Origin: Rufibacter roseus
GTDB lineage: Bacteria > Bacteroidota > Bacteroidia > Cytophagales > Hymenobacteraceae
DNA: 64,000 nucleotides
Direction: 5' to 3'
Assembly (NCBI RefSeq): GCF_001647285.1
Contig: NZ_LRML01000004.1
Span: 248,001-312,000 of the forward strand
The translations under genes and the position numbers were made by a program. This document shows positions 1 through 64,000 of the stretch, piece by piece. The notes beneath the pieces are model-generated. The model had not been told where the DNA came from. It searched no databases and saw only the letters and a program-made list of their open reading frames with translations. Position 1 is the stretch's first letter, and each line of letters begins with the position of its first letter.

Positions 1-173
1 TCGGTAAGGCCAGCATGGTTGATAGCCCGGTTCACAATTTTAGCCGCCAACGCAATGTCACGCAGCAACTGAGACAACTCACCAGTGGCATAAGGAAAAT
101 CCTCTTGCTTGCGCATAATAAACCGGTCAAGGGTAGTGCCTACCGGAAGCGCTAAGTTTTCTTTGATAGTCAT
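1..173 (-). CDS. fbp: Fructose-1,6-bisphosphatase class 1, N-terminal part
   Basis: Gluconeogenic enzyme that removes the 1-phosphate from fructose 1,6-bisphosphate. Only the first 57 codons lie in the window; the rest runs off the left edge. Translating the complement from the ATG at 171-173 gives a start with [10 protein letters not shown], then [12 protein letters not shown] and [14 protein letters not shown]. This follows the N-terminal helix pattern of class 1 FBPases (the E. coli enzyme has FSHATGELTALL and GAKIIHRDINKAGL at the same place). A TATATTTG promoter box lies about 40 bases upstream on the same strand. The catalytic residues are outside the window, so activity cannot be judged. 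Confidence 0.9.
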
Positions 174-691
174 AGGAATAGGATTGGTTTGTATAGGTTT
201 GAACAGTTATTGCAAATATATCAATAAACTAACTATATAAGAGTAAAGAATTAGCAACTTTACACTCTAACCAGCTTAAATAAATTAATTTATTAATTAA
301 ACTCTTCCCCTTCAGATGACATTATTTAAATGCCACTTCAGAAGAAGGGTTAGATTAGATATCACAAAACTCGCCTAAGGTAAAAGGAAACCATTGATTA
401 GCCCTTGGAGGAGCCAAGAAAAGCTTCAGTCGCAATTTGAGCCTGCGCAGTTCCTTTTTTATTCAAGAATGAAATGATGTATAAGGCAGAGTGCTTTTTC
501 TACGTTAAAAAGCCATTCTTGTTACAGCTTCCTCTTTTAATCAAACCGTCTACAGAAGACGCATGGCACAAGAATTTAGCGTAAACTACTGCTACTTAGC
601 CTTATTTGCCACCAAAAAACTTGAATCTACTGCCAAACATTTGTTTTTTACTTATTTTAAGGAAATTAGCCTTAAAACACCTATTTCAACA
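174..691. other. Intergenic region between divergent fbp and enoyl-CoA hydratase
   Basis: This AT-rich gap of about 520 bases holds the fbp promoter on the complement and nothing else I can identify. An open frame upstream of the hydratase extends back to 563, but its residues do not resemble the family. It contains no 36-nt palindrome and no RNA gene that I can see. Confidence 0.5.
213..220 (-). promoter_or_regulatory. -7 box TATATTTG for fbp
   Basis: On the complement this reads TATATTTG, an exact match to the Bacteroidota -7 consensus TAnnTTTG, 39 bases before the fbp ATG. I see no clear -33 TTTG partner. Confidence 0.6.
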
Positions 692-1474
692 ATGAATACT
701 ATGGAATACATTATTGTAACTGAACAAGCCCGACCGCAGGTAGCTCTAATTCAGCTAAACCGCCCAAAAGAGCTAAATGCCCTTAACTTACAGCTGATGG
801 GGGAACTGCGCGACGCCCTTAAGGAACTTGACGACAATGACCAAGTGAGAGCTATAGTGATAACGGGCAATGAACGTGCCTTTGCTGCCGGTGCGGATAT
901 AAAACAAATGGCTGGGAAAACAGCCGTTGACATGTTGAACATTGACCAGTTTTCTACCTGGGATCAGATAAAAAAAACGAAGAAGCCTATTATTGCGGCA
1001 GTAAGTGGTTTCGCTTTAGGCGGAGGATGTGAGCTTGCTATGACCTGCGACATGATTGTGGCCTCTGAGACTGCCCAGTTCGGCCAACCTGAAATAAAAA
1101 TCGGGGTAATGCCTGGTGCGGGTGGTACCCAACGCCTCACCAGGGCTATAGGGAAAGCCAAAGCCATGGAGATGGTTCTCACCGGAAAGTTTATCTCGGC
1201 CACAGAAGCTGAGCGGTGCGGGCTCATAAACAAAGTAGTTCCTGTAGAGCTTTATTTGGAAGAGGCCTTTAAACTTGCTAGTCAGATTGCGCAACTGGCA
1301 CCGGTAAGCGTGAAACTAGCCAAGGAATCTGTAAACCGTACCTTTGAAACACATCTGGACGAAGGTCTACATTTTGAACGCAAAAACTTCTACCTCACAT
1401 TTGCCTCAGAAGATCAAACCGAAGGCATGAATGCTTTCATTGAAAAGCGTAAGCCAACCTTCAAAGGCAGATAA
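692..1474 (+). CDS. Enoyl-CoA hydratase/isomerase (crotonase family)
   Basis: Hydrates 2-enoyl-CoA to 3-hydroxyacyl-CoA in fatty-acid beta-oxidation or amino-acid breakdown. The 260-residue product has the usual family length when started at the ATG at 692; an upstream in-frame ATG at 563 would add 43 unrelated residues. Crotonase marks are the N-terminal VALIQLNRPKELNALN, the first oxyanion-hole segment AFAAGADIKQM, and the second, ISGFALGGGCELAM-like segment VSGFALGGGCELAM. The glutamate in FGQPEIKIGVMPGAGGTQRL is one of the two catalytic acids of true hydratases. The gene is followed at once by a 36-nt palindrome unit. Substrate chain length cannot be read from the sequence. Confidence 0.92.
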   Translation: MNTMEYIIVTEQARPQVALIQLNRPKELNALNLQLMGELRDALKELDDNDQVRAIVITGNERAFAAGADIKQMAGKTAVDMLNIDQFSTWDQIKKTKKPIIAAVSGFALGGGCELAMTCDMIVASETAQFGQPEIKIGVMPGAGGTQRLTRAIGKAKAMEMVLTGKFISATEAERCGLINKVVPVELYLEEAFKLASQIAQLAPVSVKLAKESVNRTFETHLDEGLHFERKNFYLTFASEDQTEGMNAFIEKRKPTFKGR

Positions 1475-1485
1475 GAAGAAGGTTT

Positions 1486-1521
1486 GTTTTAGCGCTTTTT
1501 TCCTAAAATCAAGCCTAAAAC
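1486..1521. repeat. 36-nt palindrome unit 1
   Basis: Starts GTTTTAGCGC and ends AAGCCTAAAAC. The flanks extend the dyad: GAAGAAGG at 1475 pairs with CCTTCTTC ending at 1532, so the full hairpin is about 58 nt and begins right after the hydratase stop. It lies between two plus-strand genes. Confidence 0.85.
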
Positions 1522-1621
1522 AGACCTTCTTCAACTTTGATAAGCGCCATGCCTTGCTGGTGCTCAGACATAGATTGGCTCCGTATTCACGACATGGGTT
1601 GCGCTGTAAAAAATGCCTCTG

Positions 1622-1629
1622 TACCTTTG
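1622..1629 (+). promoter_or_regulatory. -7 box TACCTTTG for the peroxiredoxin gene
   Basis: Exact TAnnTTTG match about 80 bases before the peroxiredoxin ATG, downstream of palindrome unit 1. It implies that the peroxiredoxin is transcribed separately from the hydratase. Confidence 0.6.
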
Positions 1630-1708
1630 TCTCTGAAACCAGACAAGCGGCCGTTAGGCTGGCTTGGCTGGTCAACTAAATATTAATTCATCAACTTATA
1701 GATTAGCA

Positions 1709-2338
1709 ATGGCAGTATTAGTAGGTAAAAAAGCACCCTCATTCACCGCAACCGCGGTAGTAGACGGCGAGTTTGTAGAAGATTTTTCTTTGACCCAATA
1801 CATTGGCAAGCAGCATGTGGTATTCTTTTTCTACCCGCTGGATTTCACCTTTGTTTGCCCAACCGAGATTATTGCCTTCCAGGATCGGATGGAGGACTTC
1901 AAAAAGAAGAATGTGGCCGTAGTGGGTTGCTCCATTGACTCTCACTTCTCACACTGGGCATGGTTAAACACCCCACGCGACCGTGGCGGCATTGAAGGTG
2001 TAACCTATCCTTTGGTTGCAGATACTTCTAAAACCATTGCTTCAAACTATGATGTTTTGGCTGGTCATTATGATTATAACGACGAAGGCGAAATGACCTT
2101 CACCGGTGAGCCTGTAGCCTACCGTGGTTTGTTCTTGATCGACAAGCAAGGCATTGTTCGCCACCAGGTAGTAAATGACCTGCCCCTGGGCCGCAGCATT
2201 GACGAGGCATTGCGTATGGTAGATGCCCTGCAGTACTTTGAAGTGAAGGGTGAAGTTTGCCCAGCTAACTGGGAAGAAGGCAAAGAAGGCATGGAAGCTA
2301 CCCGCGAGGGAGTTTCTAACTACTTAGCCGGTCACTAA
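1709..2338 (+). CDS. 2-Cys peroxiredoxin (AhpC/TSA family)
   Basis: Thiol peroxidase that reduces hydrogen peroxide and organic hydroperoxides in the cytoplasm. The 209-residue product has the peroxidatic cysteine at residue 50 in FTFVCPTEI and the resolving cysteine at residue 184 in GEVCPANW, so it is a typical 2-Cys enzyme. The long C-terminal tail after the second cysteine is the AhpC/Prx1 arrangement. The ATG at 1709 is chosen because [10 protein letters not shown] matches the family N terminus; the frame is open back to 1664. Its own promoter and an unusually strong terminator hairpin make it a monocistronic unit. The reductase partner is not in the window. Confidence 0.93.
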
Positions 2339-2350
2339 TTCAACTACAAC

Positions 2351-2401
2351 GATACAAAACAAAAGAGCCTCTGCCAAACAGAGGCTCTTTTGTTTTGTAT
2401 C
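2351..2401. terminator. Strong bidirectional-looking hairpin after the peroxiredoxin gene
   Basis: A perfect 23-bp stem (2351-2373 with 2379-2401) has a 5-nt loop CCAAA. The GC part AGAGCCTCTG is flanked by A-rich and T-rich stretches, the shape of an intrinsic terminator. It takes the place of a 36-nt palindrome unit, which is missing from this gap. Confidence 0.85.
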
Positions 2402-2536
2402 TTTTCACACCAGTTATCAGTAATAAAAAGAGCAGTTCTGCTTATTTATCCGGCAAAACGGCACACAAAGATTATCTTATTATTAAAATCCTATTCTAAG
2501 CAATAACAGACACTTAAAATAACCGCTTTTACGCTG

Positions 2537-2544
2537 TATATTTG
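2537..2544 (+). promoter_or_regulatory. -7 box TATATTTG for waaA-rsgA
   Basis: Exact TAnnTTTG match 72 bases before the waaA ATG. It probably drives waaA and the overlapping rsgA. Confidence 0.6.
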
Positions 2545-2615
2545 CCCAGCGCTACTATACCGTTCAAAAAAAGTATAAATCGCCTTACTTGTTTTATTAA
2601 GTACGTCCCCTTACA

Positions 2616-3872
2616 ATGTCTACAGTATTATATAACCTTGGTATCAAAGCTTATGGACTAGGCCTGCGCTTAGCTTCACCCTTCCATACCAAAGCTGCTC
2701 AGTGGATTAATGGACGAAAGAACCTTCTCGAAGAAATAGACAATCAAATGAAACCAAATACCAGCCCGGTGGTATGGTTTCATTGCGCCAGCGTAGGAGA
2801 ATTTGAACAAGGCCGGCCTTTGATGGAGGGCTTCCGTAAAAAGTACCCAGATTATAAAATTGTCTTAACCTTCTTCTCTCCTTCAGGCTACGAACTACGC
2901 AAGAATTACCCAGGGGCAGATTATATTTTCTACCTCCCGCTTGACACTTACCACAACGCCAAATGCTTTGTTTCTTTGGTGAAGCCTAAATTGGCAATTT
3001 TCATCAAGTACGAATTCTGGCACCATTACACCAAAGCCTTAAAGAAGCGCCACATACCCCTGATTTCGGTTTCGGCCATTTTCAGGCCAGACCAGGTATA
3101 TTTCAGCAAGCGGGGAACCTTTTACAGACGCATTTTGGAGCGGTTCTCGCACATATACACCCAAAACCAAGCTTCCGCTCTTCTCTTATCAGGAGTGAAC
3201 TTCACTAAAGTAAGCACCGCCGGCGACACGCGTGTTGACAGGGTACTTCAGAATGCCAGCCAAGCGGCTCCAATTCCGGTGGCCGCCACATTCAAAGGCA
3301 CTTCTCCTGTCATGGTAATTGGCAGCAGCTGGCCGGAAGACATGAAGGTTTTACGGCCATTCATGCAAGAGCACCTGCAGAAGCTAAAGTTCATTGTGGC
3401 TCCGCATGAAATCAAAGAAAGTGAATTGCAGGATTTGGAAAAGACTTTTAACGGTAACACTGTCCGTTTTTCAGAGGCAACGCCTGAAAATTTTGCCAAT
3501 GCCCGAGTTTTGCTCATAGACAACATAGGCATGCTTTCCGCTTTGTACCAATACGCCGATTATGCCTATGTAGGCGGGGCTTTTGGCAAAGGGCTGCACA
3601 ACACTTTAGAGCCAGCCGCCTTTGGGCCACCCATCTTCTTTGGCACTAAGTACAACAAATTTCAGGAAGCCCAGGACCTGATTGAGGCAGGCGTAGCTTT
3701 TTCTGTCAAGAGCACCAATGATCTCAGCAATCAGTTTGAGCAGCTACATCACGATCAAAAAAAGCGGGAAAAGATAAAGCAGGCGGCTTATGAATACCTG
3801 CAAAAACAGTCTGGCGCCACAGACCGTATTCTAACGGCATTAGAATATTGGTTACCTTCGCGCCAAGCATGA
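2616..3872 (+). CDS. waaA: 3-deoxy-D-manno-octulosonic acid (Kdo) transferase
   Basis: Transfers Kdo from CMP-Kdo to the lipid A precursor at the cytoplasmic face of the inner membrane, the first inner-core step of lipopolysaccharide. The 418-residue product has the family pattern WFHCASVGEFEQ near residue 50, with the conserved Glu of family GT30, then KIVLTFFSPSGYE and FIKYEFW, and the C-terminal donor-site segment GGAFGKGLHNTLEPAAFG. The N-terminal hydrophobic stretch fits membrane association. The stop overlaps the rsgA start by four bases (ATGA at 3869-3872), so the two are translationally coupled. Whether it adds one or two Kdo residues cannot be told. Confidence 0.93.
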   Translation: MSTVLYNLGIKAYGLGLRLASPFHTKAAQWINGRKNLLEEIDNQMKPNTSPVVWFHCASVGEFEQGRPLMEGFRKKYPDYKIVLTFFSPSGYELRKNYPGADYIFYLPLDTYHNAKCFVSLVKPKLAIFIKYEFWHHYTKALKKRHIPLISVSAIFRPDQVYFSKRGTFYRRILERFSHIYTQNQASALLLSGVNFTKVSTAGDTRVDRVLQNASQAAPIPVAATFKGTSPVMVIGSSWPEDMKVLRPFMQEHLQKLKFIVAPHEIKESELQDLEKTFNGNTVRFSEATPENFANARVLLIDNIGMLSALYQYADYAYVGGAFGKGLHNTLEPAAFGPPIFFGTKYNKFQEAQDLIEAGVAFSVKSTNDLSNQFEQLHHDQKKREKIKQAAYEYLQKQSGATDRILTALEYWLPSRQA

Positions 3873-4792
3873 CAGGAACAGTTGTAAAATCTACGGGCTC
3901 TTGGTATTTGGTACGCTCCCACGCAAACGGGCTGCTGTACAAATGCCGCCTGCGCGGAAAGTTTAAAAACAAAGGGCTTAAGGTAAGTAACCCAATTGCC
4001 GTAGGCGATGAAGTTACTCTGGAGAATGAGGGTGGCGAGCAGCAGGCGGTCATCACTGACATTACCCCGCGCCGGAATTACATTATCCGCAAGTCTACCC
4101 ACAAGGCGCACCACGCCCATATAGTGGCCTCTAACTTAGATCAGGCTTTTCTGGTAGTAACGTTAGTTTCTCCGCGAACATCTTTTGGGTTTATAGATCG
4201 CTTTTTGGTAACCGCTGAGGCCTACCAGATTCCGGCCACCCTTATCTTCAACAAAATAGATTTGTATGACAAGGAGTCTCTGGGCTACCTAAAACAGGTC
4301 ATGCAGATGTACCAGGGCATTGGCTACCCCTGCTACCCCTGCTCTGCCCATACCGGACAAGGCATATCTGAAGTTCAGGCTTTGCTCAAAGAGAAAATTA
4401 CCCTTTTCTCCGGGCACTCCGGCGTAGGCAAGAGCACATTGGTTAATGTGTTAGTACCAGATCTGGAGATAAAGACCTCAGAAATCTCCGCTTTTTCTGA
4501 TAAAGGGGTACACACCACCACTTTTGCCGAGATGTTTAAGGTTGAGGAAGATACTTATCTCATAGATACCCCAGGCATAAAAGAGTTGGGCGTAGTGGAG
4601 ATGAAGCGCGAGGAAATAGCGCATTATTTTCCTGAGATGCGGGAGCGCCTGAACCAGTGCAAATTCAACAATTGCCTGCACCTGAACGAACCCGGCTGCG
4701 CCGTACAGGCTGATGTAAAAAAAGGAAAAATTGCCTTACCGCGCTACGAGAGTTACCTCAGCCTGCTGCAAGACGAAGACACCCACCGCTAA
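3869..4792 (+). CDS. rsgA: Ribosome small subunit-dependent GTPase A
   Basis: Circularly permuted GTPase that checks late 30S subunit maturation. The 307-residue product has an N-terminal OB fold (about residues 1-70), then the permuted G motifs: NKID at 128-131 (G4), GHSGVGKST near 185 (G1), and DTPG (G3). A C-terminal zinc finger follows with CKFNNCLHLNEPGC. The ATG at 3869 is preferred over the upstream TTG at 3848 because it overlaps the waaA stop as ATGA and fits the OB-fold start. It ends just before palindrome unit 2 in a convergent gap. Confidence 0.95.
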   Translation: MTGTVVKSTGSWYLVRSHANGLLYKCRLRGKFKNKGLKVSNPIAVGDEVTLENEGGEQQAVITDITPRRNYIIRKSTHKAHHAHIVASNLDQAFLVVTLVSPRTSFGFIDRFLVTAEAYQIPATLIFNKIDLYDKESLGYLKQVMQMYQGIGYPCYPCSAHTGQGISEVQALLKEKITLFSGHSGVGKSTLVNVLVPDLEIKTSEISAFSDKGVHTTTFAEMFKVEEDTYLIDTPGIKELGVVEMKREEIAHYFPEMRERLNQCKFNNCLHLNEPGCAVQADVKKGKIALPRYESYLSLLQDEDTHR

Positions 4793-4805
4793 TTCAGTGG
4801 CCGCT

Positions 4806-4841
4806 GTTTTGAGCCTGGTTTTAGAAAAACAAGCCTAAAAC
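4806..4841. repeat. 36-nt palindrome unit 2
   Basis: Left arm GTTTTGAGCCTGG, right arm AAAACAAGCCTAAAAC. It starts 13 bases after the rsgA stop in the convergent gap with the NUDIX gene. Here the left arm is closer to the ideal, as if the unit were inverted relative to most others. Confidence 0.85.
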
Positions 4842-4892
4842 GTCTCACATAGCTCTTCAAGAAGAATTTCAAGGTTATTTTTATGCCTTCAG

Positions 4893-5447
4893 TCACTGCT
4901 TTTGCAGATAAGCCTCTATCAAGTGGAGCATGTACAGAAACTGTTGCTGCAATGGAATATAAGTTCTGGAAAAAGATTTACTAGTTAAATCTTTTTTCAA
5001 CTGCGCTGCTGTTAAATACGCCACCTCCTCAATTTCTTCTTTCTGAAAATCAAAAGCCGTTGCCTCTGAACTGGTTTGGTAAAGAAAAATACCTGCATGC
5101 TCACGATCCAGTAACTGCGCCACTACATCTTGCCCATCAATAGACATGGTAGCTATGTGGTGAAGTTCCTGCGGCGTTGCCTCAATACCTAGTTCCTCCT
5201 TCAGCTCTCTAGTGGCACAACTCAGGTATGTTTCATGCGGATTCAAATGACCTCCAATACTGACATCCCAAAGGCTAGGGAAAAGGTCTTTGGACTTGCT
5301 ACGCTGGTGGCAAAGAAAGCCTAGCTGCGGATGCCAAATAAATATTTGCGCTGTTCGGTGCCAATGCCCCTGTTCATGCACCTGCCGGCGGGGCAGCAGT
5401 TGCCCTAACGGTAAATTCGCCTCGTCAAATAACTCAAGATACTCCAT
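4893..5447 (-). CDS. NUDIX hydrolase, isopentenyl-diphosphate isomerase-like
   Basis: Probable pyrophosphohydrolase of 184 residues. The NUDIX box is complete: GGHLNPHETY, then CATRELKEELGIEA, supplying the metal-binding REL-EE core. The N terminus (LFDEANLPLGQLLPR, then HRTAQIFIWH) and LFPSLWDVSIGGH resemble the YfcD/IPP-isomerase-like branch, whose members are usually uncharacterised hydrolases. The isomerase active-site cysteine region is not convincingly present, so I would not call it an isomerase. It stands alone, divergent from the cyclophilin gene. Confidence 0.85.
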   Translation of the reverse strand: MEYLELFDEANLPLGQLLPRRQVHEQGHWHRTAQIFIWHPQLGFLCHQRSKSKDLFPSLWDVSIGGHLNPHETYLSCATRELKEELGIEATPQELHHIATMSIDGQDVVAQLLDREHAGIFLYQTSSEATAFDFQKEEIEEVAYLTAAQLKKDLTSKSFSRTYIPLQQQFLYMLHLIEAYLQKQ

Positions 5448-5559
5448 TGTCTGGCAAGATAATACAGCTGCTTAACTTAGAGGAAGTCCTGACACTGTTT
5501 CTTCAGGCAAAAGCTTCCAGTACAATATCATTTGTATGGCACCGCTTATATATTTTGCT

Positions 5560-5595
5560 GTTTTTGCCTTGAATTTTCAAAAACAGGGCGAAAAT
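5560..5595. repeat. 36-nt palindrome unit 3
   Basis: Starts GTTTTTGCCTTG and ends AAAACAGGGCGAAAAT. It lies in the divergent gap between the NUDIX and cyclophilin genes, 55 bases before the cyclophilin promoter box. With units 5, 18 and 25 it is one of the few that touch no gene 3' end. Confidence 0.8.
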
Positions 5596-5649
5596 GGAAG
5601 ACATCAAACCACGGGCTGGCACAGGTCAGGTATGGCCACAAAATTTCCG

Positions 5650-5657
5650 TACCTTTG
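5650..5657 (+). promoter_or_regulatory. -7 box TACCTTTG for the cyclophilin gene
   Basis: Exact TAnnTTTG match 78 bases upstream of the chosen ATG at 5736. It supports the short start over the in-frame extension that begins before the promoter. Confidence 0.6.
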
Positions 5658-5735
5658 CAGCACCAAAGCTGCCGGTTTGAATTGAACAAACGGCAATTTG
5701 GCACTGTTAGCATTTTTACATTAGCACATTTTTAC

Positions 5736-6194
5736 ATGAAAACCGCAGAAATCCATACCGCTAAGGGCGTAATGAAAGTAGAATTCTACGAGCAAGATGC
5801 CCCTAAAACTGTTGAAAACTTCACTAAACTGGCCAAAGAAGGCTTCTACGATGGCCTTTCTTTTCACCGTGTTCTTCCTGACTTTGTGATTCAGGGAGGT
5901 TGCCCTAATTCCCGTGAGGGTTCTAAAGGAATGCCGGGCACCGGCGGACCAGGCTACAAAATTGATTGCGAATTGACTGGCGGAAACCAATACCACGACC
6001 GTGGTGTGTTGTCTATGGCACATGCCGGACGTAACACCGGCGGTTCGCAGTTCTTTATCTGCCACAGCCGCAACAACACTGCTCATTTAGACCGCAACCA
6101 CACTTGCTTCGGTAAAGTGGTAGAAGGTCTTGATGTGATTGATGATATCCGCCAAGGCGACCGCATTGAGAAAATTGTGGTAAACGAGGCTTAA
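5736..6194 (+). CDS. Peptidyl-prolyl cis-trans isomerase, cyclophilin type
   Basis: Catalyses cis-trans isomerisation of proline peptide bonds. The 152-residue product is a single cyclophilin domain without signal peptide, so it is likely cytoplasmic. Family marks are FHRVLPDFVIQGG, with the catalytic arginine, then GVLSMAHAGRNTGGSQFFI and LDRNHTCFGKVVEGLDV. The start at 5736 is chosen because the family begins with MKTAEIHTAKG; the frame is open back to 5532 but crosses the promoter box and a palindrome unit. It is followed immediately by the first heptamer-repeat locus. Confidence 0.93.
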   Translation: MKTAEIHTAKGVMKVEFYEQDAPKTVENFTKLAKEGFYDGLSFHRVLPDFVIQGGCPNSREGSKGMPGTGGPGYKIDCELTGGNQYHDRGVLSMAHAGRNTGGSQFFICHSRNNTAHLDRNHTCFGKVVEGLDVIDDIRQGDRIEKIVVNEA

Positions 6195-6300
6195 TAATGA
6201 GTAATGAACAATGATTAATGAGTAATGATCAATTTGGAGAGAAGACCAAACATTAATCATTACTCATTGTTCATTATTCATTGGTCATTAATCATTTACT
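6195..6300. repeat. Inverted heptamer arrays, locus 1 (unit GANNAAT)
   Basis: Left arm 6195-6236 is a tandem run of 7-mers TAATGAG, TAATGAA, CAATGAT, TAATGAG, TAATGAT. Right arm 6252-6300 is the inverted run ATTAATC, ATTACTC, ATTGTTC, ATTATTC, ATTGGTC, ATTAATC. Both arms read as GANNAAT on one strand and the phase never slips. The arms fill the convergent gap between the stop codons of the cyclophilin and ZIP-like genes; only about 15 bases lie between them. Confidence 0.85.
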
Positions 6301-7033
6301 AAAGTAGAAGAAGCAGCACTGCATATAAACCAGTACCCACTAAAAAAGCAGAGAAACGGCTTTTCCGCTCTTCGGGTAGCTCTTCTTTGAGTACGTTAAG
6401 CACCACCCCTCCTGCCAAAAATGCTAACAGTAAAGCTGTAGCCGCCTCTGAAATCTCCATCGCCAGCCCAATTCCCCAACCTATAGATAGTGCTAAGGCC
6501 AGAATCCATCGGCCTACATGCTGGTAACGCTTTTTATGATGCTCGCGCAATCCAAAATCGTTGACCAGGAAGTGTAGGGCCATGGCAACAAAGTAAAACA
6601 ATACCTCTTCTACGTTCTGTTCTTCGCGCTTGTGCAGAAGATAACCTACCAGTGCATTGTACACCGCAAAAGAGCCTATGTGTATCCAGAAAACAGAGGG
6701 CGGGGTATCATCTGAAGTTCCCTTGCCGCCATCTCTTGATTTGATGGCCAAGCGCTCCATTCCATAGAAAATCACCAGCCCCACCAAAGCCATCAGGTAC
6801 ATGTGGTGTTTCAGAAAAGATAACCCTCGGCTCTCGGCAGCCTCTTGCAGGTGCTCCTGCCCCTCCTGAAGCTCCGGAAACAAATGCAAGAACACGTAGG
6901 CCACTGACACCCCTCCAGCTCCAGAAAGCCACAAACTGCGCGGCACACCCTCCAGAAACTTTAATTTATGCCCAAACAGGTGCACGATCATCAGCCCAAG
7001 TAGCGGCAATAGGGTCAGCAGGAATTTTTCCAT
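6299..7033 (-). CDS. ZIP-like integral membrane protein
   Basis: The 244-residue product is almost entirely hydrophobic, with about seven predicted membrane segments. Histidine-bearing segments MIVHLFGHKL and FLHLFPELQ near the start, and the late FLAGGVVLNVLKEELPEE, resemble metal-binding helices of the ZIP zinc/iron transporter family. The match is loose, so transport and metal choice are inference. The ATG at 7033 (MEKFLLTLLPLLG) starts at the first membrane helix; a 16-residue upstream extension is unlikely. It is convergent with the cyclophilin gene and downstream of the AAA ATPase gene, separated from it by palindrome unit 4. Confidence 0.65.
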   Translation of the reverse strand: MEKFLLTLLPLLGLMIVHLFGHKLKFLEGVPRSLWLSGAGGVSVAYVFLHLFPELQEGQEHLQEAAESRGLSFLKHHMYLMALVGLVIFYGMERLAIKSRDGGKGTSDDTPPSVFWIHIGSFAVYNALVGYLLHKREEQNVEEVLFYFVAMALHFLVNDFGLREHHKKRYQHVGRWILALALSIGWGIGLAMEISEAATALLLAFLAGGVVLNVLKEELPEERKSRFSAFLVGTGLYAVLLLLL

Positions 7034-7126
7034 GTGGCAGAGGTTGTTCTTAGGTAAGTTTATACTCCCGCACATGCCCAAAAGTTAAACGCCCGGCACT
7101 GGCTGGTGCGGGCGCTTAACTTTATG

Positions 7127-7162
7127 TTTATAGCCTGTTTTTAGGAAAAAAGGGCTAAAAGC
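7127..7162. repeat. 36-nt palindrome unit 4
   Basis: Left arm GTTTATAGCCTGTTTT, right arm ending GGGCTAAAAGC. The TAG stop of the AAA ATPase gene (complement, 7155-7157) lies inside the right arm, so the unit encodes the end of that gene. Confidence 0.8.
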
Positions 7163-8696
7163 CTCCTCGCAGGTCATCCTCGTCTTCGTCATCTTCCAGA
7201 CTAAAGCCACCGCCCGAGAACATACTGCTGAGCAGGTCTTTGAACTGCAACCCGGCGCTGAGGCGGTTGCGGGAAATTAGGCTGTACTCCGCTAAACCGT
7301 GCAAGCAGAACTCCATGAAGAACAGGTGTTCTGCCTCGTCTTTCAGCTTTGGCTGGAAATGTTTCACCACTTCTGACAAGTCGGGCACTTGGTTGAGCGC
7401 ACGCTTGTATTCGGCATCAGAGGCATCGTTGAGCAGGTCAAGGGTGTGGCCATCAGAGAACCAGTCTGATATTTTCTTGTAAGGGTTCTTATCTTTCTGC
7501 TTCTTGAATTTATCTGGGTCTGGGAAGTAGTTCAGGAACTGCGTACGGATGGCCTTACCCATTAATCGGTAAGCAACGCCCCCGGCTCCCTCCTGCTCCC
7601 CCTCATACACCAGCTCCACTTTTCCGGTAACGGCGGGCACCGCGGCCAGAAAATCTGCAACGCGCACGTGCGATTGCGCCTCTGCATTCACCAATACCCT
7701 TCGTTCAGCGGCACTCACCACACTTTCATAAGCCGATATGGTCAAGCGGGCAGACACACCGCTTTTGGCATCTACATACTCGCTCTCGCGGGCTTCAAAT
7801 GCAATCTGTTCTACCAGGTCATGAATCAGCTCATGGCCTTTCACGCGCTCCTGCTGGGCCGAAACAATGCGGGCCTCTTGCTTAGTGATGCGCTTGCCAA
7901 TCTCAATGCTCTTAGGGTAATGGGTAATAATTTGGCTGTCAATGCGGTCTTTGAGCGGTGTGACTATAGAGCCACGGTTCGTATAGTCCTCTGGGTTAGC
8001 GGTGAACACGAACTGAATATCCAGCGGCAGCCTGATCTTAAAGCCTCTGATTTGAATATCGCCCTCCTGCAGAATATTGAACAACGACACCTGAATACGG
8101 GCCTGTAAATCGGGTAATTCATTTATAACGAAAATACCGCGGTGCGCCCTCGGTATCAACCCGAAGTGAATCACCCGCTCATCAGAATAAGGCAGCTTCA
8201 GGGTAGCGGCTTTAATAGGGTCGGCATCGCCAATCAAATCAGCCACCGAAACGTCTGGTGTGGCCAGTTTTTCAGTGTAACGCTCTTCACGCGGAAGCCA
8301 GGCAATAGGTGTGTCGTCGCCGTGTTGGGCAATCTGGTCTTTAGCGAAGCGTGAGAGGGGCTGCAGCGGATCATCGTTCAATTCAGAACCCGCCACTACA
8401 GGCACCAGCTCATCTAAGAGTTGAATCAAAAGACGGGCTATTCTGGTTTTTGCCTGACCGCGTAGCCCCAACAGATTAATGTGGTGCCGACTCAGAATGG
8501 CCCGTTGCAGGTCTGGAATCACCGTCTCCTCATAACCGTAAATGCCCGGAAATACTTCTTCACCAGAGCTAAGCTTTTTAATGAGGTTGGCTCTCAATTC
8601 TTCTTTCACTGTCTGAGGCTCATAGCCCGCGGCTTTAAGTTGGCCAAGCGTTTTGATCTTTTGCAGTTGTGCTGCGGGAATATCGGAATAAAGCAT
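7155..8696 (-). CDS. MoxR/magnesium-chelatase-type AAA+ ATPase
   Basis: A 513-residue AAA+ protein of the ChlI/MoxR type, which works with a von Willebrand A partner as a chaperone-like or metal-insertion machine. Walker A is LGLRGQAKT at about residues 76-84, with Ala replacing the usual second Gly. The Walker B segment reads GIFVINELPDL near residue 190, so Asn stands where Asp is usual. Sensor 1 is in FVFTANPEDYTNRG. No integrated VWA domain is present; the VWA gene lies 360 bases upstream on the same strand, split from it by a small divergent gene. The C terminus is acidic, and its stop lies in a palindrome unit. Cofactor chelation is unlikely because no chlorophyll genes accompany it. 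Confidence 0.85.
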   Translation of the reverse strand: MLYSDIPAAQLQKIKTLGQLKAAGYEPQTVKEELRANLIKKLSSGEEVFPGIYGYEETVIPDLQRAILSRHHINLLGLRGQAKTRIARLLIQLLDELVPVVAGSELNDDPLQPLSRFAKDQIAQHGDDTPIAWLPREERYTEKLATPDVSVADLIGDADPIKAATLKLPYSDERVIHFGLIPRAHRGIFVINELPDLQARIQVSLFNILQEGDIQIRGFKIRLPLDIQFVFTANPEDYTNRGSIVTPLKDRIDSQIITHYPKSIEIGKRITKQEARIVSAQQERVKGHELIHDLVEQIAFEARESEYVDAKSGVSARLTISAYESVVSAAERRVLVNAEAQSHVRVADFLAAVPAVTGKVELVYEGEQEGAGGVAYRLMGKAIRTQFLNYFPDPDKFKKQKDKNPYKKISDWFSDGHTLDLLNDASDAEYKRALNQVPDLSEVVKHFQPKLKDEAEHLFFMEFCLHGLAEYSLISRNRLSAGLQFKDLLSSMFSGGGFSLEDDEDEDDLRGGF

Positions 8697-8740
8697 TTCT
8701 AGATTTGCTGATTGAAAATTGTTAATTGTTTTCTTTCTAC

Positions 8741-8776
8741 GTTTTTAACTTGTTTTAAAAAAAACAGGCTAAAAAC
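8741..8776. repeat. 36-nt palindrome unit 5
   Basis: Left arm GTTTTTAACTTGTTTT, centre AAAA, right arm AAAACAGGCTAAAAAC. It lies between two divergent starts (AAA ATPase and small membrane protein), so it is not a 3'-end terminator for either gene. Confidence 0.85.
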
Positions 8777-8801
8777 GGAAAGTTATTATGAACTGAATTG
8801 G

Positions 8802-8809
8802 TACCTTTA
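8802..8809 (+). promoter_or_regulatory. Near-consensus -7 box TACCTTTA
   Basis: One mismatch to TAnnTTTG, ending 6 bases before the ATG of the small membrane protein. This suggests an almost leaderless transcript. Confidence 0.4.
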
Positions 8810-8815
8810 CTCTCT

Positions 8816-8995
8816 ATGAAACCAGTTGTGACCGCTTTAGTTTTTACAGTACTTGGTGCTGCCTTTGTGATCATTAGTGCCATTTTACGCATCTTTCACA
8901 TTATTGACCGGCCAACAGGTTATGTTTTGTTAGGCGTTGGTGTAGTGCTGGGGTTGATAGGCGGCTTTATGCGCAGACGAGCCGCCAAGAAGTAA
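8816..8995 (+). CDS. Small two-helix membrane protein
   Basis: A 59-residue protein with two predicted membrane segments: VTALVFTVLGAAFVIISAIL, then, after the turn IFHIIDRPTGY, VLLGVGVVLGLIGGFM. It ends with a basic tail RRRAAKK. The layout resembles small GldL-like or subunit-type membrane proteins of Bacteroidota, but I cannot name a family. The ATG at 8816 directly follows a near-consensus promoter box. It is transcribed divergently from the AAA ATPase gene and convergently to the VWA gene, lying between the two partners. The function is unknown. Confidence 0.6.
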   Translation: MKPVVTALVFTVLGAAFVIISAILRIFHIIDRPTGYVLLGVGVVLGLIGGFMRRRAAKK

Positions 8996-9055
8996 AACAA
9001 GCTATTTCAAGCGCTGTGCAAGAGTGCAAGTTTTCCTACAGCCCGCATGTGCAGC

Positions 9056-10156
9056 TTAAAACTTTCGTTTCTTATTCCGCCCGTAATCCCGAAATACCAG
9101 ATTACCTAAGCCCTTCAGGCTGCTGTAGTAGGCTTGTCCGTTGTTTACTTCCGTAAACTCTTCCACAAACTGCTGCAAGTAAGGGTCTGAAGCAATCATA
9201 AAAGTGGTAATAGGAATGCCTAACCGCCGGCACTGTGCAGCCAGATTCAGCGTTTTGTTCACCACCTTTCTGTCTAGCCCGAAACTGTTTTTGTAGTATT
9301 TCAGCCCTTCTTTGAGGCAAGTTGGCTTTCCGTCGGTGATCATAAAAATCTGTTTGTTTGTGGTTTTGCGGCGGCGTAACAAGTCCATAGCCAATTCAAG
9401 CCCAGCCACGGTGTTGGTATGGTACGGCCCCACCATCAGGTAAGGCAAATCTTTCACCTTGATCTGCCAGGCATCGTTCCCGAACACAATAATGTCGAGG
9501 TTGTCTTTGGGGTACTTGATCTTCACTAACTCAGCCAAGGCCATGGCCACTTTCTTGGCGGGCGTAATGCGGTCTTCGCCGTATAGAATCATGGAGTGTG
9601 AAATGTCAATCATGAGCACAGTGCTGGTTTGAGTTTTGTGCTCCCGCTCAGTCACCTCCAGGTCCTGTTCCGTGAGAAAAAATTCATCTGACAGGCCGTG
9701 GTGAATCTGGGCGTTTCGGATAGACTCGGTCAGCTCAATCTGCTCCGGTGCATCGCCGAATCGAAATTCGCGCCGGTCGGCTGATGGCTCATCTCCTAAC
9801 CCAGTCTTTGGTGTAGCATGATTGCCGCGGCCGCCCTTTTTCAGCTTCCCGAAAATTTCTTCCAGCGCGCTCTTCCGAATGCGCTGTTCGCCCTTGGCCT
9901 GCAGCTGGAACTGCCCATCTGGGCCTTTGTCGTCAATGTAGCCGTTCTTTTTCAGGTCCTCAAAAAAGTCTCCCAAACCATAAGAGTCATCGGTGAGGTT
10001 GTATTGTTTGTCTAGCTCGCTCATCCATTTCATGGCCTCGGCCACGTCTCCGGCGGTAAGGGTAATGAGCTGTAGAAAAATTTGGAGCAGGGCTTCAAAG
10101 CCTTGCTCTTTGGGTTTCTCTGGTACAAATTGAGTGAATCTATATCCGGATGCCAT
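9056..10156 (-). CDS. VWA-domain protein, partner of the MoxR/ChlI-type ATPase
   Basis: A 366-residue protein whose C-terminal half is a von Willebrand A domain. The metal-ion-dependent adhesion site DISHS is at residues 184-188, and the later MITDGKPTC supplies a second acidic loop. The N-terminal half (residues 1-170) is helical and charged and not recognised. Family knowledge says such proteins pair with MoxR/ChlI-type ATPases to remodel clients, as in RavA-ViaA and CbbQ-CbbO. The start at 10156 (MASGYRF) is preferred over an ATG nine codons upstream. It lies on the same strand as the ATPase with a small divergent gene between. Heptamer locus 2 lies directly upstream. Confidence 0.85.
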   Translation of the reverse strand: MASGYRFTQFVPEKPKEQGFEALLQIFLQLITLTAGDVAEAMKWMSELDKQYNLTDDSYGLGDFFEDLKKNGYIDDKGPDGQFQLQAKGEQRIRKSALEEIFGKLKKGGRGNHATPKTGLGDEPSADRREFRFGDAPEQIELTESIRNAQIHHGLSDEFFLTEQDLEVTEREHKTQTSTVLMIDISHSMILYGEDRITPAKKVAMALAELVKIKYPKDNLDIIVFGNDAWQIKVKDLPYLMVGPYHTNTVAGLELAMDLLRRRKTTNKQIFMITDGKPTCLKEGLKYYKNSFGLDRKVVNKTLNLAAQCRRLGIPITTFMIASDPYLQQFVEEFTEVNNGQAYYSSLKGLGNLVFRDYGRNKKRKF

Positions 10157-10171
10157 GTTACTTTTATTTTT

Positions 10172-10320
10172 GACGCAAGACACAAGACGTAAGACTCAAG
10201 ATTCTCTTTTGGAGGAGAAGGTTTTCTATGCCGATGGAATATCTATAGCTAGAAAACCCCTTATTTGAAATAGAAGGATTTTGTCTTTTGTCTTACGTCT
10301 TGAGTCTTACATCTTATGTC
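10172..10320. repeat. Inverted heptamer arrays, locus 2 (unit GACNNAA)
   Basis: Left arm 10172-10199 is GACGCAA, GACACAA, GACGTAA, GACTCAA. Right arm 10279-10320 is TTTTGTC twice, TTACGTC, TTGAGTC, TTACATC, TTATGTC, which is GACNNAA on the other strand. The enclosed segment holds a 9-bp dyad GGTTTTCTA/TAGAAAACC (10220-10258) shaped like an eroded 36-nt unit but one base longer. It lies in the gap between the divergent VWA and DUF427 genes, in a position that could affect both promoters. Confidence 0.8.
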
Positions 10321-10445
10321 TCTTTCTTAACAACGAAAAGAAGAATATGTTCTTACGCAAGTAAACCTTCTAATGGTAAAACAGTACCTTAAAATTAAAG
10401 GAATACCATACTTATATAATCAACATCCTATTTCATAAACTAATT

Positions 10446-10730
10446 ATGCGCGCAATTTGGAAAAATACGGTTCTGGCGGAAAGCAAGGATACTATTGAAG
10501 TAGAAGGGAACCATTATTTTCCACCCACTTCTGTACGTTGGGAATTCTTTGAGCCAAGCCAACGCCGCTCAGTTTGCCCCTGGAAAGGCGAAGCCTCTTA
10601 TTACACCATAAAGGTAGGTACTTTTGAAAACAAAGACGCCGCTTGGTTGTATCCGCAGACCAGCCTCAAAGCCAAACCCATTGAAGGCTTCATTGCCTTC
10701 TGGAAAGGCATACAGGTGGTGGGGATGTAG
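10446..10730 (+). CDS. DUF427 family protein
   Basis: A 94-residue single-domain protein of the DUF427 family, a small beta-rich fold of unknown biochemical role. Family marks are the start MRAIWKNTVLAES, then EGNHYFPP and the segment VCPWKGEASYYTI with its conserved Cys-Pro-Trp-Lys, and the closing WLYPQTSLKAKPIEGFIAFW. The length equals the usual single-domain form. It stands alone between heptamer locus 2 and palindrome unit 6. Confidence 0.85.
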   Translation: MRAIWKNTVLAESKDTIEVEGNHYFPPTSVRWEFFEPSQRRSVCPWKGEASYYTIKVGTFENKDAAWLYPQTSLKAKPIEGFIAFWKGIQVVGM

Positions 10731-10768
10731 ATTTGAAGATATGGGAATTAAGAGATGTGAATGAACAT

Positions 10769-10804
10769 GTTTTCGACCTACTTTCAGAAAATAAGGCTGA
10801 AAAC
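10769..10804. repeat. 36-nt palindrome unit 6
   Basis: Left arm GTTTTCGACCTACTTT, right arm ending AAGGCTGAAAAC. It begins 38 bases after the DUF427 stop, with a plus-strand gene on each side. Confidence 0.8.
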
Positions 10805-10947
10805 ATATTCCTTTTTGGATTCTTCCGCAGGAGAGCTCCAAACAGCGGAGGTGCCATTGCCAGCCTTTGATGTAAAAAAGGACAACTTCATTATTATCTA
10901 CAATAAGACTTCCTAACTTCTAATCTTATTATATTTAAGATTGAAAT

Positions 10948-11370
10948 ATGAAAGGCATAATATTGTACGCTACTATCTCCTTTTTCTTATTTTCCTGTAG
11001 AACCTCCCATAAAACGGAAAGAACTGCATTAAATAGGGAATTCAAATCAAACTTTACAGTACTTGATTCTATTGCTCAAGAGAAAAAAGGCATTTATACT
11101 CTTAATCATAAACAGATATCTTTCCTTTATTTAATTGGAGAGTGGACAGGTGTAGAAGGGAGCATGGATTATACAGGAGTTCCAAAGTTCACACAAAACG
11201 ATCTTAATTTTTGGAAAGATTGGTTTAAAAGAAACAAAGCGAATTTGAGTATTGCAGATTACCAAACAACATTCAATCTCTATGAGAGAATCATGAAGAC
11301 CAGCAAAATACTTGATTCTGATTTAGAGTATTTAGAAATAATTAGGAAGAAATACAGGCAGTTGAAGTAG
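10948..11370 (+). CDS. Small AT-rich putative lipoprotein
   Basis: A 140-residue protein with a short signal peptide ending in a lipobox (FFLFSC), so it is probably exported and lipidated at Cys17. The mature part is charged and helical (YTLNHKQISF, then FWKDWFKRNK) with no motif I recognise. Its base composition is clearly more AT-rich than the flanking housekeeping genes, with many AAA, AAT and TTT codons, which suggests recent acquisition or relaxed selection. No partner gene is evident. Confidence 0.6.
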   Translation: MKGIILYATISFFLFSCRTSHKTERTALNREFKSNFTVLDSIAQEKKGIYTLNHKQISFLYLIGEWTGVEGSMDYTGVPKFTQNDLNFWKDWFKRNKANLSIADYQTTFNLYERIMKTSKILDSDLEYLEIIRKKYRQLK

Positions 11371-11439
11371 GGCAACACACCTTCTCTATATTCTATAGAC
11401 TCCGAAAGGCAAGTTCTTAAACTTACTGTATATCTCCCA

Positions 11440-11463
11440 CAAGTTACGCTGTCGCTAAACTTG
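11440..11463. repeat. Dispersed 24-nt repeat, copy 1
   Basis: A 24-nt sequence, CAAGTTACGCTG then TCGCTAAACTTG. Two more copies, inverted to each other, lie at 57387-57410 and 57494-57517 with one or two mismatches. It has no coding role here and lies 3' of the AT-rich lipoprotein gene. Confidence 0.6.
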
Positions 11464-11490
11464 CTGGATATAAATAAACTCATCAAAACC

Positions 11491-11524
11491 AAAACGCCCC
11501 ACCAAAAATGGCGGGGGCGTTTTT
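11491..11524. terminator. Convergent-gap terminator hairpin
   Basis: AAAACGCCCC (11491-11500) pairs with GGGGCGTTTT (11514-11523), with more T downstream. It serves the lipoprotein gene and, in the other direction, the desaturase gene. Its right-hand GTTTT is also the first five bases of palindrome unit 7, so the two structures are fused. Confidence 0.8.
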
Positions 11525-11554
11525 ATGCTATATTTTGAAAAACAGGCTGAAAAC
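11519..11554. repeat. 36-nt palindrome unit 7
   Basis: Starts GTTTTTATGCTA and ends AAAACAGGCTGAAAAC. The right arm is close to the ideal and the left arm eroded. It overlaps the preceding terminator and lies 10 bases before the desaturase stop. Confidence 0.75.
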
Positions 11555-11564
11555 GGCGGATGAA

Positions 11565-12548
11565 TTAAGAGTCAATCCATTTGAACTTGTACTGCAGCTG
11601 TGGCACTTTTAAGCGGTCAGCTACGCGACGAAGTCGGTTGGGCAGGGCCATTAAATAATCGCGGGCACGTTCGCCTGCTTCATTTAGGCCGGTCATATTG
11701 GCAATTTTCCACTCACGGTTTAGTGTCTCCATGATCTCTAGATAATCTAGAGAGGTATATACACCGGTACGCTGGGCGGCATCTGTAAAGTGCCCGAACG
11801 TTTGCCCCTGATCAATGCCCAATTCCCGCAGATAGTGCGCGGGCATCACAATTTTCTTGCGCATCATGTCTTCGTAGGCGATCATCATTTCAGATGGGTC
11901 TACCTCAAAGATTTTCTTCACAAAGGTTTTGTAGGCCTTGGCGTGGCGTCCTTCATCGGCGGCAATGTAGTTACAGATGCGTGAAAGAGTGGTTTCACCG
12001 GCTTTCTTGGCCAAAGCACCCACCCGGCGGTGCGAGTAGTTTGTGGCCGTTTCCTGGAATGAGGTATATACAAAGCTGCGGTACGGGTCGTTGTCGGTCT
12101 GTATGTCCATGCCGTCCGCGATCAGGTACTGAGTAGAGGCCTCCATTTGGCGCATATCCACGCGGCCGGTCAGGTATAGGTAGCGGTTGAGCAAATCGCC
12201 ATGACGGTTTTCTTCTGAGGTCCAGCCACGGTTCCATTTCATCCAGGAGCTATGCTCATCATTGTTGATGTCTGAGATGCTCATGATCCAGCTCTCATAG
12301 GTGGGCAGGGCTTCCTCCGTGATGGTGTCACCAATTAATACGGCTAACAAATCATAAGAAAGCTCACGGGCACGTTCTTGTAAATCGCGGATTTCATCAA
12401 AAAAAGTATCCATACGTGCATCGGGCAGAAAATCGGCGGGCTGCCAGCTGTCTTCTACCGTCTTCAAAAATTCTGGCAGGGTCTCATCCAGAAAGTTCTC
12501 TAGGTATTTCATCACCTCAGAACGGGTGGCTGCTATAGAAGATATCAT
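11565..12548 (-). CDS. Acyl-ACP desaturase
   Basis: Soluble di-iron enzyme that puts a double bond into acyl chains held on acyl carrier protein. The 327-residue product carries both halves of the di-iron site, EENRHG at residues 112-117 and DEGRHA at 198-203, the signature of the plant-type FA_desaturase_2 family. It has no membrane segment, in contrast to acyl-lipid desaturases. It is a single gene with its own promoter box on the complement and a shared terminator downstream. Regiospecificity cannot be read from the sequence. Confidence 0.92.
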   Translation of the reverse strand: MISSIAATRSEVMKYLENFLDETLPEFLKTVEDSWQPADFLPDARMDTFFDEIRDLQERARELSYDLLAVLIGDTITEEALPTYESWIMSISDINNDEHSSWMKWNRGWTSEENRHGDLLNRYLYLTGRVDMRQMEASTQYLIADGMDIQTDNDPYRSFVYTSFQETATNYSHRRVGALAKKAGETTLSRICNYIAADEGRHAKAYKTFVKKIFEVDPSEMMIAYEDMMRKKIVMPAHYLRELGIDQGQTFGHFTDAAQRTGVYTSLDYLEIMETLNREWKIANMTGLNEAGERARDYLMALPNRLRRVADRLKVPQLQYKFKWIDS

Positions 12549-12570
12549 AGGATCAATTTATAGGAAATGG

Positions 12571-12578
12571 CAAATATA
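12571..12578 (-). promoter_or_regulatory. -7 box TATATTTG for the desaturase gene
   Basis: Exact TAnnTTTG match on the complement, 22 bases before the desaturase ATG. Confidence 0.65.
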
Positions 12579-12716
12579 CTACTAAAAATGCAGAATGCCC
12601 TGATCTAGCCAGCCTCTCATGCTGAGCCAGAACAAACTGAACTATTCACTACGGGAAACAGCGGAGAAGGTGTCATGTTTTCTAATGTATGAGCCATAAA
12701 AATTGCGTCTGTTCTG

Positions 12717-12724
12717 TATCTTTG
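12717..12724 (+). promoter_or_regulatory. -7 box TATCTTTG for the methyltransferase-DMFA2 pair
   Basis: Exact TAnnTTTG match 20 bases before the ATG at 12745. It lies downstream of the alternative TTG start at 12703, so it decides the start. Confidence 0.65.
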
Positions 12725-12744
12725 GGCATACGCGCTTTGCTCCT

Positions 12745-13512
12745 ATGCCTTTTCCGCTCCTCAAGAAATTCTTACCTGCTTCAACTCGTCTGTCTCTCAG
12801 AATGTTGTATTGGCGTGTGCGTGGAGTGGTTTACGCCGGAAATAAAGTGTATTGCCCCCTGTGTGAAACCTCTTTCAGTACCTTTCTACCCTTTGGTGTA
12901 CCAGAACGGCAGCAGGCTATGTGCCCCAAATGCAACACAGTAGAGCGGCACCGGCTGCTGTGGCTGTACCTGAAGCATGAATTACACATTGAAACAAAAC
13001 CCTACAAGGTGCTGCACATGGCTCCGGAACCGGTACTGCAAGATCGCCTGAAGCAGTTGCCAAACTTACATTACCTGAGCGCCGATCTAACTGCTGCCAA
13101 TGCTATGCAGAAGGTAGACCTTCAGCAACTGCCCTTCTCCAACGCCTCTTTTGATTTAATTCTCTGCTCACACGTGCTCGGTCACGTGCCAGATGATTTG
13201 CAGGCCATGCGCGAACTTAGTCGCGTACTCACTTTAAAAGGTCTTCTTTTATTACAAGACCACGTGTACCCCAATTTGGCAGTTACCGAAGAATTTCCCG
13301 ACTCCCTAACCGCTCAGGAACGTTACAAGCTATACGGCCAACCCGACCGTCAACGCAACTACGGCCAAGATTTTGTGGAAAGACTGGAACAACAGGAACT
13401 TCAGGTGAAAGTGGTAGAATATACCCCTTTTACATCAGAGGAAGAATGTTATAAATTAGGTCTGGCCTATCGGGAGCGCCTGTACTTGTGTAGCCCCAAG
13501 CCCCGCTCATGA
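12745..13512 (+). CDS. Zinc-ribbon SAM-dependent methyltransferase
   Basis: A 255-residue protein. Residues about 40-75 hold a four-cysteine ribbon (CPLC and CPKC) followed by VERHRLLWLYL, and the rest is a class I methyltransferase domain with HMAPEP, the acidic YLSADLT, and FDLILCSHVLGHV. This domain pair is a known uncharacterised family often found in polysaccharide clusters. The promoter box overlaps the longer possible start, so the ATG at 12745 is preferred. The stop overlaps the next start as ATGA, so it is coupled to the DMFA2-like gene. Substrate unknown; a glycan or glycan precursor is the contextual guess. Confidence 0.8.
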   Translation: MPFPLLKKFLPASTRLSLRMLYWRVRGVVYAGNKVYCPLCETSFSTFLPFGVPERQQAMCPKCNTVERHRLLWLYLKHELHIETKPYKVLHMAPEPVLQDRLKQLPNLHYLSADLTAANAMQKVDLQQLPFSNASFDLILCSHVLGHVPDDLQAMRELSRVLTLKGLLLLQDHVYPNLAVTEEFPDSLTAQERYKLYGQPDRQRNYGQDFVERLEQQELQVKVVEYTPFTSEEECYKLGLAYRERLYLCSPKPRS

Positions 13513-14969
13513 CGCATTGGCTTACCAAATACCCTCGCTTACAGCGGCTCTTGTTTAAACCAGCCGGAAAAATTAGTTTCTGGCGACACCAGAACCGTCT
13601 GCCCAAGCTGGCCCCCACCGCTCCAGACCCTGTCACACCTGATATGGTTCCTCAGCCGCTGGAAGGTTACACTCAGGCCCACCACTACCGCCCCGGACAA
13701 ACCATTGTCTTTTACCTGAAAGCCCAGCAGCCCCAAAACCTACTGCAGCTACAGTATCTCGCCCGAGGTAAAAATTGGGAGACGCTGGCTCAGTATTCTT
13801 TTGAGAAAATACATCAGTCAGATACTTTTGAAGAAGCACAGCAGGGATGCGCTTGGGAACCTAGTTGGGAGTACAACTTATCACCCGATGCCCCACAAGG
13901 CTATTACCGTGCGTTGCTCTCAAACCCATTGCTGGAAAAACCGGCTGAAATTCATTTTATAGTGGGCCAGGCACAAGCTAAAGCCCGAGTGGCTGTTTTG
14001 GCTCCTGTCACTACCTGGCTAGCTTACAACGCTTACGGCGGGCAATCGCTTTACAGAAACGCCATTGCCCCGGCGACGGTGCCATATGTTTCAATGCACC
14101 GGCCTAATACCGCTCTTACCTACAAGGCTACCCACAGCATGCAGCACAACCTGCTCATTGAATCAAATATCTTTTACTGGATATCTGATCAATTTCAGGC
14201 TGATTTGCTCCCCGATTACTACCTGCAGGCCCACCCTGAGCTGCTGCAACAGTACCAAGTGCTGGTGCTGGCGTATCATGCCGAGTATTTTACACAAGAA
14301 ATGCACCAGTCTCTGCGTGCGTTAGTCTTCAACGGCCAAAAATCATTGTTGGCGCTGGGGGGAAATCAAGTGTACTGGCAGGTAAAGTGGCACCGGAACT
14401 TCACCCAGATAGAATGCCGAAAAGACGCCACTCTTTTTCAGGATAGCGATGAGAAAGGCAAATTGTTCCGCCACACGCCCCAGCCGGAAGTTCAGCTGTT
14501 TGGTTGCCAGTTTACAGAGGCAGGCATGGGAACCTACGCACCTTACCAGGTAGTAGCGTCTGAGCATTGGCTGTACAAGGGCTGTTCCGTAAAACAAGGG
14601 CAGATTTTTGGCGAAGCTGGTGTTGATGGACTGCCTATTTGCGGCGACGAAACAGATAAAACCACTTGGGGTACCCCTAAAAATTCCACTGTGCTTGCCA
14701 GGGGACTAAATAAAACTTCCGCGGTCAGTGAAATGGACGTCTATGCCCATACAAACCCTGAGTGGAATGGCAGCGGCGGCGGGGAAGTTGTTTTTACCAA
14801 GATTTCTGAAAAACAGGCCATATTGGCAACGGGTGCCATACACAGCGGAGCCGGACTTGGGCATGACAAGGTATTTACGCACCTCATTCAGAATTTTATG
14901 CAGAAGTATGCCGGTACCTCCAGCCATGGTACCACCTCCTCAGAAACTGCAGCGGCACCCGCTTCTTAG
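13509..14969 (+). CDS. N,N-dimethylformamidase beta-subunit-like protein (DMFA2 family)
   Basis: A 486-residue protein resembling the large subunit of N,N-dimethylformamidase. Recognisable segments are the beta-rich N-terminal half ending in GYYRALLSN, then VLAPVTTWLAYNAYGGQSLY, VLVLAYHAEYF and SLLALGGNQVYW, typical of the C-terminal amidotransferase-like fold. The family is annotated from a few amidases, and most members in glycan clusters have no known substrate. It is coupled to the methyltransferase by ATGA overlap. Residues near 430 (VFTKISEKQAIL) are encoded by a stretch that matches the 36-nt palindrome in register. The 3' end overlaps the convergent GT2 gene by 74 bases, and the tail is Ser/Thr/Ala-rich. 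Confidence 0.75.
   Translation: MTHWLTKYPRLQRLLFKPAGKISFWRHQNRLPKLAPTAPDPVTPDMVPQPLEGYTQAHHYRPGQTIVFYLKAQQPQNLLQLQYLARGKNWETLAQYSFEKIHQSDTFEEAQQGCAWEPSWEYNLSPDAPQGYYRALLSNPLLEKPAEIHFIVGQAQAKARVAVLAPVTTWLAYNAYGGQSLYRNAIAPATVPYVSMHRPNTALTYKATHSMQHNLLIESNIFYWISDQFQADLLPDYYLQAHPELLQQYQVLVLAYHAEYFTQEMHQSLRALVFNGQKSLLALGGNQVYWQVKWHRNFTQIECRKDATLFQDSDEKGKLFRHTPQPEVQLFGCQFTEAGMGTYAPYQVVASEHWLYKGCSVKQGQIFGEAGVDGLPICGDETDKTTWGTPKNSTVLARGLNKTSAVSEMDVYAHTNPEWNGSGGGEVVFTKISEKQAILATGAIHSGAGLGHDKVFTHLIQNFMQKYAGTSSHGTTSSETAAAPAS
14790..14825. repeat. Palindrome-unit relic inside a coding sequence
   Basis: Within the DMFA2-like gene, GTTTT at 14790 and a 17-base stretch (14803-14819) match the idealised unit in the correct 36-nt register; by my count about 25 of 36 positions agree. 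The left-centre and last six bases differ. It is read in frame as part of the protein. Confidence 0.45.
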
Positions 14970-15864
14970 CAAGCCACCGCATGACACGTGACTCAGCGTC
15001 AGCGCTTGTTTCTTCTTCTAAAATCTCCAGCAGTTGCAGTGCTTCTGGGTAGTTAGAGGTAAAATAAGCATGCCGCGCCTCGTATTTCACCCGTTTTACC
15101 AGAGCCAGCTTTTCAACTGAGGTACGGACTAATTTCTGGGCCTTCTGAATGACCTGTATAGTAGATTGCAGCTGCCGGTCACCTTTTTTGTACACTTGCT
15201 GCGAGAGCGAGGCAATATGCACGCGGCGCTTACACAAAACCTTATCTAAATAGTGATAGCGCCAGCTACGGGAAGATCTTACCCAAAAATCAAAATCTTC
15301 ATAGGCTAGAGCTAGGTCATAGCCATTTAGTTCTTCCAGTACCTGCCGCCTGATCATCATGGTGGGCGGACATATGAAATACCGGCTTAGCACATGGGCA
15401 AACACCTCCCCTTCTGCTGGTTCCGGTACTAATTCCCCAGAAGCAGACCGCTGATAAAAGTGACGAAGAAAGATTGATTTTTCATTTATCAAATCAGCAT
15501 CGGTATACACTACTCCGTAATCTTGTGGTAAGGTTTGGAAAGCGCATACCTGCTCCTTCACCCGCTCTGGGTATAACACATCGTCCGTCGCAAAATCAAT
15601 AATGTATTCTCCTCTGCTTTGCCCAAAGGCTTCATTGAATGACGCGCAGTTTCCTCTATTCTTGTGGTGCTGGATAAATTGGATGTGGGGATGGCGACGA
15701 ACGTACTCTGAAATGACCTGTGCGCTGGCATCCGAACTGGCATCATCTACCACAATTACTTCCAAATTAGAATAGGTTTGTGCTAGAACAGAATCCAGAG
15801 CCTCCTGCAAAAACTTGGCGTGGTTGTAACAAAGACAGATGATGGTGACCAGCGGCTCGTTCAT
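14896..15864 (-). CDS. Family 2 glycosyltransferase
   Basis: A 322-residue inverting glycosyltransferase (GT-A fold). The N-terminal domain has LVTIICLCYNHAKFLQEALDS, VIVVDDASSD and, about residue 95, the DXD-like FATDDVLYPERV. The C-terminal 100 residues are basic and helical. It probably adds a sugar to a lipid-linked oligosaccharide. Its ATG overlaps the flippase stop (TCAT at 15861-15864), so the two are coupled. Donor and acceptor are unknown. Confidence 0.88.
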   Translation of the reverse strand: MNEPLVTIICLCYNHAKFLQEALDSVLAQTYSNLEVIVVDDASSDASAQVISEYVRRHPHIQFIQHHKNRGNCASFNEAFGQSRGEYIIDFATDDVLYPERVKEQVCAFQTLPQDYGVVYTDADLINEKSIFLRHFYQRSASGELVPEPAEGEVFAHVLSRYFICPPTMMIRRQVLEELNGYDLALAYEDFDFWVRSSRSWRYHYLDKVLCKRRVHIASLSQQVYKKGDRQLQSTIQVIQKAQKLVRTSVEKLALVKRVKYEARHAYFTSNYPEALQLLEILEEETSADAESRVMRWLAKKRVPLQFLRRWYHGWRYRHTSA

Positions 15865-17138
15865 TTTGAGATAAAATATGACCGAAACAGGTACAGAAAG
15901 AAAAGCAGATAAACGCCATAACTTAAGGCATGAGCCATGGGCAAGCCCTCTAACCCAAGGCTAGGTAAAAGCAGCATAACAACTGCCACATAAAGCATAC
16001 CAAATCCTAATTGGGTAACCATGTAAAGCTTCACCCTTGCCTGTACTGTTATTATGTAAGAAAGAACCCAGGCGGTCATTTTAAAGAAATCGCCCAGCAA
16101 CTGAAAGTCCATTAATCCCTTAGCCGCTAAAAACTCTTCATTAAACAGTAATCTTATGAAGAATTCTCTGTGAATGCCTAAAAGAAGTAACCCTCCCCCT
16201 ACCAGCGGAACTAATAAAAAAAATACACTTCTTACATACTCCCGCAGGGCTTGTGGCTGTGACAGCAGAGCGGCAATTTTGGGGTAGTACACCATACCCA
16301 ACACTGATACGTAAACAATGGTATAGCTATCAGAAATTTTAGCCACCGATTGCCACAGACCCGTTTCATACAAAGAAAACCGCTGGATGGCAATTTCCCG
16401 CACCACAAAGTCCACAAACCTACTCCCCAATAACATTGCCACCGCCATGAGCAAAAACTTGCCAAGTTCCTTGTGAACCTGCACCGGAAGCTTTACTTGC
16501 ATGGGCGGTATAAGCCCCCTCTTGAACACAGCAAACAGCCCGACAATACCGGCCACCGACTGACCAGTTAAAAACAGGACCAACGCCACAGTCAAATCCA
16601 CACGCCCTACTGCCCACCACGTAACACCAATACTGGTTAAGCTAGTAAGCAGACTTAACCCCACATATAGTTTAAGCGCCTGCCTAGCTAGCAGAACCGC
16701 CAGCCAGAACAGCTGTAACAATAGCAGAGCAAAAAGGCCCAGCACCCACCAAAGGCTAAAATGGTTGGCTACTTCAGAGGTCGTGCCTCCAAACCGTTCA
16801 AGAAAGAACTCCGGGAATAAAACAAAAACGAGAATTCCTGTCAGAAATGAAAGTAGATTCAACCATAGGCCAGACCAAAAAAAGGACCGGTAACCTTCAG
16901 TACCTGGCTCATTGGCAGCCAAATGGCGAATTAACCCTACGTTGATGCCTGCATTGGGCAGAGTGGTCAGTAAAGCTACTAAATTCTGGAAGTGGGCCAA
17001 CAGCGTTATGCCATTGGGGCCATAGTAAACGGCAAAAAGCTTGTTGATGACAAATGTACTGCCAGCCCTAGCCACGGTAGATAATCCTGACCAAACTGAT
17101 GCCCCTAGAAACTGCTTCCAATGCTGCTTGCGCGCCAT
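15861..17138 (-). CDS. Oligosaccharide flippase (Wzx/MATE-like)
   Basis: A 425-residue polytopic membrane protein with about 12 predicted helices. The start FLGASVWSGLSTVARAGSTFVINKLFAVYYGPNGI is typical of polysaccharide-biosynthesis flippases such as the O-antigen and ECA translocases (WzxE-like). It would move lipid-linked repeat units across the inner membrane. It is coupled to the downstream GT2 gene, with the FdtB-type aminotransferase gene upstream on the same strand beyond palindrome unit 8. Confidence 0.87.
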   Translation of the reverse strand: MARKQHWKQFLGASVWSGLSTVARAGSTFVINKLFAVYYGPNGITLLAHFQNLVALLTTLPNAGINVGLIRHLAANEPGTEGYRSFFWSGLWLNLLSFLTGILVFVLFPEFFLERFGGTTSEVANHFSLWWVLGLFALLLLQLFWLAVLLARQALKLYVGLSLLTSLTSIGVTWWAVGRVDLTVALVLFLTGQSVAGIVGLFAVFKRGLIPPMQVKLPVQVHKELGKFLLMAVAMLLGSRFVDFVVREIAIQRFSLYETGLWQSVAKISDSYTIVYVSVLGMVYYPKIAALLSQPQALREYVRSVFFLLVPLVGGGLLLLGIHREFFIRLLFNEEFLAAKGLMDFQLLGDFFKMTAWVLSYIITVQARVKLYMVTQLGFGMLYVAVVMLLLPSLGLEGLPMAHALSYGVYLLFFLYLFRSYFISK

Positions 17139-17258
17139 GCTGCAAACTACAAAGAATGCTGCAGCTTTACCACGCAGCTGCCATGGTCAGTAAGGAAATT
17201 CAATAATAACTTAACTGATAAGCGGTGGAAGTGACTGTCAGCACGCTCTGCAGAAGCT

Positions 17259-17294
17259 ATTTCAGGCTTGTTTTCCAGAAAACAGGTCTAAAAC
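17259..17294. repeat. 36-nt palindrome unit 8
   Basis: Left arm ATTTCAGGCTTGTTTT, right arm AAAACAGGTCTAAAAC. It is placed 3' of the aminotransferase gene and 5' of the flippase gene, both on the complement. Confidence 0.85.
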
Positions 17295-17322
17295 AGAAGT
17301 GCAGTAGTAGCAGGTGAGATCT

Positions 17323-18435
17323 TTATACTTTTTCAAAAAAAGCATTTATCTGCTCTATGACAAATTGCTGCTCCTGTTCCGTCATGCCCGGAAACAACGG
17401 TAAGCTCAGGCTAGTTTTGGCCAGTTCTTCAGCCACCGGAAAACTACCTTTTTGATGACCTAAATTCTGATAGGCCGGCTGCAAGTGCGGCGGAACTGGA
17501 TAATGCACCAGCGTGGAAATTCCCTGCTCTTTCAAATACTGTTGCAGTGCATCCCGGAAGTGAGTTCTGATGACAAACAAATGATACACGTGCTCCATAT
17601 CTGGCTCAGGAATTACCGGCAGCAGTAGGTCACCTACTCCCCTCAAAGTTTGAAGGTACACTTGCGCCAGCCGTTGCCGCTCCTGGTTCAGGCTGTTAAG
17701 GTGCTGTAATTTAACTGAGAGTACCTCAGCCTGTACAGAATCTAAGCGGGAGTTTATACCAGCCATGGCGTATTGGTACTTCTCACTTTGTCCATAATTG
17801 TGGTATTGCCGCACCCAATTTGCCAATTGCGGATCAAAAGTAGTAACTGCACCGCCGTCGCCTAAGGCACCTAGGTTTTTGGTTGGGTAAAAGCTGGTGG
17901 CGTTTATTTTCCCGAAAGTGCCTACGGTTTGCCCCTTGTACCTGGCGCCGTGTGCCTGGGCGAAGTCCTCCACCAGCTCCAGCCCTTTATCGGTGCAGAG
18001 GGTAAGTAACTCCTTCATCTGGCAAGGCTGACCGTATAGGTGAATGGGAAGTATTGCTTTTGTTCGTGCGCTAATCACGGGTAAAACGGTAGCGGCTGTA
18101 ATGTTGAAGGTTTGTGCCTCAGGCTCCGCAAAAACAGGTGTGGCACCTACTTGCTGTACGGCATTAATGGTGGCAATGTAACCGTTAGATGGCACTACTA
18201 CTTCGTCTCCCGGCCCAACACCTAACGCCCGCAAACTAATAGAGAGCGCATCATATCCGTTCCCCACACCAACAACTTCTGTGCCTCCCAAGTACTCGCT
18301 AAAGCTATGCTCAAACTTTGTGACTGCGGTGCCTAAGATGAATTGGTTTCTTCTGCTTTCCTTTACCAATGCCGATTCTATTTGATCTTGCAAACCAGTA
18401 GGAAAATCTCGGAATGTAAAGAATGGAACCTGCAT
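17323..18435 (-). CDS. DegT/DnrJ/EryC1 sugar aminotransferase (FdtB-like)
   Basis: A 370-residue PLP-dependent aminotransferase that aminates a dTDP-keto sugar. The PLP lysine lies in SFYPTKNLGALGDGGAV near residue 190, the family signature; VGNGYDALSISLRALG and FAQAHGARY are also typical. The nearby FdtA-type ketoisomerase points to a 3-keto sugar, so the product is probably a 3-amino-3,6-dideoxyhexose such as dTDP-Fuc3N or dTDP-Qui3N. Three genes (ketoisomerase, GNAT, aminotransferase) run in this order on the complement. The downstream flippase and GT2 genes suggest the sugar enters a surface glycan. Confidence 0.87.
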   Translation of the reverse strand: MQVPFFTFRDFPTGLQDQIESALVKESRRNQFILGTAVTKFEHSFSEYLGGTEVVGVGNGYDALSISLRALGVGPGDEVVVPSNGYIATINAVQQVGATPVFAEPEAQTFNITAATVLPVISARTKAILPIHLYGQPCQMKELLTLCTDKGLELVEDFAQAHGARYKGQTVGTFGKINATSFYPTKNLGALGDGGAVTTFDPQLANWVRQYHNYGQSEKYQYAMAGINSRLDSVQAEVLSVKLQHLNSLNQERQRLAQVYLQTLRGVGDLLLPVIPEPDMEHVYHLFVIRTHFRDALQQYLKEQGISTLVHYPVPPHLQPAYQNLGHQKGSFPVAEELAKTSLSLPLFPGMTEQEQQFVIEQINAFFEKV

Positions 18436-18542
18436 TTAAATGGGCGAAGGAGTAATTGAATGGATGTGGGAATATAACCTTGATGTAATGAATGATTTAT
18501 AAGTGAAGTTAGGAAGAAATTAAATCTAAACATCTCTTACCC

Positions 18543-18578
18543 GTTTTCAAGCTGATTTTACGAAAAGAAGTCAAAAAC
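18543..18578. repeat. 36-nt palindrome unit 9
   Basis: Left arm GTTTTCAAGCTGATTT, right arm ending AAGTCAAAAAC. It lies 22 bases 3' of the GNAT gene, between it and the aminotransferase gene. Confidence 0.75.
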
Positions 18579-18600
18579 AAGAGTTATCACTTCCTCCAAG

Positions 18601-19566
18601 TCACTCCATAAACAGAAAAGTAGGTTTCCAAGTCACTATTCCTCCTAAACGTTCTTTGAACGTGAAAAGCCCTTGATAGTCCGCCTCAGACTCAAGTGGC
18701 GGGGCGGAGACTCCTAAATCCAGAAGTTCAATGTCTTTGCGGCGACAGTACTCATAAATTCCCTGAGTAAGCAAAATAGTAGGGCTGTAGGTATTAAAAG
18801 AAGTGGGGCTAGCTGGGTACAGGTGATTTAAAATACGCTTGTTGATCTGCACTGTAACCCCAACTGCAGCCAATTCTCCGTTGCAGCGCACCGTAAACAA
18901 TTGATATTGTTCCGGGAACTGCTGAAAATACTGGTTTAATTGCTCAAACGATAGCGAAAGAGGCTTTTGCTTCTCCGATCTGCAGGCCTGCAATAACTGA
19001 TAAGCCTCCGGCAATTGCTCAATGCCTTCCTGCTGTACCGTAAAACCTGCGCGTAAACATTTCTGCAACCTCCTCTTAGCGGAAGGATGAAGAAGTTCTG
19101 TGAATGCCGCGCGACTTACTTGCAGATGATGGTTTCGCTGTTCGTATATTGTTTTATAACCTATCTCTAAGAGGGTTTGCCTGACCAACATGTTTTCTTT
19201 AGAACTGTAGACATCAGGGCACTGCAACCATTCCACCTGCGTCACCCCCTGCTCCCGCAGGTTCTGGTGGAGGTGGTAAACCAAAACTTTTGCCACATCT
19301 CCAGGCAAATCAGGAGAAAACTGTAAGCCGCCAAATGGTGCCCGCCAAGGCGAAAATGCCTTTTCATTCTCTACAAAAACATGAGCCAGCGCCACGGTTC
19401 TATTCTCTTGCAACAAAGCGTACATGCGCCAAAATGGCCCGTTCTGAAACCTGACATGCTGCGGCTGTAGGTACAGGAACAGATCAAAGGCCAGGGGTGG
19501 CAATTCAGCTTCTGACGTCAGGCATACCAACTGGTACCGCTCATCTGGGAAAGGCAGCATTTCCAT
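18601..19566 (-). CDS. FemAB-like GNAT acyltransferase
   Basis: A 321-residue protein of the large GNAT/FemAB-like type (Acetyltransf_6). It has a conserved middle segment LHPSAKRRLQKCLRAGF, typical of this fold, then ELAAVGVTVQI, NTYSPTILLTQGIYEYC and LDLGVSAPP. It lies two bases downstream of the FdtA-type gene and upstream of the FdtB-type gene, the slot that usually holds the acetyltransferase FdtC or QdtC, a left-handed beta-helix protein. Inference: it may N-acylate the 3-amino sugar. The alternative is transfer onto a glycan or peptide. Confidence 0.75.
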   Translation of the reverse strand: MEMLPFPDERYQLVCLTSEAELPPLAFDLFLYLQPQHVRFQNGPFWRMYALLQENRTVALAHVFVENEKAFSPWRAPFGGLQFSPDLPGDVAKVLVYHLHQNLREQGVTQVEWLQCPDVYSSKENMLVRQTLLEIGYKTIYEQRNHHLQVSRAAFTELLHPSAKRRLQKCLRAGFTVQQEGIEQLPEAYQLLQACRSEKQKPLSLSFEQLNQYFQQFPEQYQLFTVRCNGELAAVGVTVQINKRILNHLYPASPTSFNTYSPTILLTQGIYEYCRRKDIELLDLGVSAPPLESEADYQGLFTFKERLGGIVTWKPTFLFME

Positions 19567-19568
19567 AG

Positions 19569-19970
19569 CTAATTCAGCAACTGCAGAAATTCCTCATACT
19601 GCCTTATATAATCTGCCTCATCATACAACGTAGACGTCAGGCAGCAGATCACCGCTCCTTCAGAGGGTTGTACCTTAATCCAGCACAAAGGCGGAATATA
19701 TAGTCCTTGGGTAGGCGTGGTAAGTTCAAACACCTGCTGCCCCTCGGCATGCTGTGTCTCTACCCGCACACTTCCGTTCACTACCGTTAAAACTTCCTGG
19801 GTGGTGCGGTGGGCGTGGCCGCCCCGCACTTTGCCTACTGGGGTACCGTATACCCAAAAGACTCTTTTCACTTCAAAAGGAAGGTTATTTTCATCTTGAG
19901 TGGTGACCAGCGTGCCGGTAGCATCTGTCAGCTGTAAAAAAGAAATAAGGTGCGGCGCAGGATATTTCAT
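19569..19970 (-). CDS. dTDP-sugar 3,4-ketoisomerase (FdtA/WxcM-like cupin)
   Basis: A 133-residue cupin that moves a keto group between C4 and C3 of dTDP-6-deoxyhexose. The key segment is RVFWVYGTPVGKVRGGHAHR near residue 35, with two His, then QEVLTVVNGSVRV and GLYIPPLCWI, all characteristic of FdtA/QdtA/TylM3 enzymes. Whether it gives the 6-deoxygalactose or 6-deoxyglucose product cannot be told. A near-consensus box TAACTTCG ends five bases before the ATG. It heads a run with the GNAT and aminotransferase genes. Confidence 0.88.
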   Translation of the reverse strand: MKYPAPHLISFLQLTDATGTLVTTQDENNLPFEVKRVFWVYGTPVGKVRGGHAHRTTQEVLTVVNGSVRVETQHAEGQQVFELTTPTQGLYIPPLCWIKVQPSEGAVICCLTSTLYDEADYIRQYEEFLQLLN

Positions 19971-19975
19971 GTGCC

Positions 19976-19983
19976 CGAAGTTA
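19976..19983 (-). promoter_or_regulatory. Near-consensus -7 box TAACTTCG
   Basis: One mismatch to TAnnTTTG on the complement, five bases before the ketoisomerase ATG. If used, the transcript would be leaderless or nearly so. Confidence 0.35.
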
Positions 19984-20056
19984 CGTAAACCTGCCGGAAT
20001 GGTGACAGCTAACGCAGCATGTGTTGCAAAAACACAGTGTATGCCATTCCTTTTGG

Positions 20057-20064
20057 TATCTTTG
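20057..20064 (+). promoter_or_regulatory. -7 box TATCTTTG for the DMT transporter
   Basis: Exact TAnnTTTG match 20 bases before the ATG at 20085. It argues against the longer frame that begins at 20019. Confidence 0.6.
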
Positions 20065-20084
20065 CTGCCCTTTTTCTAGAAAGT

Positions 20085-20990
20085 ATGCTTTACCTTATTC
20101 TTTGCATTCTGTTTAACGCGTTGCTGGTGTTTATTTTTAAACTGTACCAGGTGTACCGCATCCGCACGTTTCAAGCCATTGTGATCAACTACGTGATCTG
20201 TCTTTTCACGGGGGCTTTGTTTGATCAATCGGCGCTGCCAATAATTACTCAGAATATTGGTGCCAGTTGGATGTGGGCTAGCTGGCTGCTGGGCTCTCTT
20301 TTTATTGGCGGCTTTTATTTGATTGCCATCACCACGCAACGCATTGGTGTTTCAGCGGCCACGGTAGCCATGAAAACCTCATTGGTCATTCCGGTGCTGT
20401 TCAGTCTGCTCATTTTACAGAATACGCTCAAAGATTATACTTTCCTGAACTACCTGGGCATGGCGCTGGCCTTAGTGGCCATTGTAGTTACTTCGCGCAG
20501 AAGCAAAACCGAAGAAGTTGGCTCTCTTAGCCTAATGGACTGGGCACTGCCAGTTATAGTCTTCTTTTCCGCGGGCGCGGGAGATGTTATCATCAATTAC
20601 ACCAATGATCAGCTGTTACAACCTGAACAGGCTGGAGCCTTCACCATCTCTACCTTTGCCGCCTCGGCTGCCATCGGTTCGTTGGTGTTGTTGTACCAAG
20701 TTATTGTAAAAAAGGTGCCGTTTGAGAAGAAGAATTTAGTGGCTGGCATTGGCCTGGGTATACCAAACTTCTTTTCTATCTATTTTTTGGTGAAAGCCCT
20801 CTCCGCTTTCCAGAACGACGGAGCTTTTCTGTACCCTGTTAACAACATAGGCATTATTCTAGTGGCCACACTGGGTGGTATGCTGTTTTTCAAGGAGCGA
20901 CTGACCAAGTCGGGTTGGTTTGGTTTACTGCTGGCCGTTACGGCCCTGCTTCTCATTTCTTATCAGGAAGTGGTGCAGATTCTGTTTTAG
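20085..20990 (+). CDS. EamA/DMT-superfamily transporter
   Basis: A 301-residue membrane protein with about ten predicted helices, the normal drug/metabolite transporter size. The first repeat begins MLYLILCILFNALLVFIFKLYQ, and the second includes LVAGIGLGIPNFFSIYFLVKAL. The internal marker GVSAATVAMKTSLVIPVLFS is an EamA-type helix. The start at 20085 follows the promoter box and matches the first helix. The last two codons CTG TTT and the TAG stop run into the left arm of palindrome unit 10. The substrate is unknown. Confidence 0.8.
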   Translation: MLYLILCILFNALLVFIFKLYQVYRIRTFQAIVINYVICLFTGALFDQSALPIITQNIGASWMWASWLLGSLFIGGFYLIAITTQRIGVSAATVAMKTSLVIPVLFSLLILQNTLKDYTFLNYLGMALALVAIVVTSRRSKTEEVGSLSLMDWALPVIVFFSAGAGDVIINYTNDQLLQPEQAGAFTISTFAASAAIGSLVLLYQVIVKKVPFEKKNLVAGIGLGIPNFFSIYFLVKALSAFQNDGAFLYPVNNIGIILVATLGGMLFFKERLTKSGWFGLLLAVTALLLISYQEVVQILF

Positions 20991-21019
20991 ACTTACTTTT
21001 AAAAAAACAGGCCAAAAAC
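20984..21019. repeat. 36-nt palindrome unit 10
   Basis: Left arm GTTTTAGACTTACTTT, right arm AAACAGGCCAAAAAC. The TAG stop of the DMT transporter gene (20988-20990) is inside the left arm. The unit ends 30 bases before the yigZ promoter box. Confidence 0.85.
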
Positions 21020-21048
21020 GGCAGTCTCTGGTTTTTCTGAAAGCTTCT

Positions 21049-21056
21049 TATCTTTG
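21049..21056 (+). promoter_or_regulatory. -7 box TATCTTTG for yigZ, next to the start codon
   Basis: Exact TAnnTTTG match ending 6 bases before the ATG at 21063. With the usual spacing, transcription would begin at or next to the ATG, giving a leaderless mRNA. Confidence 0.6.
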
Positions 21057-21062
21057 CCTTAC

Positions 21063-21656
21063 ATGGAGGACACCTACCGCACCATTGTCGCGCCCGTGGA
21101 GGGGCTGTACAAAGAGAAAGGCAGCAAGTTTATCGCCAAGGCCTATCCGGTCCGTTCAGAGGAAGAAGTCAAAGAAGTTCTGCAGGCCCTGCGGAAGGAG
21201 TATTTTGATGCCCGCCACCATTGCTATGCTTATTTACTGGGAGCAGACAAAGCTCTTTACCGCGCCAACGACGACGGTGAGCCCAACCATTCAGCTGGTG
21301 ACCCGATAATGGGTCAAATAAAATCTGCTGGTTTAAGTAATGTATTGGTGGTGGTGATCCGCTATTTTGGTGGCACTAAGCTGGGCGTGGGAGGGTTGAT
21401 ACATGCCTATAGAACTGCCACCGCTGATGCCCTGACCCAAGCCGAAATTGAGGAACGCCACGAAACAACCTTTGTGACGGTGCAGTTTGCTTACGAGCAA
21501 ATGAACGATATTATGAGGATAGTGAAAGATTTTGACCTGCCTGTCCGCGAGCAAGATTTTCAGCTAGATTGCCGACTGACGGTAGAAGTGCGCACTAGTA
21601 TGGCACAGCAGATAGCAGAGCAATTTGAGAACTTCGGAAGCTTAGGGAATCAATAG
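21063..21656 (+). CDS. YigZ/IMPACT family protein
   Basis: A 197-residue protein of the YigZ/IMPACT family, with an N-terminal UPF0029 domain. It shows EGLYKEKGSKFIAKAYPV, DARHHCYAYLLG, DDGEPNHSAGDPI and VVVIRYFGGTKLGVGGLIHAY, all hallmarks of the family. A shorter C-terminal domain resembles part of EF-G domain IV. The family is linked to translation stress in eukaryotes (IMPACT), but the bacterial role is unsettled. The ATG lies directly after a promoter box, so the mRNA may be leaderless. A hairpin terminator follows. Confidence 0.9.
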   Translation: MEDTYRTIVAPVEGLYKEKGSKFIAKAYPVRSEEEVKEVLQALRKEYFDARHHCYAYLLGADKALYRANDDGEPNHSAGDPIMGQIKSAGLSNVLVVVIRYFGGTKLGVGGLIHAYRTATADALTQAEIEERHETTFVTVQFAYEQMNDIMRIVKDFDLPVREQDFQLDCRLTVEVRTSMAQQIAEQFENFGSLGNQ

Positions 21657-21678
21657 CCCTAATTGGCTACTTTAAAGT

Positions 21679-21715
21679 AAAAGCCCCAGCCTTGCAAGGT
21701 TGGGGCTTTTTTTAT
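21679..21715 (+). terminator. Intrinsic terminator after yigZ
   Basis: AAAAGCCCCAGCCTT (21679-21693) pairs with AAGGTTGGGGCTTTT (21696-21710), with one G-U type pair and a 2-nt gap, followed by more T. It also faces the 3' end of the convergent gene at 21732. Confidence 0.85.
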
Positions 21716-21731
21716 TTCTGATTATAATGTA

Positions 21732-22433
21732 TCAATCATTGTTCTGCCCTGTAATATCTTTTACTTTCTCTTTTACCTGATTCATCAGTTCATCCGTAAA
21801 AGTGACTTCGTCTACGTCCATGGTGTTGCCTTTTGGCAGTTCAAACTGCAGCTTTTCAGCATATGGGGCGGGGCGGTTCATCACGAAGGCGGCTGTTACT
21901 TCAGAGTACTTCTCACGGGCTTGCTCAGCGGTAAGCTTTCCGGTTACAATTTCATGCATTAGGTTTAGGGCCAGAATATTGGCCGCTTCCATATCACAAC
22001 GCGCCGATATTTCTCCTTTGGTACGTTCCACAATCACGCTGCCGTCAAACTTGGCTAGTTCTGTGAACTTCTCAATAGGCACGTGGTAATCTATTACCTG
22101 CTCCAAAGTGTCTGAGTGCGGCTGTGGAAAATTATGGGGGATCTCATCTCGGTATACAATGGTGCGCTTCCAGGGTCCATTGTTATACCAGATCAACCGG
22201 CTAGGAATGGCCTCGTTTGGCGGACCGTATTTCTCCATCATCTGCTCTTTGCTTTTCTGCGCCATGGCCGGCCAGCCTTCCGTAACAGCGTTTAGCGTAT
22301 CGGCATCTACAATTCCGGGTGTAGGTTGTTCACCCGCTTCACCCACGGTTTTAGTTTTTATATTGCTCATCATGCCTGTGGCGGCAGTCTTTAGTCGCTC
22401 TACCGGGTTTTTGATTGGGTCTTTCTCGCTCAT
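21732..22433 (-). CDS. Conserved hypothetical protein, 233 residues
   Basis: A soluble protein with no signal peptide or membrane segment. The N-terminal 50 residues are polar and probably flexible (MSEKDPIKNPVERLK, VGEAGEQPTPG). The middle part (about 60-140) has WPAMAQKSKEQMMEKYGPPNEAIPS and IWYNNGPWKRTIVYRDEIPHNFPQP, then VIDYHVP. The C-terminal part is acidic (MDVDEVTFTDELM). The segment YGPPNEAIPSRLIWYNNGPWKR looks like a conserved binding surface, but I cannot assign a family. It lies between the yigZ terminator and the divergent corA. Confidence 0.65.
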   Translation of the reverse strand: MSEKDPIKNPVERLKTAATGMMSNIKTKTVGEAGEQPTPGIVDADTLNAVTEGWPAMAQKSKEQMMEKYGPPNEAIPSRLIWYNNGPWKRTIVYRDEIPHNFPQPHSDTLEQVIDYHVPIEKFTELAKFDGSVIVERTKGEISARCDMEAANILALNLMHEIVTGKLTAEQAREKYSEVTAAFVMNRPAPYAEKLQFELPKGNTMDVDEVTFTDELMNQVKEKVKDITGQNND

Positions 22434-22658
22434 ATTGCTAAAACTTTAGATAAAGTGCCTTTACCTCAGGCTTATATGTAGTACGAGGGCGTTCAGGTAG
22501 AGTTCTATGCAGACTCACCTGCAGTCAAACTTCCTTTTGAACATCCTGAATCTAAAACTGGCAACTATTTTATGTTTTTGCGTACTTTCCCGCAGCGTGC
22601 CTGCATAACACCAGTTTATCTGCACCTACAGGAAAAGCTTATTACCTCTAACCGCTCC

Positions 22659-23786
22659 ATGACCGACTCTACCCTGCACAAAGCCCTCCGAAAAAATACC
22701 CTTAAAAGAAAAGTTGGTCAGCGGCCCGGCACCCTTTCGGTACCCGATACCGCCTTTGCTCCGCGTCTGTTCTTGTTTTCATATGCCCATGATTTTTTTC
22801 ATGAGCAGGAGTACTCTTCTTACCCTGAGTTGTTAGCTGCTTTCAGGGCACACCCAGAGGTAAAACATTGGATTGATGTGCGGGGCTACGCTGACATTGC
22901 GCTACTAGAGCAGATAACAACAGATTTTCAGATTCACCCGCTGCAGATGGAAGACGTGCTGAATGAGTACCAGCGCCCAAAGGTAGAGGAGGAAAGCGGC
23001 CGGTTGTTCATTGTCTCGCGCATGATAGACTTTAATGAGCAGCACCAGTTAGAGGACCGACAACTGTCTCTGTTCACAGGACCCAACTATGTACTCACAC
23101 TGCAAAGCGACTACGTAGACTGCCTGGAGGTGCTGCGCGAAAGAATGCGCATAGGTAAAGGTACTATCCGGAAACGGCCGGTCATGTACCTCACGTACGG
23201 CATACTAGATGTGGTGATGGACTATTATTTCCCGGCCATGGCTAAAATTGGCGACTATGCCGAGGAGCTGGAAGACTGCCTGTTCGACAATCCGAATAAA
23301 AAACTGCTGGGCCAGATTCTAAACTTAAAACGTGAGGTGGTAAAAGTACGCCGCATTGTATGGCCGGAGCGGGACAAGATCAACGAGCTCCTGCGCATGG
23401 AGGAGGATATTATTCCGGCAGAATTAAAGATTTACTTCAAAGACGTTTACGACCACTCCATTCAGCTTATGGATCTGGTAGACAACTACAAAGAAACCAC
23501 CAGCAGCCTTTCAGACCTGTACCTCTCTAACGTGAGCAACCGCCTGAACGAGGTCATGAAAGTGCTCACCATCATCTCTACCATCTTCATTCCCTTAAGC
23601 TTTATTGTAGGTCTTTACGGCATGAACTTCTCCCGCGAAGGTCTGGACGGCAACGTGAATCCGCTGAACATGCCGGAGTTGTACCAACCGTACGGCTATG
23701 TTACCTTGCTTGGTTTTATGGCTGTGGTAGTATGCGGTATGGTATACTATTTTTACCGAAAAGGCTGGCTTACCAATAACGAATAA
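22659..23786 (+). CDS. corA: CorA-type magnesium/cobalt transporter
   Basis: Pentameric divalent-cation channel of the inner membrane. The 375-residue product has a cytoplasmic N-terminal domain of about 300 residues, ending in the long stalk helix, then two C-terminal membrane helices. The signature YGMNF loop between them is present (LYGMNFSREG). The preceding segment is VLTIISTIFIPLSFIVG. The start at 22659 is chosen because the upstream extension is unrelated and the family begins shortly before the domain LFLFSYAHD. It is followed by palindrome unit 11, a perfect hairpin. Confidence 0.93.
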   Translation: MTDSTLHKALRKNTLKRKVGQRPGTLSVPDTAFAPRLFLFSYAHDFFHEQEYSSYPELLAAFRAHPEVKHWIDVRGYADIALLEQITTDFQIHPLQMEDVLNEYQRPKVEEESGRLFIVSRMIDFNEQHQLEDRQLSLFTGPNYVLTLQSDYVDCLEVLRERMRIGKGTIRKRPVMYLTYGILDVVMDYYFPAMAKIGDYAEELEDCLFDNPNKKLLGQILNLKREVVKVRRIVWPERDKINELLRMEEDIIPAELKIYFKDVYDHSIQLMDLVDNYKETTSSLSDLYLSNVSNRLNEVMKVLTIISTIFIPLSFIVGLYGMNFSREGLDGNVNPLNMPELYQPYGYVTLLGFMAVVVCGMVYYFYRKGWLTNNE

Positions 23787-23790
23787 AGGC

Positions 23791-23826
23791 GTTTTGGGTC
23801 TGTTTTGCTTAAAACAGACCCAAAAC
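23791..23826. repeat. 36-nt palindrome unit 11 (perfect dyad)
   Basis: GTTTTGGGTCTGTTTT and AAAACAGACCCAAAAC are exact complements. With the flanking AGGC/GCCT the stem is 20 bp (23787-23806 with 23811-23830) around a 4-nt loop GCTT. It begins at the corA stop in the convergent gap with yceI and is the clearest hairpin of the family. The stem substitutions relative to other units are compensatory. Confidence 0.9.
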
Positions 23827-23876
23827 GCCTTGTAAATTGACCATTACTGATCAAACGCCAGCAGTGGTCAATTAAA

Positions 23877-24467
23877 TTATTTCTGGGCTACCAGGTTTAC
23901 GTTCAGCACAAACTCGTTGCTGATGGCTTTATCACCTAGGTTGTCAAAGAAGCTGCCTGAACCGTATTTAATGTCATACTTGGTTCTGTCGATTTTGATG
24001 TCAGCGTTAGCTTTGATTTGGTTACCCACATGCTGTACAGTTGCCGGGAAAGTGATGGGGTGCTTAATTCCTTTGATGGTTAAATCACCATTCACCACTA
24101 CTTTACCTTTACCGGCTGGAGTTACTTTATTGATCACCAAAGTAGACTTACCGTACTTGCTGGTTCCAAAGAAATCATCAGACTTCAAGTGGCCTACTAA
24201 ATTACCGTTCATTTCTTTGTCAGTAATGTCAGTTACGGTAATAGTGTTCATGTCGATCTCAAAGTAACCGCCCAGAATGTTTTTTCCGTCGCTGTTCAGT
24301 TTTCCATCGGCTATGCTTATGCCACCAGTGTGTGTACCAGTTACTTTGCTACCCGTCCAGGTAACTTTTGACTGGTTTTTCACCACTTTGTAATCAACTC
24401 CTTTTCCAGCAAAGGCAAATACTACCAGCATTGCCAACACTGCTACTACTGTGTTTCTAAGTTTCAT
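23877..24467 (-). CDS. YceI-family periplasmic lipid-binding protein
   Basis: A 196-residue exported protein. An N-terminal signal peptide (RNTVVAVLAMLVVFAFAG) is followed by a single YceI domain. Its lipocalin-like barrel strands include SKVTWTGSKVTGTHTGG, then LKSDDFFGTSKY and GDLTIKGIKHPITFPATV. Family proteins bind isoprenoid or other hydrophobic molecules in the periplasm; the ligand here is unknown. It has its own TACATTTG box upstream on the complement and palindrome units on both sides. Confidence 0.9.
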   Translation of the reverse strand: MKLRNTVVAVLAMLVVFAFAGKGVDYKVVKNQSKVTWTGSKVTGTHTGGISIADGKLNSDGKNILGGYFEIDMNTITVTDITDKEMNGNLVGHLKSDDFFGTSKYGKSTLVINKVTPAGKGKVVVNGDLTIKGIKHPITFPATVQHVGNQIKANADIKIDRTKYDIKYGSGSFFDNLGDKAISNEFVLNVNLVAQK

Positions 24468-24499
24468 TTTCTTTTTGTGTCTTAATGTTAATGACGATG

Positions 24500-24507
24500 C
24501 AAATGTA
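24500..24507 (-). promoter_or_regulatory. -7 box TACATTTG for the yceI-type gene
   Basis: Exact TAnnTTTG match on the complement, 32 bases before the ATG. Confidence 0.6.
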
Positions 24508-24596
24508 TAAACAATTAATGTATGTACACGTAATTTTTTGAAAAAAAAATTTTACACAGTCACATTCACTTGAAATAGATGTTCATGGAAGATGCT

Positions 24597-24632
24597 GTTT
24601 TAGGCTTGTTTTGCGCAAAACAGGCTAGAAAT
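24597..24632. repeat. 36-nt palindrome unit 12
   Basis: Left arm GTTTTAGGCTTGTTTT, right arm AAAACAGGCTAGAAAT, centre GCGC. It lies between the yceI promoter region and the 3' end of the DUF3352 gene. Confidence 0.85.
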
Positions 24633-24710
24633 GAATGAGGTCAGGGAAACCGCTATGCATGAAACTAAAGGGGGAAGTGGACATTTTACCTTTGAAAACC
24701 CCTACAAATA

Positions 24711-27416
24711 CTACCTGCCCTGCACAATTGTCTTCTGTACCACTTGTTGGTCAGTTGAGAAAACAGTGTATTGATTTTTTACTTCATCATACCGCACACT
24801 TACCGGAAAGTGGGTATCAATTGGATCTTTCCCCAGTAATTTTGCCTGTACGTCAAATAGATAGGCCTTCCCAGGGCCAGTCTCTGTGACGACATACAGC
24901 TGCCTGTCTCCCCCGAAATGGAAGAATTGCACCTCTTTAGGCGATGAGGTAACAAACCTGCGGTCTAGTAGCAGGCGCAGATCTTGGCTGTACAGGGCAA
25001 CCCGGCCAGGGTCAGTACGGGCAATGATATAGGACTTGCCATTTGGTTCAACTACCATTTTAAAGGCGCTCCGCCGGTCTGGCCGAACCAACTGCTCCCT
25101 TTTTGTAATCTCACCGGTTAAATCAAAGGTGATAACTTCTCCGCTCTGGGTAACCAAGGTAAAGTTTGAGCGACGGAAAGAAATACCCACCCTGCCGTAC
25201 ACTTCAGATTTAAGGTTTGTATTCAGGTAAATAGGAAAACCCGGATAAGCCTCGCCCTGATTGTTAAACGCATAGATGTAGCCATTCTCCAACACTACCA
25301 GAATCACGTTGCGGCCGTTCACCTTGAAATGCTGAGGAGCCGACGCCAGCCTGCTTTCTAAACGCTTGGGGTCCCACCCCTGCTGCAGGTTTCCCTCCAT
25401 GTTCATGATGAAAACATTGCCTAAGGCATCATCTACCACTAATCTGTAATCTTTGGCTTTATCATAGTCGAAAACGTTCAGGTGCTGCAGACGGGTAGAG
25501 TCCCCCAGATTGAATGGAAAATTTTCTAAGGCCCGGCCGTTCCGGTCTACGCAATGAATTTTGTTGGAGGTAGCAAAGAAATACGTCAGGCGGTCATTGG
25601 GCCCGTACGGATACTGCTGCACAGAACCAATCACTTTGCTGCTGAGAGAATCTGACCAATTCCGCTTGCCTTGCTGTGCTCCAATGGCATGTAGCACAAA
25701 GGCCGAATCCTGCACCACTACTTCATCGCTCTTGTCAATGGGGTGCTGGGTTAGAAAAGGTTTAGAAATCAGCTGCGACTTCAGATCAAAGGTTTCAATT
25801 TGCCACAACCCTTGGTCGGCTAAAATTGCCTTAACGCCAGATTCCTCCTGATGCCGCAAAATAATGCTAGTATAATATTGGTCTTCAGCGGCACTGAACT
25901 GAAAAGTAAAGGAGTTGAACTTCTTGATGACTGAATTATTTGCCATCAGCTTGCTTTGGCTTTCTTTGTTAACCGACCGGAGCAAGAGATTCCAGGCATT
26001 GGGAGTATTGATGAAAAGCCCAAGATTGTTCTCCTGTTGCATTTCTTCCAGCATGGGCTCCATGGCTCCAGATTTGCTCCACACTTTTCCGACGTCAATA
26101 TCATTCAGGAGCGTGCGCATGGTGGCTACATCGTCGGTGAAGAGCAGGTAGTCGCGCACGGTGGTGTAGTAGGTTTGTTCAAAGCCCTTGAACATAGGAC
26201 CAAACAGCTGCTGCGGCAATTCCTTCACCGTCAGTAACCGTATAATATTCTCTCCGTGCTTCTCCTGGGTTCCGGCTGAGTTGCCTGGCTGCATTCGGTT
26301 CAGCATAGTTTGCGAAAGCGCTGGGTTACCAGATTGCACAAACAAAACTTTCTCGGCTGAGGTACGAATGTCATGCGCCTCCAGATAACAGAGACCCAGT
26401 TCGCCGGCAAAGGAGTTCGCCAATGTGTCTATAAAGGTGGCGGCCGCTTTACCCGGTTCCCGCCGAAGCGCCCCTACTTGGTCAAGCCCCATGTGCAGTA
26501 ACAGGGCTGCTCTGGCTGGCACTAACTCCCGCAGCATCAGCTTTTTGGGTTTGTGCCCATCCATTTGACCGAAAAGGGCACCTTCTACCGTTTCAGGGTT
26601 TGAGAAGCCATTCAGGAACAGACGGTTGTTCTGTATTTTCAAACCCAGCATGCTGTTGCGGCAAAGGCTGCTAAGCATGTTCACATCGTCTCGCAGGTCT
26701 TCTTTCAGAAAGGTATTCAGAAGATCCGGTAAATGCCGGTAGTTTATAAATACATTGGCAAAAACATCGGGCTGGCTCAGGTAGTTGGTGTTTTTGTAAT
26801 CTTGGGCTGGCGACTCCAGCTGCCCGCGATTTATTTTCCGGACAATTTCTTCTACCAGCACAGAACTGGCACTGATCACCAAATTATTATGGTAGCTGAA
26901 GTAAGTAAGGTTGTTATTATTGTTTGTCTCAGAGATGACATCAGTTATCTGGTAACCCTGATAGTCGCGGGTGTCTAGCCTGTACTCATCGGCTTTGCCT
27001 AAGTTCTCCACCAATGTGCGTACGTAACGGTGTTCGGCCACCGTATTTACGGGCACATAGTAAACCAGCTCCTGCTCTGCTTTGCCCAACACGTGCAAAG
27101 ACATCAGAATATTTTTTTGGTCCAGGAAATTACGTAGTTGTGATCTGCCAGAGGAAAGACTGTCTAACAGGGTGAGTTGGTCTTCTAAGCGCAGCACATA
27201 CGGTGTTTGGGTGAGGGTGCCCCAGAGGTCTGTGCGTTTCAGGTGCTCTACCAAACGGGGTGCATGATCAGTTTCCACCACAAAAACGGCATCATCGGGC
27301 ACCAAGGTCCAAAGATCCACTTTTGCGCGTGCCTCTGACCATTTAGAAAAGCCGTAGAAACCCAGCGCCACCAGCACCACCAATCCACACAATAAGAGAA
27401 TCGTCTTTTTCGGCAT
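24711..27416 (-). CDS. DUF3352-type protein with C-terminal propeller-like region
   Basis: A 901-residue protein anchored by one N-terminal membrane helix (TILLLCGLVVLVALGFYGF). Residues about 35-520 match the DUF3352 pattern as I know it from Bacteroidota (LVPDDAVFVVETDHA, then VYYVPV). The C-terminal 350 residues consist of repeated beta-strand blades with YPGFPI and LQQGWDPKRL-like turns, consistent with a PQQ/WD-type beta-propeller. The role is unknown; I infer an inner-membrane or periplasmic monitoring or binding protein. It has its own promoter box and stands alone. Confidence 0.75.
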   Translation of the reverse strand: MPKKTILLLCGLVVLVALGFYGFSKWSEARAKVDLWTLVPDDAVFVVETDHAPRLVEHLKRTDLWGTLTQTPYVLRLEDQLTLLDSLSSGRSQLRNFLDQKNILMSLHVLGKAEQELVYYVPVNTVAEHRYVRTLVENLGKADEYRLDTRDYQGYQITDVISETNNNNNLTYFSYHNNLVISASSVLVEEIVRKINRGQLESPAQDYKNTNYLSQPDVFANVFINYRHLPDLLNTFLKEDLRDDVNMLSSLCRNSMLGLKIQNNRLFLNGFSNPETVEGALFGQMDGHKPKKLMLRELVPARAALLLHMGLDQVGALRREPGKAAATFIDTLANSFAGELGLCYLEAHDIRTSAEKVLFVQSGNPALSQTMLNRMQPGNSAGTQEKHGENIIRLLTVKELPQQLFGPMFKGFEQTYYTTVRDYLLFTDDVATMRTLLNDIDVGKVWSKSGAMEPMLEEMQQENNLGLFINTPNAWNLLLRSVNKESQSKLMANNSVIKKFNSFTFQFSAAEDQYYTSIILRHQEESGVKAILADQGLWQIETFDLKSQLISKPFLTQHPIDKSDEVVVQDSAFVLHAIGAQQGKRNWSDSLSSKVIGSVQQYPYGPNDRLTYFFATSNKIHCVDRNGRALENFPFNLGDSTRLQHLNVFDYDKAKDYRLVVDDALGNVFIMNMEGNLQQGWDPKRLESRLASAPQHFKVNGRNVILVVLENGYIYAFNNQGEAYPGFPIYLNTNLKSEVYGRVGISFRRSNFTLVTQSGEVITFDLTGEITKREQLVRPDRRSAFKMVVEPNGKSYIIARTDPGRVALYSQDLRLLLDRRFVTSSPKEVQFFHFGGDRQLYVVTETGPGKAYLFDVQAKLLGKDPIDTHFPVSVRYDEVKNQYTVFSTDQQVVQKTIVQGR

Positions 27417-27460
27417 CCTGAAAACTTAGCCCCGGGCAAAAGCCGGGAGGTTAAGATTTA

Positions 27461-27468
27461 CAAAAATA
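27461..27468 (-). promoter_or_regulatory. -7 box TATTTTTG for the DUF3352 gene
   Basis: Exact TAnnTTTG match on the complement, 44 bases before the ATG. Confidence 0.55.
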
Positions 27469-27642
27469 ACGGAAAAAGCTGCGCTTCCATGTATTTGTTC
27501 TTCTAATGTGCTGGCGCGAATGCCTCTACAGAACTAAGTTCACCCCAACTGACACCTTTCATTTCCGCCCTGCCCCCATTATATTCTTGCCTTTGATTGC
27601 CTAACTCTTCTTACTTTAGCCCCTCATTTTACTTTAAAATAC

Positions 27643-28095
27643 ATGCGGGTAGTACTACAGCGGGTTACAGAGGCAGCGGTAACCATTGACGGAAAGGTAA
27701 ATGGGCAGATTGAAACGGGGCTGTTGGTGTTGGCAGGCTTCACCCCTACTGACACCCTTGAAGATTTACAGTGGACGGCTAAAAAAATTACCCAACTGCG
27801 TATTTTCTCTGATGCTGATGACAAAATGAACCTGAGTGTGCAAGATGTTAACGGCGGAATTCTGCTAATCAGCCAGTTCACGCTTTACGCCAACACTAAA
27901 AAAGGAAACCGCCCCTCTTACATTAACGCCGCACCGCCGGCCGTTGCCATTCCGTTGTATGAGCAGTTTCATACTCTATTGCAGAGTGCTTTAGGCAAAC
28001 CTATACCCACTGGTATTTTTGGCGCTGACATGAAGGTAAGCCTGTTGAACGACGGCCCCGTCACCATTACCATTGATTCACAAAATAGAGAGTAG
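27643..28095 (+). CDS. dtd: D-aminoacyl-tRNA deacylase
   Basis: Removes D-amino acids wrongly attached to tRNA. The 150-residue product has the family start MRVVLQRVTEAAVTIDG, the SQFTLY motif at about residue 80, and the NRPSY region that corresponds to the conserved cross-subunit GxP loop area. The length is that of the normal DTD1 dimer. A MazG-like gene follows on the same strand, separated by heptamer locus 3. Confidence 0.93.
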   Translation: MRVVLQRVTEAAVTIDGKVNGQIETGLLVLAGFTPTDTLEDLQWTAKKITQLRIFSDADDKMNLSVQDVNGGILLISQFTLYANTKKGNRPSYINAAPPAVAIPLYEQFHTLLQSALGKPIPTGIFGADMKVSLLNDGPVTITIDSQNRE

Positions 28096-28096
28096 T

Positions 28097-28291
28097 TTAA
28101 TTGTTGATTGCTTATTGTTGATTGTTATTCCTTTCCAAGTAGGTTTCAATCATAAGAGTTAGCAGCATGTCTTTGACAACTTCCGTTTTTGGCCTCTTTT
28201 TACAAAATTTACCCAAGAACGGAAGTTGTCAAAATAATTATTCAGCAATTAACGATCAAAAAACAATCAACAATTAACAATCAACAATTCT
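28097..28291. repeat. Inverted heptamer arrays, locus 3 (unit CAATNAA)
   Basis: Left arm 28097-28131 is TTAATTG, TTGATTG, CTTATTG, TTGATTG, TTATTCC. Right arm 28246-28291 is CAATTAA, CGATCAA, a 4-base break, then CAATCAA, CAATTAA, CAATCAA, CAATTCT. Palindrome unit 13 lies between the arms, giving nested symmetry. The arms run from the dtd stop to the start of the MazG-like gene. Confidence 0.8.
28185..28220. repeat. 36-nt palindrome unit 13
   Basis: Starts GTTTTTGGCCTCTTTT and ends TTTACCCAAGAAC. The surrounding arm TTTGACAACTTCC (28172) with GGAAGTTGTCAAA (ending 28233) makes a long dyad with one mismatch in 19 positions. The unit is enclosed by heptamer locus 3. Confidence 0.75.
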
Positions 28292-28295
28292 AAAA

Positions 28296-28622
28296 ATGAC
28301 GATAGAGCAGGCGCAACAAGAAGTAGATACCTGGATCAAGGAAGTAGGCGTTCGGTATTTCTCGGAGCTGACTAATATGGCCATATTAACCGAGGAAGTG
28401 GGGGAAGTGGCTCGTATCATTGCCCGCCGGTACGGAGATCAGTCGTTCAAGAAGAGTGACGAGGAAGTGGATTTAGGTGCCGAAATGGCCGACGTTTTAT
28501 TTGTATTGCTGACGCTGGCCAACCAAACTGGAGTGAACCTTACTGAAGCCTTCGCCAAAGGAATGGAAAAGCGCACCAAGCGAGATAAAGACCGGCACCA
28601 GAACAACCCGAAGCTGCGGTAA
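28296..28622 (+). CDS. MazG-like nucleotide pyrophosphohydrolase
   Basis: A 108-residue all-alpha pyrophosphohydrolase that likely cleaves a (d)NTP to the monophosphate, a house-cleaning role. The metal-binding signature is EEVGEVARIIARRYGDQS, then VDLGAEMADVLFVLLTLANQ (the EExxE and ExxD helices). The N-terminal helix MTIEQAQQEVDTWIKEVG and FSELTNMAILTEEVGE are typical of the YpjD-like group. The ATG follows the right arm of heptamer locus 3 at once. Confidence 0.87.
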   Translation: MTIEQAQQEVDTWIKEVGVRYFSELTNMAILTEEVGEVARIIARRYGDQSFKKSDEEVDLGAEMADVLFVLLTLANQTGVNLTEAFAKGMEKRTKRDKDRHQNNPKLR

Positions 28623-28636
28623 GTCAATTAGGCAGT

Positions 28637-28672
28637 ATTTTGAGCTTGTTCAAATAAACCTGAAATTGAATG
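28637..28672. repeat. Eroded palindrome unit
   Basis: ATTTTGAGCTTGTT matches the left arm, but the right half is degraded. It lies 3' of the MazG-like gene. Low confidence; the gap also contains a well-kept unit at 28852. Confidence 0.35.
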
Positions 28673-28676
28673 GGCC

Positions 28677-28751
28677 TTGGCTTTAGCCAAAACAGTAGTC
28701 TTTTGGCTAAAGCCAACTTTTGATGTTCATTCCCCTAGGCTGAAGCCTAGG
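28677..28751. repeat. Hairpin pair of the 'GGCTAAAGCC' type
   Basis: TTGGCTTTAGCCAAAA (28677-28692) pairs perfectly with 28701-28716 around an 8-nt loop. A second short palindrome, CCTAGGC then GCCTAGG (28734-28751), follows. I recognise the pattern as one seen between genes in many Bacteroidota. It could terminate the MazG-like gene or ComB. Confidence 0.7.
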
Positions 28752-28851
28752 TCTATTTAAGAAAAACTTTTTACCTATCTCCTGAACAATTGGCTAGAGC
28801 TTGCGGGCAAATGGTGTGGCTTTTTTACACACTTTGCCAGTAAAGCACACC

Positions 28852-28887
28852 GTTTTCAGGCTTCTTTTCAGAAATCAGCCCTTAAAC
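28852..28887. repeat. 36-nt palindrome unit 14
   Basis: Left arm GTTTTCAGGCTTCTTTT, right arm ending CAGCCCTTAAAC. It ends 10 bases before the ComB stop in the convergent gap. Confidence 0.8.
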
Positions 28888-28897
28888 AAGGCAACAG

Positions 28898-29605
28898 CTA
28901 CTCTGCCTTAACTAGGAAATCTCCCTGCAGCACCGGCACAACATCATACTTATCTTCTTCCAGGCAAAATTCTATATCGGGAAGAATATGCAGACGCTCT
29001 AGCCGCTGCACATGAGATGATTTTGACAAGAAACCGAGCAAGTCTGCCTTAGCGGTCTGGTACAGGTGGTAAGCCGCCAGAGTGGCATCGTGGTTCAACT
29101 CAAAAGAATCTTGTAACCTCTCAGCCAAGGCACCGGCAAACAAGGTGTCTTCCAGATTAAAAACACCTTTCCAGCCCGCACAAACCACTACTACGTCTTT
29201 GCCTGCTTTTTTAAGATACTCGGCTACGGCACCTACATTCACCATGGCCCCCACTATCACCTCATCAGCTGAGCGGGAAAGGCGGATGGCTTGTGTGCCG
29301 TTTGTGGTAGTAATAGCCAAACGCTTCCCTTTCACATCTTCCTCTAAATAATGGAAAGGAGAATTGCCCAGGTCAAAGCCATCTGCCTTTATGCCATCAC
29401 GTTCGGCGGCCACTAAATAACCTTGCTCTTTGAAAGCCCAGCAGGCTTCCAGCTCACTTACGGGAGCAATATGTTCTACTCCGTTCGCCAGCGCGGTTAC
29501 CATACTGGAAGTAGCCCGCAGCACGTCTACGGCCACGGCAATCTTACCCTCTAATGCATACAAAGGCAGCAAAGTAGGGCTAAAACAAACGTCAATGGAA
29601 GGCAT
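28898..29605 (-). CDS. comB: 2-phosphosulfolactate phosphatase (ComB family)
   Basis: A 235-residue Mg-dependent phosphatase. The family pattern is clear: AVDVLRATSSMVTALANG near residue 28, FDLGNSPFHY, KRLAITTTNGTQAI, and CAGWKGVFNLEDTLFAGA. ComB acts in coenzyme M synthesis in archaea; in bacteria without coenzyme M its substrate is uncertain, possibly a sulfolactate used in sulfonate metabolism or sulfonolipid precursors. The latter is inference, as no neighbouring gene supports it. It has palindrome units on both sides. Confidence 0.88.
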   Translation of the reverse strand: MPSIDVCFSPTLLPLYALEGKIAVAVDVLRATSSMVTALANGVEHIAPVSELEACWAFKEQGYLVAAERDGIKADGFDLGNSPFHYLEEDVKGKRLAITTTNGTQAIRLSRSADEVIVGAMVNVGAVAEYLKKAGKDVVVVCAGWKGVFNLEDTLFAGALAERLQDSFELNHDATLAAYHLYQTAKADLLGFLSKSSHVQRLERLHILPDIEFCLEEDKYDVVPVLQGDFLVKAE

Positions 29606-29611
29606 TTTAAG

Positions 29612-29771
29612 GAGTTCTGAGTCTTGAGTTCTGAGTCTTGAGTCATTTAAAATTAAGCGTTTTGGGGCTGTTTTCTTGAAAACTGCACCAAAACGCCACC
29701 AAGTGTTCTAAGTCAAAAGTCGTGCAAATTGAATTATCTGACTCAGGACTCTTGACTCATGACTCAGAACT
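29612..29771. repeat. Inverted heptamer arrays, locus 4 (unit GAGTCNT)
   Basis: Left arm 29612-29646 is GAGTTCT, GAGTCTT, GAGTTCT, GAGTCTT, GAGTCAT. Right arm 29737-29771 is TCTGACT, CAGGACT, CTTGACT, CATGACT, CAGAACT, the same motif inverted. Palindrome unit 15 lies inside. The left arm begins 7 bases before the comB ATG (complement) and the right arm ends at the gcvT stop. Confidence 0.85.
29659..29694. repeat. 36-nt palindrome unit 15
   Basis: Left arm GTTTTGGGGCTGTTTT, right arm AAAACTGCACCAAAAC. It is nested within heptamer locus 4, 3' of gcvT. Confidence 0.85.
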
Positions 29772-29773
29772 AC

Positions 29774-30868
29774 CTAAAGGGTTGGTTTATAAAAGGGCAG
29801 CTTAACTACCAGTGCTTTCAGTTGCTTGTTCCGGACTTTGATATACAGCTCTGTGCCGGGGGCAGCAAATTCTTTTTTCACGTAGCCCAGGCCTACACCT
29901 TTACCTAAACTAGGAGACATAGTGCCGGAGGTAACTTCCCCAATTTGCTCGCCTTGGGCATCTACAATTTCATAATGGCTACGCGGTATACCTTGCTCCT
30001 GCATTTCAAAACCTACAAGCTTACGAGAGACGCCTTGCTCTTTTTGGGCTTTCAGGTTCTCGGCGTTGGTGAAATCTTTGCTGAACTTGGTCACCCAGCC
30101 TAAACCTGCCTCCAAAGGAGAGGTGGTATCTGTGATATCGTTCCCGTAGAGGCAATAGCCCATTTCCAGCCGCAGCGTATCACGGGCACCTAAGCCAATG
30201 GGCTTTATGCCAAACGGGGCACCGGCTTCCATGATTTTTTCGAACACCTCTTTGGCGTTTTCATTCGGCACATAGATCTCAAACCCTCCAGAACCGGTAT
30301 AACCCGTTGCCGAAATAATTACATTTGGCACTCCGGCAAACTCGCCTTTGTCAAAGGTATAATACACCATGTTGGCTAAGTCAACCTGCGTGAGTGACTG
30401 TAAGGCCTCTACCGCCTTTGGCCCCTGCACGGCAAAAAGAGAAGTCTCATCTGAAATATTCTGCAGCTCCGCGCCATTGGAATTGAACTGGCTTATCCAA
30501 TTCCAGTCTTTTTCAATGTTAGAGGCGTTTACCACCAGCATGTACTCATTTTCTGACAGGCAGTACACCAGCAGATCGTCAACAATACCACCTTCATGGT
30601 TAGGCAGAGTAGAATACTGAATTTTTCCTGGTGTTAGCTTTGAGGCATCATTAGAAGTTACCCGCTGAATTAAATCAAGCGCTTGCGGCCCTGACACCAG
30701 AAACTCGCCCATGTGCGACACATCAAAAATACCCACTGCCTTACGCACCGTGTGGTGTTCATCAAGGTCAGATGAGTACCGTACCGGCATGTTATAACCA
30801 GCAAAAGGCACCATTTTGGCACCTAAGGCCTCATGCACATCGTTCAGCGCTATTTTCTTTAATTCCAT
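29774..30868 (-). CDS. gcvT: Aminomethyltransferase (glycine cleavage system T protein)
   Basis: Transfers the aminomethyl carbon from the lipoyl H protein to tetrahydrofolate. The 364-residue product has the family start [44 protein letters not shown], and [14 protein letters not shown]. The Asp near residue 95 in IVDDLLVY is the conserved catalytic residue region. The start at 30868 is chosen because the 35 extra residues upstream cross the promoter box at 30904. The other glycine cleavage genes are not adjacent, as is common in this phylum. Confidence 0.95.
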
Positions 30869-31288
30869 ATATAGCAGGTTAAGATCAGTAAGATGTTGTG
30901 CCGCAAAAGTACGGAAATAGCTGAGCATTTTAAATGACTGCACTAACAAGTTCTGGCAAAGAAGCCATTGCACTCCTACTTTTTTCTTACAAACAGAAAA
31001 GCAGAAAAGTTATATTTATAAGCCACTGGCTTAAAGGCAAATGCAAAGGGTACAGCTAAAGAAACAGTCAACTAAAACCCGCACCGTCTAAAGCAAAACT
31101 CTGCTAGAGCTGTAGTTCTTAAAATAAGCCAGTTTTTTATCAGAAACAAACACAACTCATCCTTCAGCTGCTACGTACAATTTAATAATTGTATGATTCT
31201 GCTACTACAAGCCAGTTTAAGCAAAAAGAATGGTGGAAGAATGCAGTTATGTGGAAAGAATTGGCATAGGTAAAAAACTGGGGGAGGC
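30869..31288. other. Divergent intergenic region gcvT / TetR regulator
   Basis: About 420 bases. It holds the gcvT promoter box on the complement. I find no exact -7 box for the TetR gene, no 36-nt unit and no heptamer array. A search for a TetR-type palindromic operator by eye gave nothing convincing. Confidence 0.5.
30904..30911 (-). promoter_or_regulatory. -7 box TACTTTTG for gcvT
   Basis: Exact TAnnTTTG match on the complement, 35 bases before the gcvT ATG. It excludes the longer in-frame start. Confidence 0.6.
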
Positions 31289-31903
31289 ATGAGTTTTAAG
31301 GAGACTATTTTACATGAGGCATTGGTACTGTTTGAGCAGAAAGGTATTGAAAATATCTCCACCGATGATTTATTAGAAGCGTTAGATATCTCAAGGGGTA
31401 CGTTGAACGAAATAGCCAGCTCTAAAAGAGAACTTGTGCAATTGTGCATACTGCAGTCTATTATGAAAAGGCAAGCCGTGGCAGATTTAGTTGTTGCCGA
31501 GGCTGAACACCCTTTAGAAGCCTTGCTTCAGTTACTCCAACTCTCACTAGAAGAGGTATATTCCTTCAGCCCCGCTTTTGTAGAAGACCTTAAAAACCAT
31601 TACCCATGGGCTTGGGGCAGGCTACAGCTCTTTATGCGGAAACTTTCTCAAAACTATTTGAACCCGCTCTTGAAAGAATGCGTAAGCCGTGGTTATCTGC
31701 AGGCCGACCTTCCTTCTGAAATGGTGGTTCGTCTGTTTATTAATCATTTGCAGGGACTGCTCAACCCCCACCTGTTCCCTGCATATGCGTTCAATTACCA
31801 AGAGCTGTTCAAGCTGGTAGTAGTGTATTACCTGAAAGGTTGCGCTACCCCTCTGGGGCAGGAACAGATAGAAGAATTCACCTACCGTGAATTGGCCGTG
31901 TAG
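31289..31903 (+). CDS. TetR-family transcriptional regulator
   Basis: A 204-residue regulator with an N-terminal helix-turn-helix DNA-binding domain (about residues 5-50). The pattern ILHEALVLFEQKGIENISTDDLLEALDIS is that of TetR, followed by RGTLNEIASSKRELV in place of the usual YxHF segment. The C-terminal ligand domain is all helical. It stands between gcvT (divergent) and the histidine kinase gene, and the target is unknown; no transporter gene is adjacent. Confidence 0.8.
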   Translation: MSFKETILHEALVLFEQKGIENISTDDLLEALDISRGTLNEIASSKRELVQLCILQSIMKRQAVADLVVAEAEHPLEALLQLLQLSLEEVYSFSPAFVEDLKNHYPWAWGRLQLFMRKLSQNYLNPLLKECVSRGYLQADLPSEMVVRLFINHLQGLLNPHLFPAYAFNYQELFKLVVVYYLKGCATPLGQEQIEEFTYRELAV

Positions 31904-31918
31904 GTTTAAATAAAATTT

Positions 31919-31926
31919 TATTTTTG
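31919..31926 (+). promoter_or_regulatory. -7 box TATTTTTG for the histidine kinase
   Basis: Exact TAnnTTTG match 83 bases before the kinase ATG. The leader contains a small hairpin, CAGCCG (31929) with CGGCTG. Confidence 0.55.
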
Positions 31927-32008
31927 TGCAGCCGCCTTACCTGCATGGGTAATTCGGCTGTTTGTGTGTATACAAACGGCTTATATCTGAACCCTTAGCC
32001 TCACCCAA

Positions 32009-33502
32009 ATGAATCTTTCAACCAAGCTCTTCGCGGGCTTTGTTTTAATCTCGTTCCTTTTCTCGGCGGTAGCCATTGTGAACTTCAGGCTTTCTGAAGA
32101 CGTGATTGCCAACTCTGAGTTTGTGGCGGAATCTATGAACACCACCCGTACCTCAGCCGCCCTTCAGCGCAGCTTGGTAGACATGGAAACCGGTCTTAGA
32201 GGTTATCTGCTCACTGGTGACAAAGCATATCTAGAGCCCTATTCCACCTCGGCCAGCACCCTGCCAGGACAGTTTGAACTCATTAAAGCCTATATTGATG
32301 ACAAGCCAGAACAATTGGCGCGTATAACTGAAATTGAGGAAACGCACCGCAAATGGCGCTATGACTTTGCCGAGCTGCTTATTTCTGAAAAAGAGAAAGA
32401 AACCTTAGACACCCTCCGGGCCGGACGCATCACGCCAAGAGCAGATGGGTTTGTCGTGCTGAACGAAGAAGGGAAACGGCTCACAGACCGCATCCGTAGC
32501 TTGTTCAAAGACTTTAACGCTATTGAGTTCAACCGCCGCGAGCAGCGTAAGGCCAAACTGGAACAAAGTATTTCTGACACCCGCCGGGTTTCCACCACCC
32601 TTACTGTTTTCTCAGTACTGCTGGGCATGGGCTGGGCCTACTACATTACCCGCCTTATTTCACGCCGGATCATGAAAATGGTGGATCTGGCAGACAAAAT
32701 TTCGTACGGCGAATACAAAACCCAGATTGAAGACAACGAAAACGATGAACTCACCCGCCTTTCTGACTCCCTTAACCGAATGGCGCTCACCATTGACAAA
32801 ACCTTTACCGAACTAGACAGCAAAAACAAAGAACTAGACCAGTTTGCCTACGTGGTGTCACATGATCTTAAGGCCCCACTGCGTGGCATTGAGAACGCTT
32901 CACGGTGGGTAGAGGAAGACATGGGCAAGGAACTCCCCACAAACGTACAGGAGTATCTTATGATGATGCGCATACGTGTGCACCGCATGGAGAACCTAAT
33001 CAACGGTATTCTGGCTTTGGCACGTATTGGTCGCTCTAACTTAGAAGAAGAAACCGTAGATGTGCAGTACCTGCTTTATGAAATTATAGACATGATTAAC
33101 CCGCCTACAGGTTTCAACATTCATATTCCGGAGAGGCTGCCTGTTTTGCACGCTGTCAAAGTAGAGTTGCAGCAGGTGTTCTCAAACCTTATGAGCAACG
33201 CCATTAAATACCACCATGATACCAAAGGAAACATCACGATTGGGTATAGAGATCTAGAAGTGGCACATGAATTTTCTGTGGCAGATGACGGCCCAGGCAT
33301 TGAAGAAGAGTACCACAGCAGGATTTTTCTTCTTTTCCAAACCTTACAGGAGCGTGATGCCGTAGAAAGCACCGGAGTAGGCCTGGCTATTGTCAAAAAA
33401 ATCATTGAACGCCGGGGCGGAACTATCAATGTGGCGTCTGAATTAGGCAAAGGATCTGTATTTACCTTTACTTGGCCTAAACAAAAGTTGTCAGATAATT
33501 GA
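32009..33502 (+). CDS. CHASE3-HAMP sensor histidine kinase
   Basis: A 497-residue membrane kinase. After a first membrane helix (FAGFVLISFLFSAVAIVNF) comes a CHASE3 sensor domain (about 35-180) with SLVDMETGLRGYLLTGDKAYL, a second helix near 200, a HAMP linker, and a HisKA domain with phospho-accepting His285 in FAYVVSHDLKAPLRG. The ATP-binding domain has NLMSNAIKYH (N box), DDGPGIEEEY (G1 box) and STGVGLAIVKKIIERRGG (G2 box). The DHp type resembles phytochrome-like kinases. It is followed by a response-regulator gene that should be its partner. The ligand of the CHASE3 domain is unknown. Confidence 0.92.
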   Translation: MNLSTKLFAGFVLISFLFSAVAIVNFRLSEDVIANSEFVAESMNTTRTSAALQRSLVDMETGLRGYLLTGDKAYLEPYSTSASTLPGQFELIKAYIDDKPEQLARITEIEETHRKWRYDFAELLISEKEKETLDTLRAGRITPRADGFVVLNEEGKRLTDRIRSLFKDFNAIEFNRREQRKAKLEQSISDTRRVSTTLTVFSVLLGMGWAYYITRLISRRIMKMVDLADKISYGEYKTQIEDNENDELTRLSDSLNRMALTIDKTFTELDSKNKELDQFAYVVSHDLKAPLRGIENASRWVEEDMGKELPTNVQEYLMMMRIRVHRMENLINGILALARIGRSNLEEETVDVQYLLYEIIDMINPPTGFNIHIPERLPVLHAVKVELQQVFSNLMSNAIKYHHDTKGNITIGYRDLEVAHEFSVADDGPGIEEEYHSRIFLLFQTLQERDAVESTGVGLAIVKKIIERRGGTINVASELGKGSVFTFTWPKQKLSDN

Positions 33503-33510
33503 TTAAATTC

Positions 33511-33518
33511 TAATTTTG
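33511..33518 (+). promoter_or_regulatory. -7 box TAATTTTG for the response regulator
   Basis: Exact TAnnTTTG match 9 bases after the kinase stop and 31 before the regulator ATG. The regulator may therefore also be transcribed alone. Confidence 0.5.
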
Positions 33519-33548
33519 ACCTTAACCTAGTATAAAAACACTGATTAT

Positions 33549-33992
33549 ATGAGTGAATCCCAACATAGTATTTTGTTAGTGGAAGATGATTATCTTGATG
33601 CTATGAGCGTAGAGCGTGAATTGCGCAAAATCAAGGTAATGGTGCCACTACACAAGGCTAAAAACGGCCGTGAGGCTCTGGCCATGCTACGCGGGGAACC
33701 AGGCACACCAAAACTGAATCCGCTGCCAACCATTATTTTGCTGGACATCAACATGCCCAAAATGAATGGTATTGAGTTCTTAGAGGAAATCCGCAGAGAT
33801 CCGGTTTTGGCCCACCTGAACGTGTTCATTATGACCACTTCCAACGAAGATTCTGATCGCTTCGCGGCACAGAACCTGCGCGTAAACGGCTATATTGTAA
33901 AGCCCCTTACTTTTGACACGTTCAACGATGGCGCCTCTAGCTTAGACAGCTTCAGCCTGTTTCTTGACCTGCTCAAACTGAAACCACAGTAA
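33549..33992 (+). CDS. Single-domain response regulator (Rcp1-like)
   Basis: A 147-residue receiver domain with no output domain. The phosphorylation site is Asp66 in ILLDINMPKMNG; the acidic pair is in LVEDDYLD, the Thr/Ser in IMTTSNE and the conserved Lys in YIVKPL. The form is that of phytochrome-linked Rcp1 regulators, which act in phosphorelay or by binding partners. The upstream kinase gene is the obvious partner. It is followed by palindrome unit 16. Confidence 0.92.
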   Translation: MSESQHSILLVEDDYLDAMSVERELRKIKVMVPLHKAKNGREALAMLRGEPGTPKLNPLPTIILLDINMPKMNGIEFLEEIRRDPVLAHLNVFIMTTSNEDSDRFAAQNLRVNGYIVKPLTFDTFNDGASSLDSFSLFLDLLKLKPQ

Positions 33993-34010
33993 AAAACACT
34001 ACCTATAGCA

Positions 34011-34046
34011 TAAAAGCTGCTGTTTTGGTAAAAACAGGCCCGAAAC
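34011..34046. repeat. 36-nt palindrome unit 16 (left arm altered)
   Basis: The outer left bases are TAAAAGCTG instead of GTTTTAGGC; the inner CTGTTTT and the right arm AAAACAGGCCCGAAAC are kept. It lies 3' of the response-regulator gene. Confidence 0.6.
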
Positions 34047-34080
34047 GCTTTTATGGCTTAATGGAAAGTCCTGAAGATTA

Positions 34081-34746
34081 GTGATAAATTTAGTTTATAG
34101 GAAAGTGAAAAAGTTTAGCATTTACAGCAAATCACATTCTTTTATTTGGACTAGAACAGCAATAATATATTCCTTATTGCTACTCTTGATTTTCATTACA
34201 ACTGTAATGAAGTATTTAACGAACCTTCCTGATTCTCATCAAGCCTACGACATTTTAATTTTTGTGGGAATTGGTGTTTTACTTTACGGTATTGCTTGTG
34301 CAATGCTTGGTATTGGGAGGTATAAACCACTCAAAGGCAAATTGAATGGTTCTATTACATTTGAACATGATTCAATAACAATAGCAGAAAAAACCATCAC
34401 CATTGACCTAATAACTAAAATAAACTTTGAAGGTACAGATTGGTTAGGCTTATATAAGAGAAATGGTCTTACCGAGTATTTCGAAAACTCGTTATCGCAA
34501 GGGGTGCAGAATTACCTGATCTTGCATCTTAGTGATGGACAAATAATTAAAACACAATTTCAATTGCTTGATGCCTGTGGATTACAGGAGATGGAAGATG
34601 AAATAAAATCGTATTACCTCAAAGACAAAATCAGCTATTTACAGGCTGTAGACCTCTTAGGCTTGTCCAGTCAGGACAAGTGGAATGATTTAAAGAGGTT
34701 AAAAACCAGCCAAAACTCTACAAAATATCAACAGAAAAAAGGATAG
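34081..34746 (+). CDS. AT-rich membrane protein of unknown function
   Basis: A 221-residue protein with two membrane helices near the N terminus (IIYSLLLLLIFITTVM and YDILIFVGIGVLLYGIACAM) followed by a soluble region. That region has beta-strand character (LNGSITFEHDSITIAEKTITI) that could be a PH-like domain. It starts with GTG at 34081. The base composition is clearly AT-richer than its neighbours. No family is recognised. Confidence 0.6.
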   Translation: MINLVYRKVKKFSIYSKSHSFIWTRTAIIYSLLLLLIFITTVMKYLTNLPDSHQAYDILIFVGIGVLLYGIACAMLGIGRYKPLKGKLNGSITFEHDSITIAEKTITIDLITKINFEGTDWLGLYKRNGLTEYFENSLSQGVQNYLILHLSDGQIIKTQFQLLDACGLQEMEDEIKSYYLKDKISYLQAVDLLGLSSQDKWNDLKRLKTSQNSTKYQQKKG

Positions 34747-34767
34747 ATCTTCTCAGGCAACTAACTA

Positions 34768-35367
34768 TCACACAAATAGCTCCCCTTGCTCAGGCAGCAA
34801 CCTAAAAGATATTCTGTGGTGCGAAGAGGTGCCGTATTTGGCAATGGCCTCGCGGTGTTTTTTGGTGGGGTAACCTGCGTTCTGCCCCCAACCATAAAAA
34901 GGGAACTCCTCCCCGAGCTTCAACATAAGCTCATCGCGGTGGGTTTTAGCCAGTACAGACGCTGCAGCAATACTGAAAAAACGACCGTCTCCCTTAATCA
35001 TGCAGGCGTGGGGCACCTGTTTGTAAGGCTTGAATCGGTTTCCGTCTACCAAAAGGTACTCCGCTTCAACCGGCAATTGGTCCAGCGCCCGGTGCATGGC
35101 GGCAAAAGAAGCGTTCAGAATATTGATCTGGTCTATTTCCTGGGGACTTACCTCTGCCACCGCCCAATGCAATGCCTCTTTGCACACCTCCTCCCGTAAA
35201 AAATCACGTTGCTTGGCACTGAGTTGCTTTGAATCATTCAGCAACGGATGGTAATAGTCTGGGGGCAGAATAACTGCCGCTGCCACCACAGGCCCGGCCA
35301 GACAACCCCGCCCCGCTTCGTCTAAACCAGCCTCGAAAAGGTTACCGCTATGGTTGGATATCAGCAT
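34768..35367 (-). CDS. rnhB: Ribonuclease HII
   Basis: Cuts the RNA strand of RNA-DNA hybrids, including single ribonucleotides in DNA. The 199-residue product has the family motifs [22 protein letters not shown] (catalytic Asp-Glu), [20 protein letters not shown] (catalytic Asp), and [14 protein letters not shown]. The start at 35367 (MLISNHSG) is preferred; the longer frame to 35445 adds a hydrophobic unrelated stretch. It is divergent from acs. Confidence 0.95.
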
Positions 35368-35674
35368 TTGTTCTGCATTTCTTTTTATCACAATGAAACA
35401 AAAGACCAAGTTAAAAAATTCTGTTTTATTCAAAACTAAGCACACCCACCCTCTAGCTACGGGCGTTTATAATAGAACTTGTGTAACAACAGAAATTGGC
35501 TACACCTCATCCTCTTTTGTTTCTGACAGCAAAATAGTTCTTCTGTTTTCGACCTACTTTTAAAAAAACAGGTCAAAAACGTGCCAGAACCGGTTCATTA
35601 GGCTAAAATTCTTGCCTCCTACATTTTAAAATCTTTTATTTAGCATCTCAATCCTTACCGACTAAACTAACATC
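35368..35674. other. Divergent intergenic region rnhB / acs
   Basis: About 307 bases holding palindrome unit 17. I find no exact -7 box for acs or rnhB here. Confidence 0.5.
35545..35580. repeat. 36-nt palindrome unit 17
   Basis: Left arm GTTTTCGACCTACTTT, right arm AAACAGGTCAAAAAC. Paired G-A/T-C changes relative to the ideal keep the stem intact. It lies between the divergent rnhB and acs genes, not at a 3' end. Confidence 0.85.
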
Positions 35675-37573
35675 ATGGAGTACCAAATAAAATCTTATGA
35701 AGAATACCAGAACGAGTACCGGAAAAGCGTAGAGCAACCGGAGGAGTTTTGGGCCGGCATTGCTGAAAACTTTACTTGGCGCAAGAAATGGGACAAGGTA
35801 CTGGACTGGAACTTTGAGGAACCAAATGTGAAATGGTTTGTCAATGGCAAACTGAACATCACTGAGAACTGCCTTGACCGCCATCTGGAGAAACGCGGAA
35901 ACAAACTAGCCCTGATCTGGGAGCCCAACGACCCCAAAGAACGTTACATCCGCTATACCTACCGTGAACTGCACGAGAAGGTGTGCCAAATGGCCAATAT
36001 TTTAAAGCGCAACGGCGTGCAGAAAGGTGACCGTGTGTGCATTTACATGCCCATGATCCCGGAGCTTGCCTTCAGCGTGCTGGCCTGCGCCAGAATTGGA
36101 GCTGTTCACTCTGTTATCTTTGCGGGCTTCTCCCATACCGCCATGGCTGACCGCATTAATGATGCGCAAGCCAAAGTAGTACTCACTTCGGACGGCCTTA
36201 ACCGTGGCTCTAAACAAATTCCGGTAAAACGGGTGGTAGACGAGGCCGTGGCCGATTGCCCCACCGTAGAAAAAGTAATTGTAGTGGAGCGCTTAGGTTG
36301 GGCTGTGAACATGGTGGAAGGCCGTGACGTGTGGTACCATGAGGAACTGGAGCACGTAGATAAAAACTGCCCTGCCGAAGAAATGGACTCAGAAGACCTG
36401 CTCTTCATTCTGTACACTTCGGGCTCCACCGGTAAACCGAAAGGCGTGGTACATACCTGCGGAGGCTACATGGTCTACACAGACTACACGTTCCGGAACG
36501 TATTCCAATACCAGGAAAGCGATGTCTATTGGTGTACCGCCGATATTGGCTGGATTACTGGCCACTCTTATCTGCTTTACGGCCCGCTGCTCTCTGGTGC
36601 TACCTCTCTTATGTTTGAAGGTGTACCAACTTTCCCAGATGCCGGTCGATTCTGGCAGGTAATAGATAAGTTTGGAGTCAATATTTTCTATACTGCCCCT
36701 ACTGCCATCCGCTCGCTCATGGGTGCTGGCTTAGACCACGTTTTGTCTTACAGCCTTGACTCTCTAAGAGTGCTTGGTTCAGTGGGCGAACCTATCAACG
36801 AAGAGGCCTGGCACTGGTACCACATACACGTGGGCAAAGAACGCTGCCCAATTGTAGACACGTGGTGGCAAACTGAAACCGGTGGTATTATGCTCAGCTC
36901 TCTGGCTGGCGTTACACCCATGAAGCCTAGCCACGCGGGCTTTGCTCTGCCCGGCATACAACCTCTGTTGGTAGACCAGGAAGGCAATGAAATCACCGAG
37001 AATGAAAAAGAAGGATATCTGTGCATGAAGTTCCCGTGGCCGGGCATTATCCGGACCACCTACGGAGACCATGAGCGCTGCCGCCAGAGCTACTTCAGCA
37101 CTTACAAAGGGCTATATTTTACCGGCGATGGCGCTAAGCGCGACAAAGACGGCCTATGGCGCATTATTGGTCGCGTAGATGATGTGATCAACGTTTCTGG
37201 TCACCGCTTTGGCACCGCAGAAATTGAAAATGCCATCAACCAAAACAAACATATAGTTGAAAGTGCCGTGGTGGGTTACCCGCATGAAGTAAAAGGCCAG
37301 GGAATTTATGCCTTTGTGGTAACCGGTGAAAATGCTCCCGCCAACCCTGAAAACTTAAGGGCTGAGGTAATTGAAACTATTGTTGATCAGATAGGTAAAA
37401 TTGCCAAGCCAGACAAAATTCAGATTGTAAGCGGTTTGCCTAAAACCAGATCAGGCAAAATTATGCGCCGTATTCTTAGAAAAGTGGCCGAAGGTGAGAC
37501 TTCTAATTTAGGTGATACCAGCACCTTGCTTGACCCACCAGTAGTAGACGAGATTATTCAAGGGGCCCTTTAA
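35675..37573 (+). CDS. acs: Acetyl-CoA synthetase (AMP-forming)
   Basis: Activates acetate with ATP and CoA to acetyl-CoA. The 632-residue product has the usual length. Marks are WFVNGKLNITENCLDRH near the start, the AMP-binding P-loop YTSGSTGKPKG, WWQTETGG, YFTGDGAKRD, and the C-terminal SGKIMRRIL, whose Lys is the site of regulatory acetylation in characterised enzymes. It stands alone with a terminator that includes its stop codon. Confidence 0.96.
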   Translation: MEYQIKSYEEYQNEYRKSVEQPEEFWAGIAENFTWRKKWDKVLDWNFEEPNVKWFVNGKLNITENCLDRHLEKRGNKLALIWEPNDPKERYIRYTYRELHEKVCQMANILKRNGVQKGDRVCIYMPMIPELAFSVLACARIGAVHSVIFAGFSHTAMADRINDAQAKVVLTSDGLNRGSKQIPVKRVVDEAVADCPTVEKVIVVERLGWAVNMVEGRDVWYHEELEHVDKNCPAEEMDSEDLLFILYTSGSTGKPKGVVHTCGGYMVYTDYTFRNVFQYQESDVYWCTADIGWITGHSYLLYGPLLSGATSLMFEGVPTFPDAGRFWQVIDKFGVNIFYTAPTAIRSLMGAGLDHVLSYSLDSLRVLGSVGEPINEEAWHWYHIHVGKERCPIVDTWWQTETGGIMLSSLAGVTPMKPSHAGFALPGIQPLLVDQEGNEITENEKEGYLCMKFPWPGIIRTTYGDHERCRQSYFSTYKGLYFTGDGAKRDKDGLWRIIGRVDDVINVSGHRFGTAEIENAINQNKHIVESAVVGYPHEVKGQGIYAFVVTGENAPANPENLRAEVIETIVDQIGKIAKPDKIQIVSGLPKTRSGKIMRRILRKVAEGETSNLGDTSTLLDPPVVDEIIQGAL

Positions 37574-37587
37574 GGCCCCTTTTTTTA
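37560..37587 (+). terminator. Intrinsic terminator overlapping the acs stop codon
   Basis: AAGGGGCC (37560-37567) pairs with GGCCCCTT (37574-37581), followed by a run of T. The loop contains the last codon and stop of acs. Confidence 0.85.
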
Positions 37588-37629
37588 TGCTTTGAATTTT
37601 GACTATTTGCAGTTCATATTTTAGCTGCT

Positions 37630-38253
37630 ATGTATATTCCGCCGCATTACCTTCAACAAGACCCGGAAAAACTACTCTCGTTTATCCGTACCTATCCGTT
37701 TGCAACGCTGGTGAGTACACAAGAGAACCGGCCCTGCGCCACACACCTACCCTTCACTGCTAACGCAAGTGAAGAGGGTAAACTGGTACTGCATTCGCAT
37801 ATGGCGCGGGCTAACAGCCAATGGAAAAATCTAGTTGGTCAGGAGGTGTTGGTTATTTTTCAGGAGCCGCACGCCTACATTTCTCCTTCTTTCTATAATA
37901 AACCTCTGAATGTACCAACCTGGAATTATGCAGTGGTTCATGCCTACGGGCAGGTAAAGTTAATAGAGGCATCAGCAGCGGTGTTTGAAGTTTTGGAAAA
38001 CATGATTATAAACAACGAACCTACCTATTTAACCCAGTGGCAACAATTACCCCTAGAGTATAAAGAACGTATGGCAAGAGGAATTGTGGCTTTTGAAGTG
38101 GAAGTAACTGAGCTGCAAGGCAAAGAGAAGCTAAGCCAGAATAAAGCTTTAGATGAACGCCACCGCATTGCCGAAAACCTTAAGCAAAGTACTAATACCG
38201 CAGTAGCTTCCCTCGGACACTTAATGGACTCAACCTTTTCACCCCAGAATTAG
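37630..38253 (+). CDS. FMN-binding negative transcriptional regulator-like protein (PaiB family)
   Basis: A 207-residue protein of the PaiB type, a split-barrel flavin-binding fold. Marks are MYIPPHYLQQDPEKLLSFIRTYPFATLVS, HLPFTANASEEGKLVLHSHMARANSQW, VLVIFQEPHAYISPSFY, and VPTWNYAVVHAYG. In Bacillus PaiB acts with the PaiA acetyltransferase; here a short GNAT gene follows 47 bases downstream. Whether it regulates transcription is not certain. Confidence 0.88.
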   Translation: MYIPPHYLQQDPEKLLSFIRTYPFATLVSTQENRPCATHLPFTANASEEGKLVLHSHMARANSQWKNLVGQEVLVIFQEPHAYISPSFYNKPLNVPTWNYAVVHAYGQVKLIEASAAVFEVLENMIINNEPTYLTQWQQLPLEYKERMARGIVAFEVEVTELQGKEKLSQNKALDERHRIAENLKQSTNTAVASLGHLMDSTFSPQN

Positions 38254-38300
38254 TACTACTAATCGGTTGGTGAAACGGCCATACACTTTAAGTCTTTGTT

Positions 38301-38564
38301 ATGCCTTTAAATATCCGTCACGACGAACAACATCAGCAGTTCACGGCTCTGCTAGATCAGGCAGAAATTGGGGAGCTTGCCTATGCATTACCCGATTCAG
38401 AAACCATTGACTTTCAGCACACCTTTATAGAAAAAGAGCATCGGGGCCAGGGCCATGCCAATACGCTTATTAAATTTGGGCTAGATTATGCATCTGAGCA
38501 GGGTCTGCAGGTAAAAGCCACTTGCCGGGCAGTAGCCAGTTATCTGGAAAGATACCCACAGTAA
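38301..38564 (+). CDS. Small N-acetyltransferase-like protein (YjdJ type)
   Basis: An 87-residue protein of the short GNAT-like group (Acetyltransf_CG/YjdJ). It has AELAYALPD-like strand EIGELAYALPD, IDFQHTFIEKEHRGQGHANTLIKFGLDYA with the acetyl-CoA pyrophosphate loop RGQGHA, and the closing VKATCRAVASYLERYPQ. The length is normal for this group. It is on the same strand as the PaiB-like gene and probably co-transcribed. Confidence 0.88.
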   Translation: MPLNIRHDEQHQQFTALLDQAEIGELAYALPDSETIDFQHTFIEKEHRGQGHANTLIKFGLDYASEQGLQVKATCRAVASYLERYPQ

Positions 38565-38587
38565 ATTCAGGTCGATAACGAAACAGA

Positions 38588-38626
38588 AAGCCGTTCAATT
38601 AACTGCCACAACAGCTTGAACGGCTT
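38588..38626. terminator. Hairpin after the GNAT gene
   Basis: AAGCCGTTCAA (38588-38598) pairs with TTGAACGGCTT (38616-38626). It is followed directly by palindrome unit 18, whose T-rich left arm could act as the tail. Confidence 0.65.
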
Positions 38627-38629
38627 ACT

Positions 38630-38665
38630 GTTTTCAGGCTTTTTTTCGGGAAACAGCTTGAAAGC
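38630..38665. repeat. 36-nt palindrome unit 18
   Basis: Left arm GTTTTCAGGCTTTTTTT, right arm GAAACAGCTTGAAAGC. It lies in the convergent gap between the GNAT and LysM genes. Confidence 0.75.
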
Positions 38666-38811
38666 AGAACTGTATCCCCGGCAAATTCTTTCTTCGTTCA
38701 ACTACTAAATATAGTTCAGAATCAAAACACGCCATTACGTAAAGGCTCTAATAGAAAAAGAGCCCTGACTCAGGCGCCAAGACTCTTTTCTCTACAAACA
38801 AACCAAAAAGT

Positions 38812-39108
38812 TTACCCTCTCGGGATAATGATCTGTTGGCCCGGGTGAATCAGATTAGGATCTTTAATCTGGTCTTTATTGGCCTCGTGTATTTTGTGCC
38901 ATTGCTGTGCGTCTCCGTAGAAATTCTTCGCAATTTTTGAGAGCGAATCACCACTCTTAATGGTGTAGGTGTCATGCGCAGCCGGAGCAGCCGGAGCAGC
39001 CGGAGCAGCCTGCGCTGCAGGTGCGGTGGTAGTATGTGCCGTTGGTTTGGCAGCAGGTTGTTGCACCGGCTTCTCCTCCCCTTTCTTCAAAAAATCAAAT
39101 AGTCCCAT
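38812..39108 (-). CDS. LysM-domain protein with Ala/Pro repeat linker
   Basis: A 98-residue protein. A short N-terminal segment MGLFDFLKKGEEK is followed by an Ala-Pro-Thr linker and a C-terminal LysM domain (about 50-98) with YTIKSGDSLSKIAKNFYGDAQQW and LIHPGQQIIIPRG. This is the BON-less YgaU/LysM type. The linker is encoded by a 9-base tandem repeat. It has no signal peptide, so it could be cytoplasmic, as for the YgaU-like proteins. The start at 39108 (MGLFDF) matches relatives. Confidence 0.85.
   Translation of the reverse strand: MGLFDFLKKGEEKPVQQPAAKPTAHTTTAPAAQAAPAAPAAPAAHDTYTIKSGDSLSKIAKNFYGDAQQWHKIHEANKDQIKDPNLIHPGQQIIIPRG
38978..39010. repeat. 9-base tandem repeat in the LysM gene
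   Basis: The unit GCAGCCGGA is repeated 3.7 times without error and encodes Ala-Ala-Pro repeats in the linker. Copy number probably varies between strains, with no frameshift because the unit is a multiple of three. Confidence 0.85.
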
Positions 39109-39278
39109 AGTTTCGTAAGGTTTCAGCGTCTGGCGCTGTTTTAGCCCATTGTCTTTATTCATACGCCCGTTACTTCAGTAGGTTTATATTTTTTCTTATA
39201 ACAGTGCGAGAAAAATGGCGTATGAAAAACGGGTTTGCCTACAGGCATTCTGCGTTCACCATACCAAAAACTAGAACT

Positions 39279-39704
39279 ATGAAAGTGATTTTTGAATCCG
39301 GAACTAACCGGTTGTTGACCTTTTTACTTATGACCTTGCTAAGCATTGGTTCTTTTAGCTGTGGCAACAAGAGCAATGAAGGGGGAAATGCCCAAATGAT
39401 CTCCGGCTCTACGAGCAAAGTCTGGAAAGCCAATAAAGAAACCAACTCCGTCGGTGATAAAGAAAAACTGTCTAAGGCCGAAAAGCAGGAGCAAATTCAA
39501 TTCTTTTCCAACGGAAACTTTACCCAAACTTCTGCTACGCAGTCAGATAATGGCACCTGGACCTATGATCCGCAGACCAAAACGCTGAGCCTTACCTATG
39601 CCAACAACTCTGTAAGTGAAAACTTCTCTGTTACAGAACTAGACGAGGACAACCTGAAACTACAGGCACCTGATGGTTCTACCTTAGAACTAGAGGCTCA
39701 ATAA
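39279..39704 (+). CDS. Lipocalin-like putative lipoprotein
   Basis: A 141-residue exported protein with a signal peptide ending in the lipobox IGSFSC (lipidation at Cys). The mature part has KVWKANKETNSV, then IQFFSNGNFTQT and NGTWTYDPQTKTLSL, which resembles the lipocalin-like lipoproteins common in Bacteroidota. The start at 39279 is chosen for the signal peptide. No binding partner is known. A terminator follows. Confidence 0.7.
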   Translation: MKVIFESGTNRLLTFLLMTLLSIGSFSCGNKSNEGGNAQMISGSTSKVWKANKETNSVGDKEKLSKAEKQEQIQFFSNGNFTQTSATQSDNGTWTYDPQTKTLSLTYANNSVSENFSVTELDEDNLKLQAPDGSTLELEAQ

Positions 39705-39722
39705 AATTTTGTATATTGAATA

Positions 39723-39755
39723 AAAACCCGTGCTGCCAGACCCTGCACGGGTTTT
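39723..39755 (+). terminator. Intrinsic terminator
   Basis: AAAACCCGTGC (39723-39733) pairs with GCACGGGTTTT (39745-39755), an 11-bp perfect stem, 3' of the lipocalin-like gene. Confidence 0.85.
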
Positions 39756-39824
39756 CTATTACTGTTGCCATTGGTATCGAGCTCCAGATGGCACAATCTT
39801 ATTCAATCAAACGACTTACTAAAC

Positions 39825-40607
39825 ATGAAATTCCGTTGGCACCTGTTTGAGCTGGAAGACCAGACTTGGTTTCCGCATGTGGTGCGGCAGGGCATGATGG
39901 ATGTGCTACGGTTCATGATTACTAAGTTAGGCATCTACAAACCAACAGTACCATTGCTGGCGCAAGCCTTACAGCAGCAAAAGCAGCAGCATGTAATTGA
40001 CTTATGTTCAGGCTCAGGAGGTGGCATCTTGCAAGTATGGCGGGAGCTACAAAAATTTAGTGACCAGCCCGTTCAGATTACCCTCACTGATAAATTCCCA
40101 AACATAAGTTCATACCAATACCTTCACGAAACATCAGGCGGAGCACTTCTTTATGAAAAAGATTCTGTAGACGCCACCGCCGTACCAACTAGTTTAGCTG
40201 GCTTTAGAACTATTTTCTCTGCGTTTCACCACTTCAAGCCTATCACTGCTCAAGCCATTCTGAAAGATGCCGTGAACCAAGGCCAGGGAGTGGGCATTTT
40301 TGAGGGGGCCGGTAAAAGCTGGCATGAGTTGTTGTTGGTGTGGCTGATCTTTCCTTGGGTGATTCTGCTCATTACTCCATTCATAAGACCATTCCGTTGG
40401 AGCCGTCTGTTTTTCACGTATGTAGTACCACTTATTCCTTTGGGTACTGTGTGGGACGGCACCGTTTCCTTGCTCCGAATGTACACGCCCCAGCATCTTC
40501 GGCAAATGGTACAACAGCTAGACGCTCCCCACTACACCTGGCACATTGGTAGAGCCCGGCACTGGAGCGGAACCGGAGTGTTGTATTTAATCGGATATCC
40601 TTCGTAA
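39825..40607 (+). CDS. Methyltransferase-like protein with membrane segments
   Basis: A 260-residue protein. The N-terminal half has a class I SAM-binding loop, VIDLCSGSGGGILQVW, and ITLTDKFPN as the acidic second motif. The C-terminal half has two hydrophobic segments (LLLVWLIFPWVILLITPFI and VVPLIPLGTVWDG), so it may be membrane-attached. The ATG at 39825 is chosen because upstream residues look random. It is followed 8 bases later by a UbiA-type prenyltransferase gene, so the pair may modify an isoprenoid. The substrate is unknown. Confidence 0.68.
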   Translation: MKFRWHLFELEDQTWFPHVVRQGMMDVLRFMITKLGIYKPTVPLLAQALQQQKQQHVIDLCSGSGGGILQVWRELQKFSDQPVQITLTDKFPNISSYQYLHETSGGALLYEKDSVDATAVPTSLAGFRTIFSAFHHFKPITAQAILKDAVNQGQGVGIFEGAGKSWHELLLVWLIFPWVILLITPFIRPFRWSRLFFTYVVPLIPLGTVWDGTVSLLRMYTPQHLRQMVQQLDAPHYTWHIGRARHWSGTGVLYLIGYPS

Positions 40608-40615
40608 ACTGCGGC

Positions 40616-41494
40616 ATGAATTCTTCCTGGTCTTCGGCCTGGCGCCTGCTCCGTATTCCTTTTTCGCTCTACTTGATGCCCATCTTCTGGTTCGCGCTTA
40701 GTGCCACGCCAGAAATAGAGATATGGAAAGCCGCAGCTGTTTTCTTTATCCTGCACATATTGGTGTACCCAGCCAGCAACGGCTACAACTCTTACTATGA
40801 CCGTGACGAAGGCAGCATTGGTGGCCTCAAAAACCCACCTAAAGTAACTGAGGCGCTGTATTGGCTGGTTCTCACATTTGATATTCTGGCGGTGGTGCTA
40901 GCTGCTTTTTTGTCTTGGAGTTTTGCAGGCCTGGTGCTCCTGTACCTGCTAATTTCTAAGGCCTATAGTTATGAAGGAATCAGGCTGAAGAAATTCCCAA
41001 TCATCAGCACGTTGGTGGTGGTGGTATTTCAAGGGGCGTTTACTTTTCTGATGGTACAAGTAGGCATAGGCACAGAAGAGGCAGGTATATCAGAAAAAAC
41101 GAACCTGCTTTTGGCTATGGTCAGCACCCTCTTTCTGTGTGGCTCCTACCCGCTTACCCAGGTGTACCAGCACAAAGAAGATGCGCAGCGGGGCGACCAG
41201 ACCCTTAGCCTCACACTTGGCCTCTGGGGTACATTTTTATTTGCGGGCATCAGTTTGCTTTTGGGCACTGCGGTGTTACTATATACCTACTGGCTCAGAA
41301 ATGAACTCACTTATGCCGCTGTTTTTCTGGTTGCCACGCTACCGGTGGTGATCGTCTTTAGCTTATGGGTTTGGCAGGTGAAGAAAAGTGCAGCTGCCGC
41401 CAATTTTGACAATACCATGCGCATGAACAAAGTCTCCTCACTCAGTCTCAGCTTTGCGTTCATTCTCATGTGCCTGCTCCGTTTCTGGAGCTAA
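40616..41494 (+). CDS. UbiA-family prenyltransferase
   Basis: A 292-residue membrane protein with about eight helices. The first acidic motif is ASNGYNSYYDRDEGSIGG (N-x3-D-x-D-like) and the second is YQHKEDAQRGDQTL, as in UbiA aromatic prenyltransferases. The acceptor is unknown: the MenA, heme A and chlorophyll branches are all possible in principle. The upstream methyltransferase-like gene is on the same strand. The 3' flank holds a 165-nt palindrome. Confidence 0.8.
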   Translation: MNSSWSSAWRLLRIPFSLYLMPIFWFALSATPEIEIWKAAAVFFILHILVYPASNGYNSYYDRDEGSIGGLKNPPKVTEALYWLVLTFDILAVVLAAFLSWSFAGLVLLYLLISKAYSYEGIRLKKFPIISTLVVVVFQGAFTFLMVQVGIGTEEAGISEKTNLLLAMVSTLFLCGSYPLTQVYQHKEDAQRGDQTLSLTLGLWGTFLFAGISLLLGTAVLLYTYWLRNELTYAAVFLVATLPVVIVFSLWVWQVKKSAAAANFDNTMRMNKVSSLSLSFAFILMCLLRFWS

Positions 41495-41540
41495 AGCTTC
41501 TATCTGAAGAACATCATCCTTTGGTACCCGTACTTGTTTA

Positions 41541-41705
41541 TGAGCACGTTTAAACTTTTGGTTTGCAGGCGAAACTTTTCCAGAATGAGGTTCTGACGAA
41601 GCAGTTTTTGAGCCTCGTAGCAGCGCTACGAAGGCGATAAAAGTGCGAAGGCAGGTTCTCGTTATGGAAAGTTGCAGCGCAAAATCAGAAGTTTAAACAT
41701 GCTCA
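41541..41705. repeat. 165-nt near-perfectly symmetric palindrome
   Basis: The outer arms TGAGCACGTTTAAACTTTTG (41541-41560) and CAGAAGTTTAAACATGCTCA (41686-41705) pair with two mismatches. The centre is CGTAG, CAGCG, CTACG at 41616-41630. Every segment between aligns to its reverse complement about 41623 with partial identity. Its right edge overlaps palindrome unit 19. It is non-coding and lies 3' of the UbiA-type gene. Confidence 0.75.
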
Positions 41706-41736
41706 CAGGCTACTTTTCTAAAAACATGCTTAAAAC
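41701..41736. repeat. 36-nt palindrome unit 19 (contains a start codon)
   Basis: Outer left bases GCTCA belong to the end of the 165-nt palindrome, the inner part CAGGCTACTTTT and right arm AAACATGCTTAAAAC remain. The ATG of the next gene (41726) lies in the right arm. Confidence 0.6.
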
Positions 41737-42331
41737 AAGAATACTCTGGCTACTTGTGCTTTTGATAGGGTGCAAGCAGTCTACTGATACTACCACTACT
41801 GTTCAGGACGAACCAAACTTTACGACCACTTCTCCTACCACTACCGGAGAGAAAGTGTCTACGAAGCGGCTTCTTCACGTGGTGCAACGCACCCATCCGT
41901 TCTCAAAGCCTGAGCAACCTGACTACTTCCGGCTTTTGCTACGCGGCGATTCCATAACTGCCGGACAAGTGCAATTCACCATTACCACCCGCGAAGGTAC
42001 CGTTATACATAATGAAGTTTTTCAGGCTGCTGACTTGGAGGCTGCTTTGGTGAATGAAATGGAGAAGCCCGCTGCGACTACCCGTGAACGTGAAGCTTTT
42101 ATCATCAAGCGCATGGAAGAGTTTGTGCAACCTGCCGATTTTGTCACACCAGCCATTGCCGCTAATATGCCTCCAGATACTGCTTTTGTCACTCTCTCCT
42201 ACTGGAACCAACTTCAGGAGCGGGAAAATACTATTGGCTTCAAATATCTATTAGGCAAAGAAGACGGACGGCTGCTGGTATTTGACCCGGAAAAGAAGAA
42301 AGCAGTTAGATATGGTAGTTTTGGCGGGTGA
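41726..42331 (+). CDS. Putative lipoprotein, 201 residues
   Basis: Signal peptide LKTRILWLLVLLIGC with a lipobox Cys at residue 16, then a polar Thr-rich stretch (STDTTTTVQ) and a soluble domain: RLLHVVQRTHPFSKPEQPDYFRLLL, ITAGQVQFTITTREG, and WNQLQERENTIGFKYLLGKEDG. The start at 41726 gives a standard signal peptide, while the open frame back to 41672 runs through the palindrome. The start codon and first four codons come from palindrome unit 19. No family is recognised. Confidence 0.6.
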   Translation: MLKTRILWLLVLLIGCKQSTDTTTTVQDEPNFTTTSPTTTGEKVSTKRLLHVVQRTHPFSKPEQPDYFRLLLRGDSITAGQVQFTITTREGTVIHNEVFQAADLEAALVNEMEKPAATTREREAFIIKRMEEFVQPADFVTPAIAANMPPDTAFVTLSYWNQLQERENTIGFKYLLGKEDGRLLVFDPEKKKAVRYGSFGG

Positions 42332-42466
42332 TTTTTTTCGTTGATCGTTATCCATTGTTAGTTACTCTATTTTCATTTTAGATAAACAAACGAGCTACGC
42401 TGGCGCGAGCTGAGCAATTTTTAAGGCACGGAAGTAACTTCCGCACCATAGAGGAAAAGCCAGTTT

Positions 42467-42502
42467 GTTTTAGGCTTCTTTTATGAAAAACAGCCCAAAA
42501 AC
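42467..42502. repeat. 36-nt palindrome unit 20
   Basis: Left arm GTTTTAGGCTTCTTTT, right arm AAAACAGCCCAAAAAC, with GAGGAA at 42451 and TTCCTC downstream extending the dyad. It lies in the convergent gap before rho, within heptamer locus 5. Confidence 0.85.
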
Positions 42503-42520
42503 GACTTCCTCAAAAACAGA

Positions 42521-42552
42521 AAAATCCCCAACAGTTACCTGCTGGGGATTTT
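42521..42552. terminator. Terminator hairpin for rho and the lipoprotein gene
   Basis: AAAATCCCCAACA (42521-42533) pairs with TGCTGGGGATTTT (42540-42552) with one mismatch, in the convergent gap. Confidence 0.8.
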
Positions 42553-42601
42553 CTTATTGTTCTCATTAAATAACGAACAACGAATAACTATCAACAGCAA
42601 C

Positions 42602-44512
42602 CTAGCTGTTCATTGAGATCAGGAACTCGTCATTGTCTTTGGTGCCTTTCATGCGGTCTTTCAGGAATTCCATGGCTTCCACGGAATTCATGTCAGACAT
42701 AAACTTGCGCAGAATCCAAACGCGGCTGAGTTCGTCGCGGTCCATGAGCAGGTCTTCGCGGCGGGTGCCTGAGGCCGGAACATCAATGGCTGGGTACACG
42801 CGCTTGTTGGCCAGTTTTCTATCCAGCTGAAGCTCCATGTTACCGGTACCTTTGAATTCTTCAAAGATTACCTCATCCATTTTAGAACCAGTTTCTATCA
42901 AGGCGGTGGCGATAATGGTCAAGGAACCACCGTTCTCAACATTACGGGCCGCTCCGAAGAAACGTTTCGGTTTGTGCAAGGCATTGGCGTCAACCCCACC
43001 CGATAGGATTTTACCGGAAGACGGAACCACGGTGTTATAAGCACGGGCCAGACGAGTGATAGAATCTAACAGAATTACCACATCGTGACCACACTCCACC
43101 ATGCGCTTGGCTTTGTCTAACACAATGCTCGAGATTTTTACGTGACGCTCGGCTTGCTCATCAAAAGTAGAAGCAATTACCTCAGCGTTTACGCTACGGG
43201 CCATATCAGTCACCTCTTCAGGGCGCTCATCAATGAGCAGAATCATGAGGTATACCTCTGGGTGGTTTTCAGTGATAGCGTTGGCTATCTCTTTCAACAA
43301 CACCGTTTTACCAGTCTTCGGCTGAGCCACAATCAAACCACGCTGTCCTTTACCAATTGGCGCGAACAGATCCATGATACGGGTAGAGTATTGGCTTGAC
43401 TTGGTAGTCAGTTTCAGGCGCTCCTCTGGAAACAAAGGAGTTAAATGCTGGAACGGAATCCGGTCACGTATCTCCTCAGTGGTACGGCCATTCACAGAAT
43501 CTACCTTCAACAAGGCAAAATACTTCTCACCTTCTTTGGGCGCGCGCACGGTACCTTTCACGGTATCACCGGTCTTCAGGCCAAATAATTTTATCTGCGA
43601 AGGAGAAACATAAATATCGTCAGGGCTGGCCAGGTAATGGTAATGTGCTGAACGCAGGAAACCATAACCGTCTTGCATTAACTCTAATACGCCTTCGTTA
43701 GCAATTACACCATCAAACTCTCTGAAGTTAAAGCTATTGGCATTGGCTTGCTGTTGCGGACGGTTTTGCTGCTGTTGACCTTGGTTTTGGTCGCGGCGGT
43801 TTTGCCAGTTAGGATTATTCTCTCTTTGCTCGCGGTTATTATTATTGTTGTTGTTGTTCTCGCGCTGTTCACGAGGGGCATTGTCACGGGGCTGGTTTTC
43901 ACGCTGCTGTGGCTCACGCTGCTCACGAGTGGTATTCTCACGTGGCTCTCTGTTCTGAAACTCACGCTGTTGCGGACGGTTGTCGCCACGCTGCTCGCGG
44001 TTTTGGTTCTCGTCACGGTTAGGGCGTGGGCGCTGCTCTCTGTCTTTGGCATCGCGGTTGTCGGTGCGCACTTCGCGAACCTCGGCACGGGCGGCGGCTT
44101 TGGCTTCCTGCAGGTCCAGAGGCTGTTGTGCCGGGTCTGCTGCCTCACGAGTGGTGCGGGCACGCGGTCCCTTGGCCTCGCGGGCAGGGGCAGGTGCGCG
44201 CTCTGCACGAGCCGGACGGGCAGTGCGTTCTGCTCTTTCTGCCGGAGCTGCTTCCGGAGCCGATGTTTCCGCTAATGCCTCTGGGGCAGGCGTTTCGGCT
44301 GGGGCATCTTCCGTTTCCTGTGAATCTTTCGCCTTAGGTGAACTTTTATATTTTTTGGGGAGCTTTTCTTCGGGGGTGATAGCTTGCTGGTCAAGAATCT
44401 TGTAAATAAGGTCTTGCTTACTTAGCTTCTTGAAGTTGGTGACGCCGAGGTTCTCAGCAATTTCTTTGAGCTCTGAAAGAAGAGAATCTTTCAACTCGTC
44501 AATGTTGTACAT
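42602..44512 (-). CDS. rho: Transcription termination factor Rho with large disordered insert
   Basis: Hexameric RNA helicase that ends transcription. The 636-residue product is much longer than E. coli Rho (419). The SAP-like Rho N domain (residues 1-45, [26 protein letters not shown]) is followed by about 215 residues of low complexity: Ala-Glu-Pro rich, then Arg-Asn-Gln rich with a run of eight Asn. Then come the cold-shock RNA-binding domain ([23 protein letters not shown]) and the ATPase, with Walker A QPKTGKT around Lys402, Walker [10 protein letters not shown] and [16 protein letters not shown]. In Bacteroides thetaiotaomicron such an insert drives phase separation. It shares a convergent terminator region and has a long 5' leader. 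Confidence 0.96.
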
Positions 44513-44758
44513 AAATAGAAATAATTAACTATTCGGTTTTAAAGCTTAGCGGTTGCAGAACGCAACAGACAGACGAATAATACAGGAAAATAGTGAGTAT
44601 GGTAAAATTGAAGAACCAGGATGGCGGTCGTTCTGAAAATGTACTGCAATGTTAGACAGCCGAGTTCTAATTTACAAGTAATACGAATCTTTTTAGATAA
44701 AAAGTTACACTATTTTTTATAAAAAAGTTGGCGTTGCTGCGGCCTGTCCAAAATATTC

Positions 44759-44766
44759 TATTTTTG
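44759..44766 (+). promoter_or_regulatory. -7 box TATTTTTG for serS
   Basis: Exact TAnnTTTG match, 22 bases before the ATG, with a possible -33 TTG at 44735. Confidence 0.6.
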
Positions 44767-44788
44767 CGGTACATTTAACACATGCATC

Positions 44789-46066
44789 ATGTTACAGATA
44801 CCCGTTTTACGTGAACAGACTGAGCTGGTCATTGCCGGCCTGGAGAAGAGGAATTTCCGCGACGCCGCCCAACAAATACAGTCCATTTTAGACCTGGACC
44901 AGAAACGCCGCTCGCTGCAAACGGAACGTGATGAACTGCAGTCCCGCGCCAACAACCTGGCCAAAGAAATAGGCGGCCTCATGAAAAGCGGCCAAAAAGA
45001 GCAGGCCGAGCAGCTAAAGTCTGAAACATCTGACCTGAAGCAGCGCACCAAAACCCTTGACGAGGAAGTACAGCAACTAGAGTCTCAACTGCAGGAAGCG
45101 CTATACAAAATACCGAATATTCCGCACGAGAGCGTACCTGCCGGTAAGTCTTCTGAAGACAACGAAGTTGTGTTAGAGCACGGCGCGGTGCCGCAATTGC
45201 CAGAGAACGCCCAACCGCACTGGGAACTGATAAAGCAGTATAACATTATTGACTTTGAACTGGGCATTAAAATTACCGGTGCCGGTTTTCCGGTTTATAA
45301 AGGAAAGGGAGCCCGCCTGCAGCGCGCGCTCATCAACTTCTTTTTAGATGAAGCCCTGAAAGCCGGATATGATGAAGTTCAGCCACCTATTCTGGTAAAC
45401 GAAGCCTCTGGCATAGGCACTGGTCAGCTTCCAGACAAAGAAGGCCAGATGTATCACGATGCCGCCGATAACCTGTACCTCATCCCTACCGCTGAGGTAC
45501 CTATTACTAACCTGTACCGCGACGAGATTGTCTCTGCCGATAAACTGCCTATCAAGAATGTGGGGTACACACCATGTTTCAGAAGAGAAGCAGGCTCTTG
45601 GGGTGCCGATGTGCGTGGCCTGAACCGCCTGCATCAGTTTGACAAGGTAGAGATTGTGCAGATTCAGACGCCGGAGAATTCTTATGCCGCACTGGAGGAA
45701 ATGAGCCAGCACATTCAAGGTCTACTGCAGAAGCTGGAACTGCCTTACCGCGTGCTTCGCCTCTGCGGCGGAGACATGGGCTTCACCTCTGCCCTCACCT
45801 ATGACATGGAAGTGTACTCAGCCGCCCAAGGCCGCTGGCTGGAGGTAAGCTCCGTTTCCAACTTTGAGACGTATCAGGCAAATAGACTGAAGCTTCGTCA
45901 GCGTACGGAAGGTGGTAAGCCACAGCTGTTGCACACTTTGAATGGTAGCGCTTTGGCGTTGCCGCGTATTGTAGCTGCTTTGCTGGAGAACAACCAGACG
46001 CCAGAGGGAATTAAGTTGCCAAAGGTGCTGCACAGCTACAGCGGGTTTGAAATGATCACAAAGTAG
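44789..46066 (+). CDS. serS: Seryl-tRNA synthetase
   Basis: Charges tRNA-Ser (and tRNA-Sec in other species). The 425-residue product has the N-terminal coiled-coil arm (about 30-100, rich in QTERDELQSRANNL), then the class II core: TGQLPDKEGQMYH, TAEVPITNLYRDEI, FRREAGSWGADVRGLNRLHQFDKVE, and the motif 3 region LNGSALALPRIVAALLENNQ. It has its own promoter and ends in a strong terminator that is itself palindrome unit 21. Confidence 0.96.
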   Translation: MLQIPVLREQTELVIAGLEKRNFRDAAQQIQSILDLDQKRRSLQTERDELQSRANNLAKEIGGLMKSGQKEQAEQLKSETSDLKQRTKTLDEEVQQLESQLQEALYKIPNIPHESVPAGKSSEDNEVVLEHGAVPQLPENAQPHWELIKQYNIIDFELGIKITGAGFPVYKGKGARLQRALINFFLDEALKAGYDEVQPPILVNEASGIGTGQLPDKEGQMYHDAADNLYLIPTAEVPITNLYRDEIVSADKLPIKNVGYTPCFRREAGSWGADVRGLNRLHQFDKVEIVQIQTPENSYAALEEMSQHIQGLLQKLELPYRVLRLCGGDMGFTSALTYDMEVYSAAQGRWLEVSSVSNFETYQANRLKLRQRTEGGKPQLLHTLNGSALALPRIVAALLENNQTPEGIKLPKVLHSYSGFEMITK

Positions 46067-46089
46067 ATTAAGGTTTTACCTTTAGGTTG

Positions 46090-46138
46090 AGCGTTTTGGA
46101 GCTGATTTTCATGAATCAGCTCCAAAACGCTTTTTTTC
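46090..46138 (+). terminator. serS terminator formed by palindrome unit 21
   Basis: A perfect 18-bp stem (46090-46107 with 46114-46131), 6-nt loop and a run of eight T give a textbook intrinsic terminator. The core 46093-46128 is a 36-nt unit (GTTTTGGAGCTGATTT, AATCAGCTCCAAAAC). Confidence 0.9.
46093..46128. repeat. 36-nt palindrome unit 21
   Basis: Core of the serS terminator. Paired changes (CTGATT with AATCAG) keep the stem perfect, which is good evidence that the secondary structure is selected. Confidence 0.9.
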
Positions 46139-46854
46139 TTCCATAGAATTAGCCTTTGCCGAATAGCTACCACAGTTTACTCATTGTTGATACTCCCCCT
46201 TTTAAGGGGGCGAAGGGGGATGTTTACACCTGCCGGTCCAAGCCTTCCTGATCCTACTACTCCTTTACAGTCATCCCGAGCATCGCCGAGGGATCTAACG
46301 AAGACGCATTTCTTCTACCAGAAAAATAACGCCTGCCTCCGCTTTACCCTCTGCCGTTGTTGTGTGTTCTCACCAACAACTTCAATGCTGTTTCTCCCAC
46401 AACTGCTTTTGCCTTATTTCTACCTGCCTCGCTCCCTGCTGAGGTTTGTCACTTTTCTCCTTGATGAGAAAAATAACCAAAAGAATCAAGAAGCCCTTAA
46501 ACTCGCTGCCGCTCAAACAGTAAGGGCTTCAGTTAAATTACCACCTAGCAGATGTGCGCTGTTTCATTGTTTCGGCGGCTACTGCTGGCTTGAACCTGCG
46601 TCTCGTGCTCCCGCTAAGCGCTGCGTGCCCTTGGCACTGCGTTGCCCGCTCCCGCAGGAACAGCTAAGGAGGGTATAGAGCCTGTTTACTAAATTATTGT
46701 GGACTCATTACTTATTAGAGCGGGGGTGGGTTCGGGAGGGTTCTCTTCACATTAGCGCCTGCTCAAATGCCCTTGCAGCGTTTTTTATGCCAGCGAGCAG
46801 CTGTAACATTTGCTTCGTTACTCAAACATCAATAATCATTAAGGCAATGCCACC

Positions 46855-47103
46855 TTAGTGATGCTGGCCCAGTGCGTCATCTAACTCTTCCGGCGAGGGG
46901 TTCTTCATGGGCTTTTGTTCTCCTACCACCACCATCGGGAAACGGACGCGGCCCCGGTTCATGTCTTTGATGGCTTGCATGGCTTCTTCGCTTTCGTCTA
47001 CATTAATATAGTCGTAGTCCACTTGGCGGGATTTGAAGTAGTCTTGAATGGCGATGGTTTTCTTGCACCAATCGGCGCCGTATAGAATGGGTTTTGAAGC
47101 CAT
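46855..47103 (-). CDS. Monothiol-type glutaredoxin family protein
   Basis: An 82-residue thioredoxin-fold protein. The redox segment reads ADWCKKT, so only the first of the two active-site positions is Cys. The cis-proline is in VRFPMVVVG, and the C terminus is SPEELDDALGQ. It has the usual glutaredoxin-like length and strand order (PILYGADWC, YDYINVDE). It could act in Fe-S trafficking or as a reductant-independent relative; this cannot be decided. It is on the complement downstream of the GT9 gene, with palindrome unit 22 between. Confidence 0.82.
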   Translation of the reverse strand: MASKPILYGADWCKKTIAIQDYFKSRQVDYDYINVDESEEAMQAIKDMNRGRVRFPMVVVGEQKPMKNPSPEELDDALGQHH

Positions 47104-47125
47104 AGTAGAGGTAGATGGTTCTGCC

Positions 47126-47161
47126 GTTTTGTACGTCTTTTCTGAAAAACAGGCCGAAAAC
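47126..47161. repeat. 36-nt palindrome unit 22
   Basis: Starts GTTTTGTACGTCTTTT and ends AAAACAGGCCGAAAAC. It lies 3' of the GT9 gene, 22 bases before the glutaredoxin start on the complement. Confidence 0.8.
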
Positions 47162-47179
47162 GCAGCCTCCTGAAAATGG

Positions 47180-48202
47180 CTACTTCACCTCTTGCCCCAC
47201 CACCGGCAGTTTAAACTCGAACTTAATTTCGCGGGTGCAGCGGAAGTGTTTTTCGGGGCACTTGGGATAGCCAATCTTTGAACAGGGGCGACAGTAAAGA
47301 TCTTTTACTTCCATTACTTCAAAATCCTGGGTGTAAGGGTACATACCAAACTCGGGTACCGTATTGCCCCAGATGCTGAAAATCTTCTTCTTAAACGCCG
47401 CAGCAATGTGCATGAGGCCAGTGTCATGGCTGAAGATGGCTTTGGCTTGGCGTACCAACGAAGCCGAGCCGTTCAGGTTATATTTCCCACAGGCGTTGTA
47501 AATAGCCAAGTTCTGGTGCGTGGTGGCTCCCTTGTCACCTAAAAAAGGCTCTACCTGAAAGTACTTTTCTATCATAGTGCCCACCTCCACATCTTCTTTG
47601 CCGCCTAGCAGTATAATTGGGGCATTTATTTTCTCGCACAGTTCTATGAGGCGGTCAATGGGCAGACGTTTGGTGTAATGCTGCGCACCAATAGCCATGG
47701 CGTAATAGCCGTTGCGGTGGGCTTCCGGCAGGGTGTTTACGTCCACCTCGTCTTTCTCCGGTATGAAATAATCTAGCCCTTGCCCATCGTTCTGCACACC
47801 CAGCGTGGAAGCGGTTTCTAAGTAACGGTCAACTATGTGCACATCGGGCATGCGGTTAATCTTGAACTTCACCAGCAGCCATTTGCGGTAGTTCAGCTTA
47901 TTGAAGCTTCGGGCTGGTTTTCCCAACCGCGCCTTTAATATACGGGTGCGGAGGTTGTTGTGCAGGTCCAGCACCAAGTCATAGTTCTCCGCTTTCAGCT
48001 GCTGCAGCAGGTCACCCAGCGACTTCTCCAGCGTAAAAACCTTGTCCACATAAGGGTTGCTGGCGATGATGTTCCGGAAGGCGGCCTTGGTACAGAAATG
48101 AACCTCGGCGTCCGGCTCCTGCTGTTTCACACAACGGATTACTGGTGTGGTGAGCACAATGTCGCCAATAGACGAGAACCGAATGATGAGGATTTTTTTC
48201 AA
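47180..48202 (-). CDS. Family 9 glycosyltransferase (ADP-heptose:LPS heptosyltransferase type)
   Basis: A 340-residue GT-B enzyme likely adding heptose or a related sugar to the LPS inner core. Marks are ILIIRFSSIGDIVLTTPVIRCVK at the N terminus, DLVLDLHNNLRTRILK, then LLGGKEDVEVG and the C-terminal ASLVRQAKAIFSHDTGLMHIAAAF. The start is TTG at 48202; no in-frame ATG precedes it and a TACCTTTG promoter box is 20 bases upstream. Cysteine pair CRPCSKIGYPKCP near the C terminus may bind a metal. Confidence 0.88.
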   Translation of the reverse strand: MKKILIIRFSSIGDIVLTTPVIRCVKQQEPDAEVHFCTKAAFRNIIASNPYVDKVFTLEKSLGDLLQQLKAENYDLVLDLHNNLRTRILKARLGKPARSFNKLNYRKWLLVKFKINRMPDVHIVDRYLETASTLGVQNDGQGLDYFIPEKDEVDVNTLPEAHRNGYYAMAIGAQHYTKRLPIDRLIELCEKINAPIILLGGKEDVEVGTMIEKYFQVEPFLGDKGATTHQNLAIYNACGKYNLNGSASLVRQAKAIFSHDTGLMHIAAAFKKKIFSIWGNTVPEFGMYPYTQDFEVMEVKDLYCRPCSKIGYPKCPEKHFRCTREIKFEFKLPVVGQEVK

Positions 48203-48223
48203 GCTTCTACCGTTTTACCGTTG

Positions 48224-48231
48224 CAAAGGTA
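48224..48231 (-). promoter_or_regulatory. -7 box TACCTTTG for the GT9 gene
   Basis: Exact TAnnTTTG match on the complement, 21 bases before the TTG start. Confidence 0.55.
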
Positions 48232-48282
48232 CTGCTCTTAACGGGAGTTTCCCAGCGGGAAATGCGGCAGCTATGAGTTAGC

Positions 48283-48318
48283 GTTTTAGCGCTGTTTTCT
48301 GAAAAAGGCAATGAAAAC
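48283..48318. repeat. 36-nt palindrome unit 23 (encodes a gene's C terminus)
   Basis: Left arm GTTTTAGCGCTGTTTT, right arm with GGCAATGAAAAC. The stop codon of the neighbouring gene (complement, 48286-48288) and its last ten codons lie inside the unit. Confidence 0.75.
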
Positions 48319-48963
48319 GGCTATGATGGAAAGTGCTAGGGCGAGGTAAGAGAGGTAATTCTTGTTATCTGGTTCTGCTGGCTCAGAACTGAGATGGTTG
48401 TTGCGGTAGGCGTTAAGTAGGGCGTATTCATTTATCCAATTTTTGACTAATTGAATTTTCCGGTTCTGTAAATCAATTATATACTCATTTTGGTAATCTT
48501 TATACCTCTTCTTATCCTTTTCATTTGAAGATGGCAGAGGCGGAGGTGGTAAATCAGGGGGAATAACACCAGGATAAAGTGAGGAAAGATCCCTTGACAT
48601 TCCACAACTGGAGTTAATTAAGAGCTCTACATAAACGTTATTCAAAATTTCCTTGATATAAAATATCCTTATACCTATTTCCCATTGTTCCAACTTTCTA
48701 TCACTTATACCACTGATAAAATCTGGTTCAAAAAGAATGGTGTCCTTTGGATTGCCTTTAAAAACATCTACAACCTTTACTACCAAAAACTCTTCTTTCT
48801 TTCCTATTACTTCACCAATAAATATCGAATGACTTTTCTCTATATAATCTTGAACTACAGGAATCCAATTGTTTTCATCTGCTGGACGGCAACTGGTGGC
48901 TTTTACATTTTGACTACAAACCAAAGAATAAAGTAATAGGAAAAAGAAAAGAGCTTGTTTCAT
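48286..48963 (-). CDS. Secreted membrane-anchored protein, TIMP/netrin-like
   Basis: A 225-residue AT-rich gene. A signal peptide (ALFFFLLLYSLVCSQNVKA) is followed by an OB-fold-like region (about 25-120) with CRPADENN, IEKSHSIFIGEVIGK, VVDVFKGNPKDTILF and SSCGMS. This fits the TIMP-like secreted domain I know from Bacteroidota only loosely. It then has a proline run (PPDLPPPPLP), a charged helix and a C-terminal membrane helix ending FFRKQR. The last ten codons and the stop are supplied by palindrome unit 23. Function unknown. Confidence 0.55.
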   Translation of the reverse strand: MKQALFFFLLLYSLVCSQNVKATSCRPADENNWIPVVQDYIEKSHSIFIGEVIGKKEEFLVVKVVDVFKGNPKDTILFEPDFISGISDRKLEQWEIGIRIFYIKEILNNVYVELLINSSCGMSRDLSSLYPGVIPPDLPPPPLPSSNEKDKKRYKDYQNEYIIDLQNRKIQLVKNWINEYALLNAYRNNHLSSEPAEPDNKNYLSYLALALSIIAVFIAFFRKQR

Positions 48964-49021
48964 AGTTTTAAAATATTAGCCACTTTTTGAATTTGTAAAA
49001 AGCCTTCCCTATCCCCCTTTT

Positions 49022-49110
49022 TGTCATCCTGAAAGGATCTCGGTTGCGAACGGAAGCAGTTAAGAACAAACCCTTTTCTAGTTCGCCCACAAGATCCTTT
49101 CAGGATGACA
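49022..49110. repeat. Long inverted repeat of the 'TCATCCTGAAAGGATCT' type
   Basis: TGTCATCCTGAAAGGATCT (49022-49040) and its exact reverse complement (49092-49110) enclose 51 bases. I recognise it as a motif common between genes in Bacteroidota. It lies upstream of the secreted-protein gene and 3' of the M28 peptidase. Confidence 0.75.
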
Positions 49111-49232
49111 GGAGAGTGGTTTTTCAATTTGGTAGACACTGGAAAGCTATTGTAGTTCTTTAGGTTTATTACCAAAAAACTGAAAAGGAAAAGACCAGCA
49201 CCTCCAGCCTCTCTTCAACCAAATACCTAAAC

Positions 49233-49260
49233 ACGAATAACGAGCAACGAACAACTAACC
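49233..49260. repeat. Single heptamer array (unit ACGANNA)
   Basis: ACGAATA, ACGAGCA, ACGAACA, ACTAACC in phase, ending at the M28 peptidase stop. It uses the same heptamer as the right arm of locus 5, but I find no facing arm. Confidence 0.6.
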
Positions 49261-49261
49261 C

Positions 49262-50647
49262 CTACAGCCCATATTTATCAATCAAATACACCAAGGCCGC
49301 CATAGAGGCACCGCCTAACTCCAACTCGCGCTTGTTTACTTTGTCAAAGGTGTCGTTGGCGGTGTGGTGGATGTCGAAGTAGCGCTGGGAGTCGGGGCGG
49401 AAGCCAATGAGGGCTACGCGATCGTCTTTCAGTGGACCAATGTCAGCTCCGCCGCCGCCGCGCTCGATGTCGTGCAGGCCATATGGGGCCAGCAGCGGTT
49501 TCCAGGCGAACAGCTTCTGGAAGGTGGGTTCATTGGGTGCGGTGATTCCGAAACCGCGAGGGGTAAAACCTCCGGCATCAGATTCAATGGCAGCAATGTG
49601 TTTCTCGCCACGCTGCTTGGCTACCTCGGCGTATTTGGTGCCGCCGCGAAGGCCGTTTTCTTCGTTCATGAACATGACGGCTCTTATAGTGCGCTTAGGT
49701 TTATAGCCCATTTGCTTGAGCAGGCGCAACACTTCCATAGATTGCACCACTCCGGTACCGTCATCATGGGCACCCTCGCCAATGTCCCAGCTGTCTAAGT
49801 GACCACCCACCACAATAATTTCATCTGGTTTCTCAGAACCCTTTATTTCGCCAATAACGTTATAACTCAGCACATCGGGTAGCCACTGCGGGTTCAGGCG
49901 CATATGGAACCGTAACTTCTCATCCTCTTTTAAAAGACTGCTCAACAGGTCGGCGCCCTTGGTGCTAATGGCCACGGCTGGTATGCGTGGAGCATCATCG
50001 GCGTAGCGCAAGCCGCCGGTGTGCGGGAAATCATCTGTGTTGGAGGCCATGGAACGAACCACCACGCCCACTGCACCCAATTTACCAGCCTCAGATGGTC
50101 CGCTGGAGCGTTGGTCTACTGCGCCGCCGTAGGCCCGGCCGGTAACAATATGCGTTTGATCGAAAGGTCTGTTGAAGAATACAATCTTGCCCTGCACCTT
50201 TTTCTTGCCCAGTTTCTTGAGTTCGTCAATGCCCTGCACCTCTACCACTTCGGCAGTAAGGCCATTGGCCGGAGTAGCTACTGAACCACCTAAGGCCAAT
50301 ACATTTACTTCACGGGCTGGGGTTATTCTTGAGTTGACAATAGCCGCGTATTCTTTGTCGCCGCGCACCCAGTGGGGCACCATTACCTCTTGCAGGTACA
50401 CGCGGTCTAAGCCCATTTTCTCCATTTCCTGCCGGCTCCATTCTACGGCTGCCGCAGCTTGCGGAGAGCCGCTCAGGCGGGCACCAATGTTTTGGGTGAG
50501 GTAACGGAGCTGCTCATAGCTGTTGCCTTGTGTAAGCGCTATGTTGTATAGTTTCCTGATGAAAAGGGAGTCTTGGTTTTGGGCTAGTGCTCCTAATGGT
50601 AAAGCCAAAGCAGCTGCCAGGGCCACATGTTTAAGTTTAGTCAGCAT
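49262..50647 (-). CDS. M28-family metallopeptidase with PA domain
   Basis: A 461-residue exported aminopeptidase or carboxypeptidase-Q-like enzyme. The signal peptide LTKLKHVALAAALALPLGALAQ is followed by a segment with a PA insertion (about 140-260). The zinc site residues appear in VVGGHLDSWDIGEGAHDDGTG (His, Asp), FMNEENGLRGG (catalytic and ligand Glu), ESDAGGF (Asp) and FDIHHTANDTFDKV (His). The start at 50647 is chosen for the signal peptide and lies downstream of the promoter box. The enzyme probably acts in the periplasm or is secreted. Confidence 0.9.
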   Translation of the reverse strand: MLTKLKHVALAAALALPLGALAQNQDSLFIRKLYNIALTQGNSYEQLRYLTQNIGARLSGSPQAAAAVEWSRQEMEKMGLDRVYLQEVMVPHWVRGDKEYAAIVNSRITPAREVNVLALGGSVATPANGLTAEVVEVQGIDELKKLGKKKVQGKIVFFNRPFDQTHIVTGRAYGGAVDQRSSGPSEAGKLGAVGVVVRSMASNTDDFPHTGGLRYADDAPRIPAVAISTKGADLLSSLLKEDEKLRFHMRLNPQWLPDVLSYNVIGEIKGSEKPDEIIVVGGHLDSWDIGEGAHDDGTGVVQSMEVLRLLKQMGYKPKRTIRAVMFMNEENGLRGGTKYAEVAKQRGEKHIAAIESDAGGFTPRGFGITAPNEPTFQKLFAWKPLLAPYGLHDIERGGGGADIGPLKDDRVALIGFRPDSQRYFDIHHTANDTFDKVNKRELELGGASMAALVYLIDKYGL

Positions 50648-50684
50648 GAAGTGTGAGATTTTAGCCGAAGGCTGATACGTAAAC

Positions 50685-50692
50685 CAAATGTA
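50685..50692 (-). promoter_or_regulatory. -7 box TACATTTG for the M28 peptidase
   Basis: Exact TAnnTTTG match on the complement, 37 bases before the chosen ATG and downstream of the longer start. Confidence 0.6.
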
Positions 50693-50747
50693 AGCACTGG
50701 CCGCGGCATATGCCAAGTCTACAGATCATCTATAGAATGTTGTTGCT

Positions 50748-50783
50748 GCTTTTGACCTATTTTTAGAAAATCAGCCAAAAAAT
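50748..50783. repeat. 36-nt palindrome unit 24
   Basis: Starts GCTTTTGACCTATTTTT and ends AAATCAGCCAAAAAAT. It is in the divergent gap between the M28 peptidase and the 98-residue protein gene, and eroded at its ends. Confidence 0.65.
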
Positions 50784-50912
50784 GATGACTATGGTTAGAA
50801 GAGCAGTGTTTCACACAAAGACTGCTAACCCCCTGACACTTACCTATCTGCGGCATTTTTAGTATGAAATAATAAATTTTTAAGAACTAGCGTAACGTAA
50901 CAAAATTAAGGC

Positions 50913-50920
50913 TAACTTTG
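50913..50920 (+). promoter_or_regulatory. -7 box TAACTTTG for the 98-residue protein
   Basis: Exact TAnnTTTG match 40 bases before the ATG. Confidence 0.55.
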
Positions 50921-50960
50921 GATTCAGACGAAATAAACCCTTTCCCAATATTATTATTTA

Positions 50961-51257
50961 ATGAAACGTTTGTTAAAAAAAGCAATTAAGCCTTTTTTGC
51001 CTTCTTACGAGGTTGTGTGCACTACTTACCAGATCATTCCTGGCCTGCCTATCACCAAAAACTTTTCACGGCACTCTTTTGAAAAAGGTGCCTCTAAAGA
51101 TGCCAAAGAATTCTACGGCAAAGTGATTACCTCAGAGTTTACCAAAAAATTAGCTCCGGTAGAAGTACATTTAAAAGTGGCCGGCATTACCATCAAAAAA
51201 GCGCATTTTGGCCCGGTAGAAAACCTGAACAAGAAAAAGATAACTGCCGTAGGTTAA
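50961..51257 (+). CDS. Small basic protein of unknown function
   Basis: A 98-residue soluble, lysine-rich protein (MKRLLKKAIKPFLPSYEVVCTTYQIIPGLPITKNF). Strand-like VEVHLKVAGITIKKAHFG suggests a beta-rich C-terminal half. It has a promoter and a good terminator, so it is a real single-gene unit, but I recognise no family. Confidence 0.7.
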   Translation: MKRLLKKAIKPFLPSYEVVCTTYQIIPGLPITKNFSRHSFEKGASKDAKEFYGKVITSEFTKKLAPVEVHLKVAGITIKKAHFGPVENLNKKKITAVG

Positions 51258-51277
51258 TCTTTCACCATAAGCTAAAG

Positions 51278-51314
51278 AATACTCCCTCATTGAAAAGTGT
51301 GGGAGTATTTTTTT
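51278..51314 (+). terminator. Intrinsic terminator
   Basis: AATACTCCC (51278-51286) pairs with GGGAGTATT (51301-51309) followed by a T run, 3' of the 98-residue protein gene. Confidence 0.8.
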
Positions 51315-51465
51315 GCCCTTTGCAGAACAACCTTCCGTTGAAATAAGTAAGCCTTAAGGTGACAAGGCAAACTCTAAAATCGAATAGACGCAACGTAGCT
51401 GCCCGTAGAAATTGCAGAGGCCATTCCAATTTCAAAGTGCCAATAAACCTCCCGACTTCATGCGC

Positions 51466-52107
51466 ATGAAATCTCCCTTTAAACAAGAGATAAATTTTTC
51501 GGTGCACCTAACCGTACCGGAAGTCATTATGCGCTTGCAAGACCTCATTGAAACGCAGAATAGCACTTACTACGGCTCCGTGAAAGAGCAGCTAGACCGG
51601 GTAAAAAAAGCGTTCAACGGAATTCCGTCAGTCTATACTTACCCCTCCCACCACGAAACCCTGCTTACCGGCGGTCACCGTAAATGGTACGGAGGCAGCG
51701 TGCACGAGACTACTTTCAATATGTACATGCTGTACAGAACGTACTACCGGCTGGTTGAAGGCAAAAAAATAAAATCAAGAGCTCCGCTTACCCCTGCAGA
51801 GTCTATTTTTCCGGTACAGGGGAAATTAATAGAAGATCCGAACGGCACTAAGTTAGTGGCTAGCGCCCGTATGCCTTTCTATCATATTGCGTTTGTACTG
51901 TTCTTTTACCTGCTGTGTGGCATAGGCATAATTGGTACGTTAATGTTTGCTACACGTGAAGGCTTTACCCAAAGTACCTTGGTAGCGTTTGCCTTTCTGG
52001 CTGGCTTCATGTCCCTTCCCTATTTTATGGTTTTCCGGAGCTTTAAAGCCAATGTTAAAAATATAGAAGAAGACCTAAAGCGGCTCTTTGCTGATAAGCT
52101 GGTGTAG
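51466..52107 (+). CDS. Membrane protein of unknown function
   Basis: A 213-residue protein. The N-terminal 140 residues are soluble, with FSVHLTVPEVIMRLQDLIE, SVKEQLDRVKKAF and GGHRKWYGGSVHETTFNMYMLYRTYYRL. The last quarter has two membrane helices (IAFVLFFYLLCGIGIIGTLMF and LVAFAFLAGFMSLPYFMVF) followed by a charged tail. Two ATGs, at 51460 and 51466, are both possible; the second is given. No family is recognised. Confidence 0.6.
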   Translation: MKSPFKQEINFSVHLTVPEVIMRLQDLIETQNSTYYGSVKEQLDRVKKAFNGIPSVYTYPSHHETLLTGGHRKWYGGSVHETTFNMYMLYRTYYRLVEGKKIKSRAPLTPAESIFPVQGKLIEDPNGTKLVASARMPFYHIAFVLFFYLLCGIGIIGTLMFATREGFTQSTLVAFAFLAGFMSLPYFMVFRSFKANVKNIEEDLKRLFADKLV

Positions 52108-52251
52108 ATTTATTTGAAGTTGGTAGGAGTGTCTACTCTGTAAAAAGCATCTCAATAAAAGTAAGAGTGGCATGCGTAGCCCAGCAGGCGTAAACACTCC
52201 TATTCACTCCTTATAAGAGCTAATCCTACACCATATTATTATGCACGCGTC

Positions 52252-52409
52252 CGTCCCCCTTTGAAGGGGGTAGGGGGATAACAAGGGCGCTGAAGTCATA
52301 GATAGCTTCGCAAAATGTAGATATAACGACAATGAAAGCAACCAAAAAGAGCTAGGGAACGCCATCATCAACACGAGTAATCATCCACCTACCCCTTCAA
52401 AGGGGGACG
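52252..52409. repeat. Inverted pair of 'CCCCCTTTGAAGGGGG' elements
   Basis: CGTCCCCCTTTGAAGGGG (from 52252, then GTAGGGGG) recurs inverted at 52388-52409 as CCTACCCCTTCAAAGGGGG with one base dropped. Each copy is itself a small hairpin. The 110 bases between have no gene. I recognise the motif from many Bacteroidota genomes. Confidence 0.7.
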
Positions 52410-52521
52410 AAAAAGTTGCATCAGTCCCTAATAAATTGAGCCTTAAGGGGAGAATCTGCCTAAAAACTCAAGGGCTGATTTTCTATTTATCCTTGTCACT
52501 CTTTCAATTAAAACATCTTTT

Positions 52522-52557
52522 GTTTTAGGCTTCCTTTTCCAAAAAGAGGCCTAAAAC
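52522..52557. repeat. 36-nt palindrome unit 25
   Basis: Left arm GTTTTAGGCTTCCTTTT, right arm AAAGAGGCCTAAAAC. It lies in the convergent gap and directly touches a separate perfect terminator. Confidence 0.8.
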
Positions 52558-52592
52558 GCAAAGCCTCGGCAGAATCTGCCGAGGCTTTGCGT
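52556..52592. terminator. Perfect 16-bp terminator-type hairpin
   Basis: ACGCAAAGCCTCGGCA (52556-52571) pairs with its exact complement (52577-52592) around GAATC, 19 bases before the stop of the GHL10-like gene on the complement. No strong T run. Confidence 0.75.
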
Positions 52593-52610
52593 CTAAAATG
52601 CTTGGTGAGG

Positions 52611-54194
52611 CTACCTCTTTATTTCCTCTTCCTTCCGAGGCCCTTCATTGCCGGTACGGTCTACTGCCGCTACGGCTACTCTAGTTAACGGAATAGGCGC
52701 AGGTTGAACTGCTGTGCTGTCTGAATCATTTCTTTGCCTTAGCGGGCCTGTGGCTCTACCCAGTGGAAACACAATTTCGCGGTCTTTGCGGTTCAAGATT
52801 TTGTAGTTCCAGACATTACCGTATTGGTAATACACCACCCACCTGAAGGTATCTTTTTCATCGTTGGCTACCCAGCTAACTTTTACTGAATCCCCTAAAA
52901 GCAAAGTGGTAACCTCAGGGGCTTTAGGCGCTTCGTTGTCTAGCCAAGGGCTGGTAGGCACCAAGGCGGGCTGGCGGTACGGTCCCTGCAACAACGCTTT
53001 GGCCATTGGCGGGTTTTTGGTTACCTGCGAAATGCTCCAATGCACCACACCCGGGCTCTGAGGCAACATACCGCGGCTAATCATAATCTGGCTTTTAATT
53101 TCATTGATGTTGATAGCGCTGCTGTCGCGCCCAATGCTGATGCCCGGCCACAGGTGGCGTTTCATCAGGTTCTGCTCTTCCCACCAGCCCAGCAACACCG
53201 GATAACTTTGCGGGATCTGATTGATTTTCCAATACAGCTGCGGCGAGAAATAATCTACCCAGCCCTTATTCAGCCACAGCTTAGCGTCGGCATACAAGGC
53301 ATTGTACTGGTCCAGACCTTGAATAGACTCTGGATGGCCCGGCCGCCAAATTCCGAAGGGGCTCAGTCCGAACTTCACGTACGGCTTCTCTTTTTTGATG
53401 CCCGTGTACAATCTTTCAATAAACTGGTTCACTGCCTGCCGCCGCCAATCATCGCGCGACAACTGCCCACCCGACTGCTGGTAAGCCGCCCAGGTAGCAT
53501 CATCCGGAAAATCTTCTTCGTTGTTGTAAGAAGAGTACGGGTAGAAATAATCATCGAAGTGCACCCCGTCAAGGTCATAGCGTTTCACGAGGTCCATCAC
53601 CACCTCATAAGAATGGTCTTGGGTGCCTTGGTGCGCAGGGTCTAGCCAATAATAGCCCTGCTTTAGTTTCACTACCAGTTCTGGCTTTTTATTTACAATA
53701 GACTGCTCACTGATGGGCCCGCCGCTGGTGTGGTGGGCGCGGTACGGGTTCAACCACACGTGCAGCTCCAGACCGCGGTCATGGGCTTCCTCAATCCAGA
53801 ATTCCAACGGGTCATAATACGGCTCGGGGGCTTTGCCTTGTTCACCGGTCAGGTAATAAGACCATGGCTCCAAATCGCTTTTGTATAGAGCATCGGTAGC
53901 GGGACGTACCTGAAAAATAACAGCGTTGTAGTTGTGCTGCTGAAGAAAGTCCAGCAGAGCGATAGCTTCTTTCTGCTGCTCCTCGGTGCTAAGGCCGGGC
54001 TTGCTGGGCCAGTTGATATTGGCAACGGTAGCCACCCAAGCCGCTCTGAATTCTTTGGCTGCCTTGGGGCCTTTCACTTCTTCGGTTACGGCTGTGGGGG
54101 CGGCAGAAGCTGCGGTAGTGGACTCCTGAGTTTTGCAGCTCTGCAACCCAATTGCCACGAACAGGCTCGCCGCCGCCAAAATTTTTCTGTACAT
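52611..54194 (-). CDS. GHL10-type (DUF187) glycoside hydrolase-like lipoprotein
   Basis: A 527-residue exported protein. Signal peptide with lipobox (AIGLQSC) then a TIM-barrel domain (about 60-390). Family marks are FRAAWVATVANINWPSKPG, NAVIFQVRPATDALY, DPLEFWIEEAHDRGLELHVWLNPYRAHH, YDLDGVHFDDYFYPY and FGLSPFGIWRPGH. The C-terminal 120 residues look like a fibronectin-type III domain. The substrate is a glycan, possibly a cell-wall or exopolysaccharide component. The start at 54194 is chosen for the signal peptide. A long frame extends upstream but carries no signal. Confidence 0.88.
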   Translation of the reverse strand: MYRKILAAASLFVAIGLQSCKTQESTTAASAAPTAVTEEVKGPKAAKEFRAAWVATVANINWPSKPGLSTEEQQKEAIALLDFLQQHNYNAVIFQVRPATDALYKSDLEPWSYYLTGEQGKAPEPYYDPLEFWIEEAHDRGLELHVWLNPYRAHHTSGGPISEQSIVNKKPELVVKLKQGYYWLDPAHQGTQDHSYEVVMDLVKRYDLDGVHFDDYFYPYSSYNNEEDFPDDATWAAYQQSGGQLSRDDWRRQAVNQFIERLYTGIKKEKPYVKFGLSPFGIWRPGHPESIQGLDQYNALYADAKLWLNKGWVDYFSPQLYWKINQIPQSYPVLLGWWEEQNLMKRHLWPGISIGRDSSAININEIKSQIMISRGMLPQSPGVVHWSISQVTKNPPMAKALLQGPYRQPALVPTSPWLDNEAPKAPEVTTLLLGDSVKVSWVANDEKDTFRWVVYYQYGNVWNYKILNRKDREIVFPLGRATGPLRQRNDSDSTAVQPAPIPLTRVAVAAVDRTGNEGPRKEEEIKR

Positions 54195-54408
54195 GTATTT
54201 TTTCTGATTATGGTTACTCTTCAACCCTTCTTCCATTGCCAGACCAATATGCAGCAATAAGTGCAGAAAGTAAATGTTTAGCACTTGACTTTTGAATTTT
54301 TATTACAGACAATATTATTCATCTTAAATTTTTTACAGCAACTATTCCTGCTGTTTTGCCTCAGCATGACCATACATTTGGTTAAAATAGCCAACTGAAA
54401 GGCACAAA

Positions 54409-54444
54409 AAAAGCAGCCCGGAAAGCTGTTTCCGGGCTGCTTTT
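54409..54444 (-). terminator. surE terminator
   Basis: AAAAGCAGCCCGGAAA (54409-54424) pairs perfectly with 54429-54444 around GCTG. Overlaps palindrome unit 26, whose left arm begins in this stem. Confidence 0.85.
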
Positions 54445-54463
54445 CTGAAACAAGGGCTAAAAC
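54428..54463. repeat. 36-nt palindrome unit 26 (merged with the terminator)
   Basis: Starts GTTTCCGGGCTGCTTTT and ends CAAGGGCTAAAAC at exactly 36 nt. The left half is shared with the surE terminator, so the unit and a second hairpin are interlocked. Confidence 0.6.
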
Positions 54464-54465
54464 AG

Positions 54466-55302
54466 TTATCCTAGTCCCTCGCCTGCATTCTCATAATTCT
54501 TAGAACCCAAAACTGGCTCTGAAGAGGGGTTCAAGTTCCAGTCGTTGTTGAGGGTAGTGATGGTGTGGTGGGCGGTCATGTCAAACTGGCAGGGCACAAC
54601 ACTCACGTAATTTTGGGCAAGTGCGGCTTCATCGGTATCATCGCCTTGGTCGTAGTTCACGAAGCTGCCCGTTAGCCAGAAATATCCGCGGCCGCGCGGG
54701 TCTTGGCGTTCATCAAACTCCTCCTCCCACTTTGCCCGCGCCTGCCGGCAAACTTTTATACCGGCTATAGGATTGTCTGATTTCTTGGGGAAGTTCACGT
54801 TCAAGGCCACTCCTTTAGGCACGCCATGCTCCAGCGCCTGCCGGGTAATGCGCTCTACAAATTCCTCGGTGTGGCTGAAGTCAATGTCATGGCCGTAGTC
54901 ACAAAGCGAGAAACCAATAGCGGGCAATCCTTCAATGGCTGCCTCAATGGCCGCCGACATGGTGCCGGAGTACAGCACGCTTATGCTGGAGTTAGAGCCA
55001 TGGTTGATTCCGCTTACCACCAGGTCAGGTTTACGGTCTTTGAGCACGTGGTGCTTGGCCAGTTTTACGCAATCGGCGGGGGTGCCGGAGCACTCGTAAG
55101 ATTCTACTTCGTCAAAGGCCAAAGATTTGTCTAACCGCAGGGTGTTGCCAATGGTAATAGCGTGACCCATGCCCGACTGAGGCCCGTCTGGGGCTACTAC
55201 CACTACTTCACCTATCCGTTGCATCACCTTTACCAAAACATGAATACCGGGGGCCGTGATTCCGTCATCGTTCGACACCAAAATGAGGGGCTTCTTTTCC
55301 AT
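54466..55302 (-). CDS. surE: 5'/3'-nucleotidase SurE
   Basis: Phosphatase of nucleoside monophosphates, linked to stationary-phase survival. The 278-residue product has the family start LILVSNDDGITAPGI with the Asp-Asp metal site, VVAPDGPQSGMGHAI, the SGTPADCVKLA segment and VSGINHGSNSSISVLYSGTMSAAIE, the classical motifs. It is single, with a palindrome-linked terminator. Confidence 0.95.
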   Translation of the reverse strand: MEKKPLILVSNDDGITAPGIHVLVKVMQRIGEVVVVAPDGPQSGMGHAITIGNTLRLDKSLAFDEVESYECSGTPADCVKLAKHHVLKDRKPDLVVSGINHGSNSSISVLYSGTMSAAIEAAIEGLPAIGFSLCDYGHDIDFSHTEEFVERITRQALEHGVPKGVALNVNFPKKSDNPIAGIKVCRQARAKWEEEFDERQDPRGRGYFWLTGSFVNYDQGDDTDEAALAQNYVSVVPCQFDMTAHHTITTLNNDWNLNPSSEPVLGSKNYENAGEGLG

Positions 55303-55434
55303 AGTTGTACTTACTGTGTGGAGGCAAATTACCCTTAAAACCGGCTAACGCCAAAAAACCTGTGGGTAACCTGCGCGTACTACTTGCGTTATGTCTTTAG
55401 AACTAGTACCTATGCCCTTCCAAATCAACCTTAC

Positions 55435-56151
55435 ATGAAAAAGATTGCTTTTTTGTTTTGCTCCGTTCTGGCACTGGCTAGCTGTAACCAAGATTCTAAC
55501 ACAGCCCAAACCGAACAAGAAACAAAACTGGAAGAAACGGCTGCTGAAGTGTACGAAGATGCTCAGGAGTTAGGTTCTCCAGATCCAGCCGCCCCTACCA
55601 CCAATGACTTCGGCTCTGACCCAGAAGAAACGCTTCCCGGCGCCACTTCTACGGCCTCTTCATCGCCTACCAATGCCAATCCACTGTTCAATTACACCCT
55701 GCAACAGAAACAGGCCGGAGCGGTTAAAATTGGCATGACCATTAAAGAATTGCGCAAACAGTACGGCGAAAATAAGCTGCGTGAGATTGAGCACATGCAG
55801 GAAGGCATGACCACCATAGCCTACGAGGTACTTGGCGAGCGCAAACGTACCGATTTACGTGTGGAGCAGGAATGTACTGGCGACGCTTGCCATGTTTGGC
55901 GAATCACTGTTTTGAACCCCGCCTACAAAACCGCTGAAGGCATTGGTATTGGCAGCACCTTTGGTGAGCTAAAAAATAATATAAACATAACGCAGGTAAC
56001 ACCCGGCGAAGAACATTTTGTGGCTATAGCGGGCAAAGCAGGCATGAGTTTCTTTCTTGACCTGGGCGATATTCCGGCAGAGCGTTGGTCAAAACTTAAG
56101 ATAAAAGACGTGCCTAATTCAGCTACCGTAACCGGTGTGCTTATTTATTAA
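55435..56151 (+). CDS. Putative lipoprotein, 238 residues
   Basis: Signal peptide KKIAFLFCSVLALASC with lipobox Cys, then an acidic, Thr/Ala/Pro/Ser-rich linker of about 80 residues (ETKLEETAAEVYEDAQE, ATSTASSSPTNA). A soluble domain follows (KIGMTIKELRKQYGENKLREI, ERKRTDLRVEQECTGDACHVW, GIGIGSTFGELKNNINI). The pattern 'KIGMTIKELRKQYG' twice recalls small repeats seen in secreted Bacteroidota proteins of unknown role. The start at 55435 is chosen for the signal. Confidence 0.65.
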   Translation: MKKIAFLFCSVLALASCNQDSNTAQTEQETKLEETAAEVYEDAQELGSPDPAAPTTNDFGSDPEETLPGATSTASSSPTNANPLFNYTLQQKQAGAVKIGMTIKELRKQYGENKLREIEHMQEGMTTIAYEVLGERKRTDLRVEQECTGDACHVWRITVLNPAYKTAEGIGIGSTFGELKNNINITQVTPGEEHFVAIAGKAGMSFFLDLGDIPAERWSKLKIKDVPNSATVTGVLIY

Positions 56152-56201
56152 TGAGTGAATGATTGAATGTATATATGAAAGTGTAACTCATTTTTGTTCA
56201 A

Positions 56202-56237
56202 GTTTTTGCCTTACTTTTTGAAAAACAGGCCTAATAC
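56202..56237. repeat. 36-nt palindrome unit 27
   Basis: Starts GTTTTTGCCTTACTTTT and ends AAAACAGGCCTAATAC. It lies between the lipoprotein gene and DoxX, both on the plus strand. Confidence 0.85.
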
Positions 56238-56255
56238 AACTAATTTCTGGCAAAC

Positions 56256-56693
56256 ATGAGTTTTCTCCGCAACCTGTACCCGCACCGTAATTTTGGCTTG
56301 CTCGTTTTGCGCATTGGCATAGGCTTCATGTTTATGGTGCACGGATGGCCTAAGATTACCGGAGGAGCTGAAAAATGGGAGATGGTGGGCAGCGCCATGG
56401 GCAATTTGGGTATTGATTTTGGGCACGCTTTTTTTGGGTTTATGGCGGCCTTTTCCGAAACTATAGGCGGTCTGTTCCTGATGTTAGGCCTTATGTTTAG
56501 ACCAACCACCTTGCTGTTGTTTATTACTATGGTGGTGGCAGCATTGCGCCACTACCTAGGCGGCGATGGTTTTGGCGGTTACTCCCACGCGGTAGAAGCA
56601 GCCATTCTTTTTTTAGGCCTTTATTTTATAGGACCTGGGCGCTTCAGCCTGGATGACAAAATGTTCGGGAGCGAGTTAAACCACCGCTACTAA
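56256..56693 (+). CDS. DoxX-family membrane protein
   Basis: A 145-residue protein with four membrane helices and the DoxX signature LLVLRIGIGFMFMVHGWPKITGG, then MGNLGIDFGHAFFGFMAAFSETIGGLFLMLG. DoxX-type proteins are linked to quinol/thiosulfate redox systems and to oxidative-stress membrane complexes. It has no clear promoter box. A putative lipoprotein gene starts 6 bases downstream, probably in the same transcript. Confidence 0.88.
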   Translation: MSFLRNLYPHRNFGLLVLRIGIGFMFMVHGWPKITGGAEKWEMVGSAMGNLGIDFGHAFFGFMAAFSETIGGLFLMLGLMFRPTTLLLFITMVVAALRHYLGGDGFGGYSHAVEAAILFLGLYFIGPGRFSLDDKMFGSELNHRY

Positions 56694-56699
56694 CAGAAA

Positions 56700-57281
56700 A
56701 TGGCCAATCTCCAAGTTTACTGGCGGAGAGCAAATCATGCTTTTTTAATAAGCATTTGTATTGTTTGTGCTTCGGGTTGCAAACTGTTTGAGCAAGTGGG
56801 ACAAATCATTTATGCCCCTATCATAGATACAATGCAACTGCCGATTATGCTCACTCAGCATTTGGTTCTACATTCTATTCAAGAAAATGGCCATTGGGTA
56901 CCCGACTCTGCCTCCTACTCACTTTTTATTTCCTCAGATTCTCTACCGGAAGCTAATGTTTTCTCCTCCCTCTCCTTCCAAGACTTTCAGGACTCGCTGT
57001 GGATTGACTTCAAAGTATCACCCGCTTTCTATGATAGTGCCAGAATTACTTTTGTAGATGCACCTGACTCTGTTTCTACCGCTCAAAGCATCCATTTGCC
57101 TTTCAGTTCGGAAGTACTTTCTTACCAAAACCTGCGGTCCAAAAGTTCAGAACCATCTCCCGCCACTGCTGGTCACATAACCGTTACCAAACCCTCAGAT
57201 TCCACGTTGTTGTTCCGCATTAATACCAACGTCTATAAAATGGAGCAGAAAGTATACCTGAGGCAGGAAACAAATAAGTAG
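56700..57281 (+). CDS. Putative lipoprotein downstream of DoxX
   Basis: A 193-residue protein with a signal segment (AFLISICIVCASGC) ending in a lipobox Cys. The mature part shows beta-strand-like stretches with Ser/Asp (SYSLFISSDSLPEANV, DFQDSLWIDFKVSPAFYDSARITF). No family is recognised. It is coupled to the DoxX gene by a 6-base gap. Confidence 0.6.
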   Translation: MANLQVYWRRANHAFLISICIVCASGCKLFEQVGQIIYAPIIDTMQLPIMLTQHLVLHSIQENGHWVPDSASYSLFISSDSLPEANVFSSLSFQDFQDSLWIDFKVSPAFYDSARITFVDAPDSVSTAQSIHLPFSSEVLSYQNLRSKSSEPSPATAGHITVTKPSDSTLLFRINTNVYKMEQKVYLRQETNK

Positions 57282-57386
57282 TTTATTCATGGTACGGCTT
57301 TTGGCGCAGACACTCGCAAGTCTTGGAGACACTTCGAGGTCTTTTGAGCGGACATCACTGCAACGGCAGAGATTTGGGTTCTGCTT

Positions 57387-57517
57387 CAAGTTTAGCGGTA
57401 GCGTAACTTGGATCTTTTCATGTAGAAAGTTTTCAACTTTCGTGGCTAGGCAGCAGAACTTGGGAAATTTTTAAACTTCCGCCAAGGCAGCCACAAGTTA
57501 TGCTACCGCTAAACTTG
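57387..57517. repeat. Inverted pair of the 24-nt repeat
   Basis: CAAGTTTAGCGGTAGCG then TAACTTG (57387-57410) and its near-exact inverse (57494-57517, one mismatch) enclose 83 bases. The third copy at 11440-11463 is in another gap, so this is a dispersed element. Confidence 0.65.
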
Positions 57518-57530
57518 CGACAGTGTTCGC

Positions 57531-57566
57531 GTTTCCGGCGCGTTTTCAGCAAAACTGCTCTAAAAC
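57531..57566. repeat. 36-nt palindrome unit 28
   Basis: Starts GTTTCCGGCGCGTTTT and ends AAAACTGCTCTAAAAC. The length is kept although both arms have diverged. Confidence 0.65.
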
Positions 57567-57576
57567 GCATCAACGG

Positions 57577-57611
57577 AACCCCCTCTCTCTGTTGGAGAGA
57601 GGCTGGGGTTG
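57577..57611. repeat. 'ACCCCCTCTCTC' hairpin element
   Basis: AACCCCCTCTCTC (57577 on) and GAGAGAGGCTGGGGTT (to about 57611) form a hairpin with GTTG in the loop. I recognise this as a repeat spread through Bacteroidota genomes. Confidence 0.6.
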
Positions 57612-57675
57612 AGGCTTTTTCCTTTTCTGCGGTTTAATCCCTAACATTGACTTCTAAATCTATACCTCGCGCACC

Positions 57676-59427
57676 ATGCTTCTTACCTTTTTTAGCTTTC
57701 TCAGCAGCCTTCTTTTCTCTACCACCGCACCTGATTGGAATACGCCCTATGAGAAAAGCAAGGGTACTAAAACCGCTACTTACCAAGAATGTATTGACTA
57801 CTACCAGCGCTTAGACGAAGCGTATTCTGAAATAAAAATGTCTGCCGTAGGCATGACCGATGCCGGCAAACCGCTACACACCGTGGTAATTTCTACCGAT
57901 GGTGATTTTGACCCACAATCCATTCACCGGAAGGGCAAGGCGGTGCTGCTGGTGCAGAACGGCATTCACCCTGGCGAGCCTGAGGGCATTGACGCAACTA
58001 TGATGCTGGCCCGTGACCTCATGCAGAACAAAAAGCTTAAAGCACAGCTAGATAAGGTGGTGCTGGTGATAATTCCAATCTACAACGTGGGCGGCGCCCT
58101 GAACCGCAACAGCCACACCCGCACGAACCAGAACGGGCCCGAGAGCTACGGCTTCAGAGGCAATGCACGCAACCTGGACCTCAACCGAGATTTCATCAAA
58201 GCCGATTCCCGCAACGCCCTCACGTTTGCCACTATTTTCCGGACCTGGGACCCTGAGGTATTCGTGGATAACCATACCAGCAACGGCGCCGATTACCAGT
58301 ACACCATGACCCTTATTCCTACGCAGCATAACAAATTGGGCGGGGCCTTGGGTCATTTACTGAAGAACAGCATGCTGCCCGCTCTTTACAAAGGCATGGA
58401 GAAGCGGAAGTGGCCGCTGGTGCCCTACGTAAATTCCAGAGGAGAGCTACCGGAGTCTGGCATCTTCGGGTTTATGGAGTCGCCGCGGTACGCCACGGGC
58501 TACACGGCCTTATACCAAACCTTGGGCTTTGTGCCCGAAACGCACATGCTCAAGCCCTTTGACCAGCGCGTGCAGTCTACCTATGACCTTATGCTGGAGT
58601 TTCTGGACTTCACGGCTAAAAACGTGAACAACATTAGAGCCGCACGCGCCAAAGACCGCTCCGCCGTTCGGCAGCAGCAGGAGTTCGTATTGAATTGGGC
58701 TCCGGACACTACCGAGTTTGAGCTTCTCCAATTTCAGGGGTATGAGGCCAAGTACAAGCCCAGCGAAGTGAGCGGGCAGTCCCGCCTGTACTACGACCGC
58801 AAGGCACCATTCACCCGCACGGTAAAGTTCTTCGACACCTTCCGCCCCACCATTACGGTAAAAAAACCAAAGGCCTATATTATTCCGCAGGCCTGGCACG
58901 AGGTGATTGCGCGGCTAGAGCAGAATCAGGTAGACCTGAAGCGCCTGACCAAAGACACCGTGCTTACCACCGAAGTCTACTACATCACCGACTACAAAAC
59001 CCTGCCCCGCCCCTATGAGGGCCATTACCTGCACACTGACGTGCAGGTGCGCCAGGAGCAGCTGCCCATCCAGTACTTTGCGGGAGACTACGTGGTAGAG
59101 CTGAACCAGATCAGCAACCGTTTTCTGGTAGAGACGCTGGAGCCGCAGGGGCTGGACTCTTATTTCGCCTGGAACTTCTTTGATTCCATTCTGGGGCAGA
59201 AAGAGCATTTCTCAGCATATGTGTTTGAAGACTTAGCGGCGGAATACCTGAAGAAAGACCCCAAGCTGAAAGCCGCTCTGGAAGAAGCCAAGGCCAAAGA
59301 CCCTGCCTTAGCCAAAAGCGCCCGGGCCCAGCTGAACTTTGTGTACCAGAACACCCCGCACTTTGAGAACACTTATTTGCGCTACCCCGTTACCCGCTGG
59401 CAAGGCGGCAAACTACCCGTAAAGTAG
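57676..59427 (+). CDS. M14-family zinc carboxypeptidase
   Basis: A 583-residue exported metallopeptidase. A hydrophobic start (LLTFFSFLSSLLFSTTA) acts as signal. The zinc ligands appear in QNGIHPGEPEGID (His, Glu) and VDNHTSNGADYQ (His), with RNLDLNRDFIK carrying the conserved Asn-Arg region. The long C-terminal part is typical of the Bacteroidota M14 group whose substrates are unknown; peptidoglycan or peptides are possible. An MBL-fold gene follows on the same strand. Confidence 0.87.
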   Translation: MLLTFFSFLSSLLFSTTAPDWNTPYEKSKGTKTATYQECIDYYQRLDEAYSEIKMSAVGMTDAGKPLHTVVISTDGDFDPQSIHRKGKAVLLVQNGIHPGEPEGIDATMMLARDLMQNKKLKAQLDKVVLVIIPIYNVGGALNRNSHTRTNQNGPESYGFRGNARNLDLNRDFIKADSRNALTFATIFRTWDPEVFVDNHTSNGADYQYTMTLIPTQHNKLGGALGHLLKNSMLPALYKGMEKRKWPLVPYVNSRGELPESGIFGFMESPRYATGYTALYQTLGFVPETHMLKPFDQRVQSTYDLMLEFLDFTAKNVNNIRAARAKDRSAVRQQQEFVLNWAPDTTEFELLQFQGYEAKYKPSEVSGQSRLYYDRKAPFTRTVKFFDTFRPTITVKKPKAYIIPQAWHEVIARLEQNQVDLKRLTKDTVLTTEVYYITDYKTLPRPYEGHYLHTDVQVRQEQLPIQYFAGDYVVELNQISNRFLVETLEPQGLDSYFAWNFFDSILGQKEHFSAYVFEDLAAEYLKKDPKLKAALEEAKAKDPALAKSARAQLNFVYQNTPHFENTYLRYPVTRWQGGKLPVK

Positions 59428-59458
59428 TCTTCTGTGACACAACCGCGATTAAAAGATC

Positions 59459-60208
59459 ATGAAGGCATACCCTCTTAACATTACTTTTAGCCACCAAGGC
59501 CGCGAAGAAACCATTCATCCGGTTTTAATGGAAAACGAAACAGAGCTTGTGCTGATAGATTGTGGCTATCCGGGTTTCAAACCACTGTTAGAAGAGACTC
59601 TGCAGCAGATTGGCTATTCGCTTTCTGACCTCACCGGCATTTTAATTACCCACCATGACATTGACCATGTAGGTGCCTTGGCCGAAATAAAAGAGCAATT
59701 TCCGCACCTGACCGTGTATGCCTCAGAAACGGAAGCAAGCTTTATAAATGGCAGCCAAAAACCTGCCCGGTTACAACAGGCAGAAGATTTACAAGACTCA
59801 TTGCCCGAAGAACAGAAACCTGGCGGACTGGCTTTTCAGCAATTCCTGAAAACAGTACAACCCGTTGCCGTGGATGTTGTTTTGCCAGAAACAGAGAAAA
59901 CTTTACTTTTTAGTGACGTACTTATCATCCCGACGCCGGGGCACACGCCGGGACATATTTCAGTGTATGTGCCATCATCTAAAACTTTGATAGCCGCCGA
60001 TGCGCTAGTGGTAGAAAACGAAGAGTTGGCACTTGCCAATCCTGAGTTCACCCTTGATTTACCTGCGGCATTGATCTCTGTACAGAAACTAGCTACGTTT
60101 GACATTGAACATCTTATTTGTTTTCATGGCGGTTATTTGGCAGGCAATCTGCCAGAACGAATACAGCAGATTGGCAAGAAATATTCATTTGCAGAAAACA
60201 GTCAGTAG
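59459..60208 (+). CDS. MBL-fold metallo-hydrolase
   Basis: A 249-residue metallo-beta-lactamase-fold hydrolase. The metal motif is THHDIDHVGAL near residue 62, a zinc/iron ligand PTPGHTPGHIS around 160, and further IAADALVV and LICFHGGY as the last ligand region. It resembles general hydrolases of glyoxalase II or quorum-lactonase type; the substrate is unknown. It is separated from the M14 gene by 31 bases, likely in one transcript. Confidence 0.87.
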   Translation: MKAYPLNITFSHQGREETIHPVLMENETELVLIDCGYPGFKPLLEETLQQIGYSLSDLTGILITHHDIDHVGALAEIKEQFPHLTVYASETEASFINGSQKPARLQQAEDLQDSLPEEQKPGGLAFQQFLKTVQPVAVDVVLPETEKTLLFSDVLIIPTPGHTPGHISVYVPSSKTLIAADALVVENEELALANPEFTLDLPAALISVQKLATFDIEHLICFHGGYLAGNLPERIQQIGKKYSFAENSQ

Positions 60209-60218
60209 CCCCCCACCT

Positions 60219-60254
60219 GTTTTAGCCCTCTTTTCCGGAAAACAGCACAAAAAC
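60219..60254. repeat. 36-nt palindrome unit 29
   Basis: Left arm GTTTTAGCCCTCTTTT, centre CCGG, right arm AAAACAGCACAAAAAC. It begins 11 bases after the MBL stop, before a terminator. Confidence 0.8.
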
Positions 60255-60260
60255 AGCATC

Positions 60261-60302
60261 ATTAAAAAAGCCTCTTCTGCCATAGAAATAGGCTTTTTTA
60301 AT
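60261..60302 (+). terminator. Terminator after the MBL-fold gene
   Basis: ATTAAAAAAGCCT (60261-60273) pairs with AGGCTTTTTTAAT (60290-60302), followed by T-rich sequence. It follows palindrome unit 29 at once. Confidence 0.75.
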
Positions 60303-60337
60303 TTTTAGAAAAATATTCTCGAATAAAATCGCTACTT

Positions 60338-60393
60338 ATTACGAAATTTTCGTAGTAATACTAAGAGTTCGTAACAATCCGAAATATTCGTAA
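60338..60393. promoter_or_regulatory. Putative BlaI operator cluster
   Basis: Several dyads of TTCGTAA / TTACGAA lie just before blaI-like gene: ACGAAA-T-TTTCGT (60341-60353), CGAA..TTCG at 60380-60390, and TTCGTAA at 60368 and 60387. The spacing and location fit autoregulation by the downstream repressor. Binding is inference. Confidence 0.5.
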
Positions 60394-60405
60394 GCAGAAG
60401 TAGCT

Positions 60406-60780
60406 ATGGAAAAACTGACACAGCAGGAAGAGGAGGCCATGCAGGTAATTTGGGAAACCGGCGGAGGCTTTATCAAAGATTTCCTGCAGAAACTCCCCGA
60501 CCCCAAGCCTCCTTACACCACCTTGGCATCTACGGTCAAGAACCTTGAGAAAAAGGAATATGTGCAGGGCGAGAAGCTGGGGAACACTTACCGCTACTTC
60601 CCAATTATAAAAGCGCAGGAATACAAGAAGCGGTTCATGAAGAGCTTTGTGGGCGATTATTTCCAGAACTCTTACAAAGAACTGGTCGCGTTTTTCGTGA
60701 AGGAAAAGCAACTGAGCCCGGAGGAGCTGAAGGAGATTGTACAAATGATTGAAAACCAAAATCCTGACAAAGATGTCTGA
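60406..60780 (+). CDS. BlaI/MecI/CopY-type repressor
   Basis: A 124-residue winged-helix regulator. The pattern MEKLTQQEEEAMQVIWETGGGFIKDFLQ, then PYTTLASTVKNLEKKEYVQGEKLGNTYRYFPI is the MecI DNA-binding domain, with the C-terminal dimer helix EELKEIVQMIENQNPDKD. It overlaps the M56 gene by eight bases. Family repressors are cleaved or inactivated when the paired M56 peptidase senses a signal. Confidence 0.92.
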   Translation: MEKLTQQEEEAMQVIWETGGGFIKDFLQKLPDPKPPYTTLASTVKNLEKKEYVQGEKLGNTYRYFPIIKAQEYKKRFMKSFVGDYFQNSYKELVAFFVKEKQLSPEELKEIVQMIENQNPDKDV

Positions 60781-62359
60781 AATCCTCCTACACCTTTTTA
60801 AAGCCAATCTGGCCTTGGTGCTGTTGTACGGCCTCTATTTTCTGGCGCTCCGTCGGCTCACGTTTTACAACTTCAACCGGGCATACCTTTGGTTTACGGT
60901 GCTATTCTCAGCTGTTTACCCTGCCCTTGATTTAACTTGGTTTAGCCAACAGAAACCTACTTTTTTGCCTGCTCTACCTAGCCCGTCGGTATATTGGCCT
61001 CAACCTGAAGCTTTCCCAGTCGCCTCTGAAAATATCATTGATTATGGTGAAGTGGCAATACTTCTTTTCTGTACTGGGGCAGCTCTTATGTTTGTCCGGT
61101 TACTGGTGCAATTCTTTTCACTCTACCGGCTGCACCGAAAATCTAAACCTTCAAAAGTTCAACACATCCCTTTCCGAAAGGTGGCGGAACAGATTAGTCC
61201 TTTTTCTTTTGGCCGAAACATTTACCTGAATCCCGCTCCCTTTGAAGCCCAGGAACTGAAGTTGATTCTGGAGCACGAGCAGGTCCACGTAAAGCAGGCC
61301 CACACTTTAGATGTATTGCTGGCAGAGCTGCTCACGGTGTTTGGTTGGTTAAACCCTATGGCCTGGAAGATGCGGCAGTCCATTAAAGAAAACCTGGAGT
61401 TCATTGCCGACCGGCAGCTGCTGCACAAAGGCGCTGACCGCAAAATCTACCAATACTCGCTTCTACGGGCCGTTAGCCCCTCGTCTCTTCTGGTGGTACA
61501 CCCGTTCAATGCCATACCCCTTAAAAACCGAATCATGATGATGAACCAACCCCAAAGTACTCGCTCTCACCTGCTGAAGAGCCTGCTCGCGCTGCCCCTT
61601 ATAGCAGGCTTGCTGCTCTTTTCAGGCACTGACTCGTTAAGTGAAATTCCGGAGAAGCTACAGTCTACCGCTCAGCAGGCCGTTGCCGTAGCCCAACAAC
61701 AATCTACTCCGGCCAAGAAAAAGCAGGAAGTAAAATCTTCTTCAAGCCCTGCCGCCAACAAAGAAAAAGCGACTACTAAATTCACTCCTCCGGTTGTCAA
61801 AAGAGACAAGCAAACGGTAAAGTTTATGCCGCCTGTGGTAAAGAAAGACGAGGAACCTGTGCAGGAGAAGCAAGACTTGCCAGCAGATTATAAAGCTTTT
61901 CTGAAACGGAACCCCTCTGTAAAACGGCTAACTTGGGCAAATGAGACATTGTCTATCCATCTGAAATCTGGCAAGACAGAGCAGTACCCTAGTACAGTAA
62001 AAGGCATGGCCGCCGCTGAGAAGAAATACGGTAAGCTGCCTGCTTTGCCAGCTCCACCGCCACCGGCACCACCCGCCCCAGATGCGCCTCAGGCCAAACT
62101 ACCACCACCACCACCCTTCACCACTGACTTGCCCCAAGAGTTCAAGGAGCGAAACCCAACTGTAAAAGGATTGAGCAGCGATGAAGGAACCTTGTATGTC
62201 ATCTTTAAGTCTGGCGAGGTGGAGAGTTTCGACCAAACCCCCGAAGGCAGAACTGCCTTTGAAAAGAAGTTTGGAACTTTGCCTCCTCCCCCGCCGCCGG
62301 TGCGGGTGAAGAAAGACCTTCCGCCACCTCCGCCGCCCACAAGAAATAAGCTCAATTAG
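60773..62359 (+). CDS. M56-family membrane metallopeptidase (BlaR1-like) with repeated C-terminal domain
   Basis: A 528-residue integral membrane protein. It has about four N-terminal helices, then the zinc motif HEQVH at residues 168-172, and a fourth helix near 270 (LLKSLLALPLIAGLLLFSG). Unlike BlaR1 it lacks a penicillin-binding sensor domain; the region after residue 290 has two related 60-residue units (YKAFLKRNPSVKRLTWANETLSIHLK and FKERNPTVKGLSSDEGTLYVIFK), separated by Pro-rich linkers. The product ends in a palindrome unit (TAG inside). It forms a pair with the BlaI-like repressor. Confidence 0.85.
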   Translation: MSEILLHLFKANLALVLLYGLYFLALRRLTFYNFNRAYLWFTVLFSAVYPALDLTWFSQQKPTFLPALPSPSVYWPQPEAFPVASENIIDYGEVAILLFCTGAALMFVRLLVQFFSLYRLHRKSKPSKVQHIPFRKVAEQISPFSFGRNIYLNPAPFEAQELKLILEHEQVHVKQAHTLDVLLAELLTVFGWLNPMAWKMRQSIKENLEFIADRQLLHKGADRKIYQYSLLRAVSPSSLLVVHPFNAIPLKNRIMMMNQPQSTRSHLLKSLLALPLIAGLLLFSGTDSLSEIPEKLQSTAQQAVAVAQQQSTPAKKKQEVKSSSSPAANKEKATTKFTPPVVKRDKQTVKFMPPVVKKDEEPVQEKQDLPADYKAFLKRNPSVKRLTWANETLSIHLKSGKTEQYPSTVKGMAAAEKKYGKLPALPAPPPPAPPAPDAPQAKLPPPPPFTTDLPQEFKERNPTVKGLSSDEGTLYVIFKSGEVESFDQTPEGRTAFEKKFGTLPPPPPPVRVKKDLPPPPPPTRNKLN

Positions 62360-62388
62360 CCCTGTTTTTTGAAAAACTGCTCCAAAAC
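62353..62388. repeat. 36-nt palindrome unit 30
   Basis: Starts CAATTAGCCCTGTTTT and ends CTGCTCCAAAAC. The outermost left bases differ from GTTTT. The M56 stop codon TAG (62357-62359) lies in the left arm. Confidence 0.7.
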
Positions 62389-62455
62389 GCCTTCCTCCCC
62401 GGAAGGCGTTTTCTTTTGCCCGAGCGTAACCAGTAGGTTTTCAGGCAAATCCTTC

Positions 62456-62463
62456 TAGCTTTG
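62456..62463 (+). promoter_or_regulatory. -7 box TAGCTTTG for the ABC genes
   Basis: Exact TAnnTTTG match 29 bases before the TTG start at 62493. Confidence 0.55.
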
Positions 62464-62492
62464 TAGAAACCAAACCTCAACCAAACATCATT

Positions 62493-63395
62493 TTGGCAAA
62501 CGTATTAGACATTCAGGGGCTGAGCAAGCGCTACGGCAGAGTGCAGGCCCTGGACCAACTGAGCATTGGCGTTCCGCAGGGCAGCATTTACGGGCTGCTA
62601 GGACCCAACGGCAGCGGCAAAACCACCACGCTAGGCATTGTGCTGGATGTGATCAACCCCTCGGGCGGCACCTTCCAATGGTTCGGGCAAACCATGTCCA
62701 AGAGCACCAAGCGGCGCATTGGCGCGTTGCTGGAAACTCCCAATTTTTACCCCTACCTCAGCGGCGAACAGAACCTCAGAATTTCAGCCGACATAAAGAA
62801 AGTAGATCACGCACATATTCAAAGGGTGCTGGACATGGTAGGCCTTTCGCACCGGAAGCAGAACAAGTTCAAGGGCTATTCTTTGGGTATGAAACAACGG
62901 CTGGCCATTGCCTCGGCGCTGCTAGGCGACCCAGAGGTGCTGGTGCTGGATGAACCCACCAATGGTTTAGACCCCGAGGGCATTGCCGAAGTACGTCAGC
63001 TCATTTTAGACGTGGCGGCGCAGGGCAAAACTATTTTATTGGCCAGTCACTTACTTGATGAAGTGGAGAAAGTCTGCACCCACATGGCAGTACTGCGCAA
63101 CGGCAAATTGAAAGCAGAGGGACCGGTTTCCTCCATCATGTCCACCAACGATCAAGTGTTCATCAGCGGCGGGGCACCTCTGGAGCAGCTATTAGTATTG
63201 GCGCAGCAGTTACCCTTTGTGACTGAGGCGCGGGTACAGCAGAACCAGGTGCAGTTGGTGCTGCAATCTGGCACAGACAGCTCAGAATTGAACAGCGCGT
63301 TTTTTGCACAGGGCGTGGCGCTAGGGCAGCTGACTGTTAAAAAGAAAAGCCTTGAAAGCCAGTTTATGGAAATCATTAAAGCCGAAACCGTATGA
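62493..63395 (+). CDS. ABC transporter ATP-binding protein
   Basis: A 300-residue ATPase. Walker A GPNGSGKTTT, the signature YSLGMKQRLAIASALLG, Walker B VLVLDEPTNGLDPEG and the H-loop LLASHLLDEVEKVC are all present. The C-terminal extension (SGGAPLEQLL onward) is typical of the DrrA/CcmA-type exporters. It begins with TTG at 62493; no ATG is in frame upstream. It is translationally coupled (ATGA) with the permease gene. The substrate is not known. Confidence 0.93.
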   Translation: MANVLDIQGLSKRYGRVQALDQLSIGVPQGSIYGLLGPNGSGKTTTLGIVLDVINPSGGTFQWFGQTMSKSTKRRIGALLETPNFYPYLSGEQNLRISADIKKVDHAHIQRVLDMVGLSHRKQNKFKGYSLGMKQRLAIASALLGDPEVLVLDEPTNGLDPEGIAEVRQLILDVAAQGKTILLASHLLDEVEKVCTHMAVLRNGKLKAEGPVSSIMSTNDQVFISGGAPLEQLLVLAQQLPFVTEARVQQNQVQLVLQSGTDSSELNSAFFAQGVALGQLTVKKKSLESQFMEIIKAETV

Positions 63396-64000
63396 CCTCT
63401 TCGTTACTTAGCATAGAACTCCGCAAGCTGCTACCCTACCGCACGTTCTGGGTTATTTTAGCCGTGTACGTAGCCCTGCTGGTGCTTATTCTGTACTTCA
63501 GCAGCCACGTGACCATTAACGGTCAAAAAGCCGGCGAATCTTTTTACCAGTTCCCCGACCTCTGGGTTAAGCTCACCTACATTGCCAGCTATTTTAACCT
63601 GCTGCTGGGCATATTAGTGATTATTGCCGTGACCGATGAATACGCCTTCAGAACCATCAGGCAGCAGGTAATTGACGGCTACACCCGTGCCAACGTAGTG
63701 CAGGCCAAATATTCAGTAGTGCTTTTGTTGGGAGTGGTGTGCGCCTTATTGGTGTTCCTATTAGGCATTATCTTCGGAAACATCTTCAGTCCGGCCTCTA
63801 ACACGGCTAACATGTTCACTGACTCGCACTACGTGTTCTTTTACTTTATACAGGCGGTAGGGTACATGACGCTGGCCATGCTGTTCGGTTTCCTGATTAA
63901 GAAAAGCGGATTAGCCATTATTGCTTTTTTGATTTACGCTAAAATTGTAGAGCCCATTATTCATTACCAACTTCCTGATTCGGTAGACAAGTATTTCCCC
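63392..64000 (+). CDS. ABC transporter permease, 5' part
   Basis: The frame from the ATG at 63392 is open to the window end (203 codons), so the gene is truncated by the edge. The product has membrane helices (FWVILAVYVALLVLILYF, YFNLLLGILVIIAV, VLLLGVVCALLVFLLGIIF and more) as in ABC-2-type permeases. The cytoplasmic loop DEYAFRTIRQQVIDGYTRANVVQAKY is a well-conserved feature of that family. It is coupled to the ATPase gene by ATGA overlap. The C terminus is unseen. Confidence 0.88.
   Translation, partial: MTSSLLSIELRKLLPYRTFWVILAVYVALLVLILYFSSHVTINGQKAGESFYQFPDLWVKLTYIASYFNLLLGILVIIAVTDEYAFRTIRQQVIDGYTRANVVQAKYSVVLLLGVVCALLVFLLGIIFGNIFSPASNTANMFTDSHYVFFYFIQAVGYMTLAMLFGFLIKKSGLAIIAFLIYAKIVEPIIHYQLPDSVDKYFP

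Follow-up and report, generated by a model that had tools for sequence, protein, structure and literature searches.

Intergenic tandem heptamers are known from cyanobacteria as the STRR of Calothrix and Nostoc (cited in PMC4692102). Their motifs are C-rich or G-rich (heptamers containing C4 or G4), and no such motif was found among the Rufibacter arrays reported here. Intergenic heptamers were also described by Rehm et al. 2015 (PMC4692102), with GGGAATC as the repeat of Xanthomonas and GGGGA(C/T)T as that of Nostoc. In Xanthomonas five of the seven positions are conserved, most arrays contain four units, and 70-75 convergent pairs are present per genome; the repeats lie next to the closest ORF on the 5' side, irrespective of its orientation, with their strand outward, and few are found between divergent genes. 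The same authors link the four units to quadruplex formation (PMC4692102). Finally, TAACTGA direct repeats were reported in Beggiatoaceae, Cyanobacteria and a few Bacteroidetes, before start codons and in one orientation, two cases, located close to an upstream ORF or downstream of a stop codon, being reversed (MacGregor 2015, PMC4679880). These reversed cases fit the polarity rule found below for Rufibacter, but the TAACTGA repeats are a single motif, mostly start-side and direct, for which neither facing pairs, many families nor a stop-side rule was described. No description of the many-family, facing, edge-bound form in Bacteroidota was found in the literature searched, subscription journals being mostly outside the search.

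The Rufibacter arrays share with the Xanthomonas and Nostoc repeats a unit of 7 nt in which about five positions are fixed and two are free, a period specifically of 7, a majority of four-unit arrays, facing inverted pairs, and the placement and polarity with respect to the closest ORF. As in these genera, they tend to be commoner between co-directional than between divergent genes, and the genes carrying them differ from one species to another. Unlike them, they are AT-rich, devoid of G-tracts and divided into many families per genome, neighbouring units avoid identity, and families swap at orthologous sites, where they can even turn to period 8. As they have no G-tracts capable of quadruplex formation, we consider that they share the anatomy of the Xanthomonas and Nostoc repeats, and do not file them as members.

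Facing arrays at locus 1 and elsewhere in the window

The window, that is the whole stretch of 64,000 nucleotides of Rufibacter roseus DNA that was analysed, contains the following features around locus 1:

5736-6194, + strand: gene for a cyclophilin-type peptidyl-prolyl isomerase, left neighbour (Pfam PF00160, E 4e-43)
6199-6233, + strand: left arm of locus 1, five exact GANNAAT units (GAGTAAT GAACAAT GATTAAT GAGTAAT GATCAAT)
6234-6251, strandless: core or loop of 18 nt between both arms
6252-6293, - strand: right arm of locus 1, six exact GANNAAT units
6299-7033, - strand: gene for a ZIP-family transporter, right neighbour (Pfam PF02535, E 2e-10)

A previous sequence-only reading of this gap had proposed five GANNAAT heptamers on the left and about seven on the right, facing each other without phase slips from the cyclophilin stop codon to that of the ZIP-like gene. 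The five left units are all exact, for a chance expectation of zero: locus 1 is the only site of the window with the four-unit GANNAAT pattern, whose mean number in 100 dinucleotide-preserving shuffles was 0.00. On the right, six units are exact, and the seventh (6294-6300), which overlaps the stop codon of the ZIP-family gene, is degenerate. The general layout was borne out, with zero phase slips inside either arm, a left array placed directly 3' of the cyclophilin TAA (6192-6194), and both gene assignments confirmed by Pfam. Among named cyclophilins, the R. psychrotolerans protein is the closest (97%). It had also been stated that the gap contains neither a hairpin terminator nor a palindrome. 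A T-tailed intrinsic (Rho-independent) terminator, sought as a hairpin followed by a T-tract, was indeed not found in the 6195-6300 gap, but a small inner inverted repeat, TTTGG/CCAAA (6233-6237 / 6246-6250), is present and closes the predicted stem of locus 1. No match to Rfam families was obtained anywhere in the window.

A period scan of the window revealed, besides locus 1, three facing pairs and two single arrays, made of other heptamers:

10171-10205, + strand: left array of locus 2, facing the array at 10274
10274-10321, - strand: right arm of locus 2, AAGACNY heptamers
28096-28129, + strand: left arm of locus 3, ATTGYTN heptamers, beginning at the stop codon of the upstream gene
28251-28294, - strand: right arm of locus 3, ATTGYTN heptamers, stopping 1-2 nt short of the downstream start codon region
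29612-29647, + strand: left arm of locus 4, GAGTYNT heptamers, located upstream of a - strand gene whose start codon is 6 nt away
29737-29774, - strand: right arm of locus 4, GAGTYNT heptamers, at the stop codon of the upstream gene
42568-42596, - strand: single array of the TCGTTNN family, with a stop codon 5 nt away
49227-49266, - strand: single array of the TCGTTNN family, at a stop codon

A palindrome, CGTTTT-GGCCTGTTTTC-GAAAACAGGCC-AAAACG, also recurs between genes, at 29650-29720 and 28170-28235 of the window and in hundreds of places in the genus. It is often central to facing arrays, with at most 393 candidates in one genome (G012), and is probably a terminator type of the genus.

As RNA, locus 1 is predicted to form a single long hairpin (-39.5 kcal/mol, z -7.9), and long hairpins are likewise predicted at locus 3 (z -9.7) and locus 4 (z -8.2). 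The arms might then be selected to pair in RNA, so that a gap-spanning transcript from either side would form a long hairpin with bulges, based at the coding edges, where it would protect the 3' end, stop read-through or screen the next start codon. We regard this explanation, which is in line with the predicted folds, the lack of an intrinsic terminator at locus 1 and the common family of the arms of one gap, as serious though rather unlikely, for the reasons given below.

Rules of the arrays in 1.25 Mb of the genome

Tandem arrays were searched for in 1.25 Mb of this genome, about a quarter of it, a minority of the stretches being picked for carrying array hits. Genes were called with a simple coding-potential caller, edge distances being uncertain by a few nt, chiefly at predicted starts, and arrays were assigned to families by k-mer similarity. 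Non-coding arrays numbered 75 at period 7 and 0 to 4 at each of periods 5, 6 and 8-13, and none was present in a 50 kb E. coli control. With a threshold slightly lower than in this period scan but still strict, 98 arrays were obtained in 73 of 836 intergenic regions of the 1.25 Mb. Read outward from the gene, their motifs are AATGANY (the family in which the locus 1 arrays are counted), AAGACNY, GAGTYNT, ATTGYTN, TCGTTNN, AATTARA and rarer ones. Among these is a TAACTGA-related family (outward TCAGTTA, for instance at C1:398467), found in the right orientation at one start edge; locus 1 belongs to AATGANY instead. The STRR heptamers invoked in the sequence-only reading proved a good lead.

An arm is about 30 nt long and is made of 4-5 units of a 7-nt, sometimes 8-nt, motif, in which some five positions are fixed and two are free. 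AATGANY runs of 2, 3, 4, 5 and 6 units were found 5, 3, 14, 5 and 1 times, respectively (peak at 4, 14 of 28), and GAGTYNN runs of 2, 3, 4 and 5 units 8, 1, 6 and 11 times (peak at 5), which means that 4-5 units is the true mode and not a detection floor. Could such arrays be G-quadruplex elements, as proposed for the Xanthomonas and Nostoc heptamers? Unit length, four-unit mode, facing pairs, position and polarity all match those reported by Rehm et al. 2015. Yet four GGG (or CCC) tracts are present in none of the 98 arrays, and in 91 of them runs of G or C do not exceed 1 or 2; no array could form a quadruplex, this explanation is refuted by the sequences, and its probability is practically nil.

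Polymerase slippage on 7-nt units is another simple way to obtain tandem repeats. Arms mirrored by hairpin template switching would account for matched arms within a gap, neither dispersal nor function being involved. Among the long simple repeats of bacteria, heptamers are in excess (Mrazek 2007, as cited in PMC4679880), and long perfect arrays exist in other Bacteroidota. In Rufibacter, though, adjacent identical units are avoided (14 of 344, versus 33.5 expected when unit order was shuffled within arrays), the length mode of 4-5 shows no geometric decay, and polarity and unit order are common to different loci. Slippage in this form is therefore quite improbable, and pure slippage was rejected on the avoidance of identical neighbours and the length mode. 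Identical neighbours were likewise scarce in two relatives (7 versus 14 expected); the avoidance is absent in other Bacteroidota, where the long perfect arrays occur. A phase-variable simple sequence repeat was also discarded, as the runs of identical units that characterise it were not observed (same 14/344 versus 33.5).

Position and polarity follow rules as well. Of the arrays, 67% are no more than 10 nt away from a coding edge, versus 12% for random placement; behind stop codons they begin immediately, whereas before start codons a distance of several nt is usual. When each array is read in the direction leading away from its gene, polarity is identical in 67 of 67 edge arrays (44 at stop edges, 23 at start edges). 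Locus 1 had been suggested to be possibly the functional 3' structure; a specific role at 3' ends is not supported, since the same arrays are found with the same polarity just upstream of start codons. A general composition rule was considered and rejected: ordinary start edges share the G/C skew of the arrays (G-poor leaders), and the rule fails at stop edges, since ordinary stop edges have no skew and array stop edges do. The stop-side polarity is for this reason not a general property of gaps.

A fixed core with free positions, a fixed number of units and a strict polarity are features that a multi-site target of a DNA- or RNA-binding protein would have, for instance an oligomer sitting on a fixed number of five-base sites with a pitch of 7 nt and marking gene borders. 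Invariant columns amounted to 4.05 per array, versus 3.45 expected for evenly spread mismatches, and protein binding or structure was suggested for similar heptamers (MacGregor 2015, PMC4679880; Rehm 2015, PMC4692102). We nevertheless find this explanation, in both its general and its oligomer form, unlikely. The same position is taken by at least 8 motif families, even of period 8, which swap at orthologous sites, and one protein is not expected to read them all; moreover, starts and stops carry opposite sequences in the sense RNA.

Gaps holding exactly two arrays numbered 25 in the 1.25 Mb, of which 19 were of the same family and 6 were hybrids. Facing arrays, which had been considered unusual, are common in this genome, and Xanthomonas genomes have been published with 70-75 pairs each (PMC4692102). 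Families are shared across gaps: facing edge arrays of the same gap are alike in 81% of 16 pairs, versus 13% for unrelated pairs. At least half of the array-bearing gaps have one detectable array alone. Among 43 lone arrays a hidden inverted partner was detected for 10 (about 2 expected), and a hidden direct partner for 1. Unit order is shared as well, pairs of different loci having exact 24-mers within arrays in common 19 times, compared to a mean of 3.7 (maximum 12) when units were reordered within arrays 200 times.

The two-armed gaps also allowed the RNA pairing explanation to be weighed. In the gcvT gap (locus 4), the arms of one species match each other slightly better than arms taken across species (24.3 versus 22.5, permutation p 0.026), and both arms changed together in genome G006, as expected from pairing. 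In the mazG gap, no excess was found (13.4 versus 13.5). Within a family, arms pair no better with their own partner than with the arms of other loci, and sense-strand G-U mismatches between arms were not in excess over A-C ones (35 versus 48, 30 tandem two-armed gaps). The hybrid gaps (6 of 25) cannot pair, and most larger gaps contain a hairpin terminator of their own. Divergent gaps, in which no single transcript runs across both arms, showed no significant depletion (14/207 versus 97/941, pooled p 0.15; p 0.075 for this genome alone). Judged from these comparisons, no sign of selection on RNA pairing is seen in most two-armed gaps, and the earlier proposal of a functional 3' structure loses ground accordingly. 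Even though a hairpin fits the terminator-less locus 1, we rank RNA pairing below the dispersal of elements discussed below, because the pairing looks unselected.

Turnover of families between species

It had been anticipated that, if the arrays were without significance, other genomes would exhibit random AT-rich sequence with no conserved phase. This was refuted, as the same phase, position and polarity are seen again in further species of Rufibacter and in other Bacteroidota. What changes is the motif. In the gap 3' of the cyclophilin gene, AATGANY arrays are found here, ATTGYTN arms lie between stop codon and terminator in six relatives, and a plain terminator without arrays is present in others. 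At locus 2 (gene 10156), some species have the arms together with the core, and in several sisters these are jointly reduced or absent. In the mazG gap, one arm is swapped for period-8 or GAGTYNT arrays with retained polarity, and the other arm stays. One gap has AAGACNY arms in G007 and an 8-nt motif in both arms in G013, for a median protein identity of 91% between the two genomes. Families are therefore replaced at the same site, sometimes on both arms at once.

The gcvT gap differs from these, with GAGTYNT arms kept in nearly all 16 Rufibacter genomes; in G006, it is both arms and core that differ together. Between gcvT and the next gene (window 29606-29737) lies a long, near-perfect core hairpin, TTGGCGTTT...AAACGCCAA, kept in almost all of the 16 genomes with many paired changes. 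It may be a regulatory or terminator structure.

Period-8 arrays, e.g. AATGTGCT and ATTTGGAG, stand in for heptamer arms with the same facing layout and polarity (G007:C1:466589 and its G013 counterpart; L137:9097-9188; mazG gap of G010, G011, G013 and G014). Beyond the genus, facing pairs were found in Hymenobacter (L087, and L137 at period 8), in a Flammeovirgaceae MAG (L133) and in a Bacteroidales MAG (L148). The four-unit GAGTYNT pattern was detected in 35 of 296 Bacteroidota genomes and 20 of 140 genera, a scan whose control, the pattern read backward, is itself near the same motif and hence uninformative. Two Hymenobacter stretches (L085:9310-9417 and L140:14617-14699) have nearly perfect AGAGCTT arrays of more than 10 units at stop codons, and contrast in length and perfection with the short imperfect arrays of Rufibacter.

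Dispersed inverted-repeat elements as the preferred explanation

We propose that facing pairs are the two arms of short dispersed inverted-repeat DNA elements, which are copied from one locus to another and tolerated along the borders of genes. This is our preferred reading, with a probability of roughly 0.4. Copying would spread the elements among loci, and sometimes across a gap from one arm to the other. They would persist only where they are harmless, directly 3' of stop codons and, ahead of start codons, just beyond the ribosome-binding zone, so that the edge position would reflect tolerated insertion sites. Single and hybrid arrays would be remnants after loss or replacement of one arm, and the long RNA hairpin of a read-through transcript would be mainly a by-product of the inverted arms. 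That ready-made arms are copied, instead of arising by slippage independently at each site, is suggested by the same polarity, the shared unit order and the coordinated replacement; an independent origin would predict random polarity, and the 67 of 67 arrays alike speak for copying.

Several observations go against dispersal. The arm family of the gcvT gap is kept in nearly all 16 species, which suggests some function. A strictly two-armed unit predicts neither the frequent single arrays nor the one-arm replacement of the mazG gap, and the sharing of families between loci could come in part from selection for the same motif.

As for the agent of dispersal, the arrays are comparable to REP/RAYT palindromes and small MITEs, such as BrickBuilt of Porphyromonas gingivalis with its 23-nt units (PMC4596501), in being short dispersed intergenic inverted repeats. 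They have the inverted arms of a MITE; they showed no target-site duplication, donor or link to a transposase, and no empty site was found among relatives that are too diverged for clean ones. RAYT-type transposases are encoded in 15 of 16 Rufibacter genomes. Mobilisation by RAYT was rejected, as the genes examined adjoin palindromes of their own and not heptamer arrays, one array-like stretch being about 350 bp from one RAYT gene.

The RAYT-like genes encode Y1 transposases of about 182-184 aa and are flanked by gene-specific palindromes such as GGAAGTnACTTCC, GGGGATTnnnAATCCCC and GAGTCTTCAGACTC (sites G000:C33:395730-396275 and G013:C1:1739211-1739762, and stretches L247, L249, L250, L251, L254, L255 and L256). 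Another dispersed repeat, non-coding and about 500-560 bp long, is present in copies 75-85% identical, with several palindromes and often GACTC heptamers at its end (G000:C23:222974-223657; C1:279149-279685; C23:182684-183247, - strand; C35:49400-49981, - strand; C12:76193-76709; C33:323611-324159; and others).

A bolder proposal is that one sequence-independent, architecture-keeping mechanism is responsible, across several phyla, for polar heptamer arms of fixed size at the borders of genes, Rufibacter running dozens of AT-rich motifs that are swapped between species while size, place and polarity are kept. We hold it to be improbable in both parts; if true, this mechanism would be, for example, a dispersal or templated-synthesis system of a new class.

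Whatever builds the arrays, they cannot form quadruplexes in Rufibacter, and the quadruplex explanation is therefore not general. In the only detailed account of such repeats, the length of four units is bound to quadruplex formation; here that length recurs, with the same pairing, position and polarity, in arrays unable to form quadruplexes, which separates the architecture from this proposed function. The STRR, TAACTGA and GGGAATC reports thereby become one testable class. Motifs change fast at fixed sites, and Rufibacter and its relatives are suited to catching the process under way; the arrays also alter the surroundings of many stop and start codons.
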